Source: Chiridota heheva
Lineage: Eukaryota; Echinodermata; Holothuroidea; Apodida; Chiridotidae
Assembly: GCA_020152595.1 (NCBI GenBank)
Contig: JAIGNY010000176.1
Coordinates: forward strand, 638,501-702,500
Reading direction: 5' to 3'
Length of the DNA: 64,000 nucleotides
The notes below the pieces were generated by a model. The model searched no databases and was not told the origin of the DNA. It saw only the letters and a program-made list of their open reading frames with translations. The position numbers and the translations under genes are program-made. Shown piece after piece: positions 1 to 64,000 of this stretch; position 1 is the first letter of the stretch; the number at the start of each line of letters is the position of its first letter.

Positions 1-443
1 ATAAACAAGACACTACCACACATACATGTACGTACTGATAACAATATCACGTGGAGTACGTACGTGATGGCTGGCTGAGCACACACAGATTTTCACACAA
101 ATTGATCACATGACTTTATTTATGTCAATCTTGTCCCTGGTCTTAAAAGAAGCTTACCAGTGAAATAAGATCATCGTATTGAGGATAATAAAACTGAGCA
201 AATACTGGAAAGAAGTCATCAACAATTTTATCTGCTAAGGAGATGCTAAAAATAGTTCTCAACAGATTTGTACATAGATATTAGAAATCAGACATGGCAT
301 TAAAAGCCTGTACATATTTATAATTGGGATATTACAAAATTTCTCAATTCTTAGACATCAAAAACCATGTTGGCAAACAAGTTGAATATACTGTAAGATG
401 TACATGTCTCACAAGAAAATTAATTTATGGACAAGGGGCAGCA
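1..443. other. AT-rich DNA with no recognised feature
   Basis: No reading frame, splice pattern or repeat that I recognise. Short open frames here are of the length expected by chance. Confidence 0.5.
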
Positions 444-805
444 CAACAAAATGGCTGCCATATGTCTTATATTATTTCAGCTGAAAATTGGGGAGCCAAG
501 TGCCATTTTTTAAAAAGTTGAAAGCTTTTAATCCTGAATAAAACCTTCCACCTGCAGATTTGAAAACTAAAAATTGCAGTACAGTACAATGTTAAGGATT
601 TCAGGTAAATTCTAGATCCCTATATTATCTAAATTCCCTATATTATTTCAATTGGAAGAGGGAGGGGGGGAGAGAAGGAGCAAACCAAAATGGCTGCCAT
701 ATGTCTTGTATTATTTTGGCTGAAAATTAGGAAGGGAGGGGGGGGGGGGCAAGTGCCAATTTTTAAAAGTTTAGAGCATTTAATCGTGAATAAAACAACC
801 TAATA
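444..805 (+). repeat. Two-copy direct repeat, offset about 239 bp
   Basis: The stretch beginning CAAAATGGCTGCCATATGTC at 447 recurs at 686. It continues through a matching GCTGAAAATT, a shared AAGTGCCA and a TTTAAT...TGAATAAAA end. The second copy has an expanded G run. No coding content is seen. Confidence 0.7.
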
Positions 806-1698
806 TTTTTTTTGAAGTTCAGGATTTCAGGCAAATTATAGCCTATATTTATTGCATTGCGCCATAGATCCATTCAGTCGTGTGAGGATAATTAAACTGT
901 TTTCAAAATTAAAAATTAAACAGTTTTGGTATCTAAGGTTTCACCAAAAAGATAAGAGATAAGTCCCTCCCACCAGATTTCTCGCGATCAATAAGGAAAG
1001 TTGAAAACCGGCGGAGGTGACGTTACCAGCACGGCAGCATTTACTTCTGAATTTATTTATGGGACGAAGCCCTTCCTTAAATGGTCATTTAAGATTCAGA
1101 CTCTTCTATTTTTTTTCAATATAAAGTTAGTAACTGGTACTCAAAAGAATTATAATACAATTTTTAAAAATTGTAACTTGTTTCTTACAACTAATGTATA
1201 ATTGAATATTAATGTTGAGGTGGAGTGTTTATATGCATATTTAATGCAGGTAGCACATGACTTTGACACGAGTAAAATGGCCCAACTTTAGGAGAGCTAT
1301 TCACGAGTGCAAAGTAAGGCCTTAGAACCGTGCATTCAATATGCATACAAACACGATGCGAAAGCTTTCATCTTTTTATCAAATTTTCTTGTTAGATTGT
1401 TTAAAATGAATTAAAAAGAATGTAATACGAGAAAAGTTTACATATATTTTTTTGCTTTGTTAAGAAATTTACCTATTGTAAAAATGGACTAAACCAAAAA
1501 CTGAATATATTACTGGGATTTAATGCATGGGTCATGACAATACAAATACTCCATAGAAATTTCATAATTTTGTTACTAAAATAAATAAGCTTTTACCAGA
1601 CTGCTATTTGAGAAACAAAAACCCTCAATCGATGTTATCTCCTGGACTGATTGGTAAAAGAAGGTTCAGATACAAAACTCTTCTGTCAAATTTAAACT
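806..1698. other. Intergenic, no recognised feature
   Basis: AT-rich sequence without a convincing gene or repeat. The 66-codon open frame at 1001-1201 has no supporting features. Confidence 0.4.
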
Positions 1699-1734
1699 AC
1701 CCGTACGAAATTGTTAGGCTGACATGGAACCAAC

Positions 1735-2080
1735 TAGGCCCCGACATTGAGGCTGACATTTAAATTTGGGGCTGACATTCAAATTTTCTTCAATGTTGTG
1801 GACACAACATGAGCATGACAAAGAAGTTGGGGCCGATATGATCACAACATTTTATAGTATTTTCCTTCTAAAGCTAAGATGGGCACGGCATGAGCCCGAC
1901 ATTTCTAACTTAATCTTTTTTTCCTGACAACATCAGCATGACAGTCAAGTAGACCGACACAGGCATGACATCGTGACTTTGACTTTTTTTTCTGAGGCCA
2001 ACATGGACACGACATTTAGACTTAGTATTTTTCTCTGACTACCACATAAGAGCTTATATGAGCATGACATTCTGACTTAT
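1735..2080 (+). repeat. Left inverted arm: degenerate TGACAT-rich units
   Basis: Repeated phrases of the form GGGGCTGACATT, GAGCATGACA and GGACACGACATTT occur every 40-70 bp, with T-rich spacers. They are in reverse-complement relation to the units at 6.65-7.26 kb. Confidence 0.6.
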
Positions 2081-2799
2081 AAATTGTTCTCTACATTGAA
2101 AGTAAGTTAAGGATGAATTTTTAACTTATGATCTCAATGATGTATTTTTTATAAGAAGAGTAAACTTGAGGTATCAGCATTATACTACTTGTTAAGTCAG
2201 CAAAAAGTAAATTAAACCTAGTCAAATAAGAATCTCAAATGTATACCAAAACAACAAAGAATAAGTTATAAGACTTGTCTTCAAGGAATGTAGTTATATT
2301 CAGTAACACAATGATAATTAAAATGTTACATGCACATCACACATGATCAAGAAAATTCAAAGTTGCAAAAGTTACAATCATCATACTTTTAAAAACACAA
2401 GTAGAACTATACGTTGAATGAGGCAGCCTCATTCCAACTGACTAGGAAATAATGTAGTAATCCTTCACCAAAAAACTGCATGCCTCCTCAGATCAATATA
2501 CATATTAGGTTATGTCCCACAAAGCAAAGTTTTCTCTTGTTCCTCCTCCCTGTCATTTTGCAATAAACACTTATACAAGAATTAGCCTACAAAGCTGGAA
2601 ATACATTCTGGGCCAAAATGGTAAGTTTTTGTCAACAAATGAACAATTTTCAACACGTCAAAATAGAAAACTACTAATAGTTCATTTGAAAAGAAACATT
2701 TGTACCTTTTAAGATCAAACACTTCTAGTAGCCCCAAAGGAGAATTAAAGACATTGTAAAAGTATACAAACTTTTCGTCATCCCACACCATCCCACCAA

Positions 2800-4262
2800 A
2801 TATCACCTCAAGATCAATTACGGTTTTCCCATAAAATGAGATGCAACTTTTTCCTTTTTAATCTATTATTTGACCTCTGACTTTTTAGGTACATGACCTA
2901 AATTATAGGGACAAACTTCTCATCATCCCACACCATCCCATTTTTTCTTTTTAATCAATTAATTGACCTCTGCTTTTTAGGTACATGACCCAAATTATAA
3001 GGACAAACTTCTCATCATATCACACCATCCCATTTTCTCTTTTTAATCGATAATTTGACCTCTGACCTTTCAGGTACATGACCCAAATTATAAGGACAAA
3101 CTTCTTATCATCACACACCATCCCAATTTTTCTTTTTAATCAATTATTTGACCTCTGACCTTTTAGGTACACGACCCAAATTACAGGGGACAAAATTCTC
3201 ATTATCCTATACCATGCCACCAAATATCAACTCAAGATCAATTAGTCTTTCCAGAAAAAAAGAGATGCAAACATTTTCTCCTTTTAATAATATATTTGAC
3301 CTCTGACCTTTTAGGTATGTCACCAAAGTTAAAGGGACAAACACATCTCCCTAAATACCAACTCAAGATCAATTATGGTTTTCCCCTAAATAGATACAAT
3401 TTTTCTTTTAATCAATTATTTGATCTCTGACCCTTTAGGTACAAGACTCAAGTTATAGGGACAAACTTCTCATCACCCTTCACCATCCCACAAAATATCA
3501 ACTACAGATCAGCTACGGTTTTCCCATAAAAAGAGATGCAAACTTTTCTCTTTCTAATCAATTATTTGACCTTGACCTTTAAATACATGACCCAAGTTAT
3601 AAGGGAACAAAATTCTTATCAGCTTCCACCATCCCACCAAATATCAACTCCAGATCAATTATGGTTTTCCCATAAAAAGAGATGCAAACTTTTCTCTTTC
3701 TAATCAATTATTTGACCTTTGACCTTTAGGTACATGACCCAAGTTATATGGGACAAACTTCTCATCACCCTCCACCATCCAACCAAATATTAACTAAAGA
3801 TCAATAAAGGTTTTCCCATAAAAAGAGATGCAAACTTTTCTCTTTTTAATTATTTGACTTTTTGACCTTAGGTACAAGACCCAAGTTATAATGGACAAAC
3901 TATTTATCACCCTCCACCAGCCGCCCAAATATTAACTCAAGATCAATTACAGTTTTCCCATAAAAAAAGATGTAAACTTTTCTCTTTTTAATCAATTAAT
4001 TGACCTTTAACCTTTAGGTACATGACCCAAGTAATAGGGGGACAATTAAACTTCTCATCACCCTCCACCATCCAACCAAATATTAACCCAAGATCAATTA
4101 CAATTTTTCCATAAAAAGAGATGCAAACTTTTTTCTTTTTAAACAATTATTTAACCTTTGAACTTTAGGTACATATCCCAAGTTATAGGGGGACAAACTT
4201 CTCATCACCCTCCAGCATCCAACCACATATTAACCCAAGACCACTTACGGTTTTCTCAGAAA
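2800..4262 (+). repeat. Satellite with 147-bp and 93-bp unit variants
   Basis: About 11 copies of a unit contain TTTAGGTACATGACCCAAG, GGACAAACTTCTCATCA, CCACCATCCCACCAAATAT, GATCAATTA and TTTTTAATCAATTATTTGACC. The TTTAGGTAC anchor lies near 2882, 2978, 3069, 3162, 3310, 3435, 3580, 3725, 3867, 4014 and 4167. The first three intervals are therefore about 93 bp and most later ones about 145 bp. The short units lack the roughly 54-bp middle segment that carries AACTCAAGATCAATTA and TTTTCCCATAAAAAGAGATG. Confidence 0.85.
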
Positions 4263-6649
4263 AAGAGATGCAAAATTAACTATTTTACATGCATCTGCAA
4301 ATATAAACCTAATCCACCAAACGCAAAATGAAGTCATCTGGCGGCAATTTTGTAAACAAACCAAACTTTGGTAGGCAAAGCGCAGTGCAAACAACCACAA
4401 TGCAGCAGGTAAGTGGAAAGCATAAACAAATATCAAATTCTCGGTGATTGATCCAAGGCAACTTTTGCCTCTAAAAAGCTTTTTGACTAAAACCGTACAT
4501 ATTTCACTCAAAAGAAGTGTTATTTTATTCTGGAAGCCTAATTCGGTGTCAAAACCACAATTTTTAATAAATTCTTAAAAATATATATGGACAGATTAGA
4601 TCTAACCTAAAAAGTCAGTGACCTTAGCCTAACAGTAGGTTTCAATTAGGCTTAGTAGCGTTAGTGTACTTCATTTTTGCTGAAAAAAAAGAGACACAAA
4701 TCGTTTTTGAATTTGAAGAACTGCAAGTACAGATTTCTTTCTTAGATTTCAACTGAATTCCTCTTCAAAGGCCTAAGTTACTAACATTAACAGGCCAAAC
4801 GTTAGACCTACACAGCATTCAATTTGTGCATGGTATAAGATTCAATGCCCATTGTAAACACAAACGTAATACTAGCAAATTTTAGGCAAGAAATTAGAAT
4901 AGAAGATTGATAAGACAGAGGTATTTAGGCCTCGAACTTAAAAAAATATATGCCTTAATAAATTAAAAGCTTTTGGTCGCTGCATAATTTGGGCATGAAC
5001 ATTCACGCATTAAATTACAATTCAATTCAGGCTAGGCCCAGCATGCATGTAAAGCTTATCTTCATGGAATATTATCAAATGAGAAAACCAAATTTTCTTG
5101 AATAACTTTTACAAAGAGTGGCGGGTGCAACACTTTTTCTAATTAAGTAAATGGATGCCGGCAAATATTCTATGCCAAATTTGAGACTCACAGGTCTGCT
5201 ATCCCTCTTTATGTTCACTCCTAGTAATACTAAAAAGTGTTTTCATCACATATGATATATAAGCAACCACCATTTTGTTTTTAGCTTTAATGGATAAGAT
5301 GTGATCACAATTGGCAAAGTTAATAACTAATGGTCTTATTCCCAATAAGAATGACCTTAGCCACACCCATTGCCAATATTCATAGGCATGTTTTGACTAA
5401 TTTGGCTTAAACTTGACTTAAACAGAACATTAATTACATTTCATTGCATCCCAAATGTCATCGGTCATTAAAAAGTTATCTGAGCATTTCAATACTGCTT
5501 GTCAGATATGAAAGGCTCTAACTACATGTACTGTAACAACTTACAAAGTTAAATTATAATATTTTAATATTTAGAGTTAATAAAGAATATAGTGTGCTAA
5601 TAAGCCTAATACAGTAATAGGTACATAAATATATGTTAATTAGATAGGCTTAAATGTAGTCAAAAAATGAGTGGGTACAATGCAAAAGAACAATGCTTAA
5701 GTTAAATTAAGATTTTATTACTGAAGAGCCAACAATGCAGTACCATATTTGCATTGTGTTGTTATTCACTGGTACTATAAGCATATTAATATCAATATTT
5801 GGCTTCATACATAGAAAATAATTTTCCTGAAATTGTTCACATATGGTCTTTCAAGCATGCACAAAGTTCACATATTAAGTAAATTACTAACGTAGGCAAA
5901 AGAAGAGTATGCATAGATGCACTGTTTACATGTTCATATGCATTACACATTTCATAATTTAACATACAAAACTGTATGTACACATCTACTAACAAGTTGC
6001 ATAACAGGTAATTTAAGCTGTGAGAAAAATCATATTTAGATGATCATACATAGTCTGAGATTATGATCTTATGATGTGATGAATTGACCATGTCTATTTT
6101 TTTTCTATTTTTTTTTTTATATCACTCATCTTTATACAAGAAAGCTCATTCAGCTGAAAACTGCATGGTTAAGGAGAGGCCTTGTTAGAATAAATATATA
6201 ATAGCAAATATAAAATCAAATATCACAAAAAGATTGGCAAAAAGACAAATACAACAAAAGTAACAAACCATACATTGAAATGTATGATAAAATATGAGAC
6301 ATCTAAAGAAGATGTCCACTTTCCAAGATTTGATGATAGTACTATCTTATCTCCTCATGAAGTTGATGTTAATGTGCTTTCGGTGGTGGAACACTGACAA
6401 ATAGGCCTATAGCTTGATATGGAATTTAACAAAATATGAACTTGGTAAATACATCAGCAGGTAGTATTTGCAGTCATTCAAATGATCAATTTTGCATTGT
6501 GTGATTTCTTATAGTGCCTTCAAAACCATTCCCTCCATGTAGCCTAGCATCAATATCAAACTTTTTAAAAAGTACAACAATTCTTGGCATTTATATCTAC
6601 AATTAATAGCCATCCTATACAGGTACGATCTTATATCATTCAAAATAGC
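4263..6649. other. AT-rich interior, no recognised feature
   Basis: I see no gene, no repeat array and no transposase-like frame in this interior of the foldback-like structure. The 88-codon minus-strand frame at 4245-4511 begins inside the satellite edge and has no family signature. Confidence 0.4.
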
Positions 6650-7294
6650 TTGTGTCTTGATCCAGTGTCAGCCTCATGTTGTGTTTATTTCAATGTAGCC
6701 TCAATTTTGGCCTGATATGAGGCTCGTGCAGTGTCGGCCACATGTCATACTCATGTAAATATTTAGCCTCTGTATTAAGCGCCGACATTGAATGTCGAGT
6801 TTAAGTTGTGCTTCAATGTCGGCCTCATACTGTACTTGTATGTCGGCCTCATGTCATGCTCATTTAAATATTTAGCCTCTGTATTAAGCTGTCATTAAAT
6901 GTCGGGTTCATGTCGTGCTCAAAAATCAGCCTCATGTTCTGCTTGAATGTCAACTGATATCAGGCTCATGCAGTGTCGGGCTCATGTCATGCTCATTTAA
7001 CTATTTAGCCACTGTATTAAGCCCCAACATTGAATGTCGGGTTCAAAATCACCTTCAAATTGTGCTTGAATAGCGGCCTCATGTCGGGTCATGTCATGTT
7101 CAAAAATCGGCCTCATGTTGTGTTTGAATGTCGACCTCATGTCATACTCCAAGGTCATGCCCAATGTCATGCTCATTTAAATATTTAGACTCTGAATTAA
7201 GCCCCAACATTTAAGCATTATTTGGCCCCGAATTGGGTTCTCAATGTTAGGCCTAATGTATGGCCTGAATCGGCTTTAACAATTTTGTGAGGGT
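6650..7294 (-). repeat. Right inverted arm: ATGTCGGCCTCATGTC units
   Basis: Many diverged units of about 60-120 bp contain ATGTCGGCCTCATGTC, CATGCTCATTTAAATATTTAG and CTGTATTAAGC. They are the reverse complement of the phrases at 1.73-2.08 kb, and this arm is nearly twice as long as the left one. Confidence 0.65.
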
Positions 7295-7380
7295 GTATGA
7301 TTCCAACACTTCTTGGAAAAGAGATTTTACAGTTTCATGGCAAACAAACAATGATGTAATCTGATTGAAATTATGCTTAA

Positions 7381-7947
7381 AGGATAAGTTCAGGGGTCAT
7401 GCAAGTCTTATATCTTATATGAAAAAGGACTTCAAAAGAAAGAAAATGGTGAACAAAAATGTTATTCCATTAAGGAGATATTTAAGTTTGAGGTTGGGTT
7501 TTATTTGTGTAGAAATGACTGAAATCAGACTAGTTGTGATGTCACTGCCACAGATTCCTCAAATTCTTTATGTATTCTATTATATTTTGTCCTTGGATTT
7601 TGTGGCATAAAACCATTGGATATGTCAGGAAAGTAGCAAGACAGAATTTTGTAAGGATAATTATAATTACCACCTGAAGAAAGTTTGAGGGAAAATAATT
7701 GAAATTGGAAAAAAGTTAAATATATTTTCTTTAAAATACATTAACAATTATTAAGAATGTGAGGATGTGGGCGCCGACCTTCCATAATAGACTTACTACA
7801 CCAGTCATTTCTACAAAGATAAGACATAGCTTTAAACTTATATACCTCCTTAGCAGAATAAGATTTTTCAACGGTTTCTTCTACATTTTGTTTGTTTTAA
7901 ATTCCTCGTTTATATGGGATAAACTTGCTTGACTACGGAACTATCCT
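7381..7947. mobile_element. TTAA-flanked MITE (piggyBac-type target), copy 1
   Basis: A 567-bp element is bounded by TTAA at 7377-7380 and 7948-7951. Its ends AGGATAAGTTC and GAACTATCCT are inverted, and inner inverted similarity extends for more than 100 bp: ATTCCATTAAGGAGATAT on the left, and the right arm when complemented has TCTGCTAAGGAGGTATAT. The centre has GTGATGTCAC. There is no transposase. TTAA targets are typical of piggyBac elements. Relatives lie at 25.7-26.2 and 49.9-50.5 kb. Confidence 0.7.
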
Positions 7948-7951
7948 TTAA

Positions 7952-8700
7952 GGCACAGAGACCGACCTATGGACCCTTGCTAGATTGCTCAAGATGACAG
8001 ACTTTTGTTAGAGATTTCAACAATCTTTTCCACATAAAGCACTGCAAGCTTGAGGCAACATTAGCTAGATATTTGTTTTAGATATATTTTTGGGAAATTA
8101 AAATAAGAAAGAAAAAAATCCCAAAACAGTACAAACTTTGATCATTCAAGTTTACATATTTACTGTGACCCAAGACAATATGCAAATTATGTATGATGGC
8201 ATGAGTTGAAAAGATTTCTATTTTCTAACATAAAGCTATTGTTTTTTTAACCTTTTGCCAAAAGACTTTTGAAGGAGCCCAGCTGTATCTTACTATGATT
8301 TCTAAAGAAGGATCATGCCCCACCAACCTTTTAGGGAAGGATGTAACAAACATTATCTATTGCTGAATTTAAAGAAGGTAGGTAGGTAGATGAGGTATCT
8401 TTTGAGTCACTTTCTTGACAGCTAAGGTCATGTACAGATCTCCACAGCCGTTTGATAAACAAGTTATAAAACACTGGTAAATAAAGACCCACCGGGAATT
8501 GTACCATGAACCTTTAGCTTGCTAAGCTTATGTAATGAACACTAGAAGCACAAATTAACACAATACATTAAGATCTTGGGTCTACTTTAAACCTGTTAGA
8601 CAAATCAACTGCAAATTCTTGGAAGTCTGACTAGATGTATTACTCAGAATTGAAAAAAGATTGTTCTACTCACTATAAGAATATGTTTGTATTGCCAAAA
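7952..8700. other. Intergenic, no recognised feature
   Basis: AT-rich DNA without gene or repeat structure that I can support. Confidence 0.4.
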
Positions 8701-8707
8701 AACCCTG

Positions 8708-8825
8708 CCCCCCCCCCCCCAATAATAATAACAATAAAAACAACAAGAACAATAACAACAACCACCACCACCACAACAATAACAATAACAATAACAATAA
8801 TAATAATAACAATAACAATAATAAC

Positions 8826-8906
<81 letters not shown>
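8708..8906 (+). repeat. C-tract followed by (AAT)n-type microsatellite
   Basis: A run of C grades into AAC/ACC triplets and then a pure (ATA)n tract of about 80 bp. Long ATT-encoded isoleucine frames on both strands are artefacts of the repeat. Confidence 0.95.
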
Positions 8907-10103
8907 CTGAAGACTTACATCCCTCTTATAAAGAATTTTGCTACACAAGAAAGTCATTCATCATGCATGTTTATTACACTGTACAAGGAACAAAAACATG
9001 CTGCAAGCTACAGTATATACAGATCTTGTGTGTAATTGAATTTCAGATTCGCTCACAAGGTTTAGTTCCGCAATATGAACAAATTCTGAACTATCCGATC
9101 TCAAATATTAATAATGATTACTGTGAAGACTTCCTGCAGTGCATAACCTCATGCAATGTATATCACCATAGTTACAATATTTCTTAGAATATATATTAAA
9201 TACTGCACAATTAATGCTGTCAGTAACTGTACCACACCTGTGCCATTTCATTTCAGAACCTGAGCATATTGAATGTTTCAAACAATCATGATTTCAGCGA
9301 AATTCCATTTTCAATGAAACCGCTGGCTTAATAATACAGAAAGTATTGAGAGGTGTTTGTGACAGTAATGCAATCAAAACCACATATTGTTACATGCTCA
9401 TATGGTGACAAAAATAATATGTGCCAAAAAAAAATGGACTTAATTCTCTCGGGATATTCCCTGACTTTAACAGAGCTCTAGGTCGAAGAGTCTTTTTTAC
9501 AATTCATGGGATTGGGAATCTAGAAATAAGAGTCTCATTTCTAAGCAGCTAGGTGTCTAGCATCCAATACAAATTATTCTGGTTAATTTGAACATTCATA
9601 ACAAAGGTTGTAACTACTGTACCATTACCAAGATTACTGGCAAGAAAACTGTATTTGAATATTCTAGAGACTCCAGAAAAATATAATTTTGCCCCAAGTG
9701 CTCCTTAAAAGATGTGCCATTATAGTATGTGCCAAAAATTAATGAAAGAATCTATATTGACATGCAGCAAATTCTAAACTGGTTATCTGAATTTTCAAAA
9801 TAACATTTCTAGTTTTCGAGTTATGGCTGATTTGAATTTAATCAATTTTTAATTTGTGCAAAATTTGTGATGTATGACAGGGCTGATTTTTATTTGCGAC
9901 TGAAACAATCTTTCCAAATAAAGTACTGTAAGCTTCAGCATTTTCAAATATGGAAGTCTCTTGTATCTAGTATTAAAATCTCTTACCAGCAATAGTGACA
10001 CCTAGGGTTGGGTAGTTTGTGGGTATTTTACATCCCTTTCTAAACAGCTAGGGTATACAGAGATGTGCATGGCCAACTTATCCTTCCATTAATTTTATAT
10101 TCA
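8907..10103. other. Intergenic, no recognised feature
   Basis: No frame with family signature and no tandem structure seen. Confidence 0.4.
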
Positions 10104-10505
10104 GCTTACTTATGACAAAAAATTCTTTGTGGTATCACAAATATTCAAACTTAAAAGACAAAAGTCATCACCTAGTACTGTAAATTATACTTTCTCGCAT
10201 GTGATTTCAAATGCTACGGGAGAATTTTGAAGATCAGTAGCCATATGTAATATCTAATGACGAAATACTGAGAATCACTAAACATGACAAAATCAGCACT
10301 GAAAGCTTACTTATGACAAAAAGTTCTTTGTGGTATCACAAATATTCAAACCCAAAAGACAAAGTCATCATCTAGTACTGTAAATTATACTTTCTCGCAT
10401 GTGATTTCAAATGCTACAGGAGAATTTTGAAAATCAGATGGCCATATGTAATATCTAAAGACGAAATACTGAGAATCACTAAACATGTCAAAATCAGCAC
10501 TGAAG
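10104..10505 (+). repeat. 201-bp tandem duplication
   Basis: GCTTACTTATGACAAAAA at 10104 recurs at 10305. The two copies are nearly identical (ATTCTTTGTGGTATCACAAA, TAAATTATACTTTCTCGCAT, GACGAAATACTGAGAATCAC) up to AAAATCAGCACTGAA. The duplication includes the start of the retrotransposon fragment, so it happened after that insertion. Confidence 0.9.
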
Positions 10506-10790
10506 TAAAAAGAGGGTGGAGGTGGATTGGTCATGTGATGCGCATGGGCACTATTAAGCACTGTATGACAGCTATGACGTGGAAACCAGAGGGGAGAAGG
10601 AAAGTTGGTCGTCCTAGAACGGCCTGGAGAAGAACAGTCGAGAAGGAGAGGGAAGTGATGGGATGGAGCTCGTGGACAGAAGCCAGACAAGTTGCAAATA
10701 ACAGTCCAGTGGAGAGTGTACTGCAGCCTTATGGGACATGAGGCCTGAAGAGACAAGGTAAGGTGAGGTGCATGTGATTTCATGACTGTA
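10245..10790 (+). pseudogene. Non-LTR retrotransposon RT C-terminal tail
   Basis: The plus frame at 10427-10741 encodes the characteristic C-terminal segment of endonuclease/reverse-transcriptase polyproteins of non-LTR elements. It runs from I-S-K-D-E-I-L-R-I-T, through RGWRWIGHVMRM, then GRRKVGRPRTAWRRTVEKE, to a W-S-x-x-x-x-A-R-Q tail. It ends at a TGA followed by CTGAAGAGACAAGGTAAGGTG, a usual 3' end for such elements. Only the last ~100 residues are present and the upstream RT palm is missing, so this is a 5'-truncated dead copy. The motif is shared by several non-LTR clades, so I do not name one. Confidence 0.8.
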
Positions 10791-14320
<3,530 letters not shown>

Positions 14321-14559
14321 ACCAGGACCAAAAGTTGGTTCCGATGCTTTTGTTTTTCATAAGGTGATTTGATTTGCAAAATTTGTATTAACTGTCATGT
14401 TATTGCATATCATGTGGAAATATTTGTTCCATAATATTTATTCATAGGCCACACCCACCATGTAGATCAATACAAATGTTGACAACATTAAAATTTGTGC
14501 AATAATTAACAACATTATCATAGCAAGTATGATGCAAAAATAGTTGCTCATTTATCCTA

Positions 14560-15980
14560 TTTCAATAATTTTTCAGTAAGCGCCGCCCACTCATTAATAT
14601 TCACTTTCAAAATTTTTACTTTAAGCCCTGCCCACTTATTAATATGCATGACATCACCACCAAAAACTTTAGGGCACATCTGCAGATCATAGGCTATCTA
14701 TATACCACCCATGACATAAATCCAATTCATAGCTTTTGAGATAAGTGTTTACAAGCTTTTTGTTTACAAAATCATATTAAGCCCCGCCCACTATGCATAT
14801 TAATGCATTTCGGTTGTTAAAAAATGAACATTTCCAGATTTTTTACATTAAGCTCCGCTTACTCATTAATATCAATGCCATCACCACCAAAATCATTAGG
14901 GCACATCTACAAACCATGAAATATATGTGTACCAAATATGACATGAATCCAGTTTACCATTTTTGAGATACCATGTTTTACAAGCTCTTTTCAGCAAAAT
15001 CATATTAAGCCCCGCTCACTATGCATATTAATGAAAGTCAACTTTTTTACATCATGAACATGTACACATCTGCTAACATCATAAAAAACCAAATAGAAAC
15101 AAAACAGATATGTGGTTGTTAAAATATAAATGTTTCCAGAATTTTAAATTAAGCCCCACCTACTCATTATTATGCATAATATCACCACCAAAGTCAATAG
15201 GGCACATCTACAGACCATGGGCTATCTATATGTACCAAATATGACATGAATCCAGTTTACCATTTTGAGATACAGTGTTTAACAAGCTCTTTTCAACAAA
15301 ATCATATTAAGCCCCGCCCACTATGCATATGAATGAAAGTTGACATTTTTACATCATGAAGATGTACACATCAGCTAACATCATAAAAATTACAAATATG
15401 AAACAAAACAGATATGTGGTTCTTAAAATATGAGTTTCCAGAATTTTAAATTAAGCCCCACCTGTCATGACATCACCACCAAAGTCAATAGGGCACATCT
15501 ATGTACCAAATATAATATGAATCCAGTTTACCATTCTTGTGATACCGTGTTTACAAGCTTTTTCAACAAAATCATATTAAGCGGTGCCCACTTTGCATAC
15601 TAATGATCTTCAACATTTTTTTTTTTTTACATCATGAACATGTACTATCATCATAATTACATCAAATATGAAACAAAACAGTCACACAGTTGTTAAAATA
15701 TGAACATTTCAAGATTTTTCCATTAAGCGCTGCCTACTGATTAATATGCATGACATCACCATCAAAAACAATAGGGCACATCATGGGCTATTTATTGAAT
15801 ATGACATGAATCCAGTTATATACCCATTCTTCAAATACCGTGTTTACAAGCTCTTTTAGCAAAATCATATTAAGGCCCACCTGCTATGCATATGAATGAA
15901 ATTCAACATTTGTACATCAGGAATATGAACAAACCAGGTAACATCATAATTATACCAAATATGAAACAAAACATGAAAGT
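14560..15980 (+). repeat. ~300-bp tandem units, first block
   Basis: The anchor TTAAGCCCCGCCCACTATGC occurs at about 14780, 15008, 15306, 15578 and 15872. Between anchors are TATGAAACAAAACA, GACATCACCACCAAA, ATAGGGCACATCTA, ATGACATGAATCCAGTTTAC and GTGTTTACAAGCTCTTTT. The units are 5-15% diverged by eye, with several small deletions. Confidence 0.85.
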
Positions 15981-16611
15981 GAAAATTCAGGGGAGAAGAA
16001 GTCATTAAATAAAATCATACAAAAAGCTTCCTTAGTATATAATAAATTATAATTAAGGATTTTAAATGTATACATAAGTTTTCAATAGATACACAATTGG
16101 TAATGAAGTGAAGTAGGTGGGAACGGGTGGTGTCAGGATAAGCCCGACAAGGGTCTAGCCTATGTTAATATTTCTTGTTCAAAATTTCAAATGCAGCAAG
16201 TAGCAGTGCTAAGGAGATGAGGGGAGGGGGGAGGGGGGGAGGGAATACCATTATCCTCACACAAATCGGTTTTCCCATTTGTCCAAATCCTCTAGGGGTA
16301 GGTCCCAATGTCCCTCCCAGTTTGTGGTGTCTGGCACTGCCACTGGATGTAGCCAATGATAACTTATTAGGGTTATTTAAGGGACTGGTGGTTTTAACAA
16401 AATATTAGACAATTGGAGAACTATTTCCTTGATGACATCACAAATTTGCATATTTTTAACATAGAAGTAAATACAATTAAAAAAATACAAAATAGTTCAA
16501 ATTAATGAGAAATTTTGACATAATTTTAATGAAATTGCACTTTTTTCATGTTTGGGGAAGTTTAAAACACACTGTTGCTCCTCATATAATGAAATTTGTA
16601 TTCATTAGTTC

Positions 16612-17475
16612 TTTAATAACTAGAATATTAATTAGCACTTTCTAGAGCGCATACCTCCGCCCCGTTGCAATTCCAAAATGCCTAGAATAATTTTAGAGTT
16701 CATTTGATCCCCATACCCAATATAATCTACCTCAGAAATCCTAGGCCCACCAAGGTTCATCCCAAAGTTTTGATCTGTAATGATCATTTGCAATCTCAAC
16801 ACTTGAAGATTATCTTCTGACTGGATTTCTTCCAAGGCCATACCATTGTTTTCAGTTTTATTTAAGTGAAGCATCATTGTGTGATCCCTATTCAGCCAGG
16901 ATTCACATTCCATCATTTTCCATTCATGGCAGAAACCAATTGTATCATTTTCGAATTCCAGAGAATACTTTTGATGTAAGTCTCTTTGAGTCCAGAAAAT
17001 CAATTGTTTGTATCTTTATTCAGAGCACAAAGTCATTGTTCAGCACAATCCATGGAAAGTTTCAACTTAGTCTTGACAACTTAGTCTTGACAAATCTCAT
17101 CCTAAAACATCCTCACCCTCAATTTCTGACCTTCCACTGTTCCAATTAGTCCCAAATTTGATTCACTTCTTCATGAAACAGTAACAAACCACATACCAAA
17201 TATAATCTAAATCCAATCATCAGTTCTACAGATATCTTGATGACAGACAAACTCACCTTAAAATGACCCCCATCCCTCCTTTTGCACCCTTCCCATGTTC
17301 CAATATGTCTCAAATTGTAATCACTTCATCCTTAAGCAGTAACAAAACCACACACCAAACATAATCCAAATCCAATCATCAGTTCTTCAGATATCTTGAT
17401 GACAGAAAAAGAGACAAACGGAGGCGAAAATATAACCTATCCAACTTCGTTGGTGGAGGTAATTAATTACAAAAG
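16612..17475. mobile_element. Element with GGYGGAGGTA ends
   Basis: The left end, read on the minus strand, is CGGGGCGGAGGTATGCGCTC followed by an AGTGCT motif. The right end, on the plus strand, is CTTCGTTGGTGGAGGTAATT. Such outward-facing GGYGGAGGTA ends are common on dispersed repeats of aquatic animals (recalled from general knowledge). The interior includes two 158-bp tandem copies (17139 and 17297) ending AGATATCTTGATGACAG, and a 123-codon minus-strand open frame (17003-16632) with no family resemblance that I recognise. This frame could be a remnant or chance. Confidence 0.45.
17139..17407 (+). repeat. Two tandem copies, 158-bp period
   Basis: GTTCCAATTAGTC...AAACAGTAACAAA...CCAATCATCAGTTCT...AGATATCTTGATGACAG at 17139-17247 recurs at 17297-17406 with scattered substitutions. 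Confidence 0.8.
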
Positions 17476-17508
17476 TGCTGTGATGACATCATAATCATGA
17501 CTTAGACT

Positions 17509-17775
17509 GGACAACCACGAGTGAACACACAATTACAATGAGGTCGTCGTCTGCGTAATCGGTTATGATAGAAACAATGCTATCACGAAACGCTTAATAC
17601 AACCCGGACAAGAACACAGGTACGACGTACGGACAGACATAACATCGACAACCAAGTCAATGTCCACAGCCTTTGATAACCACTTGTGGTGCACTGGCAT
17701 GTCTACCCAACCCAGGCTTGCACCCAGGACCTCGTGGTCTGTAGACAGGTATTATAACCGCTACACCACAGTAGG
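17509..17775 (-). mobile_element. tRNA-derived SINE with 11-bp target duplications
   Basis: TGACTTAGACT occurs exactly at 17498-17508 and 17776-17786, flanking a 267-bp insert. Read on the minus strand, the head shows a pol III promoter-like region: GTGGTGTAGCGGTTA (A-box region, tRNA-like acceptor and D arm), then ACCTGTCTACAGACCACGAG (anticodon-like region), then GGGTGCAAGCC (diverged B box; consensus GGTTCGAATCC). The body follows. The architecture is that of a tRNA-derived SINE mobilised by an endonuclease-encoding LINE. The B box is mutated, so this copy is probably silent. Confidence 0.85.
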
Positions 17776-17814
17776 TGACTTAGACTCAGACCAACAATTC
17801 TCTTTTATGCAGAC

Positions 17815-18015
17815 AAGACAAATCTTTGAAATTCAATAACTTCTTGTAGGAATAAGATATTAACTTCTTGTAGGAATAAGATATTAACTTCTTGTAGGAA
17901 TAAGATATTAACTTCTTGTAGGAATAAGATATTAACTTGGTTTCTTCACCAATCTGTTTCTTTTATTGTCCTCTACCATATTTAAATGAAATGTAAATAT
18001 TCCTTTAACAAAAGT
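17815..18015 (+). mobile_element. Half copy of the TTAA MITE family with amplified core
   Basis: AATAACTTCTTGTAGGAATA, GGTTTCTTCACCAATCTGTT, GTCCTCTACCATATTTAAAT and the terminal AATATTCCTTTAA match the right halves at 26.0-26.2 and 50.3-50.46 kb. Inside this copy the AACTTCTTGTAGG segment is repeated about 4.5 times with a 24-bp period (17838-17940). The relatives carry it once. Confidence 0.65.
17838..17940 (+). repeat. 24-bp tandem array inside the MITE half copy
   Basis: Four exact repeats containing AACTTCTTGTAGG and AATAAGATATT. Confidence 0.95.
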
Positions 18016-18365
18016 CTATACAAGAAAATCAAATTACTAGTTGTCACATTCTGATCTATGCTAATTAGCAGATCTATCTATAAGCTAAAATGCAGTTAGT
18101 GGATAATTGATGGGACTTTTTGCTGTTTGCATGGTTTTTCATACATTTAAACCAATTAAGCCCAAATTGTTACTAATTGTCCATATACCTTCTACATACT
18201 GCTACAAATGAAATAGAGGGAGTTATTAGGAAAAAAACAAATTTCTCCACACATAATATCCTCCTAAGGCATTCCAGCAATATTCATAAACCACTTATTA
18301 ATCAGAAACATTTAAATTTTCAATTATTCCAACAAGCAAAAATTTTTGGAAATATTTGTTACAAA
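18016..18365. other. AT-rich spacer, no recognised feature
   Basis: The last part of the segment that appears to interrupt composite element A. A 70-codon open frame (18177-18389) has no signature. Confidence 0.4.
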
Positions 18366-18985
18366 ATATTATTATTATACCATATATGAAACAAATCAAA
18401 CATGTGATTGTTAAATCGAGAGCATTTCAAGATTTTCATATTAAGCCCCACCTGCTCATTATTACACCTGACATCACCACCAAATACAATAGGCACTAAA
18501 GACCATGGGCTATCTATGTACCAAATATAACATTAATCCAGTTTACATAACATTAATCCAGTTTACATGCAGTTGTTAAAATATGAACATTTCAAGATTT
18601 TTAAGTCAAAAACAATAAGGTACATCTACAAACCATGGGCTATCTGTGTACCAAATATGACATGAATCCAGTTCTTGAAATACCGTGTTTACAAGCTCCT
18701 TTCAGCAAAATCATGTTAAGCCCCACCCACTATGCATATTAATGATATGCATATTATGCCTAATTATACCAGATATGAAACAAAACAGACATGCAGTCAT
18801 TAAAATATAAACATTTTAATGATTTTACATTAAGCCCTGCCTACTTCTTAATATGCATGACATCACAATAAAAAACAATAGGGCACATCTACAGACAATG
18901 GGCTATTGTGTACCACATATGCTATGAATTTGGTGTATCGGTCTTGAGATATCGTGTTTACAAGCTGGGCATCACAAGACAAACA
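18366..18985 (+). repeat. ~300-bp tandem units, second block
   Basis: Continues the unit where the first block breaks off: ATATGAAACAAA at 15960 and at 18384. It ends with GAGATATCGTGTTTACAAGC, the same point at which the array at 54.8 kb gives way to the tail. Confidence 0.8.
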
Positions 18986-19633
18986 ACCACTCGTACTTGC
19001 ATCACAGACTGATCTTGACCAGATCAATATGTCAAGTTTGACCTTGGCATCAAACTATCCATTTGAGGATTCAATGATACAGATCAATAATGAAGTAGTG
19101 GAGCTGAAACAATTGTTGTTTTATCATTGTTAATTGGTTGTAGGGTAAGGGGACTTGAAAAGTAAACAAAAATAGTCCTGATTTAGGTTATCTTTTTAAG
19201 GACAAAAAACAACATTTTAGGTTTTGCTAAGCAACTAAGGATGCTGGACAAGATCTGATACATCTAATCATCTAAGGACTTCTTTGTGTGCTACATCATT
19301 TTCAGTTTTACTAAACAACTAAGAACTCGAAGAGGGTAACTAATCAGCAGGCGCAATACATTTAAAAAATAAATGAGTGTGTAATTTTTAGTGCTTTGAT
19401 TATAGTGTGAAATTAGATGTCAGATTCAACCGCTTCATTTAGGACATCTGCAAAACTTTCAAGCGCCATCTTAAATAAAAGATTTTCTTGTTTATAGCAA
19501 AAAAGTTTAATGACGTGTGTTCAGGTCTTCAAATGCAACTTGGGTCCTTAAACGATTGGTGTGTTGTCAGAACAAGGTCCTTAAATGAATATCAAAGCAA
19601 ACGCACACATACACACACAAAAATTCTGTATGC
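18986..19633. other. Segment absent from composite element B
   Basis: In composite element B the array passes within about 50 bp into the tail. Here about 0.6 kb of unrelated sequence separates them. No frame or terminal repeat identified. Confidence 0.4.
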
Positions 19634-19700
19634 CATCATGACCGCATAGGTTCCTGGTGCTATCGCATCAGAACCAAAAATAATTTGAAAGTTTGTGTCT

Positions 19701-19984
19701 TAAACTATTAGAAACGTGAAGAATCTGGCAGGAAGTAAATGTGGTTAACCACCTGAAGAAATTCTGTCACAATATTTTTATGGTGGTCATTGTGGGGAAA
19801 GTATAATACCAGTCAAATATATGTACACTGCACACTGTACATGGCCTCCAAACAAATGCGTTTTTACAAAGAAACTTTGTGCCTAAAATGGGTGCAATTC
19901 TATTTCCATAAGTGCCCTGGGTGCTTATTGCATCGAATAAGGTATGCATGTCCAAACATTTTTATAGCGCCTTTTTCCAAAAGG
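19701..19984. other. Retrotransposon 3'-UTR-like text before the minisatellite
   Basis: TTTATAGCGCCTTTTTCCAA followed by AAGCACTCAAGGCTA (19959-20005) resembles the TATAGCGCC...AAGCGCT 3'-UTR phrase seen at 23.72-23.75 kb. The upstream part is unassigned. Confidence 0.4.
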
Positions 19985-19986
19985 GT

Positions 19987-20712
19987 TAAAAAGCACTCAA
20001 GGCTACGGATAAGGGTTGCACTCAAGGCTAATTCCGATAAAGGGTGCACTCAAGGCTAATTCCAGATAAGGGTAGCACTCAAGGCTAATTCCAGATAAGG
20101 GGTGCACTCAAGGCTAATTCCAGATAAGGGTAGCACTCAAGGCTAATTCCAGAAAAGGGTAGCACTCAAGGCTAATTCCAGAAAAGGGTAGCACTCAAGG
20201 CTAATTCCGGATAAGGGTAGCACTCAAGGCTAATTCCAGAAAAGGGTAGCACTCAAGGCTAATTCCAGATAAGGGGTGCACTCAAGGCTAATTCCAGAAA
20301 AGGGTAGCACTCAAGGCTAATTCCGGATAAGGGTAGCACTCAAGGCTAATTCCAGAAAAGGGTAGCACTCAAGGCTAATTCCAGATAGGGGTGCACTCAA
20401 GGCTAATTCAGAAAGGGTAGCACTCAAGGCTAATTCCGGATAAGGGTAGCACTCAAGGCTAATTCCAGAAAAGGGTAGCACTCAAGGCTAATTCCAGAAA
20501 AGGGTAGCACTCAAGGCTAATTCCGGATAAGGGTAGCACTCAAGGCTAATTCCAGATAAGGGTAGCACTCAAGGCTAATTCCAGAAAAGGGTAGCACTCA
20601 AGGCTAATTCCAGATAAGGGTTGCACTCAAGGCTAATTCCAGATAAGGGTTGCACTCAAGGCTAATTCCAGATAAGGGTAGCACTCAAGGCTAATTCTGG
20701 ATAAGGGTTGCA
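19987..20712 (+). repeat. 30-bp minisatellite, about 24 copies
   Basis: Units contain GGGTAGCACTCAAGGCTAAT and TCCAGATAA/TCCAGAAAA/TCCGGATAA variants. Variants alternate along the array (GATAAGGGTAG, GAAAAGGGTAG, GATAAGGGGTG), so the unit types could be used for array typing. Confidence 0.95.
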
Positions 20713-21020
20713 CATGCATGAATTTTCAGAGTATATTTTCTACTTGTAAATCATTTTTAATTAAATAATACACTAATCAAGTTTTCAGAAACTGTTTCTG
20801 GTTTTATTCTACTGCACTTGGATTATTTACCAAGAATTAAAGTTTGGGGAAACAGAAGTAGCATTTCCACCTATTTTGTGATGAAAATTCTTATGCTTCA
20901 AAGATAATCATTATTGGTTGACTGTAAAGTATGATAACACCTTCCCTATCCACCATTAAAGAATTTTAGCCCAGAAGATGAAATATGACAATCTTGTACT
21001 CTTTTGAAATAATCACATTG
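20713..21020. other. No recognised feature
   Basis: AT-rich, no array and no supported frame. Confidence 0.4.
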
Positions 21021-23430
21021 CCATGTCCCTATCTGTCACAAAAAAACATGAAAAAGTTGTTTACTTTTTACATGCAAAGATTTTTTGCTTAAAAGATAAA
21101 TTTCTATCTTCTCTCAAGATGACCTCATCTAGAAAGTAAAATAAAAATAAACTGTGATGTATACACCAGTTCATTTAATATTCCATGTCAAAGTCTGTCC
21201 CGCCTGTCACAATGTATCCCTTTTGTCCCATCTGTCACATTTTTTTATCATCTCTAGGTTGTAAAAAATGGTAAAAAACAGACTATTTTACTCATAATAC
21301 TCCATACATGTCTAAGTTAATAATATAATTGATAAATTCATCAATAAAAAAAAAGGCCGACTAAATATCAATCATAAAAGTACACACTTCAGCCTTTAGG
21401 GTAGTGATACCTTGTCTGCCTTCTTAAGCCATCTTTTTGTCCCGGTCATGTCAGTCATACAGTAATAAATGCTGCATGCACACTACACACATGTTTGCTG
21501 TACATGGGATGTGCAGAACATGTGATGAACATGCCCAGCAACATTTCGTGGCATGGGGTGTTTTGATAGTATTTGAGGGAAGGAGGGGGGTCCATTAAGA
21601 TACAAGTCACAAAAATATGGCATGGCCAATGGCACCAACAGGAACAACAGAAATTGCACAAAAATTGTGCAAAAAGGAAGATGTCCTGTATCATTTAAAG
21701 ATGTAACCAAAACATGGGGATATGGATGCTCATGGCAACCAGATGGTGCAGAAATTCTTACCCTTCCTGGATCCTGTGGTGCTCACTATCTTTAGAGTGT
21801 GGAACCTTAAAATTATATAATATGCAATGACAGCATCCCAGTGTGAAACTGACACAACCACTTTCAGATGGCATTCAACCAGATAGCCTACCTGTGCAAC
21901 CTGGGAAAGGCAATTCTGAGAAAGATGAGCCATCATCACCAACACCCTTGTGTATGATAGAGAAAACCTTACTTACAGCACATGAAACAGTTAACCTACT
22001 GTACATGTATGATGCTTACTGTATGCCTACATTTCAAGTAACATTGTTTAAAGTAACTTCTACTTGGAAGAAGAAACAGGAAAACTGAATTAATTTTAAT
22101 GCAAAGTTTTAAAATTAAAAATGTAAATGTTAGCCTTTCACTCAGATTGTAAAGACTAAGTCTTGTGCATATTCTTTGTTGATTTCTTTTTGCACACACT
22201 TGTTAGTGCTAAAATTTTAAGATATTATTGAAAAATTGCCTTTTGAAGTGAAATATTGATTAATTATAGTTGACCAATGAAAAGGCAAACCAAAAATAGC
22301 TTCATGAAGGTGCTCCAAATGACTGAATATCTAAGGGGTTCTTGATGATTAATCATTGTTGAAAGTATTTTATTATTACTTTGTAATGTTAGTTCTTGTT
22401 GTTGATTGAAAATAAATCGAGAAAAGACATTTTATCATCACACATCTAGTTTTAAAAATCTCATTAAGTGTGCAAAAATATCCCGGCTGTCACGTCCCCA
22501 GACCTGCCAACCTTTAGGATCACCAAACTTTATTCTGGAATTACAAAACTTGTATATTTGATAAAAAAAAACTGTACTCTTCAAACAAAATGTACAAAAC
22601 AAAGGTTTACTGTGGCTGAAGAAAAAAATTACCACTGTACTTTCAGTTTCTCTTATTGTACGCAGCAGTTGCCTTTTTGCATTTCTGGAGTGCTTCATTT
22701 CTTAATGTACGTTGATGGGATGGAATCCCTGCTGCTTGTCAATAGATCTTGCTAGTTAAACAGTCTGATAGAACTGGAGTATCTACAGCCGCAAATGGTT
22801 ATAAATCGTATTCTGAATCTGAATCTGAATTGGTTAAGTCGGCAAAAATCCTTCAAGAGGACACGAACGCCAACCGAGTGTAAAAAGTATGAGTAAAGAA
22901 AAAAATAATAATTATAATAAATAGGTAAAATAAAATATAAAAAAATAAATAATTAAAAAAAAACGTATTTTGGTGCCAAAAACGTACTATCGTATTCTCA
23001 ACATTTTCCAGTATTAAATACGGCAAAATCGTACTAGTTGGCAGGTCTGCATCCCATCTGTCACAACATTAATGGGCCTGGTATTTCCAATTACATGTTT
23101 TGAATAACTAAGTCATATGTTTACTTACTATTTGTATAAAAGTGATTACCTTGACAGGGAGAACACATTCAATTTCATGGGGGAACAGACAGCTTTTTCC
23201 AAGGAAAGTCGTTTTTATTAAATGAGTGTAACTTTTGTCCCGTCTGTCACGCTGATCTTACTTTGTCACTAAACAGCCATTGAATCTCAAGTTTCATGGA
23301 TTATTTGTTAAATATAAATTATAGATTGTTTACAAGACTATATACAAAACTCAGAAGGTTACATCTTACAGATTGTTTTTGGCAGGCCTTAAAAAAAAAA
23401 GTACTGTAATCTGTCCCATCTGTCATGCCG
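21021..23430 (+). repeat. Region with recurring GTCCCATCTGTCAC motif
   Basis: The motif TTTTGTCCCATCTGTCAC or a close variant occurs near 21026, 21196, 21226, 21438 (partial), 22483 (ATCCCGGCTGTCAC), 23050, 23237 and 23412. Several spacings are 170-210 bp, but the intervening sequence shows little similarity by eye. The 22483-23050 gap is occupied by an inserted DNA element. The region may be an old ~180-bp tandem repeat with one core better kept than the rest. No function is assigned. Confidence 0.5.
22499..23049. mobile_element. Non-autonomous DNA element, TIR CAGACCTGCCAAC
   Basis: CAGACCTGCCAAC at 22499 is matched by its exact complement GTTGGCAGGTCTG ending at 23049. Inner similarity continues to TTTATTCTGGA versus TTTAATACTGGA when complemented. 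The 551-bp interior has no transposase and includes TCTGAATCTGAATCTGAAT. A clean target duplication could not be fixed, because the flanks GTCCC and CATCCC both belong to the host motif. Confidence 0.65.
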
Positions 23431-23559
23431 GAATTAGCCTCAAGAAAGTTGCAAATCAAGAAAACAAAATGATAGGGAAGAAAAAATCATTTCAATTTCA
23501 AGGAAAAAGTAGTAGTCTTTTCAATTGTTCAACTGAGGTAGCATGACACATGTCTGAAG

Positions 23560-23625
23560 GGAAAATTTTTAAACAACTGGAGCCACTGCAGAAAAGGCAC
23601 ATATGGCAAACTGTTTTTTGTTTGT
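23560..23625 (-). pseudogene. Tiny non-LTR RT C-terminal fragment
   Basis: The minus frame reads CAFSAVAPVV before a stop. It matches the retrotransposon tail motif at 25.25 kb (CAFSAVAPIVWNCFPS) and the related CAFSVLGPRLWNNLP at 24.0 kb. Confidence 0.55.
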
Positions 23626-23689
23626 CAAAGAAAAAAAGGTCAAAAAGGTTATTAATTCACAAAAAAAGATGAATAACCATTAATATTAT

Positions 23690-25140
23690 CATTATTATTA
23701 TTATTATTGAACTTATTTATATAGCGCCTCTCCCATGGATCGAAGCGCTTTACAATAAAATTGATAATACATAAACAAAATCTTAATATACAATATCACA
23801 ATTTTTAAAACATTTGCAAGACAATATAAAAGCATAAAAGAATTGATAAAAAAATAAATAACAAAAAAAAAAAAAAATATTATAGACAGCATAACACTTA
23901 ATCAGTTGGAAAAAGATGAGTCTTAAGGGCCTTCTTAAAAGAATAAACAGTTTGAGCCTGACGGATTGCAATGGGTAGATTATTCCACAAACGTGGTCCC
24001 AGGACAGAAAAGGCGCAGTCCCCACTGACACAATTAGTTCTTTGCACCACAAGGCGAGTGACATTCGTGTTGGAGGATCTTAGACCAACGCGTCCAGGCT
24101 CATAAATATGCAGCAAATCTTAAAGGTATTAAGGCGCATTTCTTTTAATGCAGTTGTACACATGCAGTACGATCTTGAAATCGATTCTCTGCTGGATGGG
24201 CAACCAATGAGGAACATCAAGAGGGAAGAGGGGGGAAGCGCTTGTACGTCTATCAACACAAAAAATCATGCGCGCTGCACGATTTTGAAGCCTTTGCAAG
24301 CGTTGAAGATTTTCACGTGATATGCCACCAAGCAGGGAGTTGCCATAATCCAGCAGAGAAAGGACGAGAGATCACGCTGCATGAGCACAAGTATTTTGAT
24401 CAATTATAGAAATATTACGCAAATGAAAATTAACAGTACAACATATTGAACAGATCTGGAAATTCATATTCATACAAGGTTCAAACATGATACCTAAATT
24501 TTTAACGGATGATGAAGGAACAATCACAGACCCACTGATCTTCAAATCAATGGACTTGATGGAATGCATTTGTTTTTTTGATGAAATGATCTAAAATTCA
24601 GTTTTGGTGTCATTAAGTCTAAGTTTGTTATGAAGCATCCAGTCTTTAACCGCCGCAATGCAATTTGACAAGCAAGCTTGGGCAGCTTCCTTATCACCCT
24701 GCTTTTAGGATCGAAGCTAACATATAGCTGAGTGTCATCAGCATATAGCAACATTGAAGAGTTTGATAATGCGGGTAGCAGGCTGCGAATAGGCATTGAA
24801 GATCGGAGGACCTGCAACAGATCCTTGGGGAACACCATATTTCAGAGGATGGGCAGTAAATAACTACCAGAGATACAAACTGAACTCTTGCAATCACTAA
24901 GATAAGATCTAAACCAGTTTAAAACACAACCTCCAATACCATACTTACACTGAAGCCTATTTATAAGAATAGTGTGGTCAATGGTATCAAAGGCTGCAGA
25001 CATATCTAGAAGTACAAGTAAAACAACTCCACCCGAATCTCTAACTCATTTAATATATCGTTCTTAACATGCAATAACGCAGTTTCAGTACTATGTGCCG
25101 GTTTGTAGGCAGATTGAAAAACTTAGTAAGATGTTTTAAA
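23690..25140 (-). pseudogene. CR1/L2-like non-LTR retrotransposon, 5'-truncated
   Basis: In minus-strand order, the frames show YKPAHSTETALL and [13 protein letters not shown] (RT palm, catalytic Asp; about 25.09-24.97 kb), YADDTQLY (catalytic Asp pair; about 24.74 kb), KNLGIMF, and the tail GDCAFSVLGPRLWNNLP...FKKALKTHLF (about 23.95 kb). The 3' UTR follows, with the complement of TATAGCGCCTCTCCCATGGA, and then an (AAT)n tail at about 23.69 kb. Several frames are used, so it is inactivated by frameshifts and stops. The motifs belong to the CR1/L2 group; the exact family is not determined. Confidence 0.85.
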
Positions 25141-25430
25141 TTTCAGGTTCAAAAATAATTTCAGGTTCAAGAACAAGCAGGATTTTAAGACTTTTAAATT
25201 ATCTACTAAAGTAAGCATTACAACATCTGATGGGAAGCAATTCCAAACAATTGGAGCTACTGCAGAAAAGGCACAGAAGCCAGCTCTAATGCAAGTGCAC
25301 CATTCAACTAAGACGTTTCCTGAAGAGGAGCATAGAGTATGAACAGGAATGTGATTGTAGGAGATGGTTTGACATATATTTGGGGTTTGTGCATTAGTAG
25401 TTTAAAAATGAGAAGTCAATTTTTAAAATA
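25141..25430 (-). pseudogene. Second non-LTR RT tail, abutting the first
   Basis: The minus frame has GFCAFSAVAPIVWNCFPSD followed by L-K-V-L-K-S-C-L-F, the equivalent C-terminal segment from a different copy. It sits directly upstream of the 5' break of the 23.7-25.1-kb element, which suggests insertion of one into or beside the other. Confidence 0.7.
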
Positions 25431-25736
25431 AACTTGTCACATAAATTCAGAAAAGATATATCAAAATTACAGTTATCACTTATTAGATTTTCGCTTCAGC
25501 CACATGGTGCACAAAGGATTTTCGGGACACATATAAGATGTTCTGCACCCATTGACCTATGCCTTTTTACATTAGGCCCTATTCTGTGACTAACCCACAA
25601 GAGCTTATTAAATCCAGAACCTCAAGTTAATGATATGACCACTAGAACATTGGGGTCTCCCGTGAAGACTTCCTTTAAATGTCCTTTGTAATATACAATG
25701 AACATGCATGACCACTTAACTTCTTCTTTTAAATAA

Positions 25737-26203
25737 AGGAATAGTCCCGTGAAAAAAAAAAAAACATGTTGATAAATTTTTCTGCTTAGGAGTCATTAGA
25801 TTTCAAAGATTGTGGAAAATTGTTAAAAAGTGACCTCACATTGTACAGTGTGATGTGATAAAAATGAATTACCTCTCCTAAATTATTGCAAGCAATTTTT
25901 GTTCAATTTTTGAGCTGGGGTATACCATGCATAAGAATAACATCATAAGAACGTGCTTTGGCCATCTGATCCCTACATTCTAAGTAGAAGAAAAACATTT
26001 TGTTTGTTTGATAGAAATACATAAGAATTGCCTTGCATCTGCCCTTATGACATCACAATTCACACTGAGAGGTACACTGATCACATCTTTAAAATGCAGT
26101 AACTCCTAGATGGCATAAGATATCAACATGATTTGTTTGACCAATTTGTTTCTTTAAAAGTCCTCTATCACATACATGAAAATTAAAATCATGGGAATAT
26201 TCC
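25737..26203. mobile_element. TTAA-family MITE, copy 2
   Basis: The left end AGGAATAGTCCCGTG is preceded by ATAA; the right end CATGGGAATATTCC is followed by ATTA. Both flanks look like mutated TTAA. The interior includes TTATGACATCACA and GATATCAACATGATTTGTTT, shared with copy 3 (49.9 kb). It is about 100 bp shorter than copies 1 and 3. It lies 99 bp past the donor of the 26.3-kb exon, in the intron. Confidence 0.6.
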
Positions 26204-26301
26204 ATTACAGGAAATTTGGTGTACATTTTCCTCCTCATGCCCCTACACCTGTAAGTAATCAATGACAACAGATGACGACATCAAAACATTACAAGACAAA
26301 C

Positions 26302-26454
26302 CTTTGCTTTCCTTTGACGATCTTGCCATTTTTCATGCGACTGACAGTACTGGCCATATGCTGAGTCTCCTGATCAGTCGTATCATTCAGTTCCCCTCCT
26401 CCGTAATGGTATCCCTCAGGGAGTGAGCCCACAATCTTCACTTTCTTTTCAGGA
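26302..26454 (-). CDS. Coding exon (sixth recognised) of the large minus-strand gene
   Basis: A 153-nt exon with acceptor AATTTCTCTTCCGCAG before 26454 and donor AAAG|GTTTGT after 26302. In the only open frame it reads PEKKVKIVGSLPEGYHYGGG, then ELNDTTDQETQHM, then SRMKNGKIVKGKQ. It enters needing one base and leaves with two bases (AG), which exactly fits the two-base end of the exon at 32.13 kb. The split codon becomes AGT (Ser). The composition is mixed and charged, like a folded or linker segment. I do not recognise the family. The exit phase implies at least one more exon further along the minus strand, at lower coordinates, which I could not locate. The long upstream intron holds a 3.8-kb I-like retrotransposon. 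Confidence 0.75.
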
Positions 26455-26849
26455 CTGCGGAAGAGAAATTTAAAAAGAAAATGTACAGTAAGCCAATAAA
26501 CACAACTCAACAGAAAGTCTATAAATGTGTAAACCATTATTCTTATCTTATTTTAAAGGTATTTTCAAAACCACCTAAAATAATGTAGATGTCAAAAGTA
26601 TCAGAAACTTATCTACTTGTAGTTTTCTGAACTTCCCGGTTTAAATGCTCTTTGTCGGGGGTAAATGGCACAGAGACAGTCTGAGTGCCAAACTAAGGTA
26701 AAAATCAAATCAGAGTGCTATAAAAAAGGGATAGGAAAGATAAATATGAAAGGTAAGTGAGGTATAAGATATAGGAGGGAGAGGAGGGAAGGAACCCCGA
26801 AAAAGTGGTAATGGTAGGGGTGTTCAGCCTATCAACCAAAAACCATAAA

Positions 26850-27040
26850 CGCAGTAAGACTCAACCGAAAACCATACCCCCAGTACAACAAACTGGTTGG
26901 TACCCTGCAGCACGAAATTATACAATTTTGATTTCAGCAGTATGAAAGAAGTCAATTTTGATGATACCTGCCGAATCGAGTTCTCAACGAAAATATTGTA
27001 AAAATAGACCAGCACTACGAAATTAACACAGTAAAACAGC
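26850..27040. repeat. Dispersed repeat shared with 59.99-60.12 kb
   Basis: CACGAAATTATACAATTTTG, AAAATATTGTAAAAATAGAC and CGAAATTAACACAGTAAAAC recur in the same order near 60.0-60.1 kb with modest divergence. Both copies read ...FYCVNFV... on the minus strand, but no longer protein is evident. Confidence 0.6.
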
Positions 27041-27189
27041 ATTTGTAATGTTTGAATAGGCAGAACTCTTTATTTTCTTAAGTAAACCTAATGTATTTTC
27101 ATCCTACACCAAATCCCTTTGAAGGAGGGTAAATTTCTAGAAGTCTTTGGCTCTTTACCTCACATTCATGCAATGTTAGTTAAAGTTAA

Positions 27190-30100
27190 GTTAATGTTTG
27201 TTTGATAAGGGCTTAACGGTACCATGACAGCGTGGATCAAATTGTGCCTGAGAGATTAGGTCACTTTAGAGGTAGGAAGAAAAGAAAACAGGGGGAGAAT
27301 TAGAGAAATACAAGAACTGAAATTCAGAAAGCTGGGATCGAGAGAGGAGGTGCACGGGTGAAAAAAACAAAGTAGAGAGTGGGAGGGGGAGTGGAAGAGG
27401 AAGACTAAATATGGTTGTAGAGGGAAGCATGATGAAGGAAGGAGATAATTTTACCCGGAGGGTTTTTCTGGAAAAACTCGGCAATTGAGTTGTGGAGAGC
27501 GAGGGAAGCTCTGGAAAGGTTGCACAGGGGGCAAGCAAAGATAACGTGATGGACTGTGAGGGTGCAATGACAATTGTTGGGTTGGGGGAGCCAATAAGGA
27601 GGTGGGAGTGAGTGAGGTGGGTGTGACCTATTCAAAGACGGGTAATATGAACGTTGTCGACACGAGAGAGGTTGTTGATGGTGGGTTTAATCGGAATGGT
27701 GGGCTGGATGACATGGAGTTTATATCAATTTGGGAGTCCCATGAGGTTATCCAGCGGTCATGAACAAGGGAAGCGATAAGCGGTTTGATGTCAGAAGGGT
27801 TTTGGAAAATGGGGTAGGGGGAGGTTGTGGGCAAGCTTAGCAGCTGCATCAGCTCTGTCATTGCCAGGAATGCCAACATAGCTGGGTATCCAAAGGGTAT
27901 CCAGAAGAAAAGAATACTGTTCTTTTTCTGCAGAGGGTGGGCGGAATGAGTTTCCGGAGGAGGAGGTGGGGTGTGAAGTTATCCCATTTAAGATTGAGTA
28001 AAGAAGTAAGAGCAGCCTTGGAGTCGGAGAAGATGGCAAAGTGGCTGAGCGAAAAGTACTCAATAAAGTTAAAGGCGAGGAGGTAGCCTTTGCCTCTGAT
28101 GAAAAGATGGACGAGTAGTCAGGAAGTATGCTACTGAGGGTGATGTCTTGAATGATGGCAGCAGCAGCTGTCTTGTTGCCTTCCTTGGAGCCATCAGTAT
28201 AGATGGAGGTGTAGTTTGAGAGTTGGTCTTTGATTTGGTTGTGGAGATTGATTAAGCGGTTAGGGTGGGTTTGGGTTTTGTGATAAGTGGAGAGGCCCAG
28301 GTGGATAGAAGGGAGGGGGATGGCCCAAGGAGGAAAAGTGGGCCAGGAGAAGGTGCCAAGAGTGGCGGGGTTGATGCCGAGATGGAGGTCTGATTTAATG
28401 CGTAAGCTAAAGGAAGGGGATAGGGTTTTAGTCCTATCAAAGAGGGTGGAGAAATTGGGGTACCTAATGAGGTTGTAAACAGGGTTCTAGGTGTTGGTGA
28501 GGACTCTAAAAGCATAAAAGAGGCTAAGCTTTCTACACCTAAATAAAAAGGGGAGTTCGTTGGCTTCAACATGAGGGCTGGTGATTGGGGACGTCCTGTA
28601 GGCACCCAGGCAAAGCCTGAGGGCTTCAATTTAAATGGTGTTGGTTGATGTGGTTGAGGTATGAGTTGTGAGCAACACAGTAGACAATATTGCCGTAGTC
28701 AAGCTTGGCACGAATGGTGAGCCTGAAGATTTTAAGGAGAGCATGGCGGTTCACACTTCAAGTGGTGTTGGAGAGGAGGAGGAGAATGTTAAGGGAGCTG
28801 TTGCATTTCTGTTACAAGTTGGTGATGTGTACGTTGCTTGTAGGAGAGCTTGGGATCTAGAGTTAAACCCAGGAACTTTGTGTCTTCAACTTTGGAGATG
28901 CGATTGCCATTGAGCACGAGATTCGGGCTGGGGTGGATGTTGTTGAAATGACAAAAGTGCATACAGACTGTTTTGTCTTTGGAGAATTTAAAACCGTTAT
29001 TTTTGCACCAGACATGCAGCTGGTTGAGGCTGAGTTGGAGTCTATATTCGACAAGAGGAAAGCTAGGGGAGGAGTAAAAGAAGGTGAAGTCGTCTACCTA
29101 GAGGGTACGTTTGATGTTGGGGCCAAGGTTGTCCGCAATGTCATTAATGCTCAGGTTGAAGAGGGTGGGGGAGAGAATGCTGCTTTGGGGAACGCCCTCC
29201 TCTTGGGGGTAGGGGTTGGAGAGGGTGTGGCCAATACAAACTTGGAACTGCCTGGGTGAGAGGAAGTTTTGAATAAAGATGGGGAGGTGGCCTCTGAGGC
29301 CGATGGTGTCAAGTTTGTGGAATGCCAAATTTCCAAGTAGTGTCAAAAGCTTTCTCGAGGTCGAAAAACATGGCAATGAGGTGTTCCTTTTTTGCAAAGG
29401 ATTCCTGGATAGCGGTGTTGAGCGTAATTAACTGGTCTAGGGTATTGTGACGTTTCCTGAAGCCGCTTTGGTGAGGGGAGAGGATTCTGTTGGTCTCAAG
29501 GAGCCAGTATAGTCTCTGGTTAATGATCCTTTCCATAATTTTACAAAGACAGCAGGTGAAGGCGATGGGGCGGTAACTGGAGGGGTCGGTACTGTCCTTC
29601 TCCGGTTTAGGGATGGAGGTGACAAGAGCTGTTCTCCAGATAGGGGGAAAGGAGTGTGAGGACCAAATGTGGTTGAGTATGGTGAGTAGGGTAGTGGTGG
29701 CCTTGTTGGGGAGGTGTTTCAGGAACTAGTAGGGGATGTTATTTGGGCCCTTGGAGGTGCAGCCAGCGACGTGGATGGTTTAATTCAGAAAGGGTGAGAG
29801 GGGTGTTGTAGCTCTCGGAGTTGTCGGAGGGAAAGGTAATACTCCCAGCTTCATCATGAGCTTTTTAAATTTTGAAAGCATTGGAGTAGTTGGCCTAGGA
29901 CGAGATGTTGCTGAAAGAGGCGGCGAGGTGGTTAACAATGTCTTTTTTCACGGTGAGAAGGTTACCATTCCAGGAGAGATGAGAGATGGGAAACTTGCCC
30001 ACCCTGCCGTGAAAGCTGTTAAGCATTCTCCAAATCTTCTTAGTGGGGGTGTTGGTGGTGATAGAAGAGATGAAGTTGTTCCAAGTGTTGGTTTTACTGT

Positions 30101-31015
30101 CCTTGATAGTGCGCCTGGCCTTGGCACGGTGGATGCAAAAGAGGTTGAGGTTGTGGGTGGTCGGTTAGTTTTGAAGTTCCTGAGGGCCCTTTTCCTGTTC
30201 TTGATGGCGGTTTTGCAGTCATCAGAGAACCAGGGGTTGGGGGGTGTTTAGGGGGTTTGAAGGTTTTGGGATAGAGCAGGTGGCGATGTTGATAAGGATA
30301 TTACCGAAGTTTGACATGGGATCCTCACCCTCGAGGAGATGGGGAGACAGGTGTAAGTCACAGAGGGTTTTGAAAAGGGGCCAGTCAGCCTTCCCGAGGT
30401 TCCAATTGGGGGTGTAGTCAGTGGGGGTTTGAAGGTTGGAGTGTATAAGAAAAGGGTAATGGTCACTACCACAGAGATCAGCAGTGACCTTCCAGCTAAT
30501 ATCAAGGAGGACGTTGGGGGAACAGATAGACAGGTCAATACAGGTAAGGGAGCCTGTGGCAGGGTGAAGGTAGGTCGGGGAGTTATTATTGAGCAAGGAG
30601 AAACTGTGCTGTCGAAGAGTGTTTTCGATGAGCTTGCCTCTGGGGGGTGGTGGTATAAGAGCTGCACAGAGGGTTGTGGGTGTTAAAGTCACCAAGAAGG
30701 ATTAAGGGGGAGGGGAGCTGAGAGATAAAGTTGTTAAGGCTGGTTAGCTGAATGTTGGCATTGTGGGGAGATAGATATTGCAAAGAGTGAAGGTTTTGTG
30801 GAGGAAGATAGACATACCTGAAGGTCAGATTGCACATAAACAGGGCTGTGTGGGATATCGTGTCTAACGAGAATGGAGACGCCCCCACAGGCCATGTCGG
30901 CGTCCACTTGATGTTTGTGATAGCAAGCGAAGTTGTTGAGGGAATAATGGTCAGTGGTTTTCAAGAAGGTTTCTTGTAGGCAGAAGACGACCGGATTGAA
31001 GGTGGTGGGTGGCAG
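27190..31015 (-). pseudogene. I-group (EN-RT-RNase H) non-LTR retrotransposon
   Basis: Domains in minus-strand order: an APE-type endonuclease (31010-30230) with CLQET near the 5' edge, GGVSILVRHDIP, LLGDFNTHNPL and CGSDHYPFLI; a reverse transcriptase (about 29.7-28.8 kb) with SGFRKRHNTLDQL, FFDLEKAFDTTW, GVPQSSILSPTLFNLSIND and VDDFTFFYSSP; an RNase H end (about 28.05-27.8 kb) with IPSYVGIPGNDRADAAAKLA; and a Cys/His C-terminus (about 27.6 kb) with CHCTLTVHHVIFACPLC. The EN-RT-RNH order is that of the I group (I, Nimb and relatives). Inactivating changes include a TAG just before VDD and many frameshifts. The 5' end is truncated at the EN start. It lies in an intron, in the same orientation as the host gene. 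Confidence 0.88.
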
Positions 31016-31019
31016 AAAG

Positions 31020-31300
31020 TTAAGTTAAATCCATCTGAGCGATTAGGCCCATAGGGCCAATGCATATCCCCAGTTTTTAAGGTGCAAGCGGATGAAGGCA
31101 TGATTCTCCCTGGATGGGGCACCAGCTTATTGCAGTTTAACTCCCCAGCAATGCTGGTACTCATTTTACAGCTGAGTGGACTGGAGCAAGTAGAGTCAAG
31201 AGTCTTGCCCAAGGACACAATGTAGCGCTCGCAGCAGGAGTTGAACCTGGTATTTCTCACATACGAGCATGACTCCTTTACTACTGAGCCACTGTATCTC
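31020..31300. repeat. Dispersed ~250-bp repeat, copy 1
   Basis: GGATGGGGCACCAGCTTATT, GCAGTTTAACTCCCCAGC, GGTACTCATTTTACAGCTGA and the GAACCTGGTATTTCTCAC...ACTGAGCCACTG end match the segment at 34.80-35.02 kb in order. The terminal part resembles a complemented tRNA-like box (GAACC...), so a SINE-like origin is possible but unproven. Confidence 0.7.
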
Positions 31301-31528
31301 CAATATAATAAGCCTCCAAATTCAAAACATCATCAGAAATTAAAACTGAAAATGTTTTAGCTGTATTTCCATTCATGCATACATATGTTACATTAAAAAA
31401 TATTCACACTTTGATCAAACAAAACCTGGAAACTACAAAAGCTACTTTGAAATTTTAAAAACTTTTTTGAATCACAATGTGATGTTCTTGGTATTTACAA
31501 GGTTTAAAGCTGCCCATTGACCTTCAAC

Positions 31529-32097
31529 CAGTGGCATGACCTCCCCAAAAAAGTCCTTCAGATTTTTTTAAAAACCAGGAGAAAGACATTTTTGGAGACA
31601 TGGAGGAACGAGATCATGTGATTGAATCATTAGAAATGGCTTTGCTCAAAACCAGGAACATCTTAACCTGCCCTCGAATGGAGCAGGGCCCGTCGAAGAA
31701 AAAGTTATATATCTCTTTGTTTCTCAAACCACAAAACTGTATAGTTTCACCTCTTCAAGGCTCCTTCAAGAAAACAACACTCCTACTGGTGTTACATGGT
31801 ACTTTTAGTGACACAAATCTGAATATAATGACAATCCTCAATTGTAATATAAGTAGTAACTGTAATCAATGCTGGCATTATTTGTCTTTGCTGCTGGGGA
31901 AAGATAAAGTGATCTATGAGCATAGAATATCTATACCTCAATGTTATGATGCAAAGTTAATCTTGTATAATGACGGTGGTTAATTTGTTGCTTCAAAATT
32001 GCAGGCCAAATTTTTAAGCAGTGCCTTTACTAATGATGACATGAAGGCCATTCAGTGGTACCCGGAAGCCAAATATTTTACCCTTGCCACGCCACTG
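31529..32097. mobile_element. hAT-type MITE, 569 bp, 8-bp target duplication
   Basis: Inverted ends CAGTGGCATGAC at 31529 and the complement of CAGTGGCGTGGC ending at 32097. The 8-bp flanks are CCTTCAAC (31521-31528) and CCTTGAAC (32098-32105), one mismatch. Eight-bp duplications with CAG-type ends are typical of hAT transposons. The 127-codon plus frame inside (31600-31983) has no transposase motif. The insertion ends 28 bp from the donor of the 32.13-kb coding exon. Confidence 0.75.
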
Positions 32098-32133
32098 CCT
32101 TGAACATTCTACCATAACTACAGAAGCACCTAC

Positions 32134-32181
32134 CTGCGGGCGAGTTTAATTATATCAGAAATTCCTCTTAAAATATGTGAC
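32134..32181 (-). CDS. Coding exon (fifth recognised), 48 nt
   Basis: Acceptor GGTTTACATCATGGTCAG before 32181 and a near-consensus donor CGCAG|GTAGGT after 32134. Entering with the two bases AG left by the preceding exon, it reads R then SHILRGISDIIKLAR and leaves two bases, AG. This is the only frame that avoids the stops in this exon when the 33.5-kb exon is attached, so it fixes that exon's frame too. Its length is a multiple of three, so skipping it would keep the frame. It is too short for family recognition; the sequence has an amphipathic-helix look. A hAT-type MITE has landed just downstream of the donor. Confidence 0.7.
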
Positions 32182-32923
32182 CTGACCATGATGTAAACCT
32201 CTCACAACAACAATTATCAGTTGACTGCATGTGATCGGTCCAAAAAAAATAATGCTCAAATAAAATCATACTTACATATACACCTGCCTAGATCACATTG
32301 GCCAAATGGGTGTTAAAAGACTATGTGACAAATTTCCAGGAAATCAATATAGAACACGCAAGGTCTAAAAACTAAACCAGCCATTAATATATACAAGATG
32401 GCATACTGTAATTTAATAGCTTTTAAATGGTGTGAATTGTTCTGATCATCCAGAACAATGGTAGGCACACTGCATGTATCAATTTTTCAGGGAAATAATG
32501 TTATTGATTTATTCAAAGTAGGTTTGAATAACAGCTGATTAATTGCTGTGTGTCTTAATTGAATTTGTATGTCACAGACTACTAATTCAGGTAATAATGG
32601 ATAGACTGTATAAGGGCCTATGGGCAGGTAGGGATTTTAGATTCACCAGAAAAAGCTTTAAATTCTGAACAGAAGTCTTTAAATTATGTCAAAAGGACCT
32701 GTAGTTTTTTAAGTTATAGCTAAAAAAGAACTTCTTCGCCATATACAACTGCTCCCATTCAACTAACGTTGGTGAAGATTGAAAAACAGCAAGGTAACAA
32801 AATGAAAATCAGGTTTTCTTGATGTGATATTACAAACTTTCAATACAATTTGCATAATATGTTATATTAAGGCCTGCAAATTCAAAATGCTGTAAAATGG
32901 TCTATTTTGATGAAACTTTCTGC

Positions 32924-33348
32924 CATATCCATGGTTTAGCCTATATCCATGGTTTATAGCCTGTATCCATAGTTTGTAGCCTATTTTCATGGTTTATAGC
33001 ATATTTTCATGATTTATAGCCTATTTCTATGGTTTATAGCATATTTTTATGGTTTATAGCCTATTTTTATGGTTTATAGCCTATTTTCATGGGTTATAGC
33101 CTATTTTCATGGTTTATAGCCTATTTCTATGTTCTATAGCATATTTTTATGGTTTATAGCCTATATCCATGGTTTATAGCCTGTATCCATGGTTTATAGC
33201 CTATATCCATGGTTTATAGCCTATACCCATGGTTTATAGCCTATACCCATGGTTTATAGCCTATGTCCATGGTTTATAGCCTATATCCATGGCTTATAGC
33301 CAATTTTCATGGTTTATAGCCTATATCCATGATTTATAGCCTATTTTC
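32924..33348 (+). repeat. 20-bp minisatellite, about 21 copies
   Basis: Units of the form ATGGTTTATAGCCTATATCC with TTTTC, TTTCT and ACCC variants at the end of the unit. It lies within the intron between the exons at 33.5 and 32.2 kb. Confidence 0.95.
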
Positions 33349-33511
33349 CTCAAAATAAGCTTACAATGTTGCTACCTGTCACTCTTTACATGAACATGGG
33401 AACTGGTGATACATATACTGCTTTAGTTACTGAAAACAAAAGTCTATTCCTTCAATATCAACATAAAATATATAAAAAATCTAAATGCAATATATGAAAA
33501 TGGTTTAATAC

Positions 33512-33563
33512 CTGTAACATTCAATTGCTGGATCTGAATTAGATGTCGCAATGTTAAAGGAAC
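33512..33563 (-). CDS. Coding exon (fourth recognised)
   Basis: The donor ACAG|GTATTA follows 33512. Two candidate acceptors lie 8 nt apart: CCTACACAG before 33571 and GACTCAAG before 33563. The chain of phases selects 33563: G left by the exon at 34.45 kb plus GT gives Gly, then SFNIATSNSDPAIECY, and two bases AG go forward. Using the first acceptor with the same upstream exon would force a frame that hits a stop in the next exon. If an unseen exon preceded it, the 33571 acceptor would still give the same downstream residues. The downstream intron carries a 20-bp minisatellite. Family not recognised. Confidence 0.65.
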
Positions 33564-33737
33564 CTTGAGTCCTGTGTAGGGATAAGTAAAAGAAGTTAGA
33601 AAAATCAATTTAATATGATCAACTTTGAAAATTGTTATATTGTCAGACTCGAAAATAACTACTTTGATTATTTGTTTCATCTATTTGGTATTTCTTGGAG
33701 ATATTTTGAAACATGAGCTGTAGCTTTATTTTCCAGT

Positions 33738-34165
33738 GTTCACCACCCTGCCTCTATTTTCTTCCTCCCTGCCACTGTTTTCTTTCACCCTGCCACTGTT
33801 TTCTTCCACCCTGCCCCTATTTTCTTCCAACCTGCCCTGAATTTTCTTCTACCAAGCCCCACGTTATCTCTACCCTGCCCTGACTTTTCTCATAACATGC
33901 CTCTATCATCTCCACCCTGCCCCTATTTTCTTCTAACCTGCCCTGAATTTTCTTCCACCATGCCCCTCATTAACATTGTTGTTGATATTTTTGTACATAT
34001 TTTGTGAAAAGGGCTAAAGGCCTAGTGCACTGATTTAATCAATGAATCATCTTTACCTTGCCCTGTTTTTTTTCTATCAATCCTGTCATTATCTCCACCT
34101 TGCCCCTTTTTCTTCCACCATGCCCCTCGCTGTCTCTACCCTGCCCCAATTTTCTTCATAAAAGC
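33738..34165 (+). repeat. Degenerate CCTGCCCC...TTTTCTTCCA repeats, block 1
   Basis: About 18 imperfect units of 20-27 bp (CACCCTGCCACTGTTTTCTTC and variants), interrupted near 33.97-34.05 kb. A second block of the same text lies at 34.50-34.63 kb. Confidence 0.8.
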
Positions 34166-34447
34166 AATATCTTTCCCTAGGAGAAATATGGTCCGTCAAT
34201 CATTCACATAATTCATTTTTAACACCAGTTGAAAACAAATTTCTCCCACTAAGACACCTAACACGGATGAGTGATTTCAATCACAATAATGCCTTGAATA
34301 TTTAGCACTGGCTTTCTGTAATCTTATACACACAAATGGCCTTGGGCTACCTGGCTGTGGTGTGCATGGGAATGGCAGATAAACAATTATTGTTTGGAGT
34401 GGAAACACAATACACTGAACAGGAAGTCGGGTTGGTAATTGTCATAC

Positions 34448-34483
34448 CTGAGTTTTCAGGATTAACTCTGGTGTCGGGGTAGG
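34448..34483 (-). CDS. Micro-exon (third recognised), 36 nt
   Basis: Acceptor AAGTTTCTCTTTAAG before 34483 and strong donor CTCAG|GTATGA after 34448. With the single base G carried from the 36.3-kb exon it reads AYPDTRVNPENS and leaves one G. The length is a multiple of three, so this exon could be skipped without changing frame, a pattern common in alternatively spliced micro-exons. An alternative AG at 34468 leads to a stop in the next exon. It lies between the two C-rich repeat blocks. Because it is so short, chance remains the main alternative; the support is the phase match on both sides. Confidence 0.6.
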
Positions 34484-34499
34484 CTTAAAGAGAAACTTT

Positions 34500-34640
34500 T
34501 CGGCATGTTCTACCATGCCTCTAAATATTTCCACCCTGCCCCTATTTTTCCAACTTGCCCCTCAATATCTCCATGCAGTCCCCTAATTTCTTTCACCCTG
34601 CCACTGTTTTCTTCCACCATGCCCCATTTTCACGTATTAT
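34500..34640 (+). repeat. Degenerate CCTGCCCC repeats, block 2
   Basis: ACCATGCCTCTAAATATTTC, CACCCTGCCCC and CACCCTGCCACTGTTTTCTTC, as in block 1. Confidence 0.75.
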
Positions 34641-34794
34641 CTACATTTTGCAAGTGCACAGTTTTAAACATTAATTTTGAAAATTACTTGAAGATTCCCT
34701 ACAGTTCTCCAATATATTTTCAATATAAAGAAACCCAGATACACTTTTAAAAAGATTTAAATTCCTTCAAGCCTTGAGGGCTTATACCTGGTTT

Positions 34795-35022
34795 CCATGG
34801 TGCTAAACGGATAAGAGTACTTGACTCCCCTGGAATGGGACACCAGTCCATTGCAGGTTAACTCCCCAGCCCAAAACTGGTACTCTTTTCAAAGCTGAGT
34901 AAACTAGAGCAAATGGGATTAAGTATCTTGCTCAATGGCACAGCACAGCGCCTTGGCTGAGATTCAATCCCAGTACCGTTAAGAGGTCGTTGCCCTAACC
35001 ACTGGGCTACAGCACTCCCGAT
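34795..35022. repeat. Dispersed ~250-bp repeat, copy 2
   Basis: GGAATGGGACACCAGTCCAT, GCAGGTTAACTCCCCAGC, TGGTACTCTTTTCAAAGCTG and the GATTCAATCCCAGTACC...CTAACCACTGGGCTACAG end. The last segment looks like the complement of a tRNA-type A/B-box region, hinting at a SINE. Same family as 31.02-31.30 kb. Confidence 0.7.
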
Positions 35023-35235
35023 ACTATAGTTTTAATGACTCCCCTTTTTTTATTTAATACTCTGACCCCTTTTGGATCAAACTATTGGTTTGCCAGAGAT
35101 CCTGAATTTATCAAGATGAAGGTAAACATACATTGATTATTTGATAGTTTACTTTGAAGTAACTGACAACTTCAACTTCACATTGCATGGCCTTTAATCA
35201 CTACTGTACTAAAATATAATTTTTGGTACCCATCC

Positions 35236-35412
35236 CTTTTTAGATCGAGCTAGGGTGGGCAGCGGGGCATTCAAATTATTGGGGGAACAAATACTGAAAA
35301 ATAAGCATGTTTTAACTTGAATTAATTAATTTCCTCTAAATTTTCGACACACTTTCATCTAACGTTATGGGGGGCCGGAATGCCCCTGTTCCCCTGGCTC
35401 TGCCACCCCTAT
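35236..35412 (+). repeat. Dispersed repeat shared with 63.49-63.65 kb
   Basis: GGGGCATTCAAATTATTGGG, GAAAAATAAGCAT, TTTTCGACACACTTTCATCT and the GGGGGCCGGAATGCCCC end correspond in order to the segment at 63.5-63.65 kb. Confidence 0.6.
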
Positions 35413-35469
35413 ATATCACCACCTCACTTGTACGCATTTGACTTTTGGCCATTGTGCTTACCTTGATGG

Positions 35470-35640
35470 CTTGGTTTGGTTTGTTGATGTTTAACGGTCC
35501 TGTGACAGTCAGGGGTCAAATGTGCCAAAAGGGAGTTAAAAATTTAAGGTGCAAGATTTAGGACAGAGATGGTTGGGAGAGGGAGAGAGGATAGTAAGGA
35601 GAGAAAAAACAAAAATAAAGGTGCAAAATAAAATTTATAA
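35470..35640 (-). mobile_element. 3' end of an I-like retrotransposon (family 2)
   Basis: GGTTTGGTTTGTTGATGTTT, GTGCCAAAAGGGAGTTAAAA and AGGTGCAAGATTTAGGACAG match the 3' region of the larger fragment at 55.75-56.24 kb. Only the 3' UTR remains. Confidence 0.7.
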
Positions 35641-36323
35641 AAAAACCTTGAACCTAGAATTGAAACTCATTTTTTTTCTTCTAAAAGTATGAATGCATAG
35701 TGCATATTAAAAATAATAAAATTACAAACAGAAATTTCTGGCCTTCAATCATAATAAATGTTTATGATTTATGACCAGGCAAGACTTTTTATTCCATTTC
35801 ACTTTGTTTTTTTTATCATTTCCCACAAGTCTTTGAAAAACAGCAAGGAGTTTTTAAAACTTGTTTTCTTATCTTAGTTATCTTAGGTATACCCACCCAT
35901 AAACATCTAGCTGGAATTATATTTATATCACTGTTTTAATGGCTAAAGTTTAGCAAACAATTTGAACTGTTTAAAGACTGATACAAAGATTTTAACCAAT
36001 CTTCCCATTCACACATCAAATTTTACAATTACTGAAAATCCCTAAACTTTGGTCAGCCACAACAGTAGGGCCTACGACTAATATCATTTTCAATAATTCA
36101 AACGAGACAAAAACGTACAATTTTCTACCTTGATATATGATAGAGAAATCAAAAATAGCTCAACTACCCCCAAAACCCCATCATAAAATCTAATTCCACT
36201 CTCAAGTTGTCCAACTTTTGATTTTGTAACATGACGCTGCCATTTTGCAGACTTTTTGTGTTGAAATCATGCCAATAAATGCAAACGGATGACATAATTT
36301 GCCATGTGTGCTAGCACACATAC

Positions 36324-36412
36324 CATATTTCTTTAGAATTCTTTTAATGGTTTTCCAAACTGCTTTGACTTGAAGTTCTTTGGGCTTGACATACAAATAA
36401 AACTTCATAGCC
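36324..36412 (-). CDS. Coding exon (second recognised), 89 nt
   Basis: Acceptor TTTTCCTTTGCACAG before 36412 and donor AAATATG|GTATGTG after 36324, both near consensus. Two frames contain stops; the open one reads AMKFYLYVKPKELQVKAVW then KTIKRILKKY. It is basic and helix-prone (Lys/Arg/Leu spaced i, i+3/4). It enters needing one base: AT from the large exon plus G gives Met. It leaves one base G. This fit is the main reason to believe that the large exon ends in its alternative frame. The residues do not match a family that I recognise. Confidence 0.75.
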
Positions 36413-36968
36413 CTGTGCAAAGGAAAATGTATTTCTTAGAACATAACAAAATTTGAAATAGATTATAAAGAAATACATTAATATTCTAGTCTGTACTGGG
36501 TGTATGACATCATTCTTAGAGGATGTATGAACAAAATGGCAGCTCCCATGTAAGTTAATATCATCTGACATAATTAATGTTTTAATAAATTAGAAGATTT
36601 ATGCTAAATTGTTTTATAGGATGTGACTATGTGACTTTTGTTCAGATGACTTATGATTATTATTTCTATCATATTAAATGAAGAAAAAAGCAGACTTCAT
36701 GTCTCCATTAAAGACTAATGTTCTGCTCTTTTTAATAGGCTGTAAACTGTAGGTATCTGTGGAATTTGAATAGAAAAATATATGCGATGATGACAACGAC
36801 GAGTGAACACAATATATGCTGTAGATAGTTTTGTTATGACTCACACTGCACATTACATTGTATGCATTTGAATGAGCTTAACCATCTGTCAACATACAAA
36901 GGTGTGGTCTCAGATTATGAAAAATCTTTACCATTTACAAATATTTTCATATTATAAATAAATCGTCA

Positions 36969-37136
36969 CTGTTTTGACATAGTGACGAATGAAAGATCGA
37001 CTGGAAAAGTGTTTTTTTCGTTTTGACATTTTCCTCGTTTTATATAGCTAATAAATTAAATAAACTCTAAATAATTGGTAATCATAGTAATTTGCAATTA
37101 AACTTTAATTGCACATTCATCACTATGTCAAAACAG
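36969..37136. mobile_element. 168-bp MITE with 23-bp inverted ends
   Basis: CTGTTTTGACATAGTGACGA (36969-36991) is inverted at 37114-37136 (TCATCACTATGTCAAAACAG), with one mismatch over 23 bp. The inside is AT-rich with no frame. No clear target duplication was found. It lies in the intron upstream of the 36.3-kb exon, just before the palindrome. Confidence 0.7.
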
Positions 37137-38089
37137 GGACAAAATATTCTCAAAAAGAGAAAAAATTGTTCGGAATTGGGTATAACATATGTGTAGCACA
37201 TAGGAGGCAGAACAGGGAAGCACAGGGGGAATGTCCTTCCCCCCCCCCTTTCCCCCCACTTTTCTCAAAAGTAAGGAAAAGTGCCTTTCAAAGAGGACAA
37301 CTGACCTTTTTAAAGAATTTAGGATCCTGCCCTTTCAAACAATGAAAAGCTTTTCCTTCAAAGACTACAGTATATATTTGATCTTTTCATTAAAGAAAGA
37401 AACACACAAATATCAACCTAAAAATACTCAAATTGTGAAATTTGACATGCTTCGTACACGTACAATATTCTAAATTTACCCTGAAGACAAAGTCGGGGCC
37501 CAACAGCCCTACAAACTGCATTTGTTCATACTTAAAAGGCCTTTACCTCTGCCTGTCTTTGTTTTCACAGCTTATAATTTGTAAAAACTCTTTAAAATAG
37601 GGCTTTCTAGCATTCCAAAGTATGGGAGACACCCTAAAATTTATTAGTGGGGCATCTTTGAAATGGGCCATGCAGGGCATAACTTACTATTTGGACCCGG
37701 GCCATTGTCATGACATTAACTCACATGCCCTCTCCCATAAAAGGTCGCCCTTTAAAGGGATGAAAAAAAAGTGTTATATCAAATATATTTAAGTCCCCTT
37801 ATTATAATTGATGTTTTTATTGACAGATTGAAAAACGCAAGTTAACACAAACATCAAGCAAAATACTGTGACCACAGGTTTCATGCATTTAATTTGGGAT
37901 CTGCCACTGACTCACTCAACAGCTGAAGCCTGGTGTGTGATTTGGGCCATTTGGTCTAATTTATAGGCCTACTGATATACCGAGTTACATTTATTCTCAG
38001 CAAGACTAGAACGGTAAATACCATCATGGTTCGCATGCCCATGCAAATTGACACCCATATCATATGGCCCGGCCAATTATGAAAATGGC

Positions 38090-38350
38090 ATCTCACACTA
38101 AGTCCCACATGGCATCCCATGTTCCACATGGCATCCCACTCCATGTCCCACATGACATCCCATCCCTTGTCCCACATGGCATTCCACCATATCTTCCACG
38201 TAGAATCCCACCCCATGTCCCACATGACATCCCATCCCATCCCTCCAACCACGTGGCATTCCACCATAAGTCCCACATGGCATCCCATCCTATGACCCAC
38301 ATGGCATCCCACCCTATGTCCCACATGGATCCCATCTCATGTCCCAAATG
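38090..38350 (-). repeat. Degenerate ~22-bp minisatellite at the palindrome centre
   Basis: CCCACATGGCATCCCATCC-type units, about 12 copies with imperfect period. The Gly/His/Trp-rich frames on both strands are artefacts of the repeat. Confidence 0.85.
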
Positions 38351-38719
38351 AAGCATCAAGCATACTTGTTTAACGAAGGCACAGTTAATGCAAAAGATTA
38401 AAAATATTTCAAAAGGACACTGCAAATTTCTTATGTATGATACAATGGATGAGAGTGAGTTACATAATGCAATATTTAAACAGTATGATAATAACACTGT
38501 GTAGGAATGATGGAGTGCTGTGAGGATGATGGGATATGAGGGGGAGGAAATAAGAGGGGAGGGATAAAAGGGGAGGGGATAAGAAAGAGGGGGGATAAGA
38601 GAGGGAGGGTAAGAAGGAAAGGTGCATAAGATGGAAGAGTACAAGGAAATTACAGAAAACGTGGCTTCAGAAAAGTTAAAAAAATAAACTAGACTGGGGT
38701 AGGGGTGACATGTTGTCCA

Positions 38720-38945
38720 TGCTGCATCTACGTTTCAACTGGGGAAAGAAATAATACCACACACATATATCAACTACCAACAAGGTATGCACACACAAAA
38801 TACACTTTTATTTCCTATTATAGGTGTTCCAAGATTAAAGGTACAAAATAAAAGTAACTTTTTAATGCAAAGAACACATATATGCCTCACATTTGACAAA
38901 AAATGTAAATGTTAAAAGGTGTAAGAATGAAAGAAACAAGAGGCA
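38720..38945 (+). repeat. Direct repeat copy 1 of 3
   Basis: ACACATATATCAACTACCAA, GGTATGCACA, AATGCAAAGAACACATATAT and CTCACATTTGACAAAAAATG correspond to the copies starting at about 40.29 and 40.73 kb. Confidence 0.65.
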
Positions 38946-39239
38946 GAGAGCAAAGGCGGCAGAAGATGTTTGAATCTGCAGGGTACATAATCTAAGGGGT
39001 ACTTTCCAACTGTCATATTTTCAAAGCATGCAGCACAAGGGCCCTCTGTGTAAAGCCCTCTGTAAAGGGGCACCTTAAAATCTTTACAAACAAAATGGGA
39101 GAGTGCACATCAGTTAATGTCATGACAATGGCCCGGGTTCAAATGTTAAGTTTTGCCCTCTACTAATGAAATTTGGGGTGGCTCGCACACTCTAGAAAGA
39201 CCCTATTTTAAAGAGTTTTTACAAATTATAAGCTGGGAA

Positions 39240-39793
39240 AACAAAGGTAGGCAGAGGTAAAGGTAGGCAGAGGTAAAGGTAGGCAGAGGTAAAGGTAGGC
39301 AGAGGTAAAGGTAGGCAGAGGTAAAGGTAGGCAGAGGTAAAGGTAGACAGAGGTAAAGGTAGGCAGAGGTAAAGGTAGGCAGAGGTAAAGGTAGGCAGAG
39401 GTAAAGGTAGGCAGAGGTAAAGGTAGGCAGAGGTACAGGTAGGCAGAGGTACAGGTAGGCAGAGGTACAGGTAGGCAGAGGTAAAGGTAGGCAGAGGTAA
39501 AGGTAGGCAGAGGTAAAGGTAGGCAGAGGTAAAGGTAGGCAGAGGTAAAGGTAGGCAGAGGTAAAGGTAGGCAGAGGTAAAGGTAGGCAGAGGTAAAGGT
39601 AGGCAGAGGTAAAGGTAGGCAGAGGTAAAGGTAGGCAGAGGTAAAGGTAGGCAGAGGTAAAGGTAGGCAGAGGTAAAGGTAGGCAGAGGTAAAGGTAGGC
39701 AGAGGTAAAGGTAGGCAGAGGTAAAGGTAGGCAGAGGTAAAGGTAGGCAGAGGTAAAGGTAGGCAGAGGTAAAGGTAGGCAGAGGTAAAGGTC
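39240..39793 (+). repeat. 16-bp minisatellite, about 34 copies
   Basis: Units AGGTAGGCAGAGGTAA, very homogeneous, with a small block of AGGTACAGGT variants near 39430-39480. Homogeneity implies recent expansion. The 201-residue minus-strand frame over it is a repeat artefact. Confidence 0.97.
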
Positions 39794-40289
39794 TTTAAGT
39801 AATAACAAGTCCCATATGTAGTCCTCTTTGAGAGGGTACTTTTCCTAGGGCTGTTGGGCCCAACTTTGTCTTTAGGGGGAAATTAGAACAACGTATGTGC
39901 ATAAAGCGTGTGAAATTCCACAAATTTAGTCTTTTTAGGGCGATATTTGTATTATTTTCTTTAATGAAACAATCTGATATGTAGTCTTTGAACAAAAAGT
40001 GTTTCAATGTTTAAAAGGGTAGGCTCCTTCTCTAAAAAGGGCACCTGTCCTCTTTAAAAGGGTACTTTTCCTTCTGAAAAAAGGCACTTTTTAAACTTTT
40101 GAGAAAAGTCTTTCAAGTGCATGTGCCCCTGTGTCCCCTCCCCCCGATTCCGCCGCCTATGGCAGAGAGTATGTATTTGCGATAAAAACATATTGCAAAG
40201 AGGTCAAGGAGAGAGTGAGGAATAACACAGTTAAAGATAGAGAAATGGGCAATGTGATATCAGAAAAGGTAATAATATTCTGAAAACTG

Positions 40290-40912
40290 GGGACAGGTGC
40301 TGAGCGGCTGGATGCAGCACAATTGGAATTGGTGGGAAGAAATCATGCTGCATACATATATCAACTATCAGTCAGGTATGCATAAAGCACACTGAATATT
40401 TACTTAATTCTGGTGCAACTGATGAAAAATAAATATGTTAAAGCCATGAAAGGCAAAATTAGTGTATGCACAGCACACCTATATTACTTCACATTGGACA
40501 AAACATTGCAAAAATGAAAGAAAGTTTGAAGAGCTCATTACTTAAAGAACAGGGGTGGTGCCAGCTGGGGCATCGCCAAGGACCTCTATCCCCACCCCCA
40601 CCCCACAAACAAACAAATCAATCAATTTGTCAGAGAGTGATAGGAAAATGCTATGGGTAAGGGAAAAAATTCAAATTTTAACCCCAGAGAGGCTAGCCCC
40701 AACGTTGGACAAATCCTAGCACCACCCCTGAAGCACACTACATATTTACTTGCTTCTGGAGTACAGCTGATTGAGAAAGCATTAAAGAAAACAAAGGCTT
40801 AAGTGCAAGAAAGACGACTTAAAACTTTAAAATGCAAAGCACACCTACACTACTTCACACCTCACAGAACACTGCAAATTTTGAAGGAAGTATAAAGACA
40901 GCTTTGAAAAGC
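40290..40912 (+). repeat. Direct repeat copies 2 and 3
   Basis: Copy 2 starts at about 40.29 kb (ACATATATCAACTATCAGTC, ACACCTATATTACTTCACAT, ATTGCAAAAATGAAAG) and copy 3 at about 40.73 kb (GAAGCACACTACATATTTAC, ACACCTACACTACTTCACAC, ACTGCAAATTTTGAAGGAAG). Confidence 0.65.
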
Positions 40913-40992
40913 AAGGCAATCAAAGAAAGAAAATAAGAGCAATAGGACTTAATTCAGGCAAACCACACTTGCACATCATCCACAGTACTTAC

Positions 40993-43870
40993 ATCTTAAG
41001 GTCAAGTAGAAGGATGATAGCAGCCGCATTGTTAACGAGTACGGAGGCCACGTGAGACTTGTTGTCATTATCATCCTGAGGACCGACACCAGTGCTCTCA
41101 TCAAAACCACCTTTGCTTCCTTTAGGTTGTTTTCTGAACCGTGTTCAGAATTTGGGGATGAGGGCCCTGTTCTATGAAGTACATTTTCATCTGATTGACT
41201 GTTTGAATCAGTTTCGTCAGATATAGTATTCAAATGTTTTCCAAAAAGCCATGGAAATTTTGTTGGTGGGACTGGTGGCACTATATCAGTGCTTGATTGA
41301 TTGTCTTGATCAACCTCTTTTGCGACTTGCGACTCAACCTCTTCAATATGCGATTCAACCTCTTCAATATACGACTCAACCTCTTCAATTTGTAGCTCAA
41401 CCTCTTTATTTTGCGACCCAGCCTTTTTATTTCGTGACTCAGCCTTTTTAGTTTTTGACTCATCTCGTCTCTTCTGAAAATGATCATGTTGCATATCTAA
41501 TGCCTCTTTTGGCATATTCCTACTTGAAAGTGGAGATTCATTTGTACTGGGTAAAGTCTCGTTAGCACTAATTGAAAAGTAGGTTTCATTTACATATTTC
41601 TTCGCTTTATCGATTGTCGCACCAAAGGAATCAAACTGCTGCTGATTAGCAGCAAGCATTTGCATATTCAGGCTGTTTTTGATGGACGACGTCTTGTTTG
41701 CAAATTCCTCAGAACATTCTGAAACTCTGGAAGACTGTTGGAAATCATTCTTACCTTGATCAATGTGACTTGAAGTCCCATCTAAGTATGACAAAGCTCC
41801 ATGCTCATCTGGCATGTAAATCTCTGGCTGTGCACATTTATCACCACCTGCTTTAGTTCTCTCTTTGGTGACTGGTTCAGAACTTACCAACACATCAGAT
41901 AAGTCCCCAATGTGCTCAGCAACATTCATTGTCTTATCGTCAGCTAACCCATCTACTTTTATGTTCTTGTTCGAATCTGTCAAATCACTTGAGAAACCTA
42001 GTTTCTCCTCTCCACTACAAACATTTGTTCGTTCCTTTTCTATTATACTTAATTCCTCTGAAGATGCATTCCTTATTTTTTCCTCAAAATTACCCTCTTC
42101 ATCCTTGGACTGAAACATTGACAACTGGTTCATTAAGTCAAATGACAAATCAGACGCAAGATTTGTCAATTCTTCTCTGTCCTCCAGAGACGGCTGAAGT
42201 TTCTTTCTTGACTTTTTTGCCATAAAACACATCTTTAATGTATTCCTTTCTAATGCAAAAGATTCTTCTTCCGTCTTTTTATACTCTTCTGTCTGCTCAC
42301 CGAGATAATCCAAAGATTGTACCATTTCATCGCAAAAGGGCACCTGCTCCGTCTTATGTTCAGGGTTCTGAAAAATGTTCCAACCAATTGGATCACAGGA
42401 GCTCTGGCTACTTTCCCCGACTTCTACATGACATGTTTCAGATGAAGTGGGCACTATAGTACCATATCTACACCTTGCGGAGGATGCAAATTCATCTCCT
42501 AAATTGTCAGAATCCAAAGAACTGATGGAACTTTGATCACTTCCTTGAGTGGAAGGTATGATCTTCTTTTTGGCTCCTGGATAATCATTCAAATCATTTG
42601 ATAACAGACAATTTTTCCTACCCGCTACATAGTTCTCCCTACCCTCTAAAGAGTTCTCCCTACCATCTACATAGATCTGCCTACCATCTAAAGAGTTCTC
42701 TTTACCATCTACATAGATCTCCTTACCATCTGAATAGTTCTCATTTGTTCTTATTGATGAAGATAAACAAGGCATGTCTGGTTCATGATCCTCGACAAAA
42801 TCCCCACCCCCTCCCAGGAGATCCACACTGTCAGAGTTTGAATCATCCAGTGACTCCCACAAGGTGTAACTCCCACAAGAAGGATATGATGCAAAACTAT
42901 TTGAGGATAACGACATCAGTGACTCCAGGTCGGAATAAATGCTGTCAGTAGGTGGTACAATCTCCTTCTGTAACATCCCTCTCCCTAAGTAAGAGTCTGA
43001 AAAAGACTGACCAATGTCAGAACAAATTGCATCTGAGTTTTGGATTGGTTCATCTAAATTCTTCACTTGTAACAAATGACAATCATTTTTGAATGAATAA
43101 TCTTCCTCCTCTAAGTCACTTACATTTTCTATTTCATATTTTTCAGAATCCTCGCAATACCTGTCTAAAGCATCCTTATCTCTGTCAAAGTTCTTGCCAT
43201 TAGCGTCAAAATTCTTGTCATCATGATCAGGATTCCGGTCACCTTCTTCATAATCCTTGTAATCACTGCTAGAACCCTTTTCATCACAATCACTTGCACA
43301 ACAACACCCAAGACAGTCTGACAAATTTTCCCCCTCCAAATTCAATAAGTCTGAGACACTTAATATCCTCTTCTCTTTTGAACTTGTTTCTAATTCCACA
43401 TGACTTGGGTCAGATCTTGACGGCCTTACATCTCTCACATCCAAAGCTTTGTCAAGTTTTGAATTATCCACATCTGGTACACCAATCAAATTCGTCACTT
43501 TCCTAATTTGAATATAGCGACTCTCATCTTCCTCACAAACAATCTCATTCATCAAAATTCTAACAAATCTTGATGCACCTTTTCTTTGACCTTTAACCCT
43601 TTGGCATTTAACCCTGCACATAGAGCACCACTCTGATGGCATCTGATATCCATCAGCTTTTGTTGGTTCATAAACCAACTTACAGACATCGATATAAACC
43701 GAATTATTCTTCCATTCTTCATTTTGCACGACTGGTGTCTTCTTCTCTTTCTTCCTGAATAACTTTGACCAAAATCTTTTTGGTTCAACATGCTTTCCTT
43801 TTTTTGAATAACTGAAGTATACTTCACTTCCACTTACAAAAGATTTGCGGTCACTTGCAAAGACATTCAT
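40993..43870 (-). CDS. Large coding exon, acidic repeat-containing protein of unknown family
   Basis: An open frame of 964 codons from the first ATG (43870, A at -3) is far beyond chance in this AT-rich DNA. The N-terminus is basic (FRKKEKK about residue 40); a Cys cluster WCSMCRVKCQRVKG lies about residues 80-95 and CLGCCCASDC about 200. The middle is Asp/Ser/Glu-rich and low in order. Two sets of heptad repeats occur: DG(K/R)(E/Q)(I/N)(Y/S)(V/L), six copies (42.6-42.75 kb), and KK/EEVES(Y/H/Q)I, about six copies, likely coiled coil (41.33-41.46 kb). PPVPPTKFPW follows. The exon ends at donor CTTAAGAT|GTAAGT. The long frame enters that donor in the wrong phase. The frame one base away, open from 41144, reads GGFDESTGVGPQDDNDN, then AAAIILLLDLK, and fits the next exon. 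A one-base loss near the AAAA run at 41130-41133 would explain this. No signal peptide or clear membrane span. Function not assigned. Confidence 0.85.
41325..41465 (-). repeat. Coding 21-bp repeats encoding EEVES-type heptads
   Basis: CAACCTCTTCAATATGCGATT-type units, about six, each in frame and each encoding seven residues: KKAESRN, KKAGSQN, KEVELQI, EEVESYI, EEVESHI, EEVESQV. The period of seven suggests a coiled-coil segment that can change length without frameshift. Confidence 0.85.
42605..42750 (-). repeat. Coding 21-bp repeats encoding DGKEIYV-type heptads
   Basis: Six in-frame units: DGKEIYV, DGKENSL, DGRQIYV, DGRENSL, EGRENYV, AGRKNCL. I/Y/V- and N/S/L-ending units alternate, so the DNA has a 42-bp higher-order period. 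Confidence 0.88.
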
Positions 43871-44832
43871 TCTCTGGCTTGAATTATTCAGCAATTTTTC
43901 ATATTTGATTTCTTTGTAAATTTTTCAGAATAAAATCGTATTCTTCATTGATGCATTTTTCATCTGTATGCCAAAACTTGCATTATGCAGATTAAAGAAT
44001 TCTGAAAGCGCAACCCCAACTTTCATTTAAAACCTGCATACCCATCTTAGACAAAAATTGTCTGCAGATTTCAACACTGGCATTTTATTGATTATCTACA
44101 TTTTAATATATCTTCAAAAATCTCCCTTCCATTTTTCCATCTGGCATATGGTACTGTACTATTACAAGGTCCTGTCAACAATCTTTGCAAGTACTGTAGC
44201 ATGAAAAAAGTACCGTAGGAATTCAGAAGCTACCAATCTTCAACTGGCATTTCAAATATACAGTGAGAATTCAGAAGTGATAAATATATTATGTAACATT
44301 AAGGGAAGCATATATTTCATAACGAAGTGCTGTTATCTTATCCAGATTTAAATTATAATAAATGAAAGAACAACCTGCTATTATATTGTGTGCACTGTTT
44401 AACGCTGCTTGAATGCATGATTTCTTTGATGTTTCAATTACATGAAAGGAATTGTCAGTCACTCTGTGAAGTTATGTATTTTTGTGAATCTTCTCCATCA
44501 CCATTTTCTCTGACTTTATTAATGTCAAATTAACAAATCTACCCTGCACCATCACCAATGTTCAACCTTTTGAGGACATTAAAAGTAAAAACAAACTACC
44601 ATGAATACAAGACAGACGCAAGACAAAGGTATCCATGTGAAACAGGATCAACGCACAAACAATTAGCATAAATATACACCTCCAGATCAAATGAATCCAG
44701 CCACAAACTTTAGCTATACAGCACAACAACTGTTTACCTCAGTAAAACAATGACTATGAACGACTTGCACCATGGAATGAGTTAGTATTACAGCTTGTTA
44801 AAAATTGTGAGCATGATTTTGGACTGGTGAAA
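43871..44832. other. Probable intron/5' flank upstream of the large exon
   Basis: A TGA lies 10 codons upstream of the first in-frame codon, so the coding part starts within this exon unless an acceptor is used nearby (candidates: TTACAAAG before about 43915, TTCAAGCCAG before about 43872). A minus-strand AATAAA near 44516 could end an upstream transcript. No other feature seen. Confidence 0.35.
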
Positions 44833-44909
44833 TTACGAGAATGGCCAAAGCTTCCGCAGCTGTTTTGCAGCAATGCTGATTAGCTGAAAGACGTACTCGT
44901 CGAGATGAC
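44833..44909 (-). CDS. Candidate terminal exon, weak support
   Basis: Acceptor ATTATTCTACACAG precedes 44909. With two bases completing a split codon, the frame reads HLDEYVFQLISIAAKQL then RKLWPFS and a TAA (44835-44833). An AATAAA on the same strand follows about 320 bp later. It could be the last exon of a different minus-strand gene, or a non-coding exon of the large gene, or chance. No matching upstream coding exon was found between 45 and 64 kb. Confidence 0.25.
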
Positions 44910-44939
44910 CTGTGTAGAATAATACAAAATAAATTCAAA

Positions 44940-45240
44940 ACATGTGAAGTCCACCACCATGAAACATATCATGCAATTCAATTGACTACATCAATCATAA
45001 TTGAACAAAATTGATTACAACTGATCACATTTCAAATAATTACATTAATCACAATTGATCACAATTCAATTGATCACATTAATCACAATTGATCACAACT
45101 CATTTGATTACATTGATCACAATCATTGATTAAAATTCAATTAATTACATTGACCACAATTCAATTTCAATTGATTACAATGAAATTGCAATTGATTATT
45201 CAATTGATTCAATTGATTATAATTCAATTAACTACATTCA
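44940..45240. repeat. Degenerate ATTGATCACAATTCA repeats
   Basis: Many imperfect copies of CAATTGATCACAATT and CAATTGATTACATT, with a period near 20-35 bp. Confidence 0.8.
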
Positions 45241-45726
45241 ACATTAAAATAGCTGGCCAAAAAGTGAGGGCATATTTTTCTTAAGTCTCAAGAATATTCA
45301 AAGACACTTTTCGTGCCTGTGATGGCACTGACAACCTTCATATGAATGCTCAAATTAATTATAATTATTTCTTATGAACAGTTCAGTAATATTTGAACAA
45401 CACTTATAACAAAACACTGGTCCATGGCAGCATTACCTACTGTTCCACTGATTTATCTGAGGGAAAGGAGGCCATGGTCAGTTGACTATGCCGATTGATG
45501 ATGATGATGATAATGAATAACCAAAATAAGACCCATATTTTCAAATTCCCTTTACTTAGCAAAACAGATGCCCTCACTTTGAACAAGTGTCAAGGGCTGC
45601 TGGGGCTACAGGGGTGTAGGGGAGGGCAAATGCCCCATGAGATTGCTAACTAGAATCTTCTAATTACGATATGAGAGAACACACATATCACATATCATAT
45701 TTTTTGTAATTTTTTTCTTAAACAAC
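45241..45726. other. No recognised feature
   Basis: AT-rich, with a short GATGATGATGATAATGA run near 45500. No frame supported. Confidence 0.4.
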
Positions 45727-45872
45727 CAGAACCAAAAGGTTTTGTCTTCTGATGCTTTTTTCATAATGCTCATTGATTTGCAAGTTTTGTATAACTGTCA
45801 TGTTATTGTATATCATGAAATATTTGTTCCAGATATTCATTCATAAGCCACACCCACCATGCAGATCAAGAA
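45727..45872 (+). mobile_element. Solo head fragment of the composite element
   Basis: CCAGAACCAAAAGG, CTGTCATGTTATTGTATATC, GAAATATTTGTTCCAGATAT and CCACACCCACCATGCAGATC match 14.32-14.48 kb in order. The tandem units do not follow. Confidence 0.75.
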
Positions 45873-48112
45873 AAACCCACCCATGAAAGGAAACCCTTCC
45901 TATGTCCCTGATGCTGAAGCATGCACCCTTTGCTTAAATATCAGTGACTTTGGGAAGATGGTTATCTGTCATTGAAGGCCTATTATACAACATCAGGTAC
46001 CACATGGACAAGTCTATACATAAGTGTTTAATGTCAATGTCATAAAGATACAGCACCTCCGTTTGCTGCAGTGTAATAATCCGATGGTATCTACCATCTT
46101 CAAGATCGAATAGGTCTTTTGGTTGATTCCAACTTTGAAATGAAGCAGTAGATCAAAAGCATGGAATTATTGCTGCCTAAGGTATTCTTCGACAAAGAAT
46201 GAACTTGTCAATTAGATCGATTGTTTTCTTACAAAAACATTTGACTTGTGTCATGTATGATTGTACTATAGTCTAAAGTCATCTGAATGAGAACGAATTA
46301 ATTTGTTGCAGTAATTTGATTTTCTTATTAAAAAAAGATCATGTGTCTAAATGATACATTTGTAAATTTAAAGTTGGAGGGGCCAAATACCCACTTAACT
46401 GAAAAGTTGGGGCCAATGCCCTCCCCCCCCCCCCTGCTTCCAGTGTGTATGAAAGGTAGCGTGGTAGGTCCAAATTACAACCACGTCAGGAATAAATTTG
46501 TAATTTAATTTTCAAAAATAAAATTATGATATCGACTCATCAATTTTCCAACTTATTCTCCAATCCTCTGAAACAATGTATGATGATAATCGATTTGTCA
46601 AAAGAAACTTTGCGATGAAAAATAAAACAAAATATTTTGAACTGCACACTTGAAGTATGATGCATCTAATTTAATTTCCATTGGAAATGGAGCTTAAATA
46701 ACAATTGGTAATCATACAAATTTTGTCAAACTTTGCTAAGGTGGGTAATATCAGGGGTGGTTAAAATTCTTGGGTGGTTAAAATTTGGGTTATTCACTAT
46801 ACTAGTTAAATTGTTAAACTTGTATCTTCAAGCACTCAACAAAGACCCAAGGCATGGTAGAAATCAATATCATCTTATTCTATTATTCAATACACCATTC
46901 TATTTCCTGGCAGGTTTCTCAGCCTTTATAACAACAGCTTTGAATAAGCCAGGAAGGACCATTTAAGTTTTACCTCTAACAAAATTGATTTCTTGGATTG
47001 TGAGAAACCTTTTTCAAGTAGCTGGTAATAAATGAATACAAGAGAGGTGTGTGCTTTAGGGTCTGCTGAGCAGAGAGAGACTGGGAGGAATTAATTAGGA
47101 GAGAAGAGGGTTTGCAGACCCCCAGCTTGATTTGAAAAAGGGCAGGGTGCTAGATTTGTTGAGGGGCATATTGATGCACTGCACCTTGTAGGCGTGGGGT
47201 CCAAGGGTCCACTAAAGCCTTGAGCCCCTGGTGAACCTCTGGGATTTTAGCTATAATCCTACCTCAGAATAAAACTATTCTGAATAATTAAAGTACAGGG
47301 TTAGAAAAAAAACGGCTGCTCACCAAAAAAATTGTGGCGAGTAGAAATATTATAATATACTATGGTACTCGTCACACTTAGTTAAGCCTCGCCAAGCTGC
47401 ATAAATGATTGGCATGTGACTTTTTTGTATTTTCCCAACCCTGATTAAAGATCATCCATGAACCAAACAGGACAATCGTTACTATCATATCATTCTGTGT
47501 TCTGTATCCATGTACGGTATTTCACCTATGAGGTTAAGATATGTCATTAAAAAAAAAAAAAAAAGGATTACAAAAATTATAAATAATTCTTAAACAAAAT
47601 TATGAGGGGAGGGGGCAAGGCCAAAGAGGAGCAGGGCAGGCCAAAGCAAAGCTAGGGCACTGCTTTGGGAAGCAGTATGCTTGGCATACGAAGGCTACTG
47701 ATTTGTGGGTCCCCCTTTAGAATAATACTGAATACATTTTATTGATTTTCCTCACGTTATGTGTTGCCGCCTATGAAAAAATAAGAAAAATAGCTCCTAC
47801 ATGTATGCAGAAAAATAGATAAATAAAAAAATAGATATTTACTTTCAAATCATGTCTAAAATCATGTTTCAATTACAATTTGGAGTAAAAATCAATTCGA
47901 GAAACAAATATAGACATTCGGCAATGAATTATCACGATCGAAATGACTTCTCAACTTTGCTTTCATGAATAAAATTTTACTTTATTAGTTAAGTTCAAAT
48001 GACAATTTGAGTGTAACAAATGATTCCCGAACTGTCCTCAACCAAAAAAGGTCACCGTCATCAAGAAATTGTTTTAATTTCTTGAAGCATGTTCACACTT
48101 GATTATGAACAC
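45873..48112. other. Intergenic, no supported gene
   Basis: Contains C-tracts (46423-46434) inside GGGGCCAATGCCC-type text also seen at 35.3 and 63.5 kb, an A-tract near 47548, and otherwise unassigned DNA. The 77-codon plus frame at 46733-46966 has no signature. Confidence 0.4.
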
Positions 48113-49873
48113 ATGATCAGACCTACTACAAGCGATCAGATTAGTCACTAAATCTTCATCCTAGGCTAGAGTACGATCATAATCAGACCCACTGCAAGCA
48201 ATCAGATCTGTCACTAGATCTTTATAGGCTGGGGTAGGATCCTAATCAGACCCACTGCAAGCAATCAGATCTGTCACTAGATCTTCATCCTAGGCTAGGG
48301 TAGGATCCTAATCAGACCCACTGCAAGCAATCAGATCTGTCACTAGATCTTCATCCTAGGCTAGGGTACAATCATAATCAGACCCACTGCAAGCAATCAG
48401 ATCTGTCACTAGATCTTTATAGGCTGGGGTAGGATCATAATCAGACCCACTGCAAGCAATCAGATCTGTCACTAGATCTTCATCAGGACCCATGATCAGA
48501 CCCACTGCAAGCAATCACATCTGTCACTAGATCTTCATCCTAGGCTAGGTAGGATCATGATCAGACCCACTGCAAGCAATCACATCTGTCACTAGATCTT
48601 CATCCTAGGCTAGGGTAGGATCATGATCAGACCCACTGCAAGCAATCACATCTGTCACTAGATCTTCATCCTAGGCTAGGGTAGGATCATGATCAGACCC
48701 ACTGCAAGCAATCAGATCTGTCACTAGATCTTCATCCTAGGCTAGAATACGATCATAATCAGACCCACTGCAAGCAATCAGATCTGTCACTAGATCTTCA
48801 TCCTAGGCTAGGGTAGGATCCTGATCAGACCCACTGCAAGAAATCAGATCTGTCACTAGATCTTCATCCTAGGCTAGAGTACAATCATAATCAGACCCAC
48901 TGCAAGCAATCAGATGTCACTAAATTTTCATCCTAGGCTAGAGTACGATCATAATCAGACCCACTGCAAGCAATCAGATCTGTCACTAGATCTTCATCCT
49001 AGGCTAGAGTACGATCATAATCAGACCCACTGCAAGCAATCAGATCTGTCACTAGATCTTCATCCTAGGCTAGAGTAGGATCATAATCAGACCCACTGCA
49101 AGCAATCAGATCTGTCACTAGATCTTCATCCTAGGCTAGTGTAGGATCATAATCAGACCCACTGCAAGCAATCAGATCTGTCACTAGATCTTCATCCTAG
49201 GCTAGGGTAGGATCATAATCAGACCCACTGCAAGCAATCAGATCTGTCACTAGATCTTCATCCTAGGCTAGAGTACAATCATAATCAGACCCACTGCAAG
49301 CAATCAGATCTGTCACTAGATCTTCATCCTAGGCTAGGGTAGGATCATAATCAGACCCACTGCAAGCAATCAGATCTGTCACTAGATCTTCATCCTAGGC
49401 TAGGGTAGGATCATGATCAGACCCACTGCAAGCAATCAGATCTGTCACTAGATCTTCATCCTAGGCTAGGGTAGGATCATGATCAGACCCACTGCAAGCA
49501 ATCAGATCTGTCACTAGATCTTCATCCTAGGCTAGGGTAGGATCATAATCTGACCCACTGCAAGCAATCAGATCTGTCACTAGATCTTCATCCTAGGCTA
49601 GGGTAGGATCATAATCAGACCCACTGCAAGCAATCAGATCTGTCACTAGATCTTCATCCTAGGCTAGGGTAGGATCATAATCAGACCCACTGCAAGCAAT
49701 CAGATCTGTCACTAGATCTTCATCCTAGGCTAGAGTACGATCATAATCAGACCCACTGCAAGCAATCAGATCTGTCACTAGATCTTCATCCTAGGCTAGG
49801 GTAGGATCATAATCAGACCCACTGCAAGCAATCAGATCTTTCACTAGATCTTCATCCTAGGCTAAGGGAAGGA
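48113..49873 (+). repeat. 66-bp satellite, about 26-27 copies
   Basis: Units contain GATCATAATCAGACCCACTG, CAAGCAATCAGATCTGTCAC, TAGATCTTCATCCTAGGCTA and GGGTAG or GAGTAC. A few copies lack the CATCCTAGGC part (48.22, 48.42 and 48.48 kb) and several have GATCATGATC. The unit carries several short palindromes (AGATCT, CCTAGG, TGATCA). Unlike a CRISPR array, the unit has no variable spacer. Confidence 0.97.
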
Positions 49874-49897
49874 TCATGATCCAGAGCATGAGCTTAA

Positions 49898-50462
49898 AGG
49901 AATATTCCCATGGTTTTTTGTAAAATTATATTTAAAAGAGAAAACTTTTAGAACCAATTTGGTACAAAAATCAGGTTGATATCATTTTCCGTTAAAGAGA
50001 TATGAATTTGTAAAGATTTCCCTATTGCATTTTTTGTACAGTATAATGATTTCATGTTTGATAATGTTTTAGAGGCAATTCCATTCCAAATGTTTATGTA
50101 TTTCTTCGAACGTTAATTGGTTGTTTCTGTAAGATTAGAAACAATTTTCCCAAAGTTCCAAAAGTAGGGTATATTTGGCAATGTATATAAATACCTAACT
50201 TTTATCACTTTATTTTTCTAGCAGGATTTACTAATAAAAAAGGATGATAGGTTTTAATGAAATATATCAACTTTGTAAGAAAATGTGTTGCTGTGATGTC
50301 ACACTGAGCCTTTTCCTATTCATTTATTGGCATTTTTTGTGAACCTTAAAAATTGAATATCTCCTGGTAGGAATAACATATCAACATGAATTTTGTCATA
50401 AATCATTTCTAAAAATTGTCTCCTTCTTATAAAAGGTTACAAAAAAACATGGAAGTATTCCT
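49898..50462. mobile_element. TTAA-family MITE, copy 3
   Basis: A 565-bp element with left flank TTAA (49894-49897) and right flank TTCA (50463-50466). Inverted ends AGGAATATTCCCATGG and CATGGAAGTATTCCT; inverted similarity continues through ACCAATTTGGTACAAAAATC and GATATGAATTTG on the left. The centre has GTGATGTCACA. Nearly the same length as copy 1 (567 bp). No transposase. Confidence 0.75.
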
Positions 50463-50819
50463 TTCAAGGAAATGAAAGATTGAGTTAATGGCTACACCTG
50501 AATGTGGTTTAATGATAACAAATTAAGGTTAGGAAGAGCAGAAACACTTTGTGGTGTATGTACCTAAATGTTACGTTTTTAACAGATGTCTCCTCAGACA
50601 TCAATTGTAACCAAGAAGGAAATATCCTAGTATAGTGGTAAATTGCTATAGAGTTTCATGAGTTTGTTTACTATGCGTTTCTTAGATTATCATTTGTCAT
50701 TTAATTCTTGGACTAAATGAAAGGGATTCTTTGTGCCTAGTGCTTAAAAAAATACTTCCGTGAATTTTCAATTTTCATATATATATATGGGATATATATG
50801 ATAAAAGAAACAAGTTGGT
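50463..50819. other. No recognised feature
   Basis: AT-rich, with a short TATATATATATGGGATATATATG palindrome-like stretch near 50778-50800. Confidence 0.4.
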
Positions 50820-50940
50820 GTTTGTTTGTTTGATAAGGTCTTAACGGCACCACAACAACAAGGGTTAAATTGTGCCTGAGAGGTCAGATCATTCTAGAGG
50901 TAGGAAGGAAAAGAAACAGGGGAAGATTGTTGGTGTAAAC
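50820..50940 (-). mobile_element. 3' end fragment of the I-like element (family 1)
   Basis: TTTGTTTGATAAGGTCTTAA, AATTGTGCCTGAGAGGTCAG and TAGAGGTAGGAAGGAAAAGA match the 3' end of the 27.2-31.0-kb element in order. Confidence 0.8.
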
Positions 50941-51179
50941 ACATGATGCTGTCTTTTACCATTTAGGACTTAATTGCTTTTTAAATATCGCGCGAGTGTA
51001 TTGAAGAGTAACCTCGCATGTGAGGTCACGAGGGCAGATCCAAGACAAGATCTTTTAATTAGAGTGTAAGGTTCATGGGCAGATGGGCAAAGCATGTTCT
51101 TGATAAAGCGAGTGTTACAGTTAACCCCATCTCAATAAATAAACACAAAATGGTTCCAGTACTTTAGGAAGAGGCAAGT

Positions 51180-51340
51180 ACACAAAATTGTCTTGTATTT
51201 GCCTTTATGACATCACACTGTACACTGTGAGGTCACTTTTAAAGACACTCGCACAATCTTTGAAATTTATATGAAAAAGATACAAACATGATTTTTACAC
51301 CAAATTGTTTCTTTCATATTCCTCTATCAGAAAACTAAAG
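51180..51340 (+). mobile_element. Partial TTAA-family MITE
   Basis: TGTCTTGTATTTGCCTTTAT, GACATCACACTGTACACTGT, ATACAAACATGATTTTTACA and TTGTTTCTTTCATATTCCTC match the right half of copy 2 (26.02-26.19 kb). Confidence 0.6.
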
Positions 51341-52139
51341 GTTTTGAGGATCCGAGGCACAATATTGATTTAAAGTTTGAACTATTGTGTAATAAATGTT
51401 GTAACACCACAATAGGCTCAACGTTACAATGACAACCAAATAACTTAAAAGTTCTCACAAGAAAGGAATTTTACAATGAATTAAATTCAACCATTTTTAT
51501 CCCATTAACATGTAGACACTAGCTCACAACATAATTACACCAAATATCTTTTCTTGTCAAGAAACGTGTAGTGATAATAAATAAAATATAAAACATAAGA
51601 ACGTCATTTCTATAGTAGTAAGAAGCATGTATGTTTAAGCAAAAATATTTTAAAACATTATTATTAACTAGAACTGTCGGAAGCACAGTATGTTCGATTA
51701 TTCAAAGCTAGTATAGAGAATAGGCTTATAGAGGGAAGTATATAAAGAAATAGGGTAGCAGGGACAGATGATTTAAATTACTTGAGCTTTAAAAGAAACA
51801 CTTACATTTTCATTTGCACTACAGTACAAGCTTCAAAATATCTTTGAGTTTTTCAAGATATTTTTCGGAAATACCCCAAAATTGCTCCAAAAGTACAAAG
51901 CGAAGTAAAAAAAATCGCGCAACCAGTATGGCAAAAGTATTGACTCCATTGCCCAAATAGACACTGAGTTTTGCTTTCCAAATTGTAAAAAGTTTACTTC
52001 TACAGTATAAATCATCATTTTTAAGAAAGAACAGATAACTTCCTTTCAATGTCATTTAAACTCAACATAGCGTAACTTTTTTGTCTAATTGGCTACGGCT
52101 TTCAAAGTTCTTCTGTGAAAATCTTGCATACTAGGCCTA
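51341..52139. other. No supported gene; donor-like site at 51808
   Basis: A minus-strand consensus donor, GAAAAT|GTAAGTG, lies at about 51808 downstream of a short open frame (52055-51819). The frame closes before the donor, so it could only be a non-coding exon. Confidence 0.3.
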
Positions 52140-52270
52140 TGATATACCTCGCCGTAAAACATTTCAAAACTACGCCACCACCACCAGGAAGTTCTGAAAT
52201 ATCAGTCCTTTCGAAAAAATGACTGCCATCTTTGCGACGCATGCAGAATTTCAGCTGTTAAAACCTTTTT
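52140..52270 (-). promoter_or_regulatory. Candidate promoter/first exon of the large gene
   Basis: A locally CpG-containing stretch in an AT-rich region. Read on the minus strand it has GCATGCGTCGCAAAGATGGC, whose AAGATGGC core matches the YY1-type initiator element often found at animal transcription starts. It then runs to a donor GGCGAG|GTATAT at about 52147. No long frame, so it would be 5' UTR. Linking it to the exon at 43.87 kb is inference from order and strand only. Confidence 0.3.
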
Positions 52271-52854
52271 CTGTTTGTTTATTTTGCAATATTTTTTCTT
52301 TCTTGCAAAATTTATTTGACTCATCAGGTAATATTTACATGTAAATGTACTGATTGTCACGATTCAAGTATTTTTCAAGTGTTTTTTAGTCGATTTATCA
52401 GCTTGTAAAACGGGCCTTGATCACGTGGGATTTAAAGCCTTGTGGCCCTAATGTTAGGCCTATTGTTAGTTTCACTGTTTACTGCTGCACATTCGCGGTG
52501 CATTTTACAAGTTAGCCTACTAAAATTTCGACGAAATCAAAGTGCATAATATCCCCATTCATTGGTGATTACTGCGCATTTGTGATTCGCACATTTAAAA
52601 AGGTTTATGCTAATCCGGTTTACAGTTTGTAAAAAGTCATTGATTGGAATTTTGTCAGCCGAATGTGTGTGTAATTGAATCATGAATGATCATATTGATT
52701 TTCAACGGCAAGACTGACTATGAAAAACGATTACTCGCAATGAAGTATTTAGTAAGCGTTTACAAGATTTGCGAGCGTGTAGCGTGTACACGCTAAACGG
52801 TCACAGCCCTAGTAGGTAATAAGCCATTTATTTTTGATCTCGGGTCAAACATAT
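52271..52854. other. No recognised feature
   Basis: Less repetitive DNA flanking the candidate promoter, with scattered CpG. No supported frame. Confidence 0.35.
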
Positions 52855-53560
52855 TGCAGCAAATGCACACAATACCTCACCATTAAATGTGAACAATGCT
52901 TTTAACATATACTGTATGATCATTTGTTTAAGCAAAAACATCATACCCCTTTAATTCAAGAGATACCACATACACAAATATTTTCATTGCTATGTAAATA
53001 AGCTAATCATTATGCACACACAATCCCCCTATCATGCTCAACTGAACAGTACCAATGCCATCTACCACTAAACCAAATAGCAAGTTATTATCTCAGGTTA
53101 AATATTTTGTACGAAAGTCTGTTATTATGCAAATAACCTACTTAATATGCACACTACACCTCACCACTGAGTGTAGACAATGCTCTTTACCTATATGATC
53201 ATTTATGTAAAACAAAATCCCCACTCGCACTTTAATTAAGAGATATCATACTGTAGCTACAAATATTTCCGTTGTTATGCAAATTAGCAAATTAGTATGC
53301 ACACACAACCCCAAATCATGCTCATTTGAACAGTACCCATGTCCTCTACCCCTGTAACAAGTACCAAGTTATTATCTAAAGGTTCAATATTTTATGCAAG
53401 TCTATTGCTATGCAAATAACCTATTATGTACATTACACTTCACGTTAAGTGTAGACAATGGTCTTCACATATATGATCATTTGTGCAAACAAAATCTCCA
53501 CTCCCACTTAAATTTAAGAGATATCATAGATACAAATATTTTCAATGTTCTGCAAATTAG
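52855..53560 (+). repeat. ~285-bp tandem units, composite element B first part
   Basis: ATGCACAC...CCTCACCA, ATATGATCATTTGT, AAGAGATA(C/T)CATA, CAAATATTTTC and TTGAACAGTACC recur about every 285 bp (three units). The units share TATGCAAAT(A/T)A text with, but are distinct from, the ~305-bp units that follow. Confidence 0.75.
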
Positions 53561-54930
53561 CCCCACCCACTATGCATACCAATGAAATTCAACGTTTTAT
53601 ACCATGAACATTTACATATTAACAAAAATCATAAATGTACCAAATATTAAACAAAACATGTTGTGTCGCTGCGCCATGAGCATCACTTTTGATGGATACT
53701 GGCGCATAACAAGTGTTCATTATTATTATATGTGGTTCTTATGAGCATTTCAATTTTTTTACATTAAGCCCTGCCTATTCAATTATATGCATGACATCAC
53801 CATCAAAACCAATAGGGCACATCTATGGACCATGGGCTATATGTGTATGACATATGACTTGAATCCAGTTTGTCATTTTTAGATATCGTGTTTACAAGCT
53901 CTTTTCTGCCAAATCATATTATGCCCTGCCCACTATATGCATATTAATGAAATTTAAAGTTTGTATACTATGAAGATGTACACATTAGCAAGCATCATAA
54001 CTGTATGAAATATGAAATAAAACATATACATTAAAAACATATACATTAAAATATAGGCATTTCAAGATTTTTACATTAAGCCCCGCCTACTCATTAATAT
54101 GCATGACATCGCCACCAAAATCAATAGGGCACATCTATGGACCATGGGCAATATGTGTATGACATATGACTTGAATCCAGTTTATCATTTTTAGATATCG
54201 TGTTTACAAGCTCTTTTTGCCAAATTATATTAAGCCCTGCCCACTATGCATATTAATAAAATTCAAAAGTTTGTATACTATGAACATGTACACATTAGCA
54301 AGCATCATAACGGTACGAAATATGAAACAAAACATATTCATTGAAAACATATACATTAAAATATAGGCATTTCAAGATTTTTACATTAAGCCCGCCTACT
54401 AATTAATATGCATGACATCGCCACCAAAATCAATAGGGCACATCTACGGACCATGAGCTATCTTTGTACCACATATGACTTGAACCTAGTTTAATATTCA
54501 TTAGATATCATGTTTTACAAGTTTTTTTCAGCAAAATCATATTAATCTCCGCCCACTATGCATATTATTGAAAATAACGTTTTCATACCATGGACATGTA
54601 CACACTAGCTAACATCATAACTGTACCAAATATGAAACAAAACAGAAATGCTGTTATTAAAATAAGAGCATTTCAAGATTTTTACATTAAGCCCCACCTA
54701 CTCATTAATATGCATGACATCACCACCAAAACCAATAGGGCACATCTACAGACCATGGGCTGTATGTATACCACATATGACATGAATCCACTGTACCGTT
54801 CTTGAGATATCGTGTTTACAAGCTGGCCGTCACATACATACATACATGTAAATATACACACAAGCCATCATAACTGCATAGGTTCCTGAAGCTATCGCAT
54901 CAGAACCAAAAATATGACAATTTTGTATGT
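53561..54930 (+). repeat. ~305-bp tandem units and tail, composite element B
   Basis: Same unit family as 14.6-16.0 kb: GCCCTGCCCACTATATGC at about 53925, then 54233 and 54545, with TATGAAACAAAACATAT, GACATCGCCACCAAAATCAA and GTGTTTACAAGCTCTTTT. It ends with GTGTTTACAAGCTGGCCGTC, a short CA-rich stretch, and the tail GCATAGGTTCCTGAAGCTAT...GCATCAGAACCAAAAATA, as at 19.65 kb. Confidence 0.85.
53661..53731 (+). mobile_element. Short non-LTR 3'-end insertion in the satellite
   Basis: About 70 bp (TGTCGCTGCGCCATGAGCAT...GGCGCATAACAAG...CATTATTATTATA) splits a satellite unit between AACAAAACATG and TGTGGTTCTTA. The ATT-repeat end is like the 3' tails of CR1/L2-type elements, so this is probably a severely 5'-truncated insertion. 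Confidence 0.6.
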
Positions 54931-54958
54931 CTCTATATACGTAAATAATTTCACATTC

Positions 54959-55260
54959 TTAATTTATTCTAAAAATCCTATCACTACTAAAATGTTTCAG
55001 CTTATCCTTCAGTGAGTTCCATAACTTAACTCCATAGATAGAAATACACATTGTTTTTAAGGAAGTACGGATAAAAACATGTTTAAAATTGTCATTTTGT
55101 CTAGTAAAATAATAATTATTCCCTTCACAATTAAATAAGATTTGCAGATTTGGTGTCAAAGACCTTCTCTTTGCTCTAAACATTATTATAGCAGTCTTAT
55201 AATCAACCAAATCTTTAAGTTTTAAGGCATGCAAATCAATAAATAACTTATTAGTATGTT
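54959..55260 (-). pseudogene. Non-LTR RT C-terminal fragment
   Basis: The minus frame 55234-54959 reads LKLKDLVDYKTAIIMFRAK, NLQILFNCEGN and CISIYGVKLWNSLKD. This is the tail segment of Rex1/Daphne/L2-like reverse transcriptases. The RT catalytic core is missing. Confidence 0.8.
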
Positions 55261-55514
55261 CATTATACCTGATATTGTAAACTTTTCTTATTACTTTCTT
55301 TTGTTAAACATATTTCCTTTTTAATAATAGATTGTTCAGCAAGCCATCAAACGTTATTAAAGCTATCTAAAGTTAGCACCCTTTAAATGCAACTCACGGC
55401 AATGCTTTTCTTATTCTTAACACATATTTCAATAGTTATAATTTCCAGTACATTATCAATAGCAGTAGACAAATTATCTAGAGTAATTTATTCAATTTTA
55501 AATCTTCCTTGACA

Positions 55515-55746
55515 AAAATGACCTCCTCGTCCGTCCGGACTGTCTGGGAGTATGACAGATTTCCTAACCACTCAAAGTAATACTGCTAGCATTATATTCA
55601 TTAAGCCAGGTCTCTGAAACTGTGATAACATCAAAGGGATGTCCCAACTCTTCTAAATAATTATCCATTTTGTCGATGTTTGACGCTAAGCTTCTGCTGT
55701 TTAATTGAATAATGGACAGACCTGACTTAGGTACAGTCTTATCTTT
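55515..55746 (-). pseudogene. Non-LTR endonuclease N-terminal fragment
   Basis: The minus frame from about 55746 reads LSIIQLNSRSLASNIDKM, LGHPFDVITVSETWLNE and then a stop. This is the first part of an APE-type endonuclease, including the Asn and catalytic-region Glu (SETWL). It belongs before the RT tail at 55.2 kb; the middle of ORF2 is deleted. Confidence 0.8.
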
Positions 55747-55747
55747 A

Positions 55748-56245
55748 GGTTTGGTTTGGTTTGTTAATGTTTAATGGCACCACGAGTCAAGAGTTAAATG
55801 TGCCAAAAGGGTGTTAAAAAACTAAGGTGTAAGACATAGGGCAGAGTGGAGATGGAGGATTGCGAGGGAGAAAAGGGGGAAAATAGGGTAAATTTAGGAC
55901 AAAAATTAAGGTGAAAAGAAAGGGGTGTGTAAGGTTAGGTGTAGAAGGGTAGAGAAAGGAAGATTAGATATAGTGGAATAGGTTGTTGTTGCGAAGGAAG
56001 TTGATGTTGGAGGAAGGTTTGTTTTTTAATAGATCCGAGATTGAGATGGTGAGGAAAGAAAAGACAGGTACAGGGGACAGGTTAAGAGGATATGCTTGAT
56101 GGAGTTCGGTGTTGCAGGTGGGGCAGAGAGGGGCAGGGGAGCCTGAAAAGAGATGGGAGTGGGTAGCAGAAGAGTTACCTTTAGACAGAAGAGTTATCTT
56201 TAAATTGTGCATCTGTAAAATATTTACAATCAAGAAATACATGGC
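55748..56245 (-). pseudogene. I-like retrotransposon 3' fragment (family 2)
   Basis: The minus frame 56242-55964 contains LFSGSPAPLCPTCNTELHQ (Cys/His motif) and ends KPSSNINFLRNNNLFHYI. This is comparable with the C-terminus NPPGKIISFLHHASLYNHI of the 27-31-kb element. The 3' UTR follows, with the same end as at 35.5 kb. It lies between ORF1 and EN pieces of another element, so it probably inserted there. Confidence 0.8.
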
Positions 56246-56958
56246 TATAGAAGTTATTGTCAGGATCTAAATCCTTTTCAAAGTGAGTATAATCAGTGTA
56301 ATCAAACATATCTAAGTTACAGCTCCACATTCTTCATAAATGGTAAATAGTTGCTCATCAATATCAACTGCTGAATTTAACCACCTTACTTCCCTATTAT
56401 CCAAATTATAAAATGGAAATATTGCCTAAGTTGATTTTTTGTCAAATCTGTACATTTTCTATGAACCCACAATCCACATATGGAACACTAAATTGCATCA
56501 TTACAAACATTTGCATGACACACATTACATGGAAAAAAATCAGTCATTGACTACAGTCTAGTTATAATACACTTACATAAATTACATTTTTTTTGTAATT
56601 CAGTAGTAATCATACTAGGGTAAAAAATCATAACCATAATTATAACACCGTCATACTCACAGTGTAGTACATCTGGATGAAATAGGATAAACATTTGACA
56701 GCATCTCCCTACTTGGGATATAGTGCAAACATACATTTATTCAAATAGATTGACATATTGGGAGATGAGTTTCCTTAATATTGGCAATGAATAAATCATT
56801 AAAGGAAGTCAATATGCTGTTACATGCATTGTTCGAGGTATCCAGAGTCCACTGTTGTAAAAGTTAACAGTACTGAGTTCATCCTTCACCATATTTTTGA
56901 AGATCACTGTGTTTACGAATGCATCAAACTTTGGCTACTTCTGGAGATCCAATTGTCT
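56246..56958. other. Unassigned segment between retrotransposon pieces
   Basis: AT-rich DNA with no frame that I can place; possibly decayed interior of the surrounding non-LTR element. Confidence 0.35.
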
Positions 56959-57615
56959 TCAAATATACTTACAATTTCTTGTCCATGTGTTTTGTATTCT
57001 TGTTTGCTTCTTCAGGAGTCTTGCAAATTTGACGATGTTTGCAGTTTTCTTTGCTAAATGTTTGTTTATGAACACCTTGGTACCATGCAACTTCTTAGCA
57101 TTCTTAAGGATTTGTGTTTTAGCTTTTTTGCTTACAAGTCTTAACAATATGACTGGTCTAGAATCAGACTTGTTTCGGCCCAGGGTGTGACATGCTGAAA
57201 CATCTGAGCCTTGAACATGAATGTCCTTACTGTTGAGAAACCTCAGAACCTCACTCTCCAATGCATTGAATTCACCTGGGTGTGCTCCTTCTCCCTTCGT
57301 TGCTTCATTTGTGGCTGTAGTGAAGGACTTGTGATGGGTGATGACCAAATCATCTACACGTAAGTATTGCTCTATATCGTTAATACAAATCTCTAGTACT
57401 GCAATCTTTTCATCCTTCTCTCTATTAGCAATTAGAAGAGACTGAATTGTTGTCATCATTGCCTGCTGTTGCTTTTGATTTCTGGAAACCTCGGCAATGT
57501 CCTTTGAAAGGGCATTTCATGATTCTTTAATTCTATTTCTTTAATTTTATTTACTATCTTTTTGCTGTTTGTTCTGTTCATCATCACCTTCTTCTTAGCT
57601 TTAGCGCGTCCCATA
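56959..57615 (-). pseudogene. Non-LTR ORF1-like coding remnant
   Basis: It starts MGRAKAKKK at about 57613 and, after at least one frameshift, continues in the 166-codon frame 57459-56959. That frame has a coiled-coil-like stretch (KDEKIAVLEICINDIEQYL), a middle with SACHTLGRNKSDSRPVILL, and a basic end (VFINKHLAKKTANIVKFAR, RIQNTWTRNCK). These are features of RRM/CTD-type ORF1 nucleic-acid-binding proteins of LINEs. Order and strand fit the EN and RT pieces downstream. Confidence 0.75.
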
Positions 57616-59609
57616 CTTCAACTTAACATGCCTAAGCCCGGGGGACAGCTAGACAGCCAACTAGTAGGGTTCAAGTTCAAATTACAAGCGACCTCTATCT
57701 AAGAGTATAGGCTGATAGGCCTAAGTTATAGAGTTAGGTCCTATGATTTCAATACAGTAATGTTACATAGCTTAACACACATGTACTGTAGGTGTGTCTT
57801 CATTTTAGGTTAGCTTTGGGTTACCTTGAGAGTTATATAGTAGCTTTTGACTGCAACAGAATGTTTTTCTTCTATAAATGATGCTCCAAACTGTCTGGAC
57901 ACGGATATATTCAACAAATAATAATATTCACTTTAACAAAATCCGGAAGAAATTTACAAGAAAACAAAAAACACAGCGTAGTAGGGACAACTGTTGTAGT
58001 TGGTCAACCAGTATAAAATGTTACAAAAATTAGATTACCTAGTAGTAGCTAGGATGTTCAAAAACCTGGTAAACTCATTATCTAAACAAAATTGTTCCTC
58101 AAAACAGAAAAAAAATGATGTTTTTTTTGACAAAATTGACTCAAAACAGTTTAACAACATAAGAAGAAAACATTTACATTTCCTTAATTTCTTTTCTTCA
58201 AGCGTGCATACCAGTAAAAGCATGCAAGCACAATCCATGCTCATCACAGAGTCTTTTCACTGTTCACTGTCAGACATTTAAAATGCACCCGCCCGATCAA
58301 TCGTGCACATTCATAAAGATTTATGTGTGACACTGTGTGTTATTGTTTTTAAAGTATGCAAAATTTTATTTTCTTTACCAATTTTGACATACTGTAATCT
58401 TAAGTAAATTAAGTTTTTATTTCCAGGTGAAATTGTATAAAAGATATTAAAGTACTGTAAGAGTGTATGAATTTTCATGTATGTTGGTGTTTATTATGAT
58501 ACTGAACTTTCAGTTGCCCTAAATTTATAGAAATATTTTTTAATAAGCACGTGTTACATGTAAATCCCATTGACTTTTGCTTCAGGCTGCATTAATTGTT
58601 TTTGTTTTTTTAATGGGAGATTTCCTATACCTAAAATCAGCAAACATTGTGGAGTGAAGCTGATGAAGTAGGCCTACTCTGATCATTATAAGAACTTCAC
58701 CATGTTGTAGATTGTGATCCAAACTTAAAAGTTTTTGTCCAAGATTTCCTTAAAATTCATAAAAATTTCAGAGAAAGTTGAAGAAAATTTTCTGAAAATG
58801 AAGAAAACTTCCTTAAAATGAAGAAAATTTCCTGAAAATGAAGAAAACTTATTCCCAAAATATGCCAATTTATTCCAATGAACGCGGCCGAAAAGGACAA
58901 GATAAAGGCTCGGCTATATTAAAATTGTATTGCCAAATTTCTTGGAAAATTATTGTGTGGTGGGGATCATGCATTCATGGCACTGATAATTGCAAATTTA
59001 CCTCCCATTCCAAAGCTTTTTCATTCTATGTTGTAGATTGTGATCCAGTCTTAAAAGTTTTGGCCCAAAATTGAAGTTTTGATAAAAACCTGCAGATTTT
59101 TTATCCAAAAATGCAAATTCCTAATCTACTGTAGATTAACTTAAAATTTAATAATTTGGTGAAAAATGAAAAATGTTCGGTCCAAAATGGAGGAGTTTTG
59201 GTGCAAACTGTAAACATTTTGGTCCAAAATTAACAATAACTTAGTCGAAACGATTACAGAAAATGCCATCTCTTATTAACTAAGATCTCTGATGCAGTTT
59301 ATTTGATGTAACGTTAACGTTAGGCTTAGGGCTAACATTAGCTAGTCTAAGGTTATTTTAATATTTAGCCTATGAGTATGACTTTAACAAAAATAAATAA
59401 AAAATTGGGGGAGGGGGGTTAGATTTTAGGTAGACTAAGCGCCTAATAGCCGTTAGACATGCTACTGCTATCCATGCAAAACAATAATTGCCACGACAGC
59501 CCTTTTTTAAAAAGTGTTCTTGTCTCACTAAGTAAGATCGGCCTAACGTTACGTTAGGCCTAGGCTAACCCAACATCGAAAATATCAACACTTGTTGCTT
59601 AAAATAATT
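57616..59609. other. Intergenic, no supported gene
   Basis: Includes small GAAAATGAAGAAAA repeats (58760-58850), TTTGGTCCAAAAT phrases (59100-59230), and GTTAGGCCTAACGTTA-like text (59310-59570). The 93-codon plus frame at 58000-58281 is Lys/Asn/Ser/Phe-rich and unsupported. Confidence 0.4.
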
Positions 59610-59960
59610 AAAATTAAAGCAGGCCCGGCTTAATTTCCTAAAAAGTAGTTTATGATATTCAGAAAGTTACAGAGCGACAAACTGATCACACAAACCCTCT
59701 ATGCTCTCGAAGAGATCGTTGACTAGCAAGTTCAAATTGGTTCAAACATTCAAAACCTAAGTTCCAGGAGTGTCCATCTTCGCTACTTAGCAGGGCGACA
59801 TTACTCTTCTTTATCACTTATAACCTGTTGCGCGAAAAGTTTCTGCATGTCAAGGCGCGGCTGTTGACCTGACTCAGTCCAGGAGTCGAAAGAGGCAACA
59901 CATTTTCGAACTTGCCGGGGACTTATTACGCAACATCCAGTGGCATTATTTCAAATAAAA
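59610..59960. promoter_or_regulatory. CpG-containing, non-repetitive stretch; possible promoter
   Basis: The CpG-bearing text TTGCGCGAAAAGTTTC, AAGGCGCGGCTGTTGACC and GGAGTCGAAAGAGGC stands out from AT-rich surroundings. On the minus strand GTAGCGAAGATGGAC resembles an AAGATGG initiator. There is no adjoining coding exon in view, so the direction is uncertain. Confidence 0.2.
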
Positions 59961-59989
59961 AAATTAAGTGTATTTCTTTCATAGATTGC

Positions 59990-60120
59990 TGTACTCACAG
60001 TATGACAGATCTTTTGGTAACTGCAATATGAAATTATACAATCTGATACCCACAGTATGAGTATTAAATGAAAATGTTGTTAAAATGGATCAGCGGTACA
60101 AAATTAACACAGTAAAACCT
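59990..60120. repeat. Dispersed repeat shared with 26.9-27.04 kb
   Basis: TATGAAATTATACAATCTGA, GAAAATGTTGTTAAAATGG and ACAAAATTAACACAGTAAAA in the same order as at 26.93-27.03 kb. Confidence 0.6.
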
Positions 60121-60167
60121 CATTTTTGAGGACCTGCACAACGATGGGAAAAAAAAGACAATTGTAT

Positions 60168-61920
<1,753 letters not shown>

Positions 61921-62334
61921 GTATTCTAGACAGTGGCTGCCAGGGGCGTAAATACCGGTGTGTGTGTGTGTGTAGATGAAAGAGGGGGTGGTACACACCC
62001 ACTTTCGGTAAAATTGAAGACCTGTTGGTAGATCAAGATGAAATCTTTACCAAAGAGCGATTTTGGACCAATGACCTTTCCTGTTTTTTACTTTTTTGTT
62101 GTTGAGGTTTTTTAACACTTTTTGACGTTTGACTGAATGTGAAATATATTTTTTGTTGGTAGCGTCGAACTCTCTCGTTGGTAAATTTGTCATTTTACTA
62201 CCCCCCTCCCCATCAAAAGGGTCTACTGAAGTCACTGGTAACAGCGCCATGATTTTGGTCATGGGCGAGGGGGTAAATTGGCATCATGGTGGGCGGAGCC
62301 TATAAATCGGACAAATTATGTCACTTTATTCAAA
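61921..62334. other. No recognised feature apart from a GT run
   Basis: TGTGTGTGTGTGTG near 61959 and CCCCCCTCCCCATCA text near 62205. No supported frame. Confidence 0.4.
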
Positions 62335-62725
62335 CTTTTTAGAAATTTTGTGATCGTTTTTTTTTTTAAATTTGTACAAGATGGCTGGTACACCGAACTT
62401 TAAAACCGATTGATTTCATCAGGATTACCAAAATATCACTGTTGCGTAGATTTTGTTGCGTAGATTTGCATAAAAAATGTGTGCAGATTTTCAATTGCAC
62501 AATAAGCAATCCAGAATTACCAAAATATCACTGATGCGTAGATTTTGTTGCGTTAAATTTGCATAAAAAATGTGTGCAGATTTTCAATTGCACAATAAGC
62601 AATTCAGTAGCCTACGCAACAGTGATATTTTGGTAATTCTGATGAAATCAATCGGTTTTAAAGTTCGGTTGTACCAGCCATCTTTTAAGAATTAAAAAAC
62701 AATCACAACATTTCCGAAAACCGAA
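62335..62725. mobile_element. Foldback/MITE-like element with internal duplication
   Basis: The left arm (about 62340-62460: AGATGGCTGGTACACCGAAC, TTTAAAACCGATTGATTTCA, AATATCACTGTTGCGTAG) is inverted on the right (about 62608-62720: CTACGCAACAGTGATATT, TGAAATCAATCGGTTTTAAA, CCAGCCATCT). The loop contains two direct copies of a ~105-bp piece (ATTACCAAAATATCACTG...TTGCACAATAAGCAAT), so the left arm end is present twice. No frame and no clear target duplication. Confidence 0.8.
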
Positions 62726-62754
62726 TTTTCAAATCATGTCTTGTAAGAGATAGG

Positions 62755-62965
62755 AGTTTGCAACTTTTTCCTCAAAATACCAAATTTCTTTTTCTTCAAA
62801 ATTTCAAGTTTTTCCTCAAATTATCTGACTATTTCCTTTTAAAATATCCGACTTTTTCCTCAAAATACCAAACTTTCTTTTTCAAAATTCCAAAGTTTTT
62901 CCTCAAACTACCCGACTTTTTGCTTTAAATATCTTTCTTTTTTCCGAAAATATCCGACTCCCCCT
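62755..62965 (+). repeat. Degenerate CTTTTTCCTCAAAATA repeats
   Basis: Imperfect units TTTTTCCTCAAAATACCAAA, TTTTCCTCAAATTATCTGAC and AAATATCCGACTTTTTCCTC, period about 25-40 bp. Confidence 0.75.
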
Positions 62966-63489
62966 CCAAGAAAGGGGTCGTTAGCTAGCAATATGCTATT
63001 AGTTTTTAAAGTGCCTGAATTAAATCTTGAGAAATACTCAGGTTAATTAGAATATGTAGGTTATGTTTTGAATATTATGATGTTTTGTGATAATGAATTT
63101 TATATTGATAATGCTTTGATTTGGTTGTTGATATTTATTTGAATGATTATTCCATAATTGGCGATTATCTGATTGAGTCCTTATAACATTTTTTTGAATG
63201 TCCATGGGCTTCTATCTCAGGCTACGTGTATATGTGAATTCATATGCTGGTGTTAGGTGCTTAGAATTGACTTGTCAGCAGTGGTGGGGCGTAAGGGGTC
63301 AAGGGGGAATTCGAATTCCCCTCAATATATTTGATTAATGTTAGTTGTAAAAACGGTTCTAGTATTCTACCCCTCCCCAATCAAAAGACCGTCAAATTGC
63401 CCCAAAAGATGGCTATCAAGTAAAAGGGAAATAAGATAAAACTACCGTATGCGAATGTACTAATTACACCATTATCCACCCACATTTTC
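62966..63489. other. No recognised feature
   Basis: AT-rich with a GGGGAATTCGAATTCCCC palindrome at 63305-63322. No supported frame. Confidence 0.4.
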
Positions 63490-63655
63490 CTTTATCAGGG
63501 GCGACGGAGCGTTCAAAATATTGGGGGACAATGTTGAAAAATTAGCATAATGTTGGAATTTGAATGAAAAAACTTATGCATAGATTTTCAATACACTTTC
63601 ACCTAAAATTATTGGGGGCTGAAGGTTCAATTCTCGGATTCGCCGCCCATGTTTA
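63490..63655 (+). repeat. Dispersed repeat shared with 35.24-35.41 kb
   Basis: GGGGCGACGGAGCGTTCAAA, TATTGGGGGACAATGTTGAA, TTCAATACACTTTCACCTAA and ATTATTGGGGGCTGAAGGTT, in the order seen at 35.3 kb. Confidence 0.6.
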
Positions 63656-64000
63656 TTACATTGTTCATTTTAAGTGAAAACTTGTTTAAAGTATTGCTGA
63701 GCGCCGTATTCAAGCCGTGAATTATAAACATGAACAAAACATGCATAGGTTTCCTTTTTCATTTTGTTTTTGTGATGGTAGAAAGTAATCTGATTAAAAC
63801 TATGCACTTTTTTAATGGGAAAATGGTAGTTGGAATATAATTAGTAAATCCGAACATATCTTATTTTCATGCAATATGCAAAATAATGAGCTTCATTTTA
63901 TTCAATGAAACACGTACAACGCCCCCTCCCCCTCTCCTCTTTTCTCAATACACTTTAATGCCTCGAACAAGAACCGTAGGAGAATCTGTCCTCTCTATAG
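63656..64000. other. No recognised feature
   Basis: AT-rich DNA with a CCCCCTCCCCCTCTCC tract near 63922. Nothing further supported. Confidence 0.4.

Follow-up and report, generated by a model that had tools for sequence, protein, structure and literature searches.

A 64,000-nucleotide stretch of Chiridota heheva DNA, referred to below as the window, contains two homologous arms in inverted orientation, 1.4-2.6 kb apart, one of which carries a 16-bp minisatellite of about 34 near-identical units and the other a single unit, as the first-pass annotation of this DNA had recognised. The features of the locus are collected in Table 1. Tandem Repeats Finder assigns the minisatellite a period of 16, 34.4 copies and 99% matches. 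Thirty of its units are identical, unit 7 departs from them by one G>A, units 13-15 have an A>C in common, and the last element of the array is a partial unit covering 6 of the 16 bp. A pattern of unit length allowed up to three mismatches matches the window 35 times, against a shuffle mean of 0.37, and one of these 35 matches is the lone unit of the left arm (37543-37558, minus strand). The annotation had placed that unit at about 37543-37560; it is indeed there, with limits in the array register that begin two bases later. It carries two substitutions (AAAGACAGG versus AAAGGTAGG), and the left arm, proposed as the progenitor, is rather a sister copy. Across the assembly (1,100,099,931 bases in 3744 contigs), a two-unit pattern search with up to three mismatches locates a multi-unit 16-bp array on contig C168 only; a second near-identical copy of the locus was not found there either, the next best match being 83%. 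The unit was also compared with the human minisatellite core: the best agreement, 10 of 16 positions, was reached by 8414 of 20,000 shuffles, and the longest run with one mismatch, 10, by 482 of 20,000. The likeness was dropped as weak and post hoc.

Table 1. Features of the two transposon copies and the array, in window coordinates (L009 is a full copy of the family elsewhere in the assembly).
Feature	Position	Strand	Remark
8-mer GTGTAGCA, presumed 5' half of the left copy's target-site duplication	37191..37198	+	adjoins family 5' terminus CATAGG
Left copy of the dispersed transposon, approximately the first 816 of 1249 bp of L009	37199..38005	+	3' part missing
Lone unit of the left copy, AAAGACAGGCAGAGGT, mutated sister of the progenitor	37545..37560 (array register)	-	
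Target-site duplication GCAGAGAG, 3' side of right copy	38943..38950	+	8/8 identical to 40162-40169
Right copy of the transposon, 1211 bp including the array	38951..40161	-	both termini present
16-bp minisatellite, 34 x AAAGGTAGGCAGAGGT plus 6-bp partial AAAGGT	39243..39792	+	Tandem Repeats Finder and unit-by-unit register
26-bp insertion in right copy, 92% copy of its own 40047-40072	39821..39846	+	
Subterminal repeats of the element, ~22 bp	40025..40091	-	repeat number differs among family copies
Target-site duplication GCAGAGAG, 5' side of right copy	40162..40169	+	perfect mate of 38943-38950

Both arms belong to a dispersed family. The left arm matches 40 other places in the assembly at 79-83% identity, with 40 scored out of 2271 first-look candidates. 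Nineteen copies were fetched with their flanks (L002-L020), and these flanks are unrelated except for those of L005 and L011, two copies that are 97% alike and have more than 1 kb of flank in common, so that the 19 copies represent 18 independent insertions. The full copies L004 (1251 bp) and L009 (1249 bp) are single and non-palindromic, and their longest stop-free stretches are 68 and 72 amino acids. The commonest element ends are CATAGGCGGCGGAA at the 5' side and TTCTGCCGCCTCTG at the 3' side, with variants in single copies; by eye, the 5' end and the reverse complement of the 3' end, CAGAGGCGGCAGAA, agree as TIRs at 12 of 14 positions. Target-site duplications were scored in the eight copies in which both ends are credible, L012 and L019 being left out because their 5' match is not. 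An 8-bp duplication is perfect in the right copy, L006 and L015 (low-complexity in L015), 7/8 in L017 and 6/8 in both L004 and L009; none is present in L002 and L008, whose best agreement with shifted ends is 5/8.

According to the available text of PMC3517528, an 8-bp target-site duplication and short TIRs of 5-27 bp are marks of hAT elements, and the family has both. It also has the properties of a MITE, being non-coding and present in many dispersed copies with target-site duplications, at a length of ~1.25 kb that is long for a MITE. From its sequence, the family looks like a non-autonomous, non-coding, hAT-like DNA transposon. The hAT MITE Mar, as presented in the same text, similarly combines an 8-bp duplication, a short imperfect TIR (CAG(G/A)GGTAGGC), a lack of coding capacity and many copies, but is 610 bp long (PMC3517528). 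No paper on this transposon was found in a literature search made without the organism's name, and Rfam gave no match at its gathering threshold for window positions 36500-41000.

The two copies in the window have lost different parts of the element. Positions 87-816 of L009 match 37277-38005 in the left copy, the 5' end of which was placed by terminus comparison; its 3' third is missing, its flank is unlike that of the right copy, and no mate of the left-flank 8-mer GTGTAGCA was seen by eye. In the right copy, positions 1163-1249, 342-560 and 65-311 of L009 match 39037-38951, 39263-39079 and 40091-39846, respectively, which leaves an internal deletion of ~600 bp relative to L009 and L004. Divergence from the family consensus is 10.1% for the left copy and 9.5% for the right.

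Several other elements surround the pair. An inverted repeat with 35-bp arms (86%) and a short AT-rich core, at 36957-36991 and 37114-37148, closely precedes the left copy and may be a further small MITE, and just after the left copy lies a 24-bp minisatellite, CCCATGTCCCACATGGCATCCCAC, at 38085-38351. Repeats of 22 bp similar to CCCATGTCCCACATGGCATCCCAC adjoin the family copies L014 and L051, and this minisatellite may be either a common dispersed one or one associated with the family. The right copy is flanked by a 49-bp direct repeat, 80% identical (38743-38791 and 40334-40382), which hints at insertion into an older repeated region. Farther along, the minus strand of 40976-43924 is a stop-free frame of 982 codons, for 981 residues of which Pfam returned nothing at E values up to 0.01; the frame may be one long exon of some unnamed protein. 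A tandem array with a 66-bp period, 27 copies and 93% matches occupies 48112-49881. Pfam searches of five open frames gave one sub-threshold endonuclease-reverse-transcriptase match, at 30222-30698, and none in the other four, and a tRNA scan of the window found 0 genes.

The family copies bear directly on which state of the site came first. Each of the 19 other copies fetched shows a single unit here, whole or altered: part of it is gone in L013 and L015, the unit of L019 is slightly short and that of L003 more diverged, and in L009 a small insertion adjoins the unit. Genome-wide, a pattern of one unit with its flanks, allowed up to three mismatches, has 390 matches (193 + 197) and its reversed control 0; these 390 matches do not equal 390 insertions, as one tandem array on C2966 accounts for seven of the matches listed and another on C1255 for two. 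A two-unit pattern ending in AA has 27 exact matches, all within the window array, and a two-unit pattern in another frame, with up to three mismatches, has 34, made up of 33 in the array and one dimer. This dimer is exact (C1010:1295846-1295877) and belongs to a family copy, L049, in which it occupies the same site and register as the window array and is followed by AGAGG instead of AAAGG. L049 and the right copy have 3 non-consensus sites in common, against a mean of 3.5 over 231 pairs, and by identity L049 has the right copy in 7th place of 21, the right copy L049 in 19th place of 21. These figures do not point to common descent of the dimer. The 16-bp duplication probably happened twice, with independence suggested by these comparisons, and the C1010 dimer could alternatively be a contraction of a longer array or have been inherited. 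Taken across the family, the sequences show that the single unit is ancestral and that the array was born in the right copy. The annotation had drawn the same polarity from the two arms, for which the family copies are the stronger evidence, and it had read youth from the homogeneity of the array; homogeneity fits youth but is not a clock, since slippage and exchange homogenise arrays too.

The family consensus, AAACAAAGGTAGGCAGAGGTAAAGGCC on the reverse strand, suggests how the array may have begun. At the site it reads AAAGG-TAGGCAGAGGT-AAAGG, with AAAGG direct repeats 16 bp apart bounding the unit, and so has the progenitor unit between direct repeats of ~5-10 bp that is expected under the model of Haber and Louis. 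In the right copy, the 16-bp segment would first have been duplicated by slippage or unequal exchange between these short repeats, 6 bp long in this copy if the AAAGGT edge predates the array; the two-unit product, with its longer perfect homology, would then have grown to 34 units by slippage or unequal exchange. This mechanism and the order of its steps are read from structure alone. The A>C common to three adjacent units points to local duplication inside the array. Of the 19 other copies, 7 retain the 5-bp AAAGG pair at period 16, and the AAAGGT version occurs at no fewer than five of the listed one-unit sites; as the intact-pair and AAAGGT sites are unexpanded, the short repeat is permissive and not sufficient.

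Previously described systems offer several points of comparison. The model of Haber and Louis (1998), as relayed in the available portions of PMC6947457 and PMC3389668, likewise starts from a unit within a 5-10 bp direct repeat, which is duplicated by slippage or unequal exchange and then grows on longer homology; what differs here is the presence, in the same genome, of many unexpanded sister sites and one two-unit copy. Short flanking repeats and a partial terminal unit are described in these portions as signatures of minisatellite origin (PMC6947457, PMC3389668). PMC3389668 covers 7276 human TE-derived tandem repeats, of which 300 are accompanied by flanking repeats of 5-20 bp and 159 end in an incomplete unit. 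The flanking repeats of our array fall in that length range and a partial terminal unit is also present, although at 6 of 16 bp it is shorter than the terminal units of at least 90% counted there. An incomplete terminal unit, here AAAGGT, is also found in a system with Poecilia reticulata in its title, going by what is accessible of that source, whereas our array lies in a DNA transposon copy and its partial is much shorter than a full unit. As for minisatellites and satellites derived from transposable elements, the cases of human Alu, mouse B1 and MaLR, and Xenopus miDNA4 and Xstir, as far as PMC6947457 and PMC9659126 are available, similarly involve an array arising from an internal segment of a mobile element; here, by contrast, the element is hAT-like and the 16-bp array was found once, unspread with the family.

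We consider it very probable that two transposon copies inserted independently and that the array grew in the right copy by short-repeat slippage or exchange, an explanation anchored in the family membership, the target-site duplication, the ancestral single unit and the second copy with two units. Within it, the two hAT-like family members would have inserted separately, tail to tail, ~1 kb apart. For the first duplication, break repair with template switching (microhomology-mediated) in place of simple replication slippage is a possible but rather unlikely route. Its appeal lies in the 26-bp insertion of the right copy, which is templated from the copy's own subterminal region ~200 bp away and was not seen by eye in the 19 other family copies; this insertion is separated from the array by 28 bp and may have arisen independently of the duplication, and repeats of 5-6 bp are enough for either route.

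Whether the arms form one structure can be judged from their homology, which we assessed using local alignments plus one global alignment. On one side of the array 39846-40073 aligns with 37511-37273 (77.5%, E 2e-46) and on the other 39095-39263 aligns with 37738-37540 (75%, E 1e-37), and the homology on both sides that the annotation's account relied on is borne out. Over the common core (424 columns) the copies are 82.5% identical, against a mean of 82.9% for all 210 family pairs; among the 20 comparisons available to each copy, the arm-arm identity ranks 13th for the left and 11th for the right. The suggested inter-arm conversion has left no sign. The inverted orientation, homology and spacing of the arms would suit one transposon of the foldback type or an inverted duplication formed locally, the array having expanded in one arm (Tetris/FB-like), and a clade of left and right copies is not formally rejected (p-AU 0.31) by a star-like family tree that has little power, 15 of its 18 inner branches being open. 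Such an origin is nonetheless very improbable. A foldback element would be one element with long inverted arms and common outer termini, but full copies elsewhere are single, non-palindromic and ~1.25 kb long, the internal losses differ between the arms, the identity of the arms is no higher than that of other family pairs, and the other inverted pair examined, L048, is head-to-head where the window pair is tail-to-tail. By itself the right copy is bounded by both termini and by a perfect 8-bp target-site duplication, which largely refutes this reading; the palindrome that had been treated as a unit resolves into two separate insertions. By rough arithmetic under random placement, the expected number of inverted pairs closer than 3 kb is ~0.2 at 390 copies and ~7 at 2271. 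The Tetris/TIR-220 system, in the accessible text of PMC4079207, resembles the family in having tandem repeats within a DNA transposon and copy-number variants; Tetris is foldback-like, with 220-bp repeats in its TIRs, whereas we see separate inverted insertions with the repeat in one.

The palindrome is incidental to the birth of the array. Expansion driven by a hairpin of the arms, as the annotation had envisaged, could draw on a 63-nt stretch that is 95% complementary between the arms and extends into the first array unit, and we hold it to be exceedingly unlikely: neither strand of the repeated unit takes up a Watson-Crick fold (0 kcal/mol, with 200 of 200 shuffles folding at least as well), the arms, at 82.5% identity, are separated by more than 1.3 kb, and the 2.2 kb fetched around the C1010 dimer (the element and only ~0.7 kb of one flank) shows no second copy in inverted orientation. 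Equally far-fetched is an array ancestral to the right copy's subfamily with the single-unit copies as contractions, for although shortening at the site does occur (L013 and L015), one unit in 19/19 fetched copies and 390 pattern matches, against one array and one dimer, would imply that many old insertions contracted independently to the same single register, which is implausible.

Independent insertion with growth in the right copy leaves the behaviour of the site in the rest of the family to be considered, and duplications of other lengths are found there. In L051 (G000:C1255:789700-790400, positions 1-358) the neighbourhood of the site is present in 3.8 copies with a period of 87 bp, in a register unlike that of the window array. 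In L050 (G000:C2966:53000-56000, positions 85-3001) the interior of the element forms a 697-bp tandem array with 97% matches, and the seven site matches on C2966 are ~700 bp apart; this looks like a transposon-derived satellite in the making. We put forward only tentatively, as somewhat less than an even prospect, that tandem duplication has an intrinsic hot spot at this site, a reading that takes together a 16-bp segment duplicated at least twice independently (to 2 and 34 units), an 87-bp duplication in a third copy and a ~700-bp one in a fourth place.

Events of this type are already known and reviewed, on the evidence of the available parts of PMC6947457, PMC9659126 and PMC3389668, and the value of the present case lies in its many internal controls and its dimer. 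It is a clear example of a new tandem repeat born inside a mobile element, and it corrects an easy misreading, in which two inverted copies of one element pass for a palindrome with an array in one arm. The first duplication of a minisatellite is seldom easy to observe, as the sequence that preceded the array no longer exists; here, one genome retains the starting site in hundreds of transposon copies, beside a dimer and a 34-unit array. The short-flanking-repeat model is thereby made countable, in the number of sites, in which flanks they have and in how many were duplicated. If the hot-spot reading is true, the family would constitute a natural replicate experiment with several hundred similar starting sites in one genome, in which the rate and rules of minisatellite birth would be measurable.
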